The position numbers were made by a program, and so were the translations under genes. Source: an uncultured Bacillota bacterium (GTDB lineage Bacteria > Bacillota > Dehalobacteriia > UBA7702). Taken from it: a stretch of 41,273 bases of DNA. The notes under the pieces are model-generated. The model was given only the letters and a program-made list of their open reading frames with translations, was not told the DNA's origin and made no database searches. The DNA lies in NCBI GenBank assembly GCA_902796855.1, contig CADBQN010000029.1:1-41273 (forward strand), read 5' to 3'. Position 1 is the stretch's first letter, and every line of letters begins with the position of its first letter. Of the stretch, positions 1 to 41,273 are shown in pieces.

Positions 1-118
1 CGAAATCGTCGCTGTCCCAGGTCCGCGGCGGAAAGGGATGCAAAAACCAAACCGCGGTGAAGAGCGCGGCGGCGGCGAAAAGAATCGTGATCCGCATGAT
101 TTTTTTCTTTTTGTCCAT
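1..118 (-). CDS. Truncated exported or membrane-anchored protein (N-terminal 39 residues)
   Basis: Only the N-terminus lies in the window; the gene runs off the left edge. It starts at an ATG (CAT at 116-118) preceded by an AGGAG ribosome site. The visible peptide begins with a Lys-rich MDKKKKIMR segment followed by a hydrophobic stretch (ITILFAAAALFTAVWFL), which is a signal peptide or N-terminal membrane anchor. No lipobox Cys is visible. A good promoter lies just upstream. The mature part is missing, so no function can be given. Confidence 0.7.
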   Translation of the reverse strand, partial: MDKKKKIMRITILFAAAALFTAVWFLHPFPPRTWDSDDF

Positions 119-160
119 GATAACTCCTGTACGAAACGGAAAGGGACCTGTCTTTTTTCC

Positions 161-189
161 ATTATAACCGATCTTATAGGCGGAAACAA
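161..189 (-). promoter_or_regulatory. Promoter of the truncated left-edge gene
   Basis: On the minus strand TTGTTT (184-189) and TATAAT (161-166) are separated by 17 bp, upstream of the ATG at 118. It is divergent from the promoter at 214-243. Confidence 0.65.
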
Positions 190-213
190 GACGTTGGTTT
201 TCTTTAAAAAACG

Positions 214-243
214 TTGACAGCGCCGTTGTTTTCCCTGTATAAT
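214..243 (+). promoter_or_regulatory. Housekeeping promoter for the PNPOx-like gene
   Basis: Consensus TTGACA (214-219) and TATAAT (238-243) with an 18-bp spacer, followed by an AGGAGG ribosome site at 277-282. It probably drives both genes from 290 to 1378. Confidence 0.8.
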
Positions 244-289
244 GAAATGGAAGAAATAAACGTATGATGAAAAACAGGAGGGCAAAGAC

Positions 290-682
290 ATGAAAGAAGT
301 TTATTCCTTTTTGAAAAAGTGTGAAACGTACTATCTGGCGACCATCGACGGCGATCAGGCTCGGGTCCGACCCTTCGGCACGATCCATATCTTTGAGAAC
401 AAATTATATTTCCAAACGGGGAAATCAAAGCGGGTCTCCAAGGAGATCCACGCCTATCCCAAGGTGGAGCTCTGCGCCTTTGACGGTGAGACCTGGCTGC
501 GTGTCGCCGCCAAAGCGGTGGAGGATCCCCGGATCGAGGCGCAGCAGAGTATGCTGGACGCTTACCCGGAACTGGCCGAGATGTACAAAGCGGGAGACGG
601 CAACACCGAGGTCTTTTTCCTTCGCGACGCCGTGGCGAGATTCTGCTCCTTTACGCTCCCCGAAAAAGAGGTCCGTTTTTAA
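290..682 (+). CDS. Pyridoxamine 5'-phosphate oxidase-family protein
   Basis: A 130-residue small split-barrel flavin-binding protein of the pyridoxamine 5'-phosphate oxidase-like superfamily. The N-terminal pattern YYLATIDGDQARVRPFGTI is typical of the short Clostridial members, which bind FMN or related cofactors and are mostly uncharacterised; they are not PdxH. The ATG follows AGGAGG with suitable spacing. The stop codon directly abuts the next ATG, so the two genes are probably co-transcribed from the promoter at 214-243. The substrate cannot be inferred. Confidence 0.85.
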   Translation: MKEVYSFLKKCETYYLATIDGDQARVRPFGTIHIFENKLYFQTGKSKRVSKEIHAYPKVELCAFDGETWLRVAAKAVEDPRIEAQQSMLDAYPELAEMYKAGDGNTEVFFLRDAVARFCSFTLPEKEVRF

Positions 683-1378
683 ATGACATTATCCGTTTCC
701 GAAAAAATCCGCCGGGATCTCTTTGACCTGGCGGATCCTTCTTATAAAGCGTTCCACGCCCGCCTCATCCCCACCGTTGACCCGGAGCGGATCATCGGCG
801 TGCGCACCCCCGCCCTGCGGAAACTGGCAAAGCGATGGAGCGGCGACGATGCCATCGGCGGCTTTTTGGCGGAACTGCCCCATCGTTATTACGAGGAAAA
901 CAACGTACACGGTGAGATCATCGGCCGTTACAGGGATTTTGCTGCGCTGATCGACGCTTTGGACGCGTTTCTTCCCCATGTGGACAACTGGGCGACCTGC
1001 GACATGCTGAGACCGGCGCTGTTCAAAAAACGCCCCGAGGGGCTTCTGCCCGTTGTTTACCGCTGGCTGGAAGCGGAGCATCCCTATACCGTCCGCTTCG
1101 GTGTCAGCGTGCTGATGACGTATTATCTCGACGACGGCTTTGACGCCGCTTTCCTTGAAAAAGCCGCGACGCTCCGCCGGGAGGAATACTACATCAAAAT
1201 GATGGTGGCGTGGTACTTCGTCACGGCTTTGGCGAAGCGGTACGAAGACGCGGTTCCCTTTTTGGAAAAGGGGACTCTTGATCCCTGGACCCACAACAAG
1301 GCGATTCAAAAAGCGCGGGAAAGCTATCGTGTCAGCGATGAGCGCAAGGCCTATCTGAAAACGCTGAAACGAAAATGA
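683..1378 (+). CDS. AlkD-like DNA alkylation repair protein
   Basis: A 231-residue all-helical protein of the DNA alkylation repair (AlkD/HEAT-like) family. AlkD enzymes are base-flipping-independent glycosylases that remove positively charged N3- and N7-alkylpurines. The segment VDNWATCDML matches the family region carrying catalytic Trp and Asp, and a second conserved Trp region (MMVAWYFVTAL) follows. Length is normal for the family. It starts immediately after the preceding stop codon and ends before a strong terminator. Family membership is clear; glycosylase activity is inferred. Confidence 0.85.
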   Translation: MTLSVSEKIRRDLFDLADPSYKAFHARLIPTVDPERIIGVRTPALRKLAKRWSGDDAIGGFLAELPHRYYEENNVHGEIIGRYRDFAALIDALDAFLPHVDNWATCDMLRPALFKKRPEGLLPVVYRWLEAEHPYTVRFGVSVLMTYYLDDGFDAAFLEKAATLRREEYYIKMMVAWYFVTALAKRYEDAVPFLEKGTLDPWTHNKAIQKARESYRVSDERKAYLKTLKRK

Positions 1379-1392
1379 GTGAAATTAAAATT

Positions 1393-1423
1393 GACCGGCG
1401 GAACGTCCGTCGGTCTATTTTTT
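1393..1423. terminator. Bidirectional intrinsic terminator
   Basis: A 10-bp stem (1393-1402 with 1406-1415, one G-U pair) and a 3-nt loop are followed by a T-rich tract on the plus strand. The hairpin sits between convergent genes, the AlkD-like gene (plus) and yolD-like (minus). Confidence 0.8.
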
Positions 1424-1757
1424 ATGTAATTTCCTTGATATCGTCGATGGCGATGACCGTTTCGTCCTCCAGGGAAAGCGTCCGGTAGATGGGATCGACC
1501 TCGTCAAAGATCCCTGTTCTCGTCTGATAGGAACCGTGGGAAAAATAGGTGACGGCAACGGTCTCGCCCCGGGTCAGGCCGCGGAGACGCCGGTCAAGGG
1601 CCGCCGCCTGTTCTTCTGAAAGGGTATCCTTCTGCCCAAAGCCCATCTCCCGCTCTTTTTCCGCCAGCGCCTGCTCCAACCCACGAACGGCGGCAAAGGG
1701 CATGAACTGCTTTGCCCGTTCGGCGACGGGCATTTTGCTCTTAGGTTTTTTCGCCAC
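1422..1757 (-). CDS. YolD-like family protein
   Basis: A 111-residue protein matching the YolD-like family. Near the N-terminus it has the diagnostic RAKQFMPFAAVRGLEQAL segment, and the C-terminal half is a small beta domain (VAVTYFSHGSYQTRTGIFDEVD...). YolD-like proteins are typically encoded next to Y-family polymerases of the UvrX/YqjW type. Here it overlaps the polymerase gene by 17 nt at 1741-1757, so it is the second gene of an SOS operon. Its biochemical role is unknown; an accessory role to the polymerase is inferred from linkage. Confidence 0.88.
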   Translation of the reverse strand: MAKKPKSKMPVAERAKQFMPFAAVRGLEQALAEKEREMGFGQKDTLSEEQAAALDRRLRGLTRGETVAVTYFSHGSYQTRTGIFDEVDPIYRTLSLEDETVIAIDDIKEIT

Positions 1758-3024
1758 TTTTATGACCTCCGATCTGATTGTTCCGCTCCATCGCCGTCGC
1801 TCCTTCGGTGAGATCCATCGCTTTTAAAATCGTGTTTTTGCCGAATCGGTCCTTGAGGTCGATGACGGTCTTCTGCAGCTCGTGGTTGCGGCGGAGCTTT
1901 TCGTCGTCGGGCCCGTCGTCAAAAAGACTCGGCTGGCGGACGCCGTCATCCGACGTGATGTTATTGCAGCACAGATTCAAACGGCGAATCTCCCTGCGCG
2001 GATCGACAACGCGGTCGTAAAGCGCCATCGCCGCGGGGATCACGACGCTGTCGCCGTTGGTCTTAAAGGGGAGCGTCACCGTTCCTTTGGCCGGCGCGGC
2101 CCGGTACTGGCGGGCGTAGCCGATGTAGACAGAGAGACTGTCGGTAACGACGTTTTTCGCCACCATATCGAGGCAGATCTGATCGACCATTTCCCGGAAC
2201 ACGAGCTTGCCGCTGTCGAAATCGTAATCGCTCATCAGCACCTGTCCGCTGGTCAGGCAGTTGCTTTTGGGCTGATAGGCTTTGATATCGGCGATGGTGG
2301 TCGGCTCCCGTCCCCAGGCGTGGTCGATGAGGAGTTCGGCGTCGATCCCGAAAAGGCGGTAGAGGACTTCCTCATCGGCGCGGGCGATCTGCCCCATCGT
2401 TCGGATGCCGTGGCTTTTCAGCCGTCCGGCGACGCCGCGGCCGATCCGCCAGAAATCCGTCAGGGGCTGGTGCTCCCAAAGCTTTTCGCGGTACGATTCC
2501 TCATCGAGCTCCCCGATGAAATCGGGAGCATGCTTCGCCAGAATATCCAAAGCGATTTTGGCGAGATAGAGATTGGTGCCGATGCCGCAGGTGGAACGTA
2601 CGCCGACGTGCTCCGAAATGGCTCCCATCAGCGTCAGCGCCATTTCCTTCGGTGTTTTCCGATAGAGTTTCAGATAGTGGGTAACGTCCAAAAACGCCTC
2701 GTCGATGGAATAGACGTGGATATCCTCGGGGGCCAGCCAGCGAAGGTAAACGCCGTAAATCTCGGCGGAGCACTCAATATAGCGCCGCATCCGCGGCGGC
2801 GCCATGATGTAGGGAATGTCTTTGGGAATCTGAAAGACGCGGCAGCGGTTCGGCACGCCCAGCGCTTTCAGGGCGGGGGATACCGCCAGGCAAATGGTGC
2901 CCTCGCTCCGTTCCGGGTCGGCGACGACGAGATGGGCCGTCATCGGGTCGAGGCCCCGGTCCACGCATTCCACCGACGCGTAAAAGGATTTCAGGTCGAT
3001 GCACAGATATGTCCGTTCCGCCAT
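1741..3024 (-). CDS. Y-family (UmuC/YqjW-type) translesion DNA polymerase
   Basis: A 427-residue error-prone DNA polymerase of the ImpB/MucB/SamB family, closest in type to Firmicute UvrX/YqjW (PolY2). The first catalytic Asp lies in the N-terminal CIDLKSFYASVE motif, and the second acidic pair in YSIDEAFLDVT. A helix-hairpin-helix-like segment (WRIGRGVAGRLKSHGI) and a C-terminal little-finger domain follow. It would bypass DNA lesions after damage. The ATG has an AGGAGG ribosome site. The consensus promoter and LexA-like box directly upstream indicate SOS control, and yolD follows with overlap. Confidence 0.92.
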   Translation of the reverse strand: MAERTYLCIDLKSFYASVECVDRGLDPMTAHLVVADPERSEGTICLAVSPALKALGVPNRCRVFQIPKDIPYIMAPPRMRRYIECSAEIYGVYLRWLAPEDIHVYSIDEAFLDVTHYLKLYRKTPKEMALTLMGAISEHVGVRSTCGIGTNLYLAKIALDILAKHAPDFIGELDEESYREKLWEHQPLTDFWRIGRGVAGRLKSHGIRTMGQIARADEEVLYRLFGIDAELLIDHAWGREPTTIADIKAYQPKSNCLTSGQVLMSDYDFDSGKLVFREMVDQICLDMVAKNVVTDSLSVYIGYARQYRAAPAKGTVTLPFKTNGDSVVIPAAMALYDRVVDPRREIRRLNLCCNNITSDDGVRQPSLFDDGPDDEKLRRNHELQKTVIDLKDRFGKNTILKAMDLTEGATAMERNNQIGGHKSGEKT

Positions 3025-3038
3025 TTCGCCGCCTCCTT

Positions 3039-3052
3039 CGAAAGAATGTTCT
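3039..3052. promoter_or_regulatory. LexA (SOS) operator-like box
   Basis: CGAAAGAATGTTCT matches 12 of 14 positions of the Bacillus-type LexA consensus CGAACRNRYGTTYC. It lies between the -10 box and ribosome site of the Y-family polymerase, covering the expected transcription start, so bound LexA would block the promoter. Assigned by eye. Confidence 0.65.
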
Positions 3053-3058
3053 ATAAAT

Positions 3059-3087
3059 ATTATAATTCCGGTCGACGCATTTGTAAA
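3059..3087 (-). promoter_or_regulatory. Promoter of the polymerase-yolD operon
   Basis: On the minus strand, TTTACA (3082-3087) and TATAAT (3059-3064) are 17 bp apart. The predicted start falls in the LexA-like box at 3039-3052. Confidence 0.8.
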
Positions 3088-3112
3088 GACGTGAAAATCG
3101 AAAAAATGACGT

Positions 3113-3142
3113 TTGACAGAAGCGCAGCGGATGTTTTATAAT
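3113..3142 (+). promoter_or_regulatory. Promoter of the SAM riboswitch transcript
   Basis: Perfect TTGACA (3113-3118) and TATAAT (3137-3142) with an 18-bp spacer. Transcription would begin around 3149, just before the riboswitch aptamer. It diverges from the SOS promoter. Confidence 0.85.
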
Positions 3143-3150
3143 AAAGAAAA

Positions 3151-3281
3151 ATTGCCTATGAAGAGTGCGCGAGAGACAAGCTCGTTGACCGCACGACAAC
3201 CTGCCGCAACGGTAAGGTGCCAAAGCTTGAACGATGGGTTTTTTTAGATAAAAGGCCTGTTGAACAATGGGTCTGTTTTTT
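3151..3281 (+). promoter_or_regulatory. SAM riboswitch (SAM-I/IV-variant type) with expression platform
   Basis: The leader contains the SAM-I clan core: GACAACCTGC, then AAGGTGCCAA, then GAACGATGGG. Visible pairings are P1 (3154-3159 with 3234-3239), P2 (GTGCG 3165-3169 with CGCAC 3190-3194, extended by CGAG 3170-3173 with CTCG 3181-3184), P3 (around 3200-3219), and a pseudoknot of the P2 loop CAAG (3177-3180) with CTTG (3226-3229). It lacks the P4 hairpin of classical SAM-I, like the SAM-IV and SAM-I/IV variant classes. The segment GATGGGTTT (3233-3241) resembles the terminator 3' arm AATGGGTCT (3266-3274), so the 5' arm at 3253-3261 can pair with either. SAM binding would lock P1 and allow termination. 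The exact subclass is by eye. Confidence 0.85.
3253..3281 (+). terminator. Riboswitch-controlled intrinsic terminator
   Basis: AGGCCTGTT (3253-3261), loop GAAC and AATGGGTCT (3266-3274) form a 9-bp stem including several G-U pairs, followed by G and six Ts. It competes with an antiterminator formed with 3233-3241. Confidence 0.75.
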
Positions 3282-3313
3282 GCCTCTTTATAGCGTATAA
3301 GGAGGCTTTTTAA

Positions 3314-4060
3314 ATGCTTTTTGATTCTCCCCTTGTTGTCCATGTGCCGCACGCTTCCCGTTATATTCCGGAAGATATGCGGCGGGATTTTTTATGTCTG
3401 GATCTTGATCGGGAACTGCTCCTGATGACGGATTTGTATTGCGACGAATTGTTTGACACAGAGGCGGAACGGATCCTATTTCCTGTCAGCCGTCTTGTCT
3501 GCGATCCAGAGCGTTTTCGTGATCCTGAGGAGGAGATAATGGAAAAAGTCGGTATGGGCGCCGTCTACACGCGCTGCTCTGGCGGTTTGCCTTTACGCGA
3601 CATTGACGCGTTGGATCGGGAAATGATCTTACGGCGGTATTATGATCCGCATCATCAGCGTTTAACGGAAGCGGTGCGAAGGCGCTTATTATCTTGGGAA
3701 CGCTGTCTCATCATTGATGGCCATTCATTTTCTCCTGAACCACTTTCCCATGAATCAGATCAAACGACACCGCGTCCGGATATCTGTATCGGGACGGACT
3801 CGTTCCATACATCGCCGCGCCTGTCGGAAAGAGCGATGACCTTTTTCCGTCGATCAGGATATGAATGCTGTTTGAATCGCCCCTTTGCCGGAACGATTGT
3901 ACCGGGAGCTTATTACAGGCGGGATCCGAGGGTCGCGTCACTCATGATCGAGATCAACCGAAAGCTTTATATGAACGCGGATGGGGAAAGAAATGCCGAC
4001 TTTCAAAAAACCGTTGAGGTCATCGGAGCGTTTCTGGACATGATGAAAGAAGAATGTTGA
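3314..4060 (+). CDS. N-formylglutamate amidohydrolase family protein
   Basis: A 248-residue protein of the N-formylglutamate amidohydrolase superfamily, zinc-type hydrolases that cleave N-formyl- or related N-acyl-glutamate in histidine breakdown. Recognisable blocks are VHVPHAS (residues 9-15), SRLVCDPERF, YDPHHQRL, IIDGHSF, PDICIGTD, NRPFAGTIVPGAYY and MIEINRKLYM. An AAGGAGG site precedes the ATG. No histidine-utilisation gene is nearby; instead a SAM riboswitch controls the gene, so the physiological substrate may differ from formylglutamate. The coding sequence looks less GC-rich than its neighbours, which could reflect transfer. Confidence 0.88.
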   Translation: MLFDSPLVVHVPHASRYIPEDMRRDFLCLDLDRELLLMTDLYCDELFDTEAERILFPVSRLVCDPERFRDPEEEIMEKVGMGAVYTRCSGGLPLRDIDALDREMILRRYYDPHHQRLTEAVRRRLLSWERCLIIDGHSFSPEPLSHESDQTTPRPDICIGTDSFHTSPRLSERAMTFFRRSGYECCLNRPFAGTIVPGAYYRRDPRVASLMIEINRKLYMNADGERNADFQKTVEVIGAFLDMMKEEC

Positions 4061-4136
4061 GATAACCGGCGTTTCGTTCTTTTTCGTCGTTTTTCGGCAT
4101 ATGCTGAAGAAACGAATCGCGCGGAGATGACTTTTT

Positions 4137-4847
4137 TTGATTCGACTGTTCAAAGGATCGCGGCGCTTCCGCTGGCTTCGGTTTCGCTGCTTTTGCGGCT
4201 ACATCGGCAATCAGTTCTTTCCGAAGCCCCTCGGCGCCGCGGAGGAACGGGAGCACGTAAAACGGATGGAAAACGGCGACCGGGAAAGCCGCAACATTCT
4301 CATCGAGCGGAATCTGCGGCTCGTGGCGCATATCGGCAAAAAGTATGAGCAATGCGCCATCGATAAGGACGATCTGATCTCCATCGGCATCATCGGCCTC
4401 ATCAAGGCCATCGATTCCTTTTCCTCCGACCGCAACGTCCGCCTGGCCACCTACGCCTCCCGCTGTATTGAAAATGAGATTCTGATGGCGCTCCGCGCCG
4501 GGAAGAACGCGGGCCAGGAAATGTCCCTTTATGAACCCCTTGGCCGGGATAAGGAGGGGAACGAAGTCAGCCTTTTGGATATTCTGGAAGAGGACGGCGT
4601 GAACATCGCCGATCAGGTGGGCATGGAGGAGAATGTCCGTCTTCTGTATGAGACGATGGAACGGGTCCTTTCCGACCGGGAAAAAGAGGTTCTGACGCTG
4701 CGTTACGGTCTAAACGGCGAAGAGGAGCTTCCTCAGCGGGTCATCGCCGCCCGTCTTGGCATCAGCCGTTCCTATGTTTCCCGGATTCAAAAGACCGCCG
4801 TGGCCAAATTGGCGAAAGCCTTTGCGGATCGGGGATATGAAAGCTGA
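4137..4847 (+). CDS. sigK: RNA polymerase sporulation sigma factor SigK
   Basis: A 236-residue sigma-70-family factor. The segment RNILIERNLRLVAHI followed by DLISIGIIGLIKAIDSF is region 2, and region 4 ends with an HTH (VIAARLGISRSYVSRIQ). The N-terminal motif FPKPL plus the acidic segment before region 2 is the SigK/SigE-type prodomain junction. SigK directs late mother-cell transcription during spore maturation. The start chosen is TTG at 4137 with GGAG at 4123-4126; the next in-frame ATG (about 4270) would delete the prodomain. The frame is continuous, with no skin-type interruption. Confidence 0.9.
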   Translation: MIRLFKGSRRFRWLRFRCFCGYIGNQFFPKPLGAAEEREHVKRMENGDRESRNILIERNLRLVAHIGKKYEQCAIDKDDLISIGIIGLIKAIDSFSSDRNVRLATYASRCIENEILMALRAGKNAGQEMSLYEPLGRDKEGNEVSLLDILEEDGVNIADQVGMEENVRLLYETMERVLSDREKEVLTLRYGLNGEEELPQRVIAARLGISRSYVSRIQKTAVAKLAKAFADRGYES

Positions 4848-4859
4848 CTCCAAAAAAGT

Positions 4860-4885
4860 GTACCGCGGAGCATGCTCCGCGGTAC
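4860..4885. terminator. Perfect 26-bp palindromic terminator
   Basis: A perfect inverted repeat with 13-nt arms (GTACCGCGGAGCA and complement) between the ends of sigK (plus) and the SLH protein (minus). On the minus strand it is followed by C, A, C and a run of six Ts, so it fits best as the minus-strand terminator and may serve both. Confidence 0.75.
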
Positions 4886-4911
4886 GTTTATGAAAGAAGG
4901 GGGGCGGCGGT

Positions 4912-7428
4912 TCAGGCCACGTCGGCGAACCGCATCAGGATCGTCGCCGCCTGGGCTCTGGTCGCGTTGCCCTGGGGCTGTAAGGTGTTGGCGGTGACGC
5001 CTTTGATCAGGCCGGCGGCGTTGGCCCATTTCATGGCCTCGGCGGCGTAAGCGTGGATGGAAGAGCTGTCGCTGTAACCGGAGAGATCCGCGGCGGCGGA
5101 AGTATCCGCGCCCTTATACGCGGCGTACCGCATCATAATCGTGGCGAACTGTTCTCTGGTGATGTTTTCATCGGGGCCGAAAACCGTTTTGCTGTAGCCG
5201 TTGACGATGTTGTTTTCTTCCGCCCAGATCACCGCGTTCTTATACCAATCGGATTTCAGGTCGGTGAAGGACGTTTCACCGCTCACCGCTGGGGAACCTT
5301 CCATGCGGTAGATAATGGTGACGAGCATGGCCCGGGTCGTTGTTCCTTCGGGATTGAACTTGTTATCGCCGACGCCGTTCATCAGGTCATTTTCGTAAGC
5401 GTATTTCACGGCGCTGAAGTACCAGCTGTCGGCGGCAACATCGGTGAAGGGAAGACCGGTGCTGTTGTTTTGGCTGCCGCCGTTATTCTGATTGTTTTGG
5501 TTGTTCTGATTGGTGTCGGGAGCCTGACCGCCGCCGGGCATCTGGCCGCCGGGATTGGCGCTGTTCATGCCGCTGACCGCGGCGGCGGAGGCGACGGCGC
5601 TGCCGTCAACGTACAGCGTGTAGGTCTCGCCTTCGCTGAGGTCTTCGGAAGCCAGCATCACGCAGTTGGCCGTCTTGACGCCGGTGGCGGAGTAGATGGT
5701 CTTGCCGTCGCTGTCCTTGATGACAATGGAGCTGCCTTTGCTGATGGAGAAGGACGAGCTTCCCTGAGCATTCATGTTATTCTGTCCGTTCTGAGTCATC
5801 TGTCCGTCCTGAGGCATCTGTCCGTCCTGAGGCATTTGTCCGTTCTGAGTCATCTGTCCGTCCTGAGGCATCTGTCCGTCCTGGGGCATCTGTCCGTCCT
5901 GAGGCATCTGCCCGCCCTGAGGCATCTGTCCGTCCTGAGGCATCTGACCGTTTTGGGGCATCTGACCGTCCTGAGGCATCTGACCGCCCATGGCGCCGCC
6001 CATATTGCTGCCGCCGAAGAGGACGTAAACCCCGGAACTTGGTTGCTGGTTCATGCCGGTGACGTCAACGGTAAGGAGGGTGCCGCCTTCGTAATTGCAG
6101 GCGGTGTCGTAGTCCAGCGCCGCGTTGCCGCCGTTGGCCGCGCCGAACACTTCGGTAACGCCGCCGTAAAGGTTGATGTACCCTCTGTTCGCGGTGCCTT
6201 CCTCACCGCCGGCGTCGAGGCCGTCGCCGTCGGCGTTGACGTACCAGTCGCCGTCATAGATGTTGATATAGAAGTCGTAATCGGTGAGATCGGAGTTGGC
6301 GGCGTTGATACCGTCGTCACCGGCGGTGATGCTGCCTTTGCCGGCGTACATGTTGACGACCGCTCCCTCAAACCCTTCGCTGCAGGTCTTTACGGTGATA
6401 TCCGGGCCGCTGCCGTCTTTTTCGCCGATGTTCAGCGTGGAGTCGGCGTGGAGGGCGTCGTCGCCGGTGGAGATGGTGAAGGTGCCGCCCGCGGCGGTAA
6501 CGTCGCCGTTGCTGTGGATGGCGTCGTCGGCGCAGTTCAAAGTGAAGGTTCCGTCTTTGATGACGACGCTGCTGTCGGATTTGATCCCTTTGGCGCTCTC
6601 ATCGTCATCGCTCAAAGCGGCAGAGGCGCCGCCGCCGGAAGTGATGCTGAAGGTGCCGCCGTTGATGGTGACATCGTTGGTGGCCTGAATGGCGTCGCCG
6701 ACGGAAGTGATCGTGACCGTGCCGCCGTTGACGTTGACGGTGCCGGCGGATTCGGTGTCGGTTTCATCGGGTTCGGCTTTGATGCCGTCGTTCCCGGCGT
6801 TCAGTTTCAGGGCGCCGCTGTTCACGGTGATGCTGCCGTCGGCGGCGAGGGCGTTGTTGGCGGCGCTGACGTTCAGCGTAAGTTTTTCCACGATGACGGA
6901 GGAAGTCGCCGCGCCTTTCACGCCGTTCTTGCAGTTGCTGCCGTCAATGTTCAGGGTGCCGCTGCCGGTGAGGGTGAGGGAAGCGCCGCTCTTGACTTTG
7001 ATGCCGGCGCCTTCAAAATCCGCGTTGGTGTCCTCGGTGGAAGCGTCTTCTGCGTCGGTGAGGGTGGATGTCCCCTGGGCCTCGATGACGACTTCCGTCG
7101 TCTTGTTGCAGGAGATCGGCGCCGTCGCCGTGCTCGTCAGGTCGAGATTCTTTAAGACCAGCGTCACACCGGTGGTGCCTTTTTTCACGGTGATGCTCCC
7201 ATCGGAGCAGGAGCCTGTGATCGTGTAGGTGCCGGAGGCGCTGATGGTGAGATCGGTGCCGTCGGCTGTGCAGCCGTTGCCGTCAATGGTGACGGACGTG
7301 TCGGTAAAGGTGACGGCGGTTCCCGTATCTGCGCTGACGCAGAAGCTGAAGACGCTCAGCATCAAAACGGTGAGGACGATGGTGCCGATGATCTTTGCCG
7401 TCGGTAACTGGGTTCGTGTTGCGTTCAT
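4912..7428 (-). CDS. SLH-anchored carbohydrate-binding (DUF4353-like) surface protein
   Basis: A secreted protein of about 838 residues. A signal peptide (residues 1-33, ending near VSA) precedes a long repetitive beta-helix-like region (about 40-470) resembling the Cthe_2159/DUF4353 carbohydrate-binding family. Eleven Gln-Met-Pro-Gln hexapeptide repeats follow (about 482-548), then an Asn/Gln-rich linker and three C-terminal SLH domains (about 655-838; FTDVAADSWY, FTDLKSDWY and the more divergent YSDSSSIHAY). The SLH domains should anchor it to secondary cell-wall polymer. Two ATGs are possible: 7434 is only 2 nt from AAAGGAG, while 7428 has 8-nt spacing and is preferred. It is the last gene of an operon with DUF4956 and VTC proteins. 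Confidence 0.88.
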   Translation of the reverse strand: MNATRTQLPTAKIIGTIVLTVLMLSVFSFCVSADTGTAVTFTDTSVTIDGNGCTADGTDLTISASGTYTITGSCSDGSITVKKGTTGVTLVLKNLDLTSTATAPISCNKTTEVVIEAQGTSTLTDAEDASTEDTNADFEGAGIKVKSGASLTLTGSGTLNIDGSNCKNGVKGAATSSVIVEKLTLNVSAANNALAADGSITVNSGALKLNAGNDGIKAEPDETDTESAGTVNVNGGTVTITSVGDAIQATNDVTINGGTFSITSGGGASAALSDDDESAKGIKSDSSVVIKDGTFTLNCADDAIHSNGDVTAAGGTFTISTGDDALHADSTLNIGEKDGSGPDITVKTCSEGFEGAVVNMYAGKGSITAGDDGINAANSDLTDYDFYINIYDGDWYVNADGDGLDAGGEEGTANRGYINLYGGVTEVFGAANGGNAALDYDTACNYEGGTLLTVDVTGMNQQPSSGVYVLFGGSNMGGAMGGQMPQDGQMPQNGQMPQDGQMPQGGQMPQDGQMPQDGQMPQDGQMTQNGQMPQDGQMPQDGQMTQNGQNNMNAQGSSSFSISKGSSIVIKDSDGKTIYSATGVKTANCVMLASEDLSEGETYTLYVDGSAVASAAAVSGMNSANPGGQMPGGGQAPDTNQNNQNNQNNGGSQNNSTGLPFTDVAADSWYFSAVKYAYENDLMNGVGDNKFNPEGTTTRAMLVTIIYRMEGSPAVSGETSFTDLKSDWYKNAVIWAEENNIVNGYSKTVFGPDENITREQFATIMMRYAAYKGADTSAAADLSGYSDSSSIHAYAAEAMKWANAAGLIKGVTANTLQPQGNATRAQAATILMRFADVA
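5785..5982 (-). repeat. In-frame 18-bp tandem repeat (11 hexapeptide units)
   Basis: Eleven consecutive 18-bp units encode Q-M-P/T-Q-D/N/G-G hexapeptides in the middle of the surface protein. Units differ mainly at synonymous sites and at the fourth-to-sixth codons. Such arrays change copy number easily and act as flexible spacers. Confidence 0.9.
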
Positions 7429-7445
7429 GTACATTTCTCCTTTAC

Positions 7446-8129
7446 TTATAAACTCTCCTTGCCCTCTTTGCCCGAGGGGGTTCTGCCGCAGCTGATCTCA
7501 AGATTGCCGTTGCGGCAGCGGAGCTCGTCGATGAATTGTTTTTCCTTGGCGGTGTCCTTTAGTCTGACGCGGTAGTGGAGGCAGTAGAGACTGCCCATGC
7601 TGACTGTTTTTACCTGGGTGAGCATGGATTGGCTCGTGTAGCGCTTCATCAGGTCGGTGAAAAGATCGGTGTAGTCCATGTTCTCCGGTATCGTGATCCT
7701 CAGCTCTCGGGAACGGTCGCCGCCGTGGGAGGGCGAGGCGTATTCCAAAAGGCTGACGGCGCAGATGACGGCGGCGGCCAGGGCCGCCAGGGTGATGCAG
7801 CCCATGCCGCAGGCGAGGCCGACGGTCATCGCCAAAAAGATGATGGTGATGTCTTTGGCGCTACCGGGAGCGGAGCGAAAGCGAACGAGACTGAAAGCCC
7901 CGGCCACCGCCACCCCGGCGCCGATGTTGCCGTTGACGAGGAGAATGACGATGTGCACGAGGAAGGGCAGGAACGTCAGGGCTCCGCCCATGCTGTCGCC
8001 GGCCCCGGTGGTCCTGCGGTGGACAAAGGCGATGACCGCGCCTAAGAGCAGCGAGACGGCGGAGGAAATCAGCAGCGCCGCGACGGAGACGGTCTCGCCG
8101 TAGATTGAAGCGAAAATACCGTTAAGCAT
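7446..8129 (-). CDS. DUF4956 family membrane protein
   Basis: A 227-residue protein. The N-terminal half has about four hydrophobic segments (VAALLISSAVSLLLGAVIAFV, FLPFLVHIVILLV, ITIIFLAMTVGLACGMG, LAALAAAVICAVSLL) enclosing the conserved GAFSLVRFRS block typical of DUF4956. The C-terminal half is a soluble alpha/beta domain (LRITIPENMDYTDLF...). DUF4956 proteins are commonly encoded beside VTC-domain genes, as here, where it overlaps the VTC gene by 8 nt. A role in polyphosphate or cell-surface polymer metabolism is inferred from this linkage; the biochemical function is unknown. Confidence 0.88.
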   Translation of the reverse strand: MLNGIFASIYGETVSVAALLISSAVSLLLGAVIAFVHRRTTGAGDSMGGALTFLPFLVHIVILLVNGNIGAGVAVAGAFSLVRFRSAPGSAKDITIIFLAMTVGLACGMGCITLAALAAAVICAVSLLEYASPSHGGDRSRELRITIPENMDYTDLFTDLMKRYTSQSMLTQVKTVSMGSLYCLHYRVRLKDTAKEKQFIDELRCRNGNLEISCGRTPSGKEGKESL

Positions 8130-8850
8130 ATCGTTCCTCCTCTTCTCTCTTTTCCAGGAGATTCCTGCGGAGCATCATCTTGTAGGCTTTGCCGTATTTT
8201 GAAAAACTCGTGGGGTAGATCCGCAGATCCGACAAGGTCTGTGCCAGCCAGAGCGGCATGGCGTTGGAGATTTTGATCTCCATCAGTTTCTGCCCCGGCA
8301 GGAGCAGCGGCTCGCCGTGGGTGCCTTGGGAAAGGTCGAGATCCTCGGTGCGCCAGCGGATGTTCTGGTCGAAGGTGATCCTGATCGGCGCTTCCCCTTT
8401 GTTTTTCCAGGAACAGCGGTCGTAGTAGAGGAACATTGCCGGCGCCAGCCGCTCATAGGAGCGAAGCATCCAGGTCAGCTCCCGGAAGATCTGGTTCGTG
8501 CCGCCGCCGCTCTCCCCGGCGAGGTAGGCCACGGCCTCCTGATAGGGGAGGGTCACCCGGCGTTTGTAGACGATGCCGGCGTACTTTTTTTTGATTTCCA
8601 AAAACGCCTTGGTCTGTTCATCGGGAATATCATAACAGCGGAGACGGAGTTTTTCTTTGTATTTAGGCTTTGCCAGGGATTCCCTGATCAGGCGGAAATC
8701 CGGCGTGTCGTAATAAAGGTTCGAGATGCGGCTGTAAGCGAAATCGTCGGGAACCATCCGCTCTTTCAGCGCCGCGGTCATGGCGTTATACTGACCGTCG
8801 GTGATGAGGTATTTCATTTCTTTGCGCTTGAAGACAGCTTGATAGGCCAT
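8122..8850 (-). CDS. VTC-domain (polyphosphate polymerase-like) protein
   Basis: A 242-residue protein of the VTC family within the CYTH/triphosphate tunnel metalloenzyme fold. Basic and acidic tunnel-lining strands are visible: FKRKEMKYLI near the N-terminus, KLRLRCY, AFLEIKKK, and the C-terminal MEIKISNAMPLWL followed by SFSKYGKAY. In yeast Vtc4 this domain makes polyphosphate from ATP; many bacterial homologues are annotated as polyphosphate polymerases without proof. The ATG has an AGGAGG site. It is first in the operon with DUF4956 and the SLH protein. Confidence 0.88.
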   Translation of the reverse strand: MAYQAVFKRKEMKYLITDGQYNAMTAALKERMVPDDFAYSRISNLYYDTPDFRLIRESLAKPKYKEKLRLRCYDIPDEQTKAFLEIKKKYAGIVYKRRVTLPYQEAVAYLAGESGGGTNQIFRELTWMLRSYERLAPAMFLYYDRCSWKNKGEAPIRITFDQNIRWRTEDLDLSQGTHGEPLLLPGQKLMEIKISNAMPLWLAQTLSDLRIYPTSFSKYGKAYKMMLRRNLLEKREEEERYA

Positions 8851-8879
8851 AAAGAAACCTCCTTTGTATTTTTCACGCG

Positions 8880-8894
8880 CCCCCGCGGCGGGGG
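8880..8894 (-). other. GC-rich stem-loop in the VTC operon leader
   Basis: CCCCC-G-CGG-C-GGGGG can form a 6-bp stem with a 3-nt loop, about 30 nt before the VTC start codon. There is no T tract in the direction of transcription, so it is not a terminator. It could affect mRNA stability or translation. Confidence 0.45.
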
Positions 8895-8915
8895 TTCTCT
8901 TTGCTTTATGGTTAA

Positions 8916-8942
8916 AGTATAGATGAGTTTCCTTGAAGGAAA
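8916..8942 (-). promoter_or_regulatory. Probable VTC operon promoter with overlapping 15-bp dyad operator
   Basis: On the minus strand a TATACT -10 box lies at 8916-8921, with no good -35 box at the expected place (TTTTCC or ATTTTC around 8938-8944). The perfect dyad TTTCCTT-G-AAGGAAA (8928-8942) fills the spacer, the classical position for a repressor or an activator that replaces the -35 contact. Confidence 0.4.
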
Positions 8943-8992
8943 ATTGAAAAGATTTTATTTTTTTTAAGCGGTCGGGACGGCGTGTTTTTTCG

Positions 8993-9021
8993 TTGCGCGG
9001 ACAGGGGAAATTTAGTATAAT
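8993..9021 (+). promoter_or_regulatory. Promoter of the YqeG-like gene
   Basis: TTGCGC (8993-8998) and TATAAT (9016-9021) with a 17-bp spacer. It overlaps an upstream in-frame extension of the gene, which supports the ATG at 9053 as the true start. Confidence 0.7.
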
Positions 9022-9052
9022 AGAACGTAGAAAAAACGACAGGAATGTATTT

Positions 9053-9547
9053 ATGAGTATCTTTCGACCGAATTACCTGGCGGACGACCTATTCGATCTG
9101 CCTCTTGAAACGCTGAAAAAAAAGGGCATCGTCCATCTGCTTTTTGATGTGGACAACACCATCGTGCCCTACAATTCCCAGGAGATCCCGGAAGAGACCG
9201 TTCGCTGGTTCCATGAGACGTCGGCAAAGGGCTTCCGCCTCTGCATCCTCTCCAACAACAGCGGCGAACGGGTGGCCCCCGTCGCCGAGAAACTGGGCAT
9301 CGACTACGTCGCCCGGGCGAAAAAACCCTTGCAGAACGGCGCGAAACGGGCCGTCGCCCTTTTTAACGCGCCAAAGGAGACCATCGCCCTCATCGGCGAC
9401 CAACTCCTGACGGACATGGCCTGCGGCAACATCGCCGGCTTCACCACCATCGTGGTAAAGCCCATCAATCCCGACGAGCTCTGGATTACCAAGTGGCACC
9501 GGAATTATGAAAAACTGCTCTACCGCCTGATGGGCATCAGGCGATAG
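9053..9547 (+). CDS. YqeG family HAD-IIIA-type phosphatase
   Basis: A 164-residue HAD-superfamily phosphatase. HAD motif I is LFDVDNTIVPY (nucleophile Asp), motif II is CILSNNS, the motif III Lys lies in RAKKPL, and the motif IV acidic residues lie in LIGDQLLTDMACGN. The length and the trailing W-x-T-K-W segment match YqeG, the Firmicute relative of mitochondrial phosphatidylglycerophosphatase Gep4/PTPMT-like enzymes. The natural substrate in bacteria is unproven. The ATG at 9053 has AGGA at 9041-9044; an upstream in-frame start at 8993 would lie inside the promoter. Confidence 0.87.
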   Translation: MSIFRPNYLADDLFDLPLETLKKKGIVHLLFDVDNTIVPYNSQEIPEETVRWFHETSAKGFRLCILSNNSGERVAPVAEKLGIDYVARAKKPLQNGAKRAVALFNAPKETIALIGDQLLTDMACGNIAGFTTIVVKPINPDELWITKWHRNYEKLLYRLMGIRR

Positions 9548-9575
9548 CGGCAGGTATTTAGATCCTGTTTTTGCA

Positions 9576-9581
9576 TATAAT
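9576..9581 (+). promoter_or_regulatory. Probable -10 box for the aroK operon
   Basis: TATAAT preceded by a T/G-rich segment, with a poor -35 element. It lies between yqeG-like and aroK and would start transcription near 9588. Confidence 0.45.
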
Positions 9582-9631
9582 GAAGGGTGTACGTCAGGAA
9601 CACTTTCATGAAAACAAAAGCAGGTGAGAAT

Positions 9632-10156
9632 ATGAAAAATATCGTTCTGATCGGTTTCATGGGCAGCGGCAAATCGTCGATGGGGAGGTTCCTCAGCCGC
9701 GAGCTCCATTATGACTTTTTCGATACCGACAAGGAAATGGAGAATGTGACCGGGCTCAAAGTCAACCAGATCATGAAAAAATACGGCAGGATCCGCTTCG
9801 CTTCCGAAGAGCGGCTCATTGTGAAGAAACTGGCGGCGATGGAAAACACCATCATCGCCACGGGCGGCGGTTTCATCGACAACGAGGAGAACATTAACGC
9901 TTTGAGAGACAACAGCGTTTTTGTCTTCCTCGACGTTGATGACGACGTCATCATCGACCGCCTGAAACGCCGCCGTGTCCGCCCGTTCAGCGAGAAGGGG
10001 AGCATCGCCGATCTCGTCCCCGAAATCTACGGCCGCCGCCGCCCGGTCTACGAGCGCTGCGCCGATATCACCGTCAATACGGCGGATCAAACGATGGAGG
10101 AAACAGCCGCGGAGATCATCCGGCGGCTCAAAACCGATGATGTACCGTTACAGTGA
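9632..10156 (+). CDS. aroK: Shikimate kinase
   Basis: A 174-residue P-loop kinase that phosphorylates shikimate to shikimate 3-phosphate in chorismate synthesis. The Walker A motif is GFMGSGKSS (residues 7-15), the DTD motif (FFDTDKEME) coordinates Mg and shikimate, IRFASEERLI contributes the substrate Arg, and ATGGGFID is the glycine-rich site. RRVRP marks the lid region. The ATG at 9632 has AGGTGA five nt upstream; a second in-frame ATG at 9608 with AGGA is possible and would add eight residues. The 3' end overlaps the start of the next gene. Other shikimate-pathway genes are not in the window. Confidence 0.92.
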   Translation: MKNIVLIGFMGSGKSSMGRFLSRELHYDFFDTDKEMENVTGLKVNQIMKKYGRIRFASEERLIVKKLAAMENTIIATGGGFIDNEENINALRDNSVFVFLDVDDDVIIDRLKRRRVRPFSEKGSIADLVPEIYGRRRPVYERCADITVNTADQTMEETAAEIIRRLKTDDVPLQ

Positions 10157-11516
10157 AGAAGAAATACAAAAGATCCTGAATACCGCCGTAAGGCACGGCG
10201 GTGATTACGCCGATCTGTATCTTTCGAAAACGGCGACGGGTTCCGTCTCCGCCGAGGAAAAAAAGATACGCCGCTTTTACCGCGGATTGGACGAAGGCGC
10301 GGGGATCCGCGTTCTGAAGGGGGATTTTTCCGCCTATTTTTATACCAACGACATTTCGCTTCCCTCGCTCCTCGCCCTGGCGGAACGGGCCGGGGAGAGC
10401 GTTCGCGGCGGCGATGTCACGGCCCCGGCCGCCCTGGGGAATGGCGTGGCCGTCGGCAGCGGCGGTGATTTTGACCTGGAAGATATCGGCCGGCGCGTCC
10501 GTCGGCTCAACGGGGAAGCCTGGGAGCTTTCGGAAAAGATCCATCAGGTCACCATCAACTACGGCGACACGCGCAGGGAAACGCTGATGGCCTCGACGGA
10601 AGGGAAACTGATCCGCCGGACTTCGGCGCGGAAACGCTTTTTCGTCCAGGTCGTCGCCAAGAGCGGAAATGAGCTCCAGACCGCCATCGAGACGCTCGGC
10701 GATACCGAAACGGCTTTTTCCTGGAGTGACGAACTCCTCTTTGAAAAGATCCGGCGGGCGGCGAAACGGGCGGAGCGTCAGCTGAAGGCAAAAGAGGCGC
10801 CCTCCGGCGCGATGCCGGTGGTGATGTCCTCGGAGGCCGGCGGCACCATGGTGCACGAAGCCTGCGGTCACGGTCTCGAGGGCGATTCCGTATCGAAGGG
10901 GCTTTCGGTCTATAAAAACCGCCTCGGCGAAAAAGTCGCCGATGAGCGGATCACCGTCATCGACGACGCGACGCTGCCATCTCATTACGGCTCCTACGCC
11001 TATGACGACGAGGGAAACGAGGGACGCCGCAGCGTTCTGATCAAAGACGGTGTTCTGGAACAATATATGTATGATATTCGCTCTTCCCGCCGGGCCGGCA
11101 CTTCCTCCACGGGGAACGGCCGCCGGGAGAGTTATCGCTTCGCACCGCAGGTGCGTATGAGCAATACCTTCATCGCGCCGGGCAGCGATGACCCCGCCGC
11201 GGTCATCGCCGATTTGAAATCCGGCTTTTTCGTACGGAAAATGGGCGGCGGACAAGTCAACACCATCAGCGGCGACTTTGTCTTTGAGGTCAGCGAGGGG
11301 TATCTCATTGAGAACGGCGAACTGACGGACCTCGTGAAGAACGCTTCCCTGATCGGGAACGGCCCCAAGGCGCTCTCCTCGGTTTTCGCCGTCGGAGACG
11401 ATCTCGGCTTTGCCATCGGCACCTGCGGAAAAGGTGGTCAGTCGGTTCCCGTCGGCGACGCCCAGCCGACCATCGGCATTTCCGAACTGGTGATAGGAGG
11501 GAGAGGATCACGATGA
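10137..11516 (+). CDS. tldD: TldD-type metallopeptidase
   Basis: A 459-residue protein of the TldD/PmbA (U62) family. The metal-binding motif HEACGHGLEGD (HExxxH type) is intact in the second half, followed by the conserved DDATLPSHYGSYAYDDEG and STGNGRRESYRFAP blocks. In E. coli, TldD forms a heterodimeric protease with TldE (PmbA) that degrades unfolded peptides and matures peptide natural products. Two adjacent ATGs (10137, 10140) are possible; both overlap the end of aroK. The stop overlaps the tldE-type start (ATGA). The long upstream in-frame extension inside aroK is not real. Confidence 0.92.
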   Translation: MMYRYSEEEIQKILNTAVRHGGDYADLYLSKTATGSVSAEEKKIRRFYRGLDEGAGIRVLKGDFSAYFYTNDISLPSLLALAERAGESVRGGDVTAPAALGNGVAVGSGGDFDLEDIGRRVRRLNGEAWELSEKIHQVTINYGDTRRETLMASTEGKLIRRTSARKRFFVQVVAKSGNELQTAIETLGDTETAFSWSDELLFEKIRRAAKRAERQLKAKEAPSGAMPVVMSSEAGGTMVHEACGHGLEGDSVSKGLSVYKNRLGEKVADERITVIDDATLPSHYGSYAYDDEGNEGRRSVLIKDGVLEQYMYDIRSSRRAGTSSTGNGRRESYRFAPQVRMSNTFIAPGSDDPAAVIADLKSGFFVRKMGGGQVNTISGDFVFEVSEGYLIENGELTDLVKNASLIGNGPKALSSVFAVGDDLGFAIGTCGKGGQSVPVGDAQPTIGISELVIGGRGSR

Positions 11517-12850
11517 CAGAAACGGGAAAAAAGAAGATCATCGCCGATGCTCTCCGCTATGCCCTTTCCAAGGGGGCGGATCAATGTGAAATTTACGTTT
11601 CCGAGAGCCGTTCCGAATCGACCCAGATGCGGGACGGCACGCTGAGCGACGATCAGACTTCATCGCGGAGCGGTTTCTCGGTGCGGCTGATCCGCGGCGG
11701 CGTCCCCGGGTTCTCCTACGGCGTCCGCCTCGAAAAGGAGCCGCTGCGCCGCGCCGTCGACGACGCGCTCCTTTCCTGTGATTTTCTCGATCCGGACGAG
11801 GATTACCATTTTACCGCGGCGGGCAAAGCGTATCCCGACGTGCCCGCGGTGAAATCGGCTCCCGTTTCCGTGGCGGAGAAAAAGGCGGTCCTTGCCGCCA
11901 TGACCGCCGCCGCCGCGAAGGATGACCGGATCCGCCGGGTGGAGCGAACGTCGGTCAGCGAGTACGGCGGCAGTACGCTGCTGATGAATACCCTCGGTCT
12001 CGATTTATACAAGGAAAGCCGCTTCGTTTCCGTTTCCGCCGCGGTGGTGGCCGAGGCGGACGGCGACGAGCAGATCGGCGGCGATTTTCAGGCCGCTCCT
12101 TCTCTGGATCGAATCGATTGCGAAGGCGTGGCGTCAAGAGCCGCCGCCGACGGCATTGAAAAACTCGGCGCCGCGCCGACGGATACCGGCGAATACCCGG
12201 TGCTGTTTCATCCGGACGCCGCGCTGTCTCTTCTCAGCCTCCTGCTGCCGTCTTTTCTCGGTGATCGCGCGGAAAAGGGGCTTTCGGTCCTGAAAGACCG
12301 AGTTGGGGAAAGAATCGCCGCCAAAGGCGTTTTTCTCTATGACGACGCTTTGATGGCCGAAACCGTCGTGCCTTCGCCCTTTGATGACGAAGGACAGCCC
12401 TGCCGCCGCAACGCTCTGCTGGAAGACGGCGTTTTAAAGGGATTTCTCTATAACAACACTTACGCCTCGAGAGCGGGCCGGGAGAGCACCGGCAACGGTC
12501 TCTGCGGCTCCCACAAAACGCTGCCCTCCGTCGGACTGAACAGCTATTACCTGAAAAAAGGCGATATCCCGCCGGAAAAGGTCATCGGCGCCGTGAGCGA
12601 CGGCGTTTGGATCAAGGACCTGATGGGCCTGCACATGGCCGATCCCGTCAGCGGTGATTTTTCTCTCGGCGTCATCGGCCGCCGTATCCGCGGCGGCGAA
12701 CCGGCGGAAGGGATCCGCGGCAGCATGGCGGCGGGAAACCTCTTTGATCTGCTTCAAAACATTGAGGCCGTCTGCGATGATTTCACCGTCGTCGGTGATG
12801 TCGGCGCGCCATCTTTTCTGATAAAATCTTTAAAAATCAGTGGAAAGTAA
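11513..12850 (+). CDS. pmbA: TldE/PmbA-type partner of TldD
   Basis: A 445-residue paralogue of the preceding gene. It keeps the family folds (ESTGNGLCGSHKTLPSVGLNSYYLKKG and PVSGDFSLGV) but lacks the HExxxH metal motif; the aligned region (FHPDAALSLLSLLLP) carries no zinc ligands. This is the expected division of labour: TldD is catalytic, TldE is the inactive partner lining the cavity. The 4-nt overlap with tldD allows coupled translation at equal amounts. Confidence 0.9.
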   Translation: MTETGKKKIIADALRYALSKGADQCEIYVSESRSESTQMRDGTLSDDQTSSRSGFSVRLIRGGVPGFSYGVRLEKEPLRRAVDDALLSCDFLDPDEDYHFTAAGKAYPDVPAVKSAPVSVAEKKAVLAAMTAAAAKDDRIRRVERTSVSEYGGSTLLMNTLGLDLYKESRFVSVSAAVVAEADGDEQIGGDFQAAPSLDRIDCEGVASRAAADGIEKLGAAPTDTGEYPVLFHPDAALSLLSLLLPSFLGDRAEKGLSVLKDRVGERIAAKGVFLYDDALMAETVVPSPFDDEGQPCRRNALLEDGVLKGFLYNNTYASRAGRESTGNGLCGSHKTLPSVGLNSYYLKKGDIPPEKVIGAVSDGVWIKDLMGLHMADPVSGDFSLGVIGRRIRGGEPAEGIRGSMAAGNLFDLLQNIEAVCDDFTVVGDVGAPSFLIKSLKISGK

Positions 12851-12885
12851 AACGATTATGTGGTATGATATGATTTGAGGTTAGT

Positions 12886-13944
12886 ATGCGTATGAAACGA
12901 TTGGAATCACTGAGAGAAGCCATGGCCGAAAAAGGTCTGGACGCGTTTTTTCTGGGACAGCGGGAAAACATCCTCTATCTGACGGGATTTTCCGGCAGCA
13001 CCGCCGGGCTCTATGTCACGGAAGAAAACGCCTTTTTGCTGGTGGACTCGCGCTACGAGGAACAGGCCAAAGCAGAATGCCCCGACGCGGACGTCGTTTT
13101 GGTGAGCCGTCCCTATGAGATCGGAAAAATCGCCGACGGTGAAAAGCGCGTCGGCTTCGAGGAAGACGTTCTGACCTATGAGGTCTATCATCTGCTCCGC
13201 GATGAAGCCGCCGACGCGGAGTTCGTCCCCGCCGCCGCTCTTCCGCGGCAGCTGCGGACGATCAAGGACGAGGATGAGCTGGTCCAAATCGAGACCGCGG
13301 TAAAAATCGCCGACAGCGCCTTCCATCACATCCTGCCCTTTATCAAAGAGGGCGTCTATGAGATCGATATCGCGAACGAACTCGATTTCTATATGCGGAA
13401 ACAAGGCGCCGGCGGCCCGTCCTTTGATTTCATCGTCGCCGGCGGGGAACGCTCGGCGCTGCCCCATGGCGTTGCCGGCAAAAACAAGCTGAAAGCCCAT
13501 GAGCCGGTGCTGATGGACTACGGCTGTGTTTATCAGCATTACTGCTCCGATATGACCCGAACCGTCTTTTTAGGCGACCCCGGCGAGGAAGCCAGGGCGC
13601 TCTATCAGATCGTGAAAGAAGGGCAGAAGAGGGGACACGCCAACTGTCTCTGCGGCAAGCCGATCTCCTTTGCCGAAACGGCGGTGCGCTCCTATTTCTC
13701 CTCCTGCGAGGTGGAGAGCTTTTTCGGTCACAGCCTCGGTCACGGCGTCGGCCTGGAGATCCACGAAGCTCCGGCCGTCAACGCGAAAAATGAGGAACGG
13801 TTCAGAAACGGCATGGTCTACACGGTGGAACCGGGGGTCTATATCCCCGGCGCCTGCGGCGTGCGCATTGAGGATATGGCGGTGATGACCTATCAGGGGC
13901 CGCGGATCCTGACGGAATCGCCGAAGGAACTGATTATTTTATAA
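12886..13944 (+). CDS. Xaa-Pro aminopeptidase (M24B)
   Basis: A 352-residue metallopeptidase of family M24B, similar to B. subtilis YqhT. The N-terminal creatinase-like domain spans roughly 1-130. The C-terminal pita-bread domain carries the dinuclear metal ligands: Asp in MDYGCVYQ and SDMTRT, His in GHSLGHGVGLEIHEAP, Glu in TVEPGVYIPG and Glu in GVRIEDM. It removes N-terminal residues before proline. It starts at ATG 12886 after GAGG. Placement directly before efp is conserved in Firmicutes. Confidence 0.92.
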   Translation: MRMKRLESLREAMAEKGLDAFFLGQRENILYLTGFSGSTAGLYVTEENAFLLVDSRYEEQAKAECPDADVVLVSRPYEIGKIADGEKRVGFEEDVLTYEVYHLLRDEAADAEFVPAAALPRQLRTIKDEDELVQIETAVKIADSAFHHILPFIKEGVYEIDIANELDFYMRKQGAGGPSFDFIVAGGERSALPHGVAGKNKLKAHEPVLMDYGCVYQHYCSDMTRTVFLGDPGEEARALYQIVKEGQKRGHANCLCGKPISFAETAVRSYFSSCEVESFFGHSLGHGVGLEIHEAPAVNAKNEERFRNGMVYTVEPGVYIPGACGVRIEDMAVMTYQGPRILTESPKELIIL

Positions 13945-13945
13945 A

Positions 13946-13975
13946 TTGACCATAGAGAATCAAATTATTTATATC
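13946..13975 (+). promoter_or_regulatory. Possible efp promoter
   Basis: TTGACC (13946-13951) and TATATC (13970-13975) with an 18-bp spacer, directly after the peptidase stop codon and before the GGGGGT ribosome site of efp. Confidence 0.45.
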
Positions 13976-13997
13976 ACTTTTAGGGGGTAAGAAAACA

Positions 13998-14561
13998 ATG
14001 ATTTCTTCCAATGATTTTAGACCCGGCGTGACCATCGAACTCGACGGTGACGCCTATCAGGTTCTTGAGTTCCAGCATGTGAAGCCCGGCAAAGGCGCGG
14101 CGTTCGTCCGCACCAAGCTGAAAAACATCCGCACCGGGTCCACCGTGGAACGGACCTTCGACGCCGGCGAAAAAGTGCCCAAGGCGCATCTCGACCGTCG
14201 CGAAATGGAATATCTTTACAACGACGGCGAAGCGTTTATTTTCATGGATCAGGAAAACTATGACCAGATTCCCATTACCGAGGAACAGCTCGGCGACGGC
14301 ATCAAGTTTCTCATTGAGAACATGGTCTGCTCCGTTCTCTTCTATAAAGGCGCCATCATGGGGATCGACCTCCCCGGCCAGGTCACGCTGACCGTTACCG
14401 AAACGGAGCCCGGCATCAAGGGCGACACCGCTTCCGGCGGCACGAAACCGGCGATTCTCGAAACCGGGGCCAAAGTCAACGTTCCCTTCTTCATCAACGA
14501 AGGCGACCGTCTCCGGATCAACACCAAGACCGGGGAATACATCGAACGGGCGAAAGACTGA
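13998..14561 (+). CDS. efp: Translation elongation factor P
   Basis: A 187-residue protein with the three beta-barrel domains of EF-P. It begins [17 protein letters not shown] and has the loop KPGKGAAF with the conserved Lys at residue 32, the site that is modified in many bacteria. The C-terminal OB domain ends with [15 protein letters not shown] enters the ribosomal E site to relieve stalling at polyproline. The xaa-pro peptidase-efp order is standard for Firmicutes. A GGGGGTAAG ribosome site precedes the ATG. Confidence 0.97.
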
Positions 14562-14652
14562 GTTTTGGCGGTCTTTGCCGACCGATACGGGTCTTTGCCG
14601 CTGTCCGTTGCGGCGGCGGTCAATGATAAAACTATAAAAACAGGAGGCAATT

Positions 14653-14985
14653 ATGGCATTAAGCGAAGAATTGGCATACCTCGAAGGCTATATTGAAGGT
14701 CTCGAAATCAGCGAGGATACGAAGGAAGGCAAGGCCATTATGGCGATTATTGATCTTCTTGAGGAAATCGTTGGTGAAAGCGTTGAAATGCGGGAAGATA
14801 TCGACGATCTCAACACCCTCGGCGAAGAACTCGATGAGGATCTCGGCCAGATGGAAGAATTTGTCTTCGGTGATCTCTGCGAATGCGGCTGTGAAGATGA
14901 TGAATGCTGCTGTGATGACGATGACGACTATGAATTCGGCGACATCGTCTATGAAGAAGACGACGAAGAGGAAGAAGAAGAATAA
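14653..14985 (+). CDS. CD1247 N-terminal-domain protein with Cys/acid-rich tail
   Basis: A 110-residue acidic protein. The first 60 residues (AYLEGYIEGLEISEDTKEGK and following helices) match the CD1247 N-terminal domain found in Clostridia, often beside efp or spoIIIA. The tail contains six Cys (CECGC and CCC) among many Asp/Glu and ends in a poly-Glu run. AGGAGG precedes the ATG. The tail looks suited to metal binding, but that is inference. The function of the family is unknown. A strong terminator follows. Confidence 0.8.
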   Translation: MALSEELAYLEGYIEGLEISEDTKEGKAIMAIIDLLEEIVGESVEMREDIDDLNTLGEELDEDLGQMEEFVFGDLCECGCEDDECCCDDDDDYEFGDIVYEEDDEEEEEE

Positions 14986-15013
14986 ACCTACGGCCCGTTT
15001 TAAAAACGACAAT

Positions 15014-15050
15014 AAAAGCGATCCGCGCTTCGGCGTCGGATCGCTTTTTT
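15014..15050 (+). terminator. Intrinsic terminator after the CD1247-type gene
   Basis: A 12-bp stem (15014-15025 with 15037-15048) whose 3' arm runs into a T tract. Confidence 0.85.
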
Positions 15051-15061
15051 AATGGAACGGA

Positions 15062-15098
15062 AAAAGCGCTTTGTCCCAAATCGGAACGAAGCGCTTTT
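15062..15098 (-). terminator. Intrinsic terminator of the ABC transporter operon
   Basis: A 13-bp stem (15062-15074 with 15086-15098, one G-U pair). On the minus strand its 3' arm ends in five Ts, downstream of the permease stop codon at 15122. Confidence 0.8.
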
Positions 15099-15121
15099 CA
15101 ATACGGTTTTTTTACGTCCCC

Positions 15122-15934
15122 TCAGACGAGAAAATCTTTTTTTCTGTACCGCAGGGAGGCGAGGAGCAGCGCCGCGATGAACACGGCGAGGCCGATGACG
15201 AGACCGATAAAGCCAAATCCCTTGTTCAGAACGGTCAGCGGGAGCTCGGCGTGGATCGGCGAAAAGTATCTGAGGAAGAACAGATGGGGCATGATATTGC
15301 CCATCATGCCGACGATGTAGGTGATCAGTACGATGGCGATCATCACGGAAACGCTTTCGGCATTGCTGCGGAACAGCGCCGAAACAAGGTAACCGATGGC
15401 CATGTAGACCAGGCCCGCAAAGACAATACAGATGAAAACGCGGATCATCTGGATCACCACGCCGGAAATGTGCATATCCTTGTTGAGGAACCAAATCGCG
15501 CAGCAGGTGACGGCGTAGACGACAATGCTGAAGATCAGATAACGCACGATGCCGCTGGCGACTTTCTGCCGCAGGATGCTGCCGCGGGTAACGGGCAGGG
15601 AATAGAGGAACTCAATGGAACCTTTGCCTTCTTCCCCGGAAAGGGCTTTCGCGCCGATGATCCCGGCGTACAGTCCGGCAAGGAGCAGAACGAACTGAAA
15701 CGCGTAAGCCGCGAAGGCGAAAGCGCCGCTGAGATCGGGAACGGCGGAAAGACCGAGGATCCCCCGGATCAAAGAGGGCAGGGCGTTGACTTTGGCCTCA
15801 AAGGACACGGGCTGGAACGCGCCGGCGAATACCTTGTGAAAGACCATCAGAAGCACCGCGATGACGGAGATCACGATGGTGGCGGCGATGAGTCCGCCGA
15901 AATTGCGTTTAAAATCAAGACGGAAAACTGTCAC
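15122..15934 (-). CDS. ABC-2 type transporter permease
   Basis: A 270-residue polytopic membrane protein with about six transmembrane segments, including LIAATIVISVIAVLLMVF, FQFVLLLAGLYAGIIG, YLIFSIVVYAVTCCAIWF, VFICIVFAGLVYMAIGYLV, SVMIAIVLITYIVGMM and GFIGLVIGLAVFIAALLLA. The GKGSIEFLYSLPVTRGSIL segment is typical of ABC-2 exporters. The start overlaps the stop of the ATPase gene by 4 nt. The substrate is unknown. Confidence 0.88.
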   Translation of the reverse strand: MTVFRLDFKRNFGGLIAATIVISVIAVLLMVFHKVFAGAFQPVSFEAKVNALPSLIRGILGLSAVPDLSGAFAFAAYAFQFVLLLAGLYAGIIGAKALSGEEGKGSIEFLYSLPVTRGSILRQKVASGIVRYLIFSIVVYAVTCCAIWFLNKDMHISGVVIQMIRVFICIVFAGLVYMAIGYLVSALFRSNAESVSVMIAIVLITYIVGMMGNIMPHLFFLRYFSPIHAELPLTVLNKGFGFIGLVIGLAVFIAALLLASLRYRKKDFLV

Positions 15935-17268
15935 TGGACTTCACCCCCCTCATAGAAAGGCTCAAAAGCGCCGCGGAGCGTTTCGTCGTTGATCCGGATG
16001 TCGTTCATTTTCAGATCGTAGAGAAGTTTCGCCAAGTCGCTGACATCGCCGGCGTATTCGAGAACGATTTTTCCTTCTTCTTCGCTGACGATTTTCGCAC
16101 CGATGGTTTCAAAGGCCTTTCGATCAAAACCGACGGATTTCATTTTGATGTTGGGCGCGGTTTGTTTCGCCGCGGCGGGCTTTGCCGCCGCCGCCGGGCG
16201 CGGCGCCGCTTTCTCGGCATCTTTTGCCGCGTCGGGAGCGGATTCTGTTTTTTCATGTTCGGAAGCGGTTTCTTCTGCCCGTTCTTCCTCGCCTTCGGCG
16301 GCTTCGCTCTGAGGAGCCGCTTCCTCAGCGGTTTCCGCTGGTTCTTCTTCCGCTTCGGCTTCCTCGTCGTTCTGAGCCGCGATTTCCTCTCTCAGGGCAG
16401 CGGCGTCAGCGGCGGCGGCCGCGGCGGCCGCGGCTTCGGCGGCGGCTTTGGCGGCGTCTCTTTCCGCTATGATTTCTTCCAAGGGTTTCCCCATGATCTC
16501 CGCCGTGTAAAGCATCGGGTCTTCTTCCCGGGGGGGTTCCGGTTCGGCGGTCTCTTCAGCGGCGGCGGGTTCCTCGGCGGGTACGCCCTCTTCGGCGGCC
16601 TCGCTGAAATCGACGTCTTCCACGGAGAATTCTTCCGGCGAGACGGTAATCTCACCGTTTTCGATGACGGCCATCCGGTCGCAGATCAAGGCGATTTCCT
16701 CGGAATCCCTGCCGGTGATCAGCACCGTGGCGCCGGCGTCTCTCAGGTTCTGCAGGAACGTGAAGAGATCGCTTTGCGCCATGGCGTCAAGGCCTCTTAA
16801 AGGTTCGTCCAAAAGCAACAGTTTCGGTTGGGAGAGGATCGCCGCCGCCAGCGCCATTTTTTTCTGGTCGCTGCGGTCCATCTCATCAAAGCGCTCCCGC
16901 AGATCGAGCTCAAAACGGTTGATGAGCTCTTTTTTACCGGGGTTCTTCTTTTGATGATGCGCTTTTAACGTTAAATTGATGAACTTCCCGGCTTTCATTT
17001 TATTGTAAAAATAAACTTCGCTGGGAACGTAGGCCGTATCCTTTTTGATCTTTTTGGCTTCGTCCTTTACGTCCATACCAAAGACTTCGGCTTCACCGTC
17101 GGAAGGAAGAATGTAATTCATCAGGATCCTGAGGATCGTGGTCTTGCCGGCTCCGTCCGGGCCGATCAGACCGAAGATCTCTCCTTCGTTGATGGTGAGG
17201 TCGATGCCGCTGATACCGATTCTTCTGCCGTATTTTTTTGAAAGTTGGTTTAATTTGACGGCAACCAA
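15931..17268 (-). CDS. ABC transporter ATPase with long Ala/Glu-rich insert
   Basis: A 445-residue protein starting at a TTG with a strong AAAGGAGGTG site; an in-frame ATG 15 codons upstream lies before that site. The nucleotide-binding domain (about 1-215) has Walker A GPDGAGKTT and Walker B LLLLDEP. The signature is degenerate (DRSDQKK in place of LSGGQ) and the usual H-loop His is replaced (ITGRDSEE). A low-complexity Ala/Glu/Pro linker spans about 220-370, followed by a C-terminal domain (about 373-445) like those of ABC-2 exporter ATPases. It pairs with the downstream permease. Confidence 0.88.
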   Translation of the reverse strand: MVAVKLNQLSKKYGRRIGISGIDLTINEGEIFGLIGPDGAGKTTILRILMNYILPSDGEAEVFGMDVKDEAKKIKKDTAYVPSEVYFYNKMKAGKFINLTLKAHHQKKNPGKKELINRFELDLRERFDEMDRSDQKKMALAAAILSQPKLLLLDEPLRGLDAMAQSDLFTFLQNLRDAGATVLITGRDSEEIALICDRMAVIENGEITVSPEEFSVEDVDFSEAAEEGVPAEEPAAAEETAEPEPPREEDPMLYTAEIMGKPLEEIIAERDAAKAAAEAAAAAAAAADAAALREEIAAQNDEEAEAEEEPAETAEEAAPQSEAAEGEEERAEETASEHEKTESAPDAAKDAEKAAPRPAAAAKPAAAKQTAPNIKMKSVGFDRKAFETIGAKIVSEEEGKIVLEYAGDVSDLAKLLYDLKMNDIRINDETLRGAFEPFYEGGEVQ

Positions 17269-17318
17269 GACGACACCTCCTTTAATCATTTTACGGTATA
17301 AATACTGAACCAACTATA

Positions 17319-17347
17319 AGCATAATACTTTTTTTGCTTTTGGTCAA
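17319..17347 (-). promoter_or_regulatory. Promoter of the ABC transporter operon
   Basis: On the minus strand TTGACC (17342-17347) and TATGCT (17319-17324) are 17 bp apart, upstream of the AAAGGAGGTG ribosome site. Confidence 0.6.
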
Positions 17348-17390
17348 TGTTTTTTTCTTTTTTTTGCCGTTCTATCGCCGTTTTTTTTCT

Positions 17391-17398
17391 CATAATCT
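17391..17398 (+). promoter_or_regulatory. Possible SigE-type -10 element of spoIIIA
   Basis: CATAATCT resembles the mother-cell sigma-E -10 consensus CATACAAT, about 20 nt before the ribosome site of spoIIIAA, where SigE control is known in B. subtilis. No convincing -35 element is visible. Confidence 0.3.
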
Positions 17399-17419
17399 AT
17401 AGGGAATGGAGGGGAAAGC

Positions 17420-18484
17420 TTGGAAAAAATTTTTTCGGACGATCTGTCCGGACTCCTCGATTTTCTGCCCCGCCGGATCGGACAGGTTCTCCGCCGCTGT
17501 GAACGGGAGACCCTTTCGGGGCTGACCGAGATCCGGCTCCGCTTTGACGGGCCCGTTGCCCTCTGTTTTGGGCGGCGCGTCGCTTTTCTTTCGGAGGAAG
17601 GCCGTTTGGGCAAGGCCGAAACGGCGCTGGTCGCAGCGGAAAAGGATATGGCGGAAGCCTGGCGCCTCGTGACCTCCTCTTCCGTATACGCTCTTGAGGA
17701 AGAGCTGAAACAGGGATATATCACCGTCGCCGGCGGTCACCGTGTCGGCGTCGCCGGAACCGCCGTTTTGCGGAACGGCGCCGTTAAAACACAAAAAGAG
17801 ATCACTTCGCTGAATTATCGCTTCGCCCGGGAAAAGAGGGGCGTCGCCGAACCGGTTTTGCCTTTTCTGTTTTCGGGAAACCGCTTCCGTGATACGTTGA
17901 TTTTCTCCCCGCCGGGAGCGGGCAAAACGACGCTCCTTCGGGACCTGACCCGTCTGCTTTCCGACGGGAACGCCCTGGCTCCGCCGCGGAACGTCGCCGT
18001 CGTCGATGAGCGCGGCGAGATCGCCGGCGTCGTCATGGGCCGCCGCCGCTATGACGTCGGTTCCAACACCGACGTCCTGACGGGATTTCCCAAAGAGGAG
18101 GGGATGATGCTGGCGCTGCGCTCCCTGTCCCCGGCGGTCCTCGTCAGCGACGAGATCGGCCGAAGAGAGGATGAGCGCGCCGTCGCCGAGGCCATCCGCG
18201 GCGGCGTGTCATTGCTGCTGACGGCCCACGCCGGTTCCGTCGGGGAACTGCGCCGCCGGCCGGTGCTCCGCTCCCTCCTTGCCGACGGTGTCTTTGAGTG
18301 TCTGCTGTCGCTGTCCCCGTCGCCGCGGCCCGGCACGGTCAGCGCCGTTCACATTCGGAAACAAAAGGGGGAGACGTGGGATTATGTGGAAATGGATCGC
18401 GGCCCTGATTTTGATGGCCGCCCCGGGCTGTGCCGGGATGGTGATGCGCCGCGGCTTGAAGCGCAGACGGGAGGAGCTCAATGA
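17420..18484 (+). CDS. spoIIIAA: Stage III sporulation protein AA (ATPase)
   Basis: A 354-residue AAA-type secretion ATPase of the SpoIIIAA family. Walker A is SPPGAGKTTLL (about residues 168-178), with NVAVVDERGEIAG and PAVLVSDEIGRRED as the acidic motifs. It powers the SpoIIIA-SpoIIQ channel that the mother cell uses to feed the forespore. The start is TTG at 17420 with GGAGGGG upstream. The frame continues about 100 nt into spoIIIAB, so the last 33 codons overlap another gene; the C-terminus after HIRKQKG is poorly conserved looking. Confidence 0.93.
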   Translation: MEKIFSDDLSGLLDFLPRRIGQVLRRCERETLSGLTEIRLRFDGPVALCFGRRVAFLSEEGRLGKAETALVAAEKDMAEAWRLVTSSSVYALEEELKQGYITVAGGHRVGVAGTAVLRNGAVKTQKEITSLNYRFAREKRGVAEPVLPFLFSGNRFRDTLIFSPPGAGKTTLLRDLTRLLSDGNALAPPRNVAVVDERGEIAGVVMGRRRYDVGSNTDVLTGFPKEEGMMLALRSLSPAVLVSDEIGRREDERAVAEAIRGGVSLLLTAHAGSVGELRRRPVLRSLLADGVFECLLSLSPSPRPGTVSAVHIRKQKGETWDYVEMDRGPDFDGRPGLCRDGDAPRLEAQTGGAQ

Positions 18485-18896
18485 TTTTCTGAACTGTTTC
18501 CGCGCCGTCGCCGCGGAGCTCTCTTATACCGCTCCGGGGCTGGAACAGTGTCTGCGCCGCGCCGCGGAGCCCGCGGCGGGTGAAGTGAAAGGCGTCTTTC
18601 TCGACGCCGCGGCGCGGCTGAAAGACAGCGCCGACGGGGAAGCGTCCTTTCGCGGCGCGCTGACGGCGCGCCGGGATCGGCTGGCCCTCACCGATGAGGA
18701 CATTGCCGAGATCCGCCGCTTCGGTCATCGGCTCGGCGCCGCGGATATGGAGAATACGCTGAAACAGCTGAACTATACGGCGGAACGGACGGCCCTGGCC
18801 CTGCGGGACGCCGAGGAAAGCGAGGCGAAATGGAGCCGCGTTTTCAGCGGCGGCGGCTGGCTCTGCGGCGCCGCCCTTGCGCTGTTTTTTCTGTGA
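18384..18896 (+). CDS. spoIIIAB: Stage III sporulation protein AB
   Basis: A 170-residue SpoIIIAB, related to the GspF-like platform proteins of type II secretion systems. An N-terminal hydrophobic segment (WIAALILMAAPGCAGMVM) is followed by a helical cytoplasmic region (LNDFLNCFRAVAAELSYTAPGLEQCL) and a C-terminal hydrophobic anchor (GWLCGAALALFFL). The ATG at 18384 has a GGGGGAG site and preserves the N-terminal membrane segment typical of the family, so the 101-nt overlap with spoIIIAA appears genuine. Confidence 0.9.
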   Translation: MWKWIAALILMAAPGCAGMVMRRGLKRRREELNDFLNCFRAVAAELSYTAPGLEQCLRRAAEPAAGEVKGVFLDAAARLKDSADGEASFRGALTARRDRLALTDEDIAEIRRFGHRLGAADMENTLKQLNYTAERTALALRDAEESEAKWSRVFSGGGWLCGAALALFFL

Positions 18897-18911
18897 GAAG
18901 GAGGGCTTTTC

Positions 18912-19112
18912 TTGGATGACTTCGGCATACTGTTCTTTTTGGCGGGGCTCGCCATCGCCGTGACGGTGCTGCATATTCTGCTGAAACAGGCGGGTAGGGA
19001 GGAATACGCCTATCTGACGCTGTTCCTCGGGCTGATTATTGCCTTAATCAAGGTGCTCCCCTATGTGACGCAGCTCTTTGAGGAAGTCGCCGCCGTCATG
19101 AATCTCTATTAA
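18912..19112 (+). CDS. spoIIIAC: Stage III sporulation protein AC
   Basis: A 66-residue two-helix membrane protein (FGILFFLAGLAIAVTVLHILLKQAG; YLTLFLGLIIALIKVLPYV), the usual size and pattern for SpoIIIAC. It starts at a TTG after an AAGGAGG site, 15 nt behind spoIIIAB. It is a membrane component of the SpoIIIA channel apparatus. Confidence 0.92.
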   Translation: MDDFGILFFLAGLAIAVTVLHILLKQAGREEYAYLTLFLGLIIALIKVLPYVTQLFEEVAAVMNLY

Positions 19113-19118
19113 GCGATC

Positions 19119-19514
19119 GTGATGACGTCGGTTTTTCCCTTTTTTCTGCTGGCGCTCGTGACCGCGGTCATCGCCGTGTTCCTGAAAAACGGCGGTTTCC
19201 CCGTTTTAGCGTTGACGGCGGCGGTCTGCGGCGGCGTTTTGATCCTGCTGCGGCTGCTGCCGTTCTTTGCCGAGGTGCTGTCTCTGCTCCGCTCCGCGGC
19301 GGATACGGCGGGCCTTCGCGTGGATTATCTCGATCTCGTCTTAAAGGTCGTCGGCATTGCCTACATCGGCGAGTTCTGCGGCCAGCTCTGCCGGGACGCC
19401 GGTGAAAACGGCGTCGCCGCCAAAGTGGATCTGTGTACGAAGGTGGTCATTATGGTCATAGCGCTGCCGCTGCTGAAAACGATTTTAAATACGGTCATCG
19501 AGGTATTTCAATGA
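19119..19514 (+). CDS. spoIIIAD: Stage III sporulation protein AD
   Basis: A 131-residue membrane protein with hydrophobic segments FPFFLLALVTAVIAVFL, VLALTAAVCGGVLILLRLL and a C-terminal VVIMVIALPLLKTILNTVI, plus the conserved VVGIAYIGEFCGQLCRDAGE segment of SpoIIIAD. Start is GTG 19119 or ATG 19122; there is no clear ribosome site, so translation is probably coupled to spoIIIAC six nt upstream. It ends in an ATGA overlap with spoIIIAE. Confidence 0.92.
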   Translation: MMTSVFPFFLLALVTAVIAVFLKNGGFPVLALTAAVCGGVLILLRLLPFFAEVLSLLRSAADTAGLRVDYLDLVLKVVGIAYIGEFCGQLCRDAGENGVAAKVDLCTKVVIMVIALPLLKTILNTVIEVFQ

Positions 19515-20659
19515 AGGCGGCGCGAACGGGGCGCGGAATTGTCTTGGCGGTGTTGTTGTGTCTCTTTTGCGCCGTTCCCGTTGCGGCGGCGGAACCGGCA
19601 TCGCCGTCCCTTGATCTCACGGCGCTGGAGGAGGCCGCCGCCGTCCTGGATGAGGCGACGGGAAACGCCTTTTCCTTTCGGGATATGGCCGCGGCGATGA
19701 TCGGCGGCGATTTTCGGATCGACCCCGGCGCCGTCTGCGCCGCCGTCGTCTCGTCGGTCCTCGCCGAGGCGCGGAATTTTTCCGCTCTCTTCGCTCAGTT
19801 GCTGCTCCTCGGCGTCGCCGCCGCGGTCTTTCACGTCTTTGCCGACAGTTTCCCCGACGGCGGCGGCGCGAAGGTGGGGGAATACGTCGTGTTCCTCGCT
19901 TTTTTGCTCCCCGCGGTGAAATGCTTCCGCGTCGCCCTCGATCTGGGTACGGAAAAGATCGGACAGGCCGCCGATTTTCTCTGCGCCGTTTTTCCCTATC
20001 TCTTCGGCTCCTTCGCGCTTCTCGGCGGCGGCGCGGCCGCCGCCGTGGTGCGTCCGACGGTTCTGGCGGTGACGTCTCTGTTTTTGACGCTGCTGGATCG
20101 CTTCTTTCTGCCGCTGCTGCTCCTTGCTGCCGCTCTCGCTGTCTGTTCCCAGCTGGCGCCGGGCTATTCCTTTCGGAAACTATTCGATTTGCTGAAAACC
20201 GTCATCCTGACATCGCTGACGCTGATGCTGACGGTGTTCACCGGTCTGCTCGGTCTGGAAGGTTTTGCCGCCGGGACCGTGGACGGTCTCTCGGCAAAAA
20301 CGGTGAAGGCGGCGGCGGGGGATTTTATTCCCGTCGTCGGCGGTTATCTGGCCGACGCCTTTGACGCCATCGTCGGCGCCGGGATCCTTCTGCGGAGTGT
20401 GATCGGCCTGTTCGGCGTCGTCGCCCTCGCCGTCTTTCTCGCGGTGCCGGCGCTGAAAATCGGCGTGATGGCCTTTCTCTTTAAAGCCGCCGCCGCTCTG
20501 CTGGAGCCTTTTGGCGGCAAAAGCTACGTAGCGGCGCTGTCGGATTTAGCTTCCGTTCTGCTCCTCGTCTTCGCCGTTGTCGCCGCGGCGGGACTGCTCT
20601 TTTTCTTTCTGATCTTCGCCGTTGTCGGCGTCAGTTCCATGACGATGATGTTTCGCTGA
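19511..20659 (+). CDS. spoIIIAE: Stage III sporulation protein AE
   Basis: A 382-residue polytopic membrane protein with a cleavable-looking signal peptide (VLAVLLCLFCAVPVAAA) and about seven further hydrophobic segments, the normal architecture for SpoIIIAE. The VVGGYLADAFDAIVGAGILLRSVIG block is characteristic. The start at 19511 overlaps the spoIIIAD stop by 4 nt; an in-frame upstream extension from 19433 lies inside spoIIIAD and is discounted. Confidence 0.93.
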   Translation: MKAARTGRGIVLAVLLCLFCAVPVAAAEPASPSLDLTALEEAAAVLDEATGNAFSFRDMAAAMIGGDFRIDPGAVCAAVVSSVLAEARNFSALFAQLLLLGVAAAVFHVFADSFPDGGGAKVGEYVVFLAFLLPAVKCFRVALDLGTEKIGQAADFLCAVFPYLFGSFALLGGGAAAAVVRPTVLAVTSLFLTLLDRFFLPLLLLAAALAVCSQLAPGYSFRKLFDLLKTVILTSLTLMLTVFTGLLGLEGFAAGTVDGLSAKTVKAAAGDFIPVVGGYLADAFDAIVGAGILLRSVIGLFGVVALAVFLAVPALKIGVMAFLFKAAAALLEPFGGKSYVAALSDLASVLLLVFAVVAAAGLLFFFLIFAVVGVSSMTMMFR

Positions 20660-20672
20660 GGGAGGGAGAACC

Positions 20673-21176
20673 ATGGATTCGCTGATGAGTTTCGGCCGTG
20701 ATATGATCTTTGTCGCCGTCGCCGCTTCCTGCTGTGAAATCCTCCTGCCCGAGGGAGAGAGCAAAAGGCCGGTTCGCTTTGTCTTCGGCCTATGGTTCAT
20801 GGCGCTGATGCTGAATCCCCTCGTGACGCTGTTCACGGCGACGGATCTTTCCGCCATCGACATTGCTTCCCTCGCCGATGAGGAGCTCGCCGCCGTCGGC
20901 GAAGAGGAGACGGATGAAGAAGCGGAAATCTACGGGGAAGCGGCGAGACGGCTCAGCGAGGAGTTTCGCCAAAAGCTCGGCGCGCTGTATGAGGATCGCA
21001 CCTTTCGGGTGACGGCGCGTTTGGAGGAAAAGGGCGTAACATCGCTTTCTGTTGCCGTCGGCGGTGAGAGCGGCGGGGAATCGATCAGAGAGGATATTCT
21101 CGCTTTGGCGGCAAGGGATTACGGAATCCCCGCGTCCGCCGTGGAAATCACGTTTGAAGGAGGCGGCGCCCGGTGA
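20673..21176 (+). CDS. spoIIIAF: Stage III sporulation protein AF
   Basis: A 167-residue protein with two N-terminal membrane segments (MIFVAVAASCCEILLP; FVFGLWFMALMLNPLVTLF) and a soluble C-terminal domain with a ring-building fold (RVTARLEEKGVTSLSVAVGG... ASAVEITFEGG). It fits SpoIIIAF in order and layout. A GGGAGGGAGA site precedes the ATG; the stop overlaps the GTG start of spoIIIAG. Confidence 0.92.
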   Translation: MDSLMSFGRDMIFVAVAASCCEILLPEGESKRPVRFVFGLWFMALMLNPLVTLFTATDLSAIDIASLADEELAAVGEEETDEEAEIYGEAARRLSEEFRQKLGALYEDRTFRVTARLEEKGVTSLSVAVGGESGGESIREDILALAARDYGIPASAVEITFEGGGAR

Positions 21177-21700
21177 AAGAAGGGCTCATGCACATCGTAA
21201 AAGAGGATAAGAAAAAGCTGCTGTTTCTCGCCGTACTGATGGCGGCGGCTGTATTGCTTTTGCTCTATGGCAGCGGCGGAGAGCGAAAGGAGCTCATAGA
21301 GGAAGAGCCTGTTTCCGCCGATTCGCCGGGTTTTGACGGCGCCGCCGTTGAGGCGGCGCTGGCGGAGGTGCTGTCGCGGATCGACGGCGCGGGGGAAGTT
21401 TCCGTCGTCATTTCCTGGCAGGATGACGGCCGGAAAGTCTATGCCTATCACGAGGAAACGACGAATCAGCGCCGGGAAGACGGTATTGCGGAGGAGACCC
21501 GCAAAAACGAGCTCGTTTTGGCGGAGGGCGGCGACGTTCCCGTCGTCTCCCTGCGGGAGCGTCCCGAGGCCGAAGGTGTCCTCGTCGTCGCCGACGGCGC
21601 GGGCAGCGATGTTGTCCGTGAAAAGCTGCTGGAAGCCGCCGCGGTCTATCTCGATATCGGTCGGAACCGGGTGGAGATCGCCGCGGGAAGCGGTGAGTGA
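21173..21700 (+). CDS. spoIIIAG: Stage III sporulation protein AG
   Basis: A 175-residue single-pass protein (LLFLAVLMAAAVLLLLYG) with a large extracytoplasmic domain containing GVLVVADGAGSDVVREKLLEAA, the ring-building motif of SpoIIIAG, and a beta-insert region (VSVVISWQDDGRKVYAYHEET). SpoIIIAG forms a large ring in the intermembrane space around the forespore. Translation starts at a GTG overlapping the spoIIIAF stop. Confidence 0.93.
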   Translation: MKEGLMHIVKEDKKKLLFLAVLMAAAVLLLLYGSGGERKELIEEEPVSADSPGFDGAAVEAALAEVLSRIDGAGEVSVVISWQDDGRKVYAYHEETTNQRREDGIAEETRKNELVLAEGGDVPVVSLRERPEAEGVLVVADGAGSDVVREKLLEAAAVYLDIGRNRVEIAAGSGE

Positions 21701-21713
21701 GGGGGAAAAGTAC

Positions 21714-22262
21714 ATGGAAGTCTCGAACCGCAAACGCTTTTTTCTGTTCCTCGCCGTTTTAATCGTCTTTTCTTTGGGGACGGCGCTCTTTGTCCACGAA
21801 GACGATATGGTCTATGAGCCGGCGGAGCCTGTCCCCGAGGACAGTGAAAATGATTCGGAAGGAGAAGGGGAACCGGCGGATGGAACGGAGGCCGTCGCCG
21901 CCGCCGCGGCGGAAAGGGATTTTTTCGCCTCCTTCCGTTTGGAACGCTCCCGCCGCCGCGACCGCGAGGCGGAGCTCTATCGGGAGATCCTGGCCGATGA
22001 GGGCCGGGACGAGACCGCCAGAAAGGAAGCGTCGGCGGCTCTGACGGGACTGTACCGAAAGGCCGGTCTTGAGGATGAGGTGGAGCAGATCCTCGTCGGC
22101 CGCGGCTACGGCGACGCCCTTTTTGTAATTGAGGATACGGTTTCGCTCCTGATCATCAAGGGGGAAGCGCTCCGCGGGACGGAAACCGCCGATCTCGCCG
22201 CTTTTGTTTCGTCCTACGCCGGCCTCGGTGAAAACGGCGTTTCCGTTTTTACCGCGGAATGA
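21714..22262 (+). CDS. spoIIIAH: Stage III sporulation protein AH
   Basis: A 182-residue single-pass protein: N-terminal MEVSNRKRFFLFLAVLIVF anchor, an acidic linker (about residues 30-60), then a helical region (FRLERSRRRDREAELYREIL) and a C-terminal ring-building domain (GYGDALFVIEDTVSLLIIKG). SpoIIIAH is the mother-cell partner of forespore SpoIIQ. A GAGGGGG site precedes the ATG at 21714. It is the last gene of the spoIIIA operon; no clear terminator follows before the asp23 promoter. Confidence 0.93.
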   Translation: MEVSNRKRFFLFLAVLIVFSLGTALFVHEDDMVYEPAEPVPEDSENDSEGEGEPADGTEAVAAAAAERDFFASFRLERSRRRDREAELYREILADEGRDETARKEASAALTGLYRKAGLEDEVEQILVGRGYGDALFVIEDTVSLLIIKGEALRGTETADLAAFVSSYAGLGENGVSVFTAE

Positions 22263-22284
22263 CGCTTTTCTTTTATAAAAAAGA

Positions 22285-22313
22285 TTGTTATTTGAAGCGA
22301 TATTTGATATAAT
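22285..22313 (+). promoter_or_regulatory. Promoter of the asp23-nusB-xseAB-ispA operon
   Basis: TTGTTA (22285-22290) and TATAAT (22308-22313) with a 17-bp spacer, separating the housekeeping operon from the sporulation operon upstream. Confidence 0.75.
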
Positions 22314-22348
22314 GAATACAACGTTTGAAATCATGGAGGTTCCTTGTT

Positions 22349-22750
22349 ATGAGTGACAATAAAGAAAAAGAAATCTGCGGCGCCGAAGAGGAAGCCGTAA
22401 CCAACGTGCGTATCTCCGACGAAGTTGTCGCCACTATCGCCGCCATCGCCGCGGTGGAAATTGAAGGTGTCGGCGGCATGTGCGGCACCCGCACCGGCGA
22501 TATCATTGAAAAATTTGGCAAGAAAAACAGCGCGAAAGGCGTTAAAGTCGATATCGCCGACGGTTCCGTCAGGATCCATATGAACCTGCTGGTCGTTTAC
22601 GGTTACCGGATCCCCGATGTCTGCGCCGAAGTCCAGGAAGCGGCAAAGACCGCCGTGGAAGGCATGACCGGTCTCCATGTTTCCGAGATCACCGTTCTCG
22701 TACAGGGGATCACCGCCGCCAAGGAAGGCGATGCCGGGGAAGAAGCGTAA
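22349..22750 (+). CDS. Asp23/Gls24 family envelope stress protein
   Basis: A 133-residue Asp23/Gls24 protein (B. subtilis YqhY type). It shows VRISDEVVATIAAIAAVEIEGVGG, KGVKVDIADGSVRIHMNLLVVYG and the C-terminal VHVSEITVLVQGI-like block. YqhY homologues are linked to lipid/acetyl-CoA carboxylase homeostasis in B. subtilis, where the gene follows accBC; no acc genes are present here. The ATG at 22349 has GGAGG nine nt upstream; an upstream in-frame start would lie before that site. Confidence 0.92.
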   Translation: MSDNKEKEICGAEEEAVTNVRISDEVVATIAAIAAVEIEGVGGMCGTRTGDIIEKFGKKNSAKGVKVDIADGSVRIHMNLLVVYGYRIPDVCAEVQEAAKTAVEGMTGLHVSEITVLVQGITAAKEGDAGEEA

Positions 22751-22771
22751 TTTTACAGACGGAGAAGAGCT

Positions 22772-23212
22772 TTGAAAAAGACAGGCAGCAGAAAAAACGC
22801 GCGTGAAACGGCGTTTAAAATGATCTTTCAAATGGACGTCGGCAAAAATACGCTGAGCGTCGCCGAAGAAACGCTGAACGAGGCGGTGGCCGACGGTCTC
22901 GTCGAAGAAAGGGACAGGGATTATGTCCTGGCTCTCGTCGCCGGTGTCGCCGAGAAAAAAGAAGAGACCGACGCCTTTATGGCCAAACACGCCAAGGGCT
23001 GGACGGTCGATCGGATCAACGCCGTTGAGAAGAATCTCATTCGTCTCGCTCTTTATGAGATCTTCTATCTGAAAGAGATTCCCTACGAGGTCTCCGTCAA
23101 CGAAGCGGTGGAACTCGCGAAGAGCTATGGCGATGAGGACGCCTACGGCTTTGTCAACGCCGTTTTGGACAACGCCCGGCCGGAAAAAGCGGACGGGGAG
23201 AAATTAAGATGA
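22772..23212 (+). CDS. nusB: Transcription antitermination factor NusB
   Basis: A 146-residue all-helical NusB. It starts with the typical RKNARETAFKMIFQMD, followed by DYVLALVAGV and the C-terminal EIPYEVSVNEAVELAKSYG. NusB with NusE binds boxA RNA to prevent premature termination of rRNA transcripts. TTG start at 22772 with GGAGAAG; the stop overlaps the next ATG by 4 nt. Confidence 0.95.
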   Translation: MKKTGSRKNARETAFKMIFQMDVGKNTLSVAEETLNEAVADGLVEERDRDYVLALVAGVAEKKEETDAFMAKHAKGWTVDRINAVEKNLIRLALYEIFYLKEIPYEVSVNEAVELAKSYGDEDAYGFVNAVLDNARPEKADGEKLR

Positions 23213-24195
23213 TTTTAGCTTTTGATACGAGCTGTTATACGTCGTCGGTGGCGCTGATGGGCCTTGACGGCGCGCTTTTAAGCGACAAGAGGAGAGTTTT
23301 GGATGTGCCCCCCAAACAACGGGGGCTGCTGCAGTCCGAAGCTCTCTTTCAGCATATTCACAATGTCCCCGCTTTTTTGGAAGAGTTGGCGGCGGAGTAT
23401 GACTTTCGTGACATTGCCGCCGTTGGGTGCAGCACAAGGCCGTGTCCGAAGGACGGTTCCTATATGCCGGTTTTCCTTGGCGGGGAAAAAATCGGCCGTT
23501 CCGTCGCCGCTGCCCTCGGCGTGCCCTTTATGGAAGCGACGCATCAGGAAGGGCACATGATGGCCGGCTGGCATTCTCTGGGAATGATTGACGATATCCC
23601 CGATTCGTTCCTGCTCTGCCATTTTTCCGGCGGCACTTCCGATATTCTGGCGGTGGAAAAAACGGGGCGGGGACGCTATCGTTTGGATTTAAAGGCCTTC
23701 GGCAACGACCTCCACGCCGGGCAGTTCGTCGACAGGATCGGCGTTTTGCTGGATCTGCCCTTTCCCTGCGGCCGCCATCTGGAAAAATTGGCGATGGGAC
23801 AAAAAGGGGACGTGCCGGATGTTAAAATATGGGTAAAGAACGGGGAGTTCTCCTTTTCCGGACAGGAAACGGCCATTCGCCGTATGGCGGAAGGCGGTCT
23901 GCCGCCGGAAACGGCGGCCCGCGCCGTGGAACGCGTCATCGCCCGGACGCTGAAAAAAGCGGTGGCGGAGGTCATGGCCTCAACGGGCATAGGCAGCGTT
24001 CTCTTTGTCGGCGGCGTGATGTGCAACGGGTATATCAGGGATTACCTCACCCGGAAGCTGAACCGCGGCAGTCTCTTCTTTGCCGATCCCCGTTACGCCT
24101 CGGACAACGCCGTCGGTGTCGCGGCGCTGACCTATCAACGATTGGGAGGAAAAAACGATGATGCCACAGGCAGTATCGGTCAGCCGTCTGAATAA
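23209..24195 (+). CDS. TsaD-like (peptidase M22/Kae1) ASKHA protein
   Basis: A 328-residue ASKHA-fold protein of the TsaD/Kae1 superfamily. Visible parts are an N-terminal FDTSCYTSSVAL phosphate loop, the metal motif ATHQEGH, HFSGGTSDILAV, and the C-terminal VGGVMCNGYIRDYL and ASDNAVGVA. True TsaD makes tRNA t6A; this shorter paralogue, often located between nusB and xseA in Clostridia, is of unknown function and should not be taken as the main TsaD. Its end overlaps xseA by 38 nt. Confidence 0.88.
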   Translation: MILAFDTSCYTSSVALMGLDGALLSDKRRVLDVPPKQRGLLQSEALFQHIHNVPAFLEELAAEYDFRDIAAVGCSTRPCPKDGSYMPVFLGGEKIGRSVAAALGVPFMEATHQEGHMMAGWHSLGMIDDIPDSFLLCHFSGGTSDILAVEKTGRGRYRLDLKAFGNDLHAGQFVDRIGVLLDLPFPCGRHLEKLAMGQKGDVPDVKIWVKNGEFSFSGQETAIRRMAEGGLPPETAARAVERVIARTLKKAVAEVMASTGIGSVLFVGGVMCNGYIRDYLTRKLNRGSLFFADPRYASDNAVGVAALTYQRLGGKNDDATGSIGQPSE

Positions 24196-25369
24196 CTATA
24201 TCAAGCGGCGGCTGAATATGGACGATAAGCTCCAGAAATTACTGGTCGAAGGGGAAATCTCCAATTTCAAAGCCCATTCCTCCGGCCATCTTTATTTTGG
24301 ACTCAAGGACGAAAAGGCCTTTATCAGCTGCGTGATGTTCCGCGGCGCGGCCTCCAAGCTGAAATTTAAGCCGGAGAACGGTCAAAAGGTCGTGATTCGC
24401 GGTCACATCGATGTGTTCGAGCGCAGCGGCCAATATCAGCTCTATGCCGAGAGCATGGAAGTGGCCGGCCTCGGCGATCTCTATCTCGCCTATGAAAAGA
24501 TGAAGGCGAAGCTCAGCGCCGAAGGGCTCTTTGACGAACGCCATAAGAAAAAAATCCCCGATCTTTCCTTAAAAATCGGAGTCGTCACCTCGCCGACGGG
24601 GGCGGTGTGGCACGATATCCAGAACGTTGCCACGGCGCGGTTCCCCTCGATCAGCCTGCTGCTCTATCCCGCCGCGGTTCAGGGGGAGCTGGCCGAGAAG
24701 GAAATCTGCGAAGGGATCCGCTATTTCAACCGCGTGAAAAACGTCGATCTTCTCATCGTCGGCCGCGGCGGCGGTTCCATCGAGGATCTCTGGGCCTTCA
24801 ATACCGAACCGGTGGCCCGGGCGATCTTTGGCTCGGAACTGCCGGTGATCTCCGCTGTCGGTCACGAAACGGATTTCACCATCGCCGATCTTGTCGCCGA
24901 CCGCAGGGCCGCGACGCCGTCCCACGCCGCGGAAATGGCGGTTCCTTCCCTCGCCGACATGGAAGCCCGCTTCTCCCTGATGGAAAGCAATATGAAACAG
25001 CGGCTGAACACCGCTTTAAAAAACCGTCGGCAGCTGCTGCGGAAAATGAGCGAAAGTTATGTGTTCACCCAGAAAGACCGCTTGTTCCGCAGCCAGAACC
25101 AGGATCTTGATCTGCTGCGCCAGCGGCTGCAAAAAGCCTTTTTAGGCGATTTTGAACAAAAGAAAAACAATTATCACCTTTTGAGGGAAAAACTGGCGGT
25201 GCTGAGCCCCCTGAACACGCTGGAACGGGGTTACAGCATTTGTCTGAAGGACGGCCGCGCGCTGCGCTCTGCCGCCGAAGCCGCCGCCGGGGACAGCGTG
25301 ACCGTCCGGCTCTGCCGGGGGACACTGCGCTGCATCGTAAACGAGAGCGAGGAGGAACAGGGAAAATGA
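24158..25369 (+). CDS. xseA: Exodeoxyribonuclease VII large subunit
   Basis: A 403-residue XseA. The N-terminal OB fold (about 1-100; VEGEISNFKAHSSGHLYFGL) binds single-stranded DNA. The catalytic domain carries VVTSPTGAVWHDI, VGRGGGSIEDLWAFN, VISAVGHETDFTIADLVAD and RAATPSHAAE. A long coiled coil and the C-terminal LERGYSI segment follow. With XseB it degrades ssDNA from both ends. GGAGG lies 8 nt before the ATG at 24158 (a second ATG follows directly). Confidence 0.96.
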   Translation: MMPQAVSVSRLNNYIKRRLNMDDKLQKLLVEGEISNFKAHSSGHLYFGLKDEKAFISCVMFRGAASKLKFKPENGQKVVIRGHIDVFERSGQYQLYAESMEVAGLGDLYLAYEKMKAKLSAEGLFDERHKKKIPDLSLKIGVVTSPTGAVWHDIQNVATARFPSISLLLYPAAVQGELAEKEICEGIRYFNRVKNVDLLIVGRGGGSIEDLWAFNTEPVARAIFGSELPVISAVGHETDFTIADLVADRRAATPSHAAEMAVPSLADMEARFSLMESNMKQRLNTALKNRRQLLRKMSESYVFTQKDRLFRSQNQDLDLLRQRLQKAFLGDFEQKKNNYHLLREKLAVLSPLNTLERGYSICLKDGRALRSAAEAAAGDSVTVRLCRGTLRCIVNESEEEQGK

Positions 25370-25647
25370 CGAAAGAAATGAATTTTGAGGAAGCCATCAA
25401 AGAACTGGAACAGACGGTAAAGGCCATGGAAAGCGGCGATCTCGGTCTCGACGACCTGCTGGCCGATTTTGAGAAAGGCATCGGCCTGCTCCGCCTCTGC
25501 GAAAAGAAGCTGGCCGAGGCCGAAGGCCGCGTCGCCGTGCTGACCCAGGCGGAAATCACCGCGGCGGAAGAGCCCGCCGCGGAGGTGCCGGATGAAGATA
25601 TCTTTGCCGGTCCGGAATTTCCCGCCGACGATGATCTTCCCTTCTGA
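25366..25647 (+). CDS. xseB: Exodeoxyribonuclease VII small subunit
   Basis: A 93-residue XseB: FEEAIKELEQTVKAMESGDLGLD followed by FEKGIGLLRLCEKKLAEAE is the family signature. Several small subunits bind the coiled coil of each XseA. The acidic C-terminal tail (about 65-93) is longer than usual. The start overlaps the xseA stop by 4 nt. Confidence 0.95.
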   Translation: MTKEMNFEEAIKELEQTVKAMESGDLGLDDLLADFEKGIGLLRLCEKKLAEAEGRVAVLTQAEITAAEEPAAEVPDEDIFAGPEFPADDDLPF

Positions 25648-25657
25648 GGATACGGCA

Positions 25658-26536
25658 ATGACGAGGATCGACACGGTATTAAACGAAAAGAAAGCGCTTT
25701 TGGAACGGTATCTGGAGGATTTGCCCCGGGGCGGGAAAAACCTCCTGACGGAATCCATGGCCTATTCCCTCGGCGCCGGCGGGAAACGGCTGCGCCCGGC
25801 GATCTTTTTGCTGACGGCGGAGCTGTACGGCGAAGACGCCGAGACCCTGCTGCCCTTCGCCGCGGGGATCGAGATGATCCATACCTATTCCCTGATCCAC
25901 GATGATCTGCCGGCGATGGACAACGACGATTACCGCCGGGGCGCGCCGACGAACCACAAAGTCTACGGCGAGGCCCAGGCCATTCTGGCCGGGGACGGTC
26001 TGCTGACCGAAGCGTTTTATATGATGGCCTCTGTCGGAAAAAGCTTCCCCGCCGAACGGGTCGTTGATGCCATCGCCCTTGCTTCGGAGCTCGCCGGTAT
26101 CGGCGGCATGGTGCGGGGACAGACTTTTGACGTGGCGGGAGAGGGCAAACCGCTGACCCTTCGGGAGCTGAAAGCCATTCACGACGACAAAACGGCGGCG
26201 CTGATCCGGCTTTCGCTGATGAGCGCGGCCCTGTTGGCCGGCGCTCCGGTGGAAGATATCGACCGCCTCAGCGACTGCGGTCACGCTCTCGGCCTCGCGT
26301 TCCAGATCGTCGATGATATTCTCGATCACGAAAGCACCTTTGAGGAACTGGGTAAGCCCATCGGTTCCGACGAGGAGCAGGGGAAGACGACGTATATTAC
26401 CCTCCTCGGCGCCGACGGCGCCCGGGAAGCGGCGAAAGAGGCGGCGGAGTCCGCGGCGAAAGCCGCCGCCGCGCTTTCCGTCGACGGTTCGCTTTTGGCG
26501 GAACTGGCCGAATCACTGCTCCACCGAAAGAACTGA
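25658..26536 (+). CDS. ispA: Polyprenyl (farnesyl/geranyl) diphosphate synthase
   Basis: A 292-residue trans-isoprenyl diphosphate synthase. The first Asp-rich motif is DDLPAMDNDD (DDxxD with a two-residue insert, as in bacterial FPP/GPP synthases), the second is VDDILD, and GGKRLRP contributes the IPP-binding residues. It condenses IPP with DMAPP/GPP to make FPP. The ATG at 25658 has GAGGA upstream; an in-frame upstream ATG lies inside xseB. It is the last gene of the operon, closed by a strong terminator, unlike genomes where ispA runs directly into OLE/dxs. Confidence 0.94.
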   Translation: MTRIDTVLNEKKALLERYLEDLPRGGKNLLTESMAYSLGAGGKRLRPAIFLLTAELYGEDAETLLPFAAGIEMIHTYSLIHDDLPAMDNDDYRRGAPTNHKVYGEAQAILAGDGLLTEAFYMMASVGKSFPAERVVDAIALASELAGIGGMVRGQTFDVAGEGKPLTLRELKAIHDDKTAALIRLSLMSAALLAGAPVEDIDRLSDCGHALGLAFQIVDDILDHESTFEELGKPIGSDEEQGKTTYITLLGADGAREAAKEAAESAAKAAAALSVDGSLLAELAESLLHRKN

Positions 26537-26560
26537 ATATCCGTATTTTATACACAGAAG

Positions 26561-26598
26561 AAACCGACGATCCCTTTTCTGAGACCGTCGGTTTTTTT
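26561..26598 (+). terminator. Intrinsic terminator after ispA
   Basis: AAACCGACG (26561-26569) pairs with CGTCGGTTT (26586-26594), followed by more Ts. It also lies behind the minus-strand SLH/LRR gene. Confidence 0.85.
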
Positions 26599-26610
26599 AT
26601 CATAATTGAC

Positions 26611-29574
26611 TTATTTTATGGCTTTAAAGGGAATGCCGTTTTCTTTGGCGTAGGTCTCGATGTTTGACCCGGCGTGCCCGTAAATCGTCAGGTCACGGCA
26701 CCCCTCAAAGAGATAGGAACCGAAGTAAGTGACGTTTGGCGCCAGGATGGTGATCTTTTTCATGCCGCTCCAATAAAACAGGCTGTCCGAAAGATACGAA
26801 ACGCAGGCGGGAAGGGTGATCTCCTTTAAAGCAACGCATGATTGAAAAGCGGTGGCGCCGATTTTTGTTGTCGAAGCGGGGATGGAAATTTCGGCGAGTC
26901 TTTCACAGTCATCAAAAGCGCCGTTGCCAATGGTGGTCAATCCCTGAGGCAGCGTGATTTTGGTGAGAAAACGACAGTCGCCGAAAGCGCTTTTTTCGAT
27001 AATTTGAACCGTATTCGGCACGGTGCAGCTTCCCGTTTTCCCCGGAGGGCAGCGGAGGAGCTTTGTTTTGTCTTTGTTGAACAGAACGCCGTTTTCACTG
27101 CTGTAGGTTTTGTTATCCGCGGCGACGGTGATGTTTTGCAGGCCGCTGTTTTCGTTTTCGTTCCAGCTGTCGGAAAAAACATAGTCCTCAATGATCGCAA
27201 CATTTTTCGGAATCTTAATCTCCGTTAAGCTTACGCAGGAAGCGAAAGCCCATTTCTCGATCCGGTTGAGACTTTCGGGAAGGTCGACGCTGGTCAGACT
27301 TTCACATCCGGCAAAGGCGTATTTGCCGATATCGGTAATGCCTTCGGGCAGTGTTGCCGCCGTTACATTGGATAAATCGGTGAAAGCGTAGTTTCCGACG
27401 TTTGTCAGACCTTTGCTGAGAACGACCTTTTTGATTTCGTTTTTGTGTACGTACCATGGAGCATCACCGGAGTCAAAGAATGTGGTCATCTCGCCTTTCC
27501 CGGAAACGGTCAGCGTGCCTCCGCGGTCAAACTTCCAGGTGATGCCGGATCCGAGATCCCCTTGGTCGACGATATTGGCGTCATTGCCGCCGTCGCTGTC
27601 GCCGCCGGTGTCGTCTTTCTCGGTCTCATCTTCTTTTTTTTCTTCGCCCGTCGCGTTTTTATAGGGGCAGTCGCCCCAGCCGAAGGTCGGCATTTCGCCG
27701 GGTTTGCGCTGGGAACAATAGAAATCATTGATGAGAGACTCCACGCGAAGCAGCGTCCGTTCCGCTTTCAGCGAGGCCCTGCCGAAACCGACCTTTACGC
27801 CGCATTTTGTTTCAAAAAATTTGTAAAGCTGTCCGTCGATACAGATGTAGCAGCTGTGTTTCTCACCGCCGGTCAGATCCGTGACGCATTTTGCCTCCAC
27901 GCCGGCGCTGCCGGCAACGCTCGCGGAGACGACCTTGCAGAGGGAGACGCCGACGGAAGCGCCCAGTCCCAAGGTCGCCTTTCCTTCGGCGGTGATTTTC
28001 AGGTCATTCTGCGCGGTGCAGTTCCGGTTGGCTGTAAATCCGTTTTTGGTGTCATAATGAAAGCCCTGTGTATAGCTGATGCTGGTGTCCAGCACCCCTT
28101 TAAAGGTACCGGACAGATCGAAAGAGGCGAAGACTTTGACCTCGGCGATCAGTCCCGATGGGCCGAGGGGCATATCAAATTCGCAGAGTCCGAGCTCCAG
28201 GGGAGCGACATCCGACAGTTTTACGTTCGCCTCAAGAGTCGCCTCGTTTTCCGCGAGGAAAGACGCTTTGGCGTCACATTGGAGATAGCTTTTGCCGAAA
28301 AGCTTGATATCATAGTTCACGTTAAAACTGACGCTGGGCTGCAGGGTCACGGTATCATAGACGCCAAAATGACCGGACGGGGATTCCAGGCCGATCTTAA
28401 ATTTAAATATCTTTACTTTTAAGCTGCCGCTTTTGCTGCCGGAAGGCACGGCGGCGGTAGAGAGCGCGGCGGGTTCCGCGGTCTCGTTCTCCACCCCCAG
28501 GAAGGTGACGCTTTCGTCCGATTCGGCAAGATCGATCTGATCTTCCGTCGGCGTCAGCTCCGCGTCGACCTGAATATACTCAAAAAAGTCGCCGACTTCG
28601 GCGCTGCCGGCGGTAATGACGGCTTCATCCCCGTTGATGTCGATACTGTCAACGATCACGGCGGCGCAGTTTTCGAACTCATCCGCGGTGATCATCAGCT
28701 TGTCGCCTTTTTTTAAGTTTTTAACGGATTCGTCAATGTTCCCAAGCACATAGGTGCCGTTTGCCTCATCTTCCGCGACGGTGACGGTCTGATCCCCGCC
28801 GTCGTTTATGAGGGTCACGTCGTCCTGAACGACGGCAAAGTTATCTTCGGTGTCATCGTCAAAATTGATGACGTTCTCCTCCTTGAAGTCGCCGACATCC
28901 TTTGCCATGAACGCTTTGAAGGTCTCGTTGTCCGCCGCGCCGCGGTTCATCGAGACAGCGAGGAACACGGAGATCATTTTTGCCGCCTGGGCCCGGGTGG
29001 CGTTCTGCTTTGGCCCGAAACTGCCGTCGGGAAAGCCGTTGATGATCCCGGCCCGCTGCATCAAAGCGATGGCGTCGACGGCGTAAGCGGAGACGGAGCC
29101 GCTGTCCTTAAAACGGACAATGCTGTTCGGTTCCGGCAGGTACAGCCGCGCGTCATCGGCAAAACGGCAGATCATCGCCGCCATCTGCTCTCTGGTGATC
29201 TTTTCATTGGGCGCGAAATGGAGTGCGTCGACACCGTTGACGACACCGTGTTCTTTGGCCCAGTTAACGGACGATGTATACCATTTCCCCGTCGGGACAT
29301 CACTGAACGTTTTCTGATTCTCATAGGAACTGAGGTCTTCGCCGGAAGCGTAGGCCAGTATTTTTGCGAACTCCGCTCTTGTGATGTTGCCGCCGGGGTC
29401 AAAGGTCGTTTCTGTTTTTCCGTTGATGATGCCCTGTCGGACGAGGTCATAGACGAAATCAGCGTACCAGGCGGAATCTGATACGTCCCCAAATTTGGTC
29501 GCCGCCAGCAGCGGCGAGGATGTCAGCAGCGACAGAATGACGGTCATCAGCAGGATTATGTGAAATCTCTTCAT
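26611..29574 (-). CDS. SLH-anchored BspA-type leucine-rich repeat surface protein
   Basis: A 987-residue exported protein. A signal peptide (MKRFHIILLMTVILSLL...) precedes three N-terminal SLH domains (about 25-205; FGDVSDSAWYADFVYDLV, FSDVPTGKWYTSSVNWAK, FKDSGSVSAYAVDAIALM). A large unassigned beta-rich region with several Cys spans about 230-640, then an Asp/Glu/Lys linker and a C-terminal run of BspA-type LRR_5 repeats (about 700-975; ITDIGKYAFAGCESL, LNRIEKWAFASCVSL). Such LRRs usually mediate binding to host or environmental ligands. AGGGGA precedes the ATG. It interrupts the usual ispA-OLE-dxs order. Confidence 0.9.
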   Translation of the reverse strand: MKRFHIILLMTVILSLLTSSPLLAATKFGDVSDSAWYADFVYDLVRQGIINGKTETTFDPGGNITRAEFAKILAYASGEDLSSYENQKTFSDVPTGKWYTSSVNWAKEHGVVNGVDALHFAPNEKITREQMAAMICRFADDARLYLPEPNSIVRFKDSGSVSAYAVDAIALMQRAGIINGFPDGSFGPKQNATRAQAAKMISVFLAVSMNRGAADNETFKAFMAKDVGDFKEENVINFDDDTEDNFAVVQDDVTLINDGGDQTVTVAEDEANGTYVLGNIDESVKNLKKGDKLMITADEFENCAAVIVDSIDINGDEAVITAGSAEVGDFFEYIQVDAELTPTEDQIDLAESDESVTFLGVENETAEPAALSTAAVPSGSKSGSLKVKIFKFKIGLESPSGHFGVYDTVTLQPSVSFNVNYDIKLFGKSYLQCDAKASFLAENEATLEANVKLSDVAPLELGLCEFDMPLGPSGLIAEVKVFASFDLSGTFKGVLDTSISYTQGFHYDTKNGFTANRNCTAQNDLKITAEGKATLGLGASVGVSLCKVVSASVAGSAGVEAKCVTDLTGGEKHSCYICIDGQLYKFFETKCGVKVGFGRASLKAERTLLRVESLINDFYCSQRKPGEMPTFGWGDCPYKNATGEEKKEDETEKDDTGGDSDGGNDANIVDQGDLGSGITWKFDRGGTLTVSGKGEMTTFFDSGDAPWYVHKNEIKKVVLSKGLTNVGNYAFTDLSNVTAATLPEGITDIGKYAFAGCESLTSVDLPESLNRIEKWAFASCVSLTEIKIPKNVAIIEDYVFSDSWNENENSGLQNITVAADNKTYSSENGVLFNKDKTKLLRCPPGKTGSCTVPNTVQIIEKSAFGDCRFLTKITLPQGLTTIGNGAFDDCERLAEISIPASTTKIGATAFQSCVALKEITLPACVSYLSDSLFYWSGMKKITILAPNVTYFGSYLFEGCRDLTIYGHAGSNIETYAKENGIPFKAIK

Positions 29575-29603
29575 GTGCGTTCCCCTTTTTTAAGTAACAA
29601 GCG

Positions 29604-29627
29604 AAACCCCGGCTGAGCCGGGGTTTT
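29604..29627 (-). terminator. Stem-loop terminator between lipoprotein and SLH/LRR genes
   Basis: AAACCCCGGC (29604-29613), TGA loop, and GCCGGGGTTT (29617-29626) form a perfect 10-bp stem. On the minus strand the following T run is short (TTTC), so read-through into the SLH/LRR gene is likely. Confidence 0.6.
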
Positions 29628-29644
29628 GATGGCCTCCCGGATGC

Positions 29645-30340
29645 TCACTCAGCCGGGCAGTATGTGAGTTTAAAGCGGTTGATATTGCCGTTGGCGTCGG
29701 CGAAGATGGAATAACCTTCAAAGGAGGGGGAGAGCACCTCGTCTTCCCCGATCAGTCCCTGTTCGGCCATGAGATTCGTGAAGCGGCAGCAGACGTAAAC
29801 GCCGTCGCTGTCTTCCTTCTTTTCACCGCCGTAGAGCCGGATCGCTTCGTCAATGGAATCTCCGAAGGTCAGGCCGTTCGCGGCGGTAAAATCAAAGCCC
29901 AGCGCCGCGGCGTCTTCTTCCGAAAGGTCAATGGAGATGACTTTCGCCTCGTCGAGGGAAACATCGGTGTCGTCATTCCCATACAGATCGACTTTCAGGT
30001 CGTTTTGGCTGTCGTCATAGAGGCTGATGCCGGTGATCGTTTCGGGATGAACGACATCGGTCGTGACATAGCCGTCAAGGCTGACGCCAAGGGCTCTCAT
30101 GCCTTCCAGATCGGTCGGCAGAGCGATTTTGGTGCCGTTGACGGTGAAGCTGTAAATTTCCGCGAGGTCGCCGACGCTCTGGGGGAGAGCGGAACCTTCG
30201 GCGGCAGCCGTTGTTTCCGCGGGTTCCGCCGCGACGGTTTCGTCGGCCGCTTCGGCGGGTTCGTCTTCCGTCGCCGCGCTGCCGCAGCCGGCGAAGATCA
30301 GCGCGCAGCCAAAGATCATAGTCAAAAGTATCCTTTTCAT
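29645..30340 (-). CDS. Putative lipoprotein of unknown function
   Basis: A 231-residue exported lipoprotein. It has a type II signal peptide with lipobox FAGC (Cys19), an acidic/Ala-rich linker (about 25-50) and a soluble domain (IYSFTVNGTKIALPTDLEGMRALG..., LTFGDSIDEAIRLYG, with a later ...RFKLTYCPAE end). The NGTKIALP-type pattern is common in Clostridial lipoproteins of unknown function. It has its own consensus promoter and probably shares a transcript with the downstream SLH/LRR gene. Confidence 0.82.
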   Translation of the reverse strand: MKRILLTMIFGCALIFAGCGSAATEDEPAEAADETVAAEPAETTAAAEGSALPQSVGDLAEIYSFTVNGTKIALPTDLEGMRALGVSLDGYVTTDVVHPETITGISLYDDSQNDLKVDLYGNDDTDVSLDEAKVISIDLSEEDAAALGFDFTAANGLTFGDSIDEAIRLYGGEKKEDSDGVYVCCRFTNLMAEQGLIGEDEVLSPSFEGYSIFADANGNINRFKLTYCPAE

Positions 30341-30384
30341 TGTTTCTTCCCTTCGTTTGATTTTTTTATCGGAAGCTATACTTA

Positions 30385-30413
30385 ATAATATAATTTTTCC
30401 CCGATAATGTCAA
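30385..30413 (-). promoter_or_regulatory. Lipoprotein gene promoter
   Basis: On the minus strand TTGACA (30408-30413) and TATTAT (30385-30390) with a 17-bp spacer. It diverges from the OLE promoter about 100 bp away. Confidence 0.75.
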
Positions 30414-30508
30414 CGAAAAAACACCGGAATTCCATGTCGAAAACGGTCATTCAGCATGGAATATCTTGCTTTTGATGACGAATCCCAAGATAATTTTGCC
30501 TGCACCCC

Positions 30509-30537
30509 TTGCATTGGATGAATAGAAACTGTATAAT
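30509..30537 (+). promoter_or_regulatory. Promoter of OLE RNA-oapA-dxs
   Basis: TTGCAT (30509-30514) and TATAAT (30532-30537) with a 17-bp spacer. The predicted start, about 30543, coincides with the first nucleotide of the closing stem of the OLE RNA. Confidence 0.8.
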
Positions 30538-30542
30538 AGAGT

Positions 30543-31125
30543 AAACAGGTGATGCGGTATCCTAGTCAGCAATGATCTGTTTGAAAACGGGCCTAAAAAT
30601 CCGTTAAGGGCATATCGATGAAGTTTCTGGTGTTGGCTTCTTACGCCCAGTTTGGGGCTGATGCTGGAAGTTAAGGTTGATGGGGAATCCTCAACGGCAT
30701 GAGGGCTGACCCAGCTTCCGTGGAGACCCTTGACTGTGGGGAGCTCTTTTTGGTCAAAGAGGGAACTACGGCTTGGGAAGAACCTGTATTCGGGTGAACT
30801 GGGTACAGTGTAGCCTGGCTTGAGTGGTTAAGGTGGAGAAGCAAAACCACCCCGCTGCGGAAAGGCCAATTTCCCGTCGGTGGTGTCGAAACCGGTACTG
30901 CAAAAGAGCCTAAAACAGATCGGCGCTGCCGAGGAAAACTCCTAGGCCGTTTATTTGATAAGGTTTTGCGGGGATTAAAGTGCGGACTAAGTGGCAATCC
31001 GGTACCGCATGGGTCTCTGAGTAAAGGGAAACCGCCTTTTCGGCGACGAAAGGGTTCGGGGATGGGAAAGCCTTCCGGACCAAAGCCGCAGCGTTTACCC
31101 GCGAAGCTGTCACCTGTTTTGTTTT
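30543..31125 (+). ncRNA. ole: OLE RNA (Ornate, Large, Extremophilic)
   Basis: A roughly 580-nt intergenic segment without a convincing ORF, located directly before oapA and dxs, the diagnostic OLE context. The ends pair perfectly: AAACAGGTGA (30543-30552) with TCACCTGTTT (31110-31119). A second long-range helix is visible: ATGCGGTA (30552-30559) with TACCGCAT (31003-31010). Local hairpins include AACGG/CCGTT near 30590 and TCGGC/GCCGA near 30925. The length is close to the about 600 nt known for OLE RNAs, which bind OapA at the membrane and help cells resist cold, ethanol and metal stress in Halalkalibacterium halodurans. Identification rests on synteny, size and folding; I could not run the covariance model. 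Confidence 0.92.
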
Positions 31126-31155
31126 ACCTTTGTTTTATGATCTTTGGAGCGTCCA

Positions 31156-31746
31156 TTGTCCAATAAAAAGAATGACAAAAGAAACCAAGGTACGTTTAAA
31201 CGGATCTTCATCGTTTTCATCTGTACCTTTTTTTGTGCCACCGGCATCAGCCTGCTGACGACAACAGCGGTGGAGCGTCTCACCGTCGTGCCGCTGCTCT
31301 TTCTCGTTCTGCTGATCGTCGTCGCCATCGGCGTCTTTTTCGACGCCATCGGCGTGGCGGCGCTGGGAGCGGATATTGTGCCTTTTAACGCCCGCTCCTC
31401 GCGGAAAGCGCCGGGAGCCGCCGTTACCCTGCGGCTGCTGCGCAAGGCGGATCTCGTCGCCAACATCTGCTGCGACGTCGTCGGCGATATCTGCGGCATC
31501 GTCTCCGGTGCCCTCGGCGCCACCCTCGTGGTCATCCTTGGCGATACGGTGACGAACACGCTTTTGCTCGCGGCGGTCATGGCGGGGCTCGTTTCCGCTT
31601 TTACCGTTGGCGGCAAAGCGATGATGAAGGGGGTTGCCGTCCGCAACGCCGACCGGATCATGGAGATCATCGGCGTTGTTCTGGATTTCCGGAACTGGGG
31701 ACGGTTCCTGACAAAAAATAACCGATCGGAGGGGGATTCACGATGA
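31156..31746 (+). CDS. oapA: OLE-associated protein A (OapA)
   Basis: A 196-residue membrane protein encoded directly after the OLE RNA, matching OapA. It has about four hydrophobic segments: FIVFICTFFCATGISLLTTT, VVPLLFLVLLIVVAIGVFFDAIG, the conserved CCDVVGDICGIVSGALGATLVVI and TLLLAAVMAGLVSAFTVGG. A basic stretch (RSSRKAPGAAVTLRLLRKA) between them fits RNA binding. OapA binds OLE RNA and carries it to the membrane. The start is TTG at 31156, six nt after GGAG; an alternative TTG at 31144 overlaps that site. The stop overlaps the dxs start by 4 nt. Confidence 0.92.
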   Translation: MSNKKNDKRNQGTFKRIFIVFICTFFCATGISLLTTTAVERLTVVPLLFLVLLIVVAIGVFFDAIGVAALGADIVPFNARSSRKAPGAAVTLRLLRKADLVANICCDVVGDICGIVSGALGATLVVILGDTVTNTLLLAAVMAGLVSAFTVGGKAMMKGVAVRNADRIMEIIGVVLDFRNWGRFLTKNNRSEGDSR

Positions 31747-33626
31747 TTTTAGATCGCGTTCAGAGCCCTGACGACGTAAAAAAACTTGATCCTGCCGATC
31801 TGCCCCGGCTCGCTGAGGAGATCCGCGGTTTTATGGTGGAGCATGTCGCCGAAACCGGCGGGCATCTGGCGCCCAGTCTCGGCGTGGTGGATCTGGTGAT
31901 CGCCATGTGCCGCGTCTTTGATTTTCCGAAGGACCGTGTGATTTTCGACGTGGGGCACCAAAGCTACGCCTATAAGATCCTCACCGGCCGCCGGGACGCT
32001 TTTTCCACCCTGCGACGGCTCGACGGCATCAGCGGTTTTCCCAAACGGGAGGAAAGCGTCTACGACGCCTTTGACACGGGCCACAGCAGCACGTCGCTGT
32101 CGGCGGCCCTCGGCCTCGCCGTGGCCAGGGATTTAAAGGGAGAAGATTATAAAATCATCTCCGTCATCGGCGACGGCGCCCTGACCGGCGGCATGGCCTA
32201 TGAGGCGATGAACAACGCCGGCAACCGCCGGGAAAACCTGATCGTGATTTTAAACGACAATCAGATGTCCATTTCACGCAACGTTGGCGCCATGGCCAAA
32301 CACCTGGCCAAAGCACGGACGGCTCCGAAATACGGACGGCGGAAGCGCTCCGTTAAACGTCTGCTGAGACGGACGAGCGGCGGTGCGAAAGTCCTTTCCG
32401 GTCTGCGCCGCGTTCGGGACAGTCTGAAGAACCTGATGGTCCGGGGAATGCTCTTTGAGGAAATGGGCTTCACCTATATGGGGCCCGTCGACGGTCACGA
32501 TATCCGTGAATTGGAGCAGTACCTCAGCTACTGCTGCAACGTGGACGGCCCGGTGATGCTCCACGTGCTGACGAAAAAAGGGAAGGGATATCCCTTCGCC
32601 GAGGCGGAACCGGATAAATTCCACGGCATCGCCGCCTTTGACCCGGCCACGGGCCGCCTGCGGCAGGAGAAAAGGGAAGCGACGTTCAGCGGCGTTTTCG
32701 GCGACTCTTTGACGGAACTGGCGAAAGAGGATCCCCGGGTGGTGGCCATTACCGCCGCCATGCCCGACGGGACCGGTCTGCGCGCCTTCGCGAAAACGTT
32801 TCCGGATCGCTTTTTTGATGTCGGCATTGCCGAGTCCCACGCCGTCACATACGGCGCGGGCCTCGCGGCCAACGGCATGAAGCCCTGTGTCGCCGTGTAT
32901 TCCTCTTTTCTTCAGCGCGGTGTCGACCAGGTGTTCCACGATGTATGTCTGCAGAATCTGCCGGTGGTGTTCGCCGTTGACCGCGCCGGTGTCGTCGGTG
33001 AGGATGGCGAGACGCACCAGGGCATCTATGATATCTCCCTGCTGCGCGCGTTCCCTCATATGACGCTGCTGGCTCCCTCGACCGAAACGGAGCTGCGGAT
33101 GATGCTGAAATACGCCTTTTCCCTCAACGCCCCCTGTGTCCTGCGCTATCCGAAAGGCGAGGTCTCCCGTTGGGACGCGTCTTTCGTTCACAGACCGTTG
33201 GATGAAGGCGGCGAGCCGGTTCGGGAAGGGGAGCGCGTACTGCTCCTGCCTCTGGGCATCATGATGGAAGCGTCGCTGGAAGCGGCGGATCTCCTGAAAG
33301 AAAAGGGATATTCCGTCGGGGTGTTCAGTCCCCGGTTCGTCAAGCCCCTGGATGAAAAGAATCTTTCCGCTCTGGCGGAGCGGTACGATTACTTTGTGAC
33401 CGTGGAGGATCACGTTCTCGAAGGCGGTTTCGGCTCCGCCGTGGAGGAATTTGCCGCCCGGACCGGCGCCGCTGTCAGCGTCGTCGCCCTCGGCTATAAT
33501 GTCGGCATGATCCCGCAGGGAAAACGCTCTCAGCTCATGGAAATGCACGGTCTCGACGCCGCGGGCATTGCCCGCCGCGTTGAGGAACTGTTAAAAAACA
33601 GTACGAACAATGAAAAAAAGACTTGA
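31743..33626 (+). CDS. dxs: 1-deoxy-D-xylulose-5-phosphate synthase
   Basis: A 627-residue thiamine-diphosphate enzyme that makes DXP from pyruvate and glyceraldehyde 3-phosphate, the first step of the MEP pathway. Visible motifs are VGHQSYAYKILTGR, the TPP site IGDGALTGGMAYEAMNNAG with ILNDNQMSIS, VGIAESHAVTYGAGLA, and DRAGVVGEDGETHQG in the pyrimidine-binding domain. A C-terminal transketolase domain is complete. Length is normal. It is co-transcribed with oapA (ATGA overlap) and overlaps tlyA by 17 nt. Confidence 0.97.
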   Translation: MILDRVQSPDDVKKLDPADLPRLAEEIRGFMVEHVAETGGHLAPSLGVVDLVIAMCRVFDFPKDRVIFDVGHQSYAYKILTGRRDAFSTLRRLDGISGFPKREESVYDAFDTGHSSTSLSAALGLAVARDLKGEDYKIISVIGDGALTGGMAYEAMNNAGNRRENLIVILNDNQMSISRNVGAMAKHLAKARTAPKYGRRKRSVKRLLRRTSGGAKVLSGLRRVRDSLKNLMVRGMLFEEMGFTYMGPVDGHDIRELEQYLSYCCNVDGPVMLHVLTKKGKGYPFAEAEPDKFHGIAAFDPATGRLRQEKREATFSGVFGDSLTELAKEDPRVVAITAAMPDGTGLRAFAKTFPDRFFDVGIAESHAVTYGAGLAANGMKPCVAVYSSFLQRGVDQVFHDVCLQNLPVVFAVDRAGVVGEDGETHQGIYDISLLRAFPHMTLLAPSTETELRMMLKYAFSLNAPCVLRYPKGEVSRWDASFVHRPLDEGGEPVREGERVLLLPLGIMMEASLEAADLLKEKGYSVGVFSPRFVKPLDEKNLSALAERYDYFVTVEDHVLEGGFGSAVEEFAARTGAAVSVVALGYNVGMIPQGKRSQLMEMHGLDAAGIARRVEELLKNSTNNEKKT

Positions 33627-34401
33627 CATTATTTTAATGGAACGAAAACTGTTCCCCTCGAGGGAAAAAGCGCGGGCGGCCGTTATGACCGGACGGATCC
33701 TCATCGGCGGGAAAAAGGAGACGAAAGCCGGAACGATGCTGGCCGATGACGTGAAGATCGAGATCATCGGCGACGATCCGCCCTTTGTCAGCCGCGGCGG
33801 CCTGAAACTGGCGAAAGCGGTAAAGCGGTTCGGCCTGGATTTCACCGGGAAGACCGTGCTCGACATCGGCGCTTCCACCGGCGGCTTTACCGACTGCGCG
33901 CTGCAGAACGGCGCGAAAAAGGTGTATGCCGTCGATGTGGGCTACGGCCAGCTGGCCTGGTCCCTGCGGAGCGATGACCGCGTTGTCGTGCTGGAAAAGA
34001 CCAACGCCCGCTATCTCACGGCGGAACAGGTGCCGGAACAGGCGGATATCATCGTCATGGACGCCTCGTTCATCTCTTTGAAAAAGCTGATTCCGCCGCT
34101 GAAGTCCTTTCTGAAAGACGACGGTTATTTTGTCGCCCTGATCAAACCGCAGTTTGAGGCGGGAAAGGAAAAAGTCGGCAAAAAAGGTGTGGTGCGGGAT
34201 CCCGCGGTTCACATCGAAGTCATCGAGGACCTGCTGGCCTTTTTTGAAGCGGAAGGCCTCGCCGCGGAGGAACTGACCTTCTCCCCGATCAAAGGACCGG
34301 AAGGGAACCGGGAGTATCTCGTAAAGCTCGGTCGGGAAAAGCGAAGCGCGCCGCTGACGCCGACGGCGGAGCTTGTGGCCGCGGCTTTTGAGGAAATATA
34401 A
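33610..34401 (+). CDS. tlyA: TlyA family rRNA (cytidine-2'-O)-methyltransferase
   Basis: A 263-residue protein: an S4 RNA-binding domain (about 1-60; RLDIILMERKLFPSREKARAAVM) followed by a Rossmann methyltransferase of the FtsJ class (VLDIGASTGGFTDCAL, DVGYGQLAW, VLEKTNAR, DIIVMDASFISL, LIKPQFEAGKEKVGKKGVV). TlyA methylates 2'-OH of cytidines in 16S/23S rRNA and affects capreomycin sensitivity. dxs-tlyA-(nadK)-argR-recN is the standard Firmicute order. Confidence 0.95.
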   Translation: MKKRLDIILMERKLFPSREKARAAVMTGRILIGGKKETKAGTMLADDVKIEIIGDDPPFVSRGGLKLAKAVKRFGLDFTGKTVLDIGASTGGFTDCALQNGAKKVYAVDVGYGQLAWSLRSDDRVVVLEKTNARYLTAEQVPEQADIIVMDASFISLKKLIPPLKSFLKDDGYFVALIKPQFEAGKEKVGKKGVVRDPAVHIEVIEDLLAFFEAEGLAAEELTFSPIKGPEGNREYLVKLGREKRSAPLTPTAELVAAAFEEI

Positions 34402-34430
34402 CTTTTAGAAAAAATTTATACATTTTCCTC

Positions 34431-34459
34431 TTTACAGCAGGGAAATAATATTGTATATT
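34431..34459 (+). promoter_or_regulatory. Promoter upstream of nadK
   Basis: TTTACA (34431-34436) and TATATT (34454-34459) with a 17-bp spacer in the 80-bp tlyA-nadK gap. Confidence 0.65.
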
Positions 34460-34481
34460 TAATGTAACAGAGGTTTATATA

Positions 34482-35339
34482 ATGAAAAAAATCGGCGTTC
34501 TCGCCAATCGCAAACGCGATGTCGGCGCTGTCAGGGATGAGATCATTTCATATATCGAATCAAAAGGCGCCGTCGCCGTCGCTCCCGACGGTGATTACGA
34601 CGTCGTCGATCAACGATTCCTCCGCGCTTTCATGGAGGGAGAGGCGAGGGACTGCGAATGTCTGATCGTTCTCGGCGGCGACGGAACGCTTCTTTCCGTT
34701 GCCCGTCAGGCGGCGTATTTTTCCATCCCGATTTTCGGGATTAACCTCGGTCATCTCGGTTTCCTCTCGGAAGTCGATCCCGGCGACGGTCTTTACGTCG
34801 CCATCGACCGCATCCTCAGGGGTGATTTTACTCTCGAGGAGCGTATGATGCTCTATGTCCGCGTTTTCCGCGGCGAAAAGCTCTACCGGGAATATCACTG
34901 TCTGAACGACTGCGTATTGACGAAGAGACTCTTTGAGGGGCTTGTCCACATCGACGCCTTTGTCGACGACAAAGTTTCCCTCTCCTATAACGGCGACGGC
35001 CTTATTGTTGCCACGCCGACAGGCGCTTCGGGCTATTCCCTTTCCGCCGGCGGGCCGCTGGTCTCCCCGGAAATGGAGGCGATGATCCTGACGCCGGTCT
35101 CCGCCCACAGCCTGTACAGCCGCTCCATTGTCATCGGCGCGGACCGTGACGTGATGCTGCGGGCCGATAAAAAAGACGGCCGCTGTGTGCTCAGTATCGA
35201 CGGCAAGACCTCGACGCTGACCATCAGCGAGAAGGACAGCGTCCGCATCAGCAAATCGTCACTGAAAACGACATTCCTGAGGCTCAACGACCGCTCCTTC
35301 TTCCACGTCCTCAATGAAAAACTGAGGGACAGATCATGA
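34482..35339 (+). CDS. nadK: NAD kinase
   Basis: A 285-residue ATP-NAD kinase that makes NADP. The GGDG catalytic motif is in LIVLGGDGTLLSVARQ, followed by INLGHLGFLSEVDP, the ND motif (CLNDCVLTKR) and the glycine-rich TPTGASGYSLSAGGPLVSP region. Length is normal. AGAGG precedes the ATG. The stop overlaps the following methyltransferase by 4 nt. Confidence 0.96.
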   Translation: MKKIGVLANRKRDVGAVRDEIISYIESKGAVAVAPDGDYDVVDQRFLRAFMEGEARDCECLIVLGGDGTLLSVARQAAYFSIPIFGINLGHLGFLSEVDPGDGLYVAIDRILRGDFTLEERMMLYVRVFRGEKLYREYHCLNDCVLTKRLFEGLVHIDAFVDDKVSLSYNGDGLIVATPTGASGYSLSAGGPLVSPEMEAMILTPVSAHSLYSRSIVIGADRDVMLRADKKDGRCVLSIDGKTSTLTISEKDSVRISKSSLKTTFLRLNDRSFFHVLNEKLRDRS

Positions 35340-35902
35340 CAAAACTCGTTCTTCCCGTTTGTGAGCTGGCCCATCGGGAAGCGGCGAAGATTCTCTATCC
35401 CGGCGCTGTTGCCGTCGACGCAACCATGGGAAAAGGCGAGGATACGTTTTTCCTCTGCGACGCCGTGGGCGAGGCGGGAACCGTCTACGCTTTCGATATC
35501 CAGGAATCCGCTCTGGAACAGACGCGAAAGCGGCTGGAAAGCGCCGGTTTGCTTTCCCGCGCGGAACTGATTTTGGCCGGACATGAGACGATGTCCCGGC
35601 GTATCGCCGCGGGAAGCGTCTGCTGTGTGTTCTTTAATTTAGGTTATCTCCCCGGTGGGGATCACGATATCGTCACAACGAAGGAAACGACGCTGGCGGC
35701 GCTGACATCATCATTGACGCTGCTGGAGCCCGGCGGCGCCGTCTTCATCGCCGTTTATTGGGGGCATCCCGGCGGTGAGGAAGAAAAGAAAGCGGTGGAA
35801 GCGTTCGTTCGGAATCTGCCCGTCTCCGCCTGGGATATTTCGGAAACGACCTTCCCGAACAGGAACAAAGCGCCGATTATGTTGATTATTCAAAAGAAAT
35901 AG
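35336..35902 (+). CDS. Class I SAM-dependent methyltransferase (MnmM/YtqB type)
   Basis: A 188-residue Rossmann methyltransferase. AVDATMGKGEDTFFLCDAVG is motif I, AFDIQESALEQTRKRL binds the SAM ribose, and FNLGYLPGGDHDIVT is the family-specific motif. B. subtilis YtqB was identified as MnmM, which completes mnm5s2U in tRNA. The family match is by motif; the tRNA target here is inferred. ATGA overlap with nadK. Confidence 0.85.
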   Translation: MTKLVLPVCELAHREAAKILYPGAVAVDATMGKGEDTFFLCDAVGEAGTVYAFDIQESALEQTRKRLESAGLLSRAELILAGHETMSRRIAAGSVCCVFFNLGYLPGGDHDIVTTKETTLAALTSSLTLLEPGGAVFIAVYWGHPGGEEEKKAVEAFVRNLPVSAWDISETTFPNRNKAPIMLIIQKK

Positions 35903-35912
35903 AGGTATCATC

Positions 35913-36371
35913 ATGGGAACAAAAGCATCAAGACAAAAAATGATTCAGAAGATCATCGAAAAAGAAGAGATCGGTACCCAGTTCGATTTGGCCGAACGTT
36001 TAAAACAGCATGGTTATAATGTGACGCAGGCAACGGTTTCCCGGGACATCAAGGAAATCGGACTGATCAAAATTCCGGTCGAGGGGAACTTTTCCAAGTA
36101 CAGTATGCCGGTGAACATTTCCGTCGGCAACATCGCCGAGCGCATGCGCCGCATGTTCATCGACAACGCCGTTTCCATCGACAGCGCCGAAAATCTCATC
36201 ATCGTGAAAACGCTGCCCGGTACGGCTCAGGGGCTGGCGGCCTGCTTGGATCAGTGCGGCTGGCAGGAAATCATCGGCTGTATCGCCGGGGATGATACCA
36301 TTCTCATCATCATCAAGGACAAACAGATGATGAGTGACATCATCGTGCGGTTCGAGTCGCTGATGAACTGA
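35913..36371 (+). CDS. argR: Arginine repressor (ArgR/AhrC)
   Basis: A 152-residue ArgR. The N-terminal winged helix (KIIEKEEIGTQFDLAERLKQHGYNVTQATVSRDIKEIGL) binds ARG boxes; the C-terminal hexamerisation domain has LPGTAQGLAACLDQ and the arginine-binding GDDTILIII. It controls arginine synthesis and breakdown. Position next to recN is conserved in Firmicutes; no arginine gene is in the window. Confidence 0.96.
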   Translation: MGTKASRQKMIQKIIEKEEIGTQFDLAERLKQHGYNVTQATVSRDIKEIGLIKIPVEGNFSKYSMPVNISVGNIAERMRRMFIDNAVSIDSAENLIIVKTLPGTAQGLAACLDQCGWQEIIGCIAGDDTILIIIKDKQMMSDIIVRFESLMN

Positions 36372-36420
36372 GGCGGCGCCGAACGTTATTTCCTGCGGGA
36401 TAAATACGAGGAATCATTCG

Positions 36421-38091
36421 ATGTTAGCAGAGATCGTCGTTGAGAATTTCGCTCTCATAGAACATCTGCAAATGGAATTTCACGCGGGTCTGAACATCAT
36501 CACCGGCGAGACCGGCGCGGGGAAATCCCTGCTCACCGATGCTGTCGGTCTGCTTCTCGGCGGCAAGGGAGATCGTGATATGATCCGCTACGGGACCGGA
36601 AAGGCTCTGATTGAAGGGGTCTTTTCGGGCCCTTTTTCCGATGCGGCAACGGTATTTTGTGACGAAAACGGCATCGACGCGGAAACCATCGTGATTCGGC
36701 GGGAAATGAACAGCGAGGGGCGGAACATCGTCCGGGTCAACGGCCATCGGGTGAACCTCTCCCTGCTGGAACAGCTCGCCCCTAAGTTGATGAATATCCA
36801 CAGCCAGACAGAGCACTTTTCTCTCTTCAGGGAGGAAGAACAGCTTTTGCTTTTAGACCGCTTCGGCGGCGGGGAGCTCCTGGCGCAAAAGGAAAAGACC
36901 GCCGCGGCTTACGGGCAGTGGCAGGAAAAAAAGAAAGCCCGCGCCGTTCTCGGACAGAGAATCGCAGATAAGGAAAGCCGCCTCGATTACCTCCTCTATC
37001 AGAAAAAGGAAATCGAGGGGCTCCGTCTCGTTTCCGGCGAGGATGAAACGCTCCGGGAGGAAATCCGCCTGCTTTCCACGAGCTCTTCCCGATATGATGA
37101 GGCGCAGACCGTTTACGCCGCGCTGAACGGCGGCGAGAGCGGCGGCGCCGTCGCCGAGGTCTTCGACGCCGTGAACGCCCTTCGCCGCATCGCCGAGAAA
37201 GACCCGGCTTTGACTTCGTTGGCGGAAACGCTGAACGACGCCTATTATACGCTGGAAGATATCCGAACGGAGATCCTTTCGTACCGGGACGGCATTGAGG
37301 TGGACCCGGTCCGGCTGGAGGAAGCGGAAACGCGGCTCAGCGAGATCAAAAGGGCGGAAAAGAAATACCGTAAAGATATCGACGGGATTCTTTCCTATCT
37401 CGATGAGATTCAGAAAGAAATTTCCGCTTACGAGGACAGTGACGAATTGCTGGCACGTGCCGCCGCCGACGAGAAAAAAGCCCTGGCGGATTACGAGGAT
37501 GCCGCGGCCGCGTTGACGGCGCTGCGGAAAACGGCGGGGAAGGAACTTTCCGCCGCCATTGAGAAACAGCTCGCGGAAATGAAGCTCCCCGACGCCCGTT
37601 TCGCCGTCGCCGTCGCCGAAGCGACCCCCTCGCCCGAAGGCCGGGACGCTGTTACCTATATGGCGACGATGAACAAAGGAGAGGAGCTTCGCCCCCTGGC
37701 CAAGGTGGCGTCGGGCGGTGAGATTTCCCGGGTGCTGCTGGCGACCAAAATCATCCTCGGCCGTATAGACGCCGTCCAGACCATGATCTTTGACGAGATC
37801 GACAGCGGTCTCGGCGGGGAGACCGCCTCCCGTGTCGGGGAGAAAATGAAGCTCCTTGCCGCAGAGACCCAGGTTTTCGCCGTGACCCATTCGCCCCTCG
37901 TCGCCGTGTACGCCGATCATCATTATTTCATTCGGAAGAAAGAGTCCGAACGGCGGATCGTCGTTTCCTTAAGGGAATTGGATCAGGAGGGCCGGCGGCG
38001 GGAAATCGCCCGTATGCTGTCGGGGGATGAAAACAGTGAAATATCACTGCGTCAGGCGGATTCGCTGATCGAAGCCGCCAACGGAGAGTGA
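36421..38091 (+). CDS. recN: DNA repair protein RecN
   Basis: A 556-residue SMC-like ATPase acting early in double-strand break repair. Walker A GETGAGKSLLTDAV is near the N-terminus, a long coiled coil occupies about 150-410, and the C-terminal half carries KVASGGEISRVLLA (signature) and TMIFDEIDSGLGGETA (Walker B). The D-loop and AVTHSPLVA switch are intact. In B. subtilis spoIVB and spo0A follow recN; here they do not. Confidence 0.96.
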   Translation: MLAEIVVENFALIEHLQMEFHAGLNIITGETGAGKSLLTDAVGLLLGGKGDRDMIRYGTGKALIEGVFSGPFSDAATVFCDENGIDAETIVIRREMNSEGRNIVRVNGHRVNLSLLEQLAPKLMNIHSQTEHFSLFREEEQLLLLDRFGGGELLAQKEKTAAAYGQWQEKKKARAVLGQRIADKESRLDYLLYQKKEIEGLRLVSGEDETLREEIRLLSTSSSRYDEAQTVYAALNGGESGGAVAEVFDAVNALRRIAEKDPALTSLAETLNDAYYTLEDIRTEILSYRDGIEVDPVRLEEAETRLSEIKRAEKKYRKDIDGILSYLDEIQKEISAYEDSDELLARAAADEKKALADYEDAAAALTALRKTAGKELSAAIEKQLAEMKLPDARFAVAVAEATPSPEGRDAVTYMATMNKGEELRPLAKVASGGEISRVLLATKIILGRIDAVQTMIFDEIDSGLGGETASRVGEKMKLLAAETQVFAVTHSPLVAVYADHHYFIRKKESERRIVVSLRELDQEGRRREIARMLSGDENSEISLRQADSLIEAANGE

Positions 38092-38129
38092 GATCATAAA
38101 ATTCACAGAAAAAGAAAAGGTGAACAATC

Positions 38130-38804
38130 ATGAAAACAGTTTTGGTGGATCATATTCAGTGTGAAATCACAAAAGGGGAGGTTCTTGCCCGTTTCGGCAT
38201 GCCGGAGGATCATCCCTTTGGCGAGACCATCGCCGAAGTCATCGAGGAAATGAAGGACATCGCCAACGCGAAACTTCTTTACGGCGAAGCGAAAGTGGAG
38301 CAATGGAACGAGGATTCCGTTACCATTGGCGGCACCGTGTTTCAGGGAAAAGATCTCGCGTCCCGTCTGAAAGGCGTTGAGACCGTTTATCCCTATCTCT
38401 GCACCTGCGGCACGGAGATCAACGACTACGCCTGGGGCTGCAAAGATTTGGTAAAGATGCTGTACATCGACGCCGTGATGCACTTCTATCTGCGCCAGTC
38501 CTTCCTTATCTTAGCCGAAAAGATCGACAACGCCGTCGGCGGGCGCAGCTACTGCATGGCGCCGGGTTCCTTTGAGGACTGGCCGCTGACGGAACAAAAG
38601 CCCCTGTTCGATCTGTTGAATCACGGCGAAGGCAGCGGCGTGACGCTGTCGGACAGCTGTATTATGGAACCGGCGAAGAGCGTGACCGGCCTGCGCTTCT
38701 ATCGGGAAGGGCTCCCCAAAGACTGTGCCCTCTGCCTGTATCATGACTGCGCCGAACGGGAACGCGGCTTTGACCCGAAACGTTTTGACGACACCCTTTG
38801 TTAA
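38130..38804 (+). CDS. Vitamin B12-dependent methionine synthase activation-like protein
   Basis: A 224-residue stand-alone protein resembling the MetH activation domain. The AdoMet-binding-type region RSYCMAPGSFEDWPLTEQKPLFDLL is followed by GVTLSDSCIMEPAKSVTGLRFY. The C-terminus has CALCLYHDC. In Clostridia MetH often lacks its reactivation domain and such a separate protein substitutes or binds the corrinoid proteins of other methyltransferases. AAAAGG-type ribosome site before ATG 38130. No metH is in the window, so the partner is unknown. Confidence 0.85.
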   Translation: MKTVLVDHIQCEITKGEVLARFGMPEDHPFGETIAEVIEEMKDIANAKLLYGEAKVEQWNEDSVTIGGTVFQGKDLASRLKGVETVYPYLCTCGTEINDYAWGCKDLVKMLYIDAVMHFYLRQSFLILAEKIDNAVGGRSYCMAPGSFEDWPLTEQKPLFDLLNHGEGSGVTLSDSCIMEPAKSVTGLRFYREGLPKDCALCLYHDCAERERGFDPKRFDDTLC

Positions 38805-38860
38805 ACAGTATAAAAAAATCAAGTGAGACCGATGCGTGACGGTTGAATGAGGAGATATGT

Positions 38861-39796
38861 ATGCGTAATTTTCTTGAAGCCTTTCGCCGTTTTGCCGCCC
38901 CGCCGAGTTGGGACGCCTCTTTTACGCCGATGATTCTCGGTTTTACCTGCGCTTTCACTATCGGCGGCGCGAAACTGACGCCTTCCTGTCTGTGGTGGAT
39001 GTTTGCCGCCTTTATCGCCATCGCTTTGGTAGAGACGGGAAAACACGCCTTGAACGAGATCATGGACTTCCGCAGCGGCGATGACTGTCTCGTTGACGCG
39101 GAGCACCGGACGCCCTTCTCCGGCGGCAAAAAGGTGCTGCCCCAGGGACTCATCACCGAAACACAGGCTTTTGGCATCGCCGTCGTGACGATGGGGATCG
39201 CCTGCGTCGTCGGTATTGCCATCGCGTTTTGGCTCAACTGGATTATCCTGCCCATCGGCATCGTTGGTATGGGCGTGGCGGTGCTCTACAATGCGCCGCA
39301 GACCCGCCTGATCTACCGTGGCTGGGGAGAGCCCTGTATCTTCATCGCCTACGGCCCTGTCTGCGCTATGGGCGCCTATTATATGTTCGCCGAGGCTTTT
39401 TCCTGGATCCCTCTGCTCGTCTCGTTCTCTCTCGGTCTGCTCATCGTCAATGTGCTGATCATCAATGAGTTCCCCGACTACGAGGCCGACAAAGCGGCGG
39501 GCAAGCGCAACTGGATTGTCCGACTCGGCAAATATGACGGCCTGCGGCTGTACGCGCTCCTCTATGTTCTCCATTTTGTTCCCTATATTGTTCTGATGTT
39601 CGTGACGAAATCGCCGCTTTGGGTTCTGACCTTCGCGACGCTGCCGATGTTCCTCGACGTGATGCGGAATTATAAGCGGAATATGGACAACGTCCCGGCG
39701 GCGATGCGTTCCAACGCCGATACCATCACCATCCACATGCGCAGCGGTCTTTTGGCCGACGCCGTCGTTCTGATGCTCTGGCTGATGACGTTATGA
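38861..39796 (+). CDS. UbiA family prenyltransferase
   Basis: A 311-residue polytopic membrane enzyme of the UbiA superfamily. The two Asp-rich motifs are NEIMDFRSGDD (about residue 66) and NEFPDYEADKAAGKRN (about residue 204). Around eight hydrophobic segments (e.g. LIVNVLIINEF, IVLMFV) follow the family pattern. It attaches a prenyl chain to an aromatic or other acceptor; MenA is one possibility, but no quinone genes are nearby. ATG 38861 with GGAG is preferred over the upstream in-frame ATG at 38843. Confidence 0.88.
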   Translation: MRNFLEAFRRFAAPPSWDASFTPMILGFTCAFTIGGAKLTPSCLWWMFAAFIAIALVETGKHALNEIMDFRSGDDCLVDAEHRTPFSGGKKVLPQGLITETQAFGIAVVTMGIACVVGIAIAFWLNWIILPIGIVGMGVAVLYNAPQTRLIYRGWGEPCIFIAYGPVCAMGAYYMFAEAFSWIPLLVSFSLGLLIVNVLIINEFPDYEADKAAGKRNWIVRLGKYDGLRLYALLYVLHFVPYIVLMFVTKSPLWVLTFATLPMFLDVMRNYKRNMDNVPAAMRSNADTITIHMRSGLLADAVVLMLWLMTL

Positions 39797-39810
39797 TGAT
39801 TATAGAATGA

Positions 39811-39838
39811 AAAAAGCTCCCGTTGGGGAGCTTTTTTT
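39811..39838. terminator. Bidirectional terminator
   Basis: AAAAAGCTCCC and GGGGAGCTTTTTTT form a stem with a GTT loop between the convergent UbiA and dehydratase/activase-type genes; both strands have T-runs. Confidence 0.85.
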
Positions 39839-39842
39839 GATA

Positions 39843-41273
39843 TCAGAGGTGCTTTTTCGCCACCGCCATCATCAGTTTGATGCGGTTCAGCTGGTTGCTT
39901 TCGCTGGCGCCGGGGTCGTAGTCGACGGCGATGATGTTGCCGTCGGGATACTGGCGGTTCAGTTCCTTCAGGGCGCCGCGGCCGGTGATGTGGTTCGGCA
40001 GACAGGCGAAAGGCTGCATGCAGACGATGTTTTTAACGCCGGATTCCATCAGTTCGATCATTTCTCCCGTCAGGAACCAGCCTTCCCCGGCCTGATTGCC
40101 GATGGATACCACTTTGGAGGCCTTTTTCGCCAGTTCCTCAATGCGGGACGGCGGTGTGAAGCGTTCGCTCTTTTCCAGCGCTTTGCGCATGGCGGAACGG
40201 GATTTTTCCATCGTGTCGATGAGGAAACGGCTGACGGGCTTCGATGTCTTTTTCCCTTTGAGGTGATCGCTCTTATAGATGGCGTTATAGGCGCAGTAGA
40301 GGAAAAAGTCGAGGAGCGCTGGCATATTGGCTTCGCCGCCTTCTTTTTCGACGATGTCGACGATGTGATTGTTGGCGTCGGGGGAGAATTTCACCAGGAT
40401 CTCGCCGACGAGGCCGACCCGGGGTTTCCGTTCTCCGGTGAGGGGGAGACGGTCGAAATCGGCGACGATCTCATACATGTCCTTTTTGAAGCGTCTCGTG
40501 TTGCCGCTGATGACCGTGGCTTTGCCCCGGGAGACCCATTTGCGGTAGAGCGCGTTGGCGCTGCCGGGTTCCTTTTCGTAGGGGCGCGTGCGGTAGAGGA
40601 CGTTCATCAGCAGATCGCCGTAGTTGATCGCCATCATGCACCGTTTCAGCAGCGGGATCGACCATTTCATGCCGGGGTTGCTTTCCAGCCCCTGGGCGGA
40701 AAGGGCGATGACGGGAATATGCTCCATATTGGCGTCTTTCAGCGCCTTGCGGATAAAGGAAACGTAGTTGGTGGCGCGGCATTGGCCGCCGGTCTGGGTC
40801 ATCACGAGAGAGACGTTGTCCAGATCGTATTTGCCGCTCTTTAACGCGCACATCATCTGGCCCGTCGTCAGGATGCAGGGATAGCAGGCGTCGTTGTGGA
40901 CGTGGCGGAGCCCTTCTTCCATGGCGTCGGCGCTGACTTCGGGAATCACCTCGATGTGGTAGCCTTCGGCTTCCATGGCGTCCTCAAGGAACTGGAAATG
41001 GATCGGCGACATCTGCGGACAGAGCAGCGTGTGTTTCGGCTTCATTTCCTTGGTGAAAACGGCTCTCGGCGGCGGATCGTAGGGCTCAAAGGGCGTTTTT
41101 TCCTTGTTCTGTTCCTTCTGCTCGTCGAGGGTCACTTTCAGGGAGCGGATGCGGATGCGGGCGGCGCCGAGGTTGTCGCCTTCGTCGATTTTGATGTTGG
41201 TGTAAATCTTGTTGTGCCGCTCTAAAATTTCGGCGACCTGATCGGTGGTAACGGCGTCGAGACCGCAGCCGAA
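39843..41273 (-). CDS. 2-hydroxyacyl-CoA dehydratase/activase-type (DUF2229-related) protein, C-terminal part
   Basis: The 476 visible residues run off the right edge; 46 of them precede the first internal start candidate (GTG at 41135), so that codon is not the true start. Cys-rich blocks include [34 protein letters not shown] and [17 protein letters not shown], typical of the C-terminal part of large CoA-activase/dehydratase-related proteins of anaerobes that carry [4Fe-4S] clusters. A long Lys/Glu-rich hinge (around [18 protein letters not shown]) precedes the last part. The true substrate is unknown; an ATP-driven radical-type reductase is possible. Confidence 0.82.

Follow-up and report, generated by a model that had tools for sequence, protein, structure and literature searches.

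OLE RNAs form a class of large, non-coding bacterial RNAs that are abundant, about 600 nt long and membrane-bound. The locus analysed here raises the question of whether an OLE RNA separated from ispA owes its own promoter to this separation or had it beforehand. It lies in a contig of 41,273 nt from an uncultured Bacillota bacterium (CADBQN010000029.1, assembly GCA_902796855.1), called the window below, and it was compared chiefly with two congeners (G001 and G002) and one member of the same family, the MAG Candidatus Cryptoclostridium obscurum (G003), which is the nearest named relative. The gene order in the window, spoIIIA-nusB-tsaD-like-xseA-xseB-ispA-(two minus-strand genes)-OLE-oapA-dxs-tlyA-nadK-argR-recN, is the familiar one of Clostridia apart from the two minus-strand genes. 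The first-pass annotation had placed oapA and dxs next to OLE, a terminator after ispA, and an SLH/LRR gene and a lipoprotein gene on the opposite strand, and all of these were recovered (Table 1).

Two further observations concern the remainder of the window. A SAM riboswitch (3153-3240, plus strand, 51.3 bits) precedes a gene (3314-4060) that only weakly resembles N-formylglutamate deformylase and is unusual as a target for a riboswitch of this class. The nusB/xseA interval encodes a divergent TsaD-like protein (23209-24195, plus strand; 103 bits versus a cut-off of 296), and the ORFs at this position in G002 and G003 open with a very similar sequence.

Table 1. Features of the OLE locus and its neighbourhood (window coordinates)
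Feature	Position	Strand	Basis
ispA, farnesyl diphosphate synthase	25592-26536	+	NF045485, 325.9 bits
Terminator hairpin 3' of ispA	26557-26599	+	fold z -4.6 on +, -6.5 on -
SLH + BspA-type LRR surface protein, 987 aa	26611-29574	-	Pfam SLH x3, LRR_5
Predicted lipoprotein, 231 aa	29645-30340	-	MKRILLTMIFGCALIFAGCG signal with lipobox
Putative divergent promoter of the lipoprotein gene: TTGACA, 17, TATTAT	30385-30413	-	11/12 consensus matches
Putative OLE promoter: TTGCAT (30509-30514), 17 nt, TATAAT (30532-30537)	30509-30537	+	sequence; conserved in relatives
OLE RNA, full length, predicted mature RNA	30543-31125	+	cmscan RF01071
End-to-end stem, 5' arm	30543-30552	+	pairs with 31110-31119; co-variation test
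Second long-range helix, 5' arm	30962-30972	+	Rfam consensus structure, MFE fold
Second long-range helix, 3' arm	31098-31108	+	Rfam consensus structure, MFE fold
End-to-end stem, 3' arm, then U-rich tail	31110-31119	+	pairs with 30543-30552; co-variation test
oapA, OLE-associated membrane protein A, 196 aa, TTG start	31156-31746	+	DxxxD motif, identity to OapA-position proteins
dxs	31743-33626	+	TIGR00204, 757.7 bits
tlyA	33610-34401	+	TIGR00478
nadK	34482-35339	+	NAD_kinase Pfam

The OLE RNA and its end-to-end stem

The identity of the RNA is supported directly. The Rfam covariance model of OLE (RF01071, cmscan) matches positions 30533-31129 of the plus strand with 432.9 bits (E 5.4e-124), the gathering score being 50 bits; model positions 1-616 are all covered and both ends are present, which bears out the earlier assignment over its full length. 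This is the only OLE copy in the 2.11-Mb genome. A phage or plasmid origin was considered for it and rejected, as no phage match and only a single distant plasmid match, from another species, were obtained.

Both long-range helices described in the first-pass annotation were found. The end-to-end stem joins AAACAGGTGA to TCACCTGTTT in 10 perfect base pairs, and two G-U pairs lengthen it to 12. These positions are unpaired in the Rfam model of OLE, and the stem was therefore tested separately. In 37 loci, ends taken from the same genome gave a mean score of 10.7 versus 6.4 for ends from different genomes, and the observed score was equalled in none of 2000 permutations, a figure that is no strict probability as the loci are mutually related. 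The sequence of the stem varies between families while the pairing is kept. Because ends pair far better within their own genome than when swapped, the test indicates that the stem is co-varying and not a product of chance. The second helix is present in both the Rfam structure and the MFE fold. Judged from sequence and predicted structure, the locus is an ordinary full-length OLE RNA beside its partner gene oapA.

OLE might still be a mere structured leader of the oapA-dxs mRNA that is not released separately. The start of oapA lies about 37 nt past the end stem and a promoter scan of the OLE-oapA interval found none, as would suit a leader, but the full-length OLE, its co-varying end stem and U-rich tail, and the RNA of about 630 nt seen in Halalkalibacterium (H.) halodurans (PMC9723947) make this reading unlikely. 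Moreover, OLE stands apart from both oapA and dxs in two relatives (G045 and G054), and is therefore more than a leader.

The OLE promoter and the insertion upstream of it

The putative OLE promoter combines a perfect -10 element with a weak -35 element that matches the consensus at three of six positions, and it was missed by the consensus scan. Its conservation is nevertheless seen directly in the relatives: both congeners keep it as TTGCAA-17-TATAAT before OLE, and G003 has TTGAAT-17-TAAAAT. In 30 of 37 OLE loci, a perfect TATAAT lies within the 46 nt that precede the end stem, versus 9 of 296 control windows, which were taken further upstream of OLE. It is found in 10 of the 14 loci with ispA close upstream and in 20 of the 23 others. 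The OLE of H. halodurans has its own promoter too, according to a statement in PMC9723947 that cites Ko and Altman 2007.

The independent promoter proposed in the first-pass annotation is thus supported, while its derivation from the split between ispA and OLE reverses the order of events. Because G001, G002 and G003 also carry the promoter with ispA directly upstream, the split did not give rise to it. The comparison indicates that the promoter is the older of the two, and a long-standing, widely shared component of the OLE locus.

The split itself consists of a stretch of about 3.9 kb with two minus-strand genes between the ispA terminator and the OLE promoter. Like the window, G001, G002 and G003 have xseA-xseB-ispA, OLE-oapA-dxs-tlyA-nadK and the promoter, but they lack the SLH/lipoprotein insertion, and no SLH/LRR_5 gene separates ispA from OLE in any of them. 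The end of ispA lies 45-70 nt upstream of OLE in G002 and G003. The contig of G001 runs from ispA through a hairpin with T-runs and the promoter into OLE and breaks off after the initial 135 nt of the RNA, and a terminator between the two genes is already present in this congener. Because two congeners and one family member have ispA directly before OLE, the stretch appears to be a recent insertion, present in the window's species alone of those compared and known from one assembly, the single genome available for the species. The inserted gene pair is the only feature unique within the sample and nothing suggests that it affects OLE. The strong ispA hairpin is followed by a U run and probably acts as a bidirectional terminator that serves the SLH gene as well.

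The SLH/LRR gene is one of many paralogues in the window's genome. Its protein has 100 matches in this 2.1-Mb genome (G000) versus 27-34 in the relatives. The predicted lipoprotein has no family match in Pfam or NCBIfam and no homologue among 20 relatives. A mobile element was rejected as the source of the insertion, with no long flanking repeats and no transposase among the genes.

It is decidedly unlikely that the split is an assembly misjoin and the surface-protein genes are foreign to the site. The genome is in 84 contigs, numerous SLH genes can cause misjoins and the split has been seen in this one genome of the species, but the inserted stretch is bounded by a terminator and a well-formed divergent promoter, and its ends carry no long repeat.

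The window OLE and that of H. halodurans are alike in their full-length model match, adjacent oapA, downstream dxs and own promoter. In H. halodurans, however, a single polycistronic transcript also covers the cluster (PMC12265935), whereas in the window the terminator and the two opposite-strand genes split OLE from ispA. With this strong terminator and 3.7 kb of opposite-strand genes in between, it is scarcely credible that OLE is transcribed mainly by read-through from the upstream xseA-ispA operon, as the H. halodurans example might suggest.

OLE in relatives and its protein partners

The locus had also been regarded as an unusual case, lying outside a continuous ispA-dxs transcript and possibly in a host-associated anaerobe. 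The comparison does not support rarity on either point. Among 38 genomes of the relative set with readable upstream DNA (window excluded, sample weighted to the window's class), ispA lies less than 400 nt upstream of OLE in 12 and at 400-1600 nt in 4, while in 22 it is absent from the upstream DNA covered, a stretch of 1.4 to 10 kb depending on the genome. In four of these 22, the four that were inspected, ispA is located elsewhere in the genome. Genes resembling rnhB and yraN, as read from translated ORFs, take the place of ispA upstream of OLE in several families. An OLE promoter had already been published as well, and an own promoter together with distance from ispA is common for OLE.

Some loci of the relative set differ further. 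OLE is unlinked from oapA, with the two on separate contigs, in G054 (L048, C85 7886-8482, 405 bits; oapA on C73) and in G045 (L049, C1 347246-347821, 403 bits; oapA on C5). The strand that encodes OLE in G045 also carries a c-di-AMP riboswitch (L049 8906-9041, minus strand), some 200 nt further downstream. The OLE RNAs of L034 and L037 were found by Rfam and not by the text-motif search.

The source of Candidatus Cryptoclostridium obscurum is presumably the chicken caecum, and two further OapA matches come from records labelled 'Lapin'. The presence of OLE in gut clades and gut anaerobes has already been published (PMC11332333). The human-gut isolate Pusillibacter faecalis MM59 carries an OLE of 399.8 bits (L087, NZ_AP023421.1 200833-201497) in the record of plasmid pMM59_01, which is 504 kb long and typed as conjugative, so that a core gene block and OLE reside on a second replicon. 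This locus resembles the window in having OLE, a CNNM-annotated oapA, dxs, tlyA, nadK, argR and recN, as well as a hairpin followed by a TTGATT/TATACT-like promoter and then OLE. It differs in its plasmid record and in an upstream ABC transporter and cupin gene, with no ispA.

OapA, OapB and OapC are all encoded in the window's genome, as they are in H. halodurans. The start of oapA is most likely the TTG at 31156, preceded by GGAG at 31146-31149, a slight correction to the earlier reading. The predicted OapA contains the published DxxxD motif as DVVGD and shares 27-76% identity with OapA-position proteins from 34 OLE loci. It has no match in Pfam or NCBIfam, nor in a sequence search of solved structures. 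Its predicted model is all-helical (pLDDT 83.5), and the nearest solved structures are the CNNM proteins 7m1t, 7m1u and 7cfg (Foldseek probability 0.98-1.00, E 0.05-0.5), a likeness reported before for OapA (PMC11332333). No oapA was found in four OLE-negative relatives. OapB is encoded by a 92-aa gene in the map/infA interval that matches PDB 7k9b, 'OLE-associated protein B' (1.3e-8), and OapC by an 80-aa YbxF gene in the rpoC/rpsL interval. A CNNM-domain search of the genome found no CNNM/MpfA gene, an absence to be expected because MpfA and OLE are known from published work to be anticorrelated. With OapB and OapC encoded and no CNNM/MpfA gene, a standard OLE ribonucleoprotein is therefore expected.

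Proposed expression and function of the OLE unit

We consider it very probable that OLE belongs to a unit with its own promoter, from which an RNA of about 580 nt is released into an OapA/B/C particle, and that the insert of about 3.9 kb leaves this unit intact. Transcription would begin near 30543-30545 from a sigma-70-type promoter and would extend through oapA, dxs, tlyA and probably nadK. The released RNA, closed by its end-to-end stem, would join OapA, OapB and OapC in a membrane-bound ribonucleoprotein, as elsewhere. In H. halodurans, a role of OLE has been demonstrated under cold, alcohol, Mg2+ and poor-carbon-source stress, and the particle may aid the response to the same stresses here. 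The surface-protein gene pair would have entered between an existing ispA terminator and an existing OLE promoter.

The two divergent promoters are separated by about 95 bp, which could couple OLE to the inserted lipoprotein/S-layer genes. We regard such coupling as highly improbable; if true, remodelling of the cell surface in the window's species would be linked to the stress particle that OLE forms.

The window adds one clean OLE locus to those known and does not illuminate the biochemical function of the RNA. Its bearing is on the expression of the family: a promoter so widespread would make OLE independent of transcription from ispA, and the expression unit may be better placed as promoter-OLE-oapA-dxs than as the whole isoprenoid cluster.
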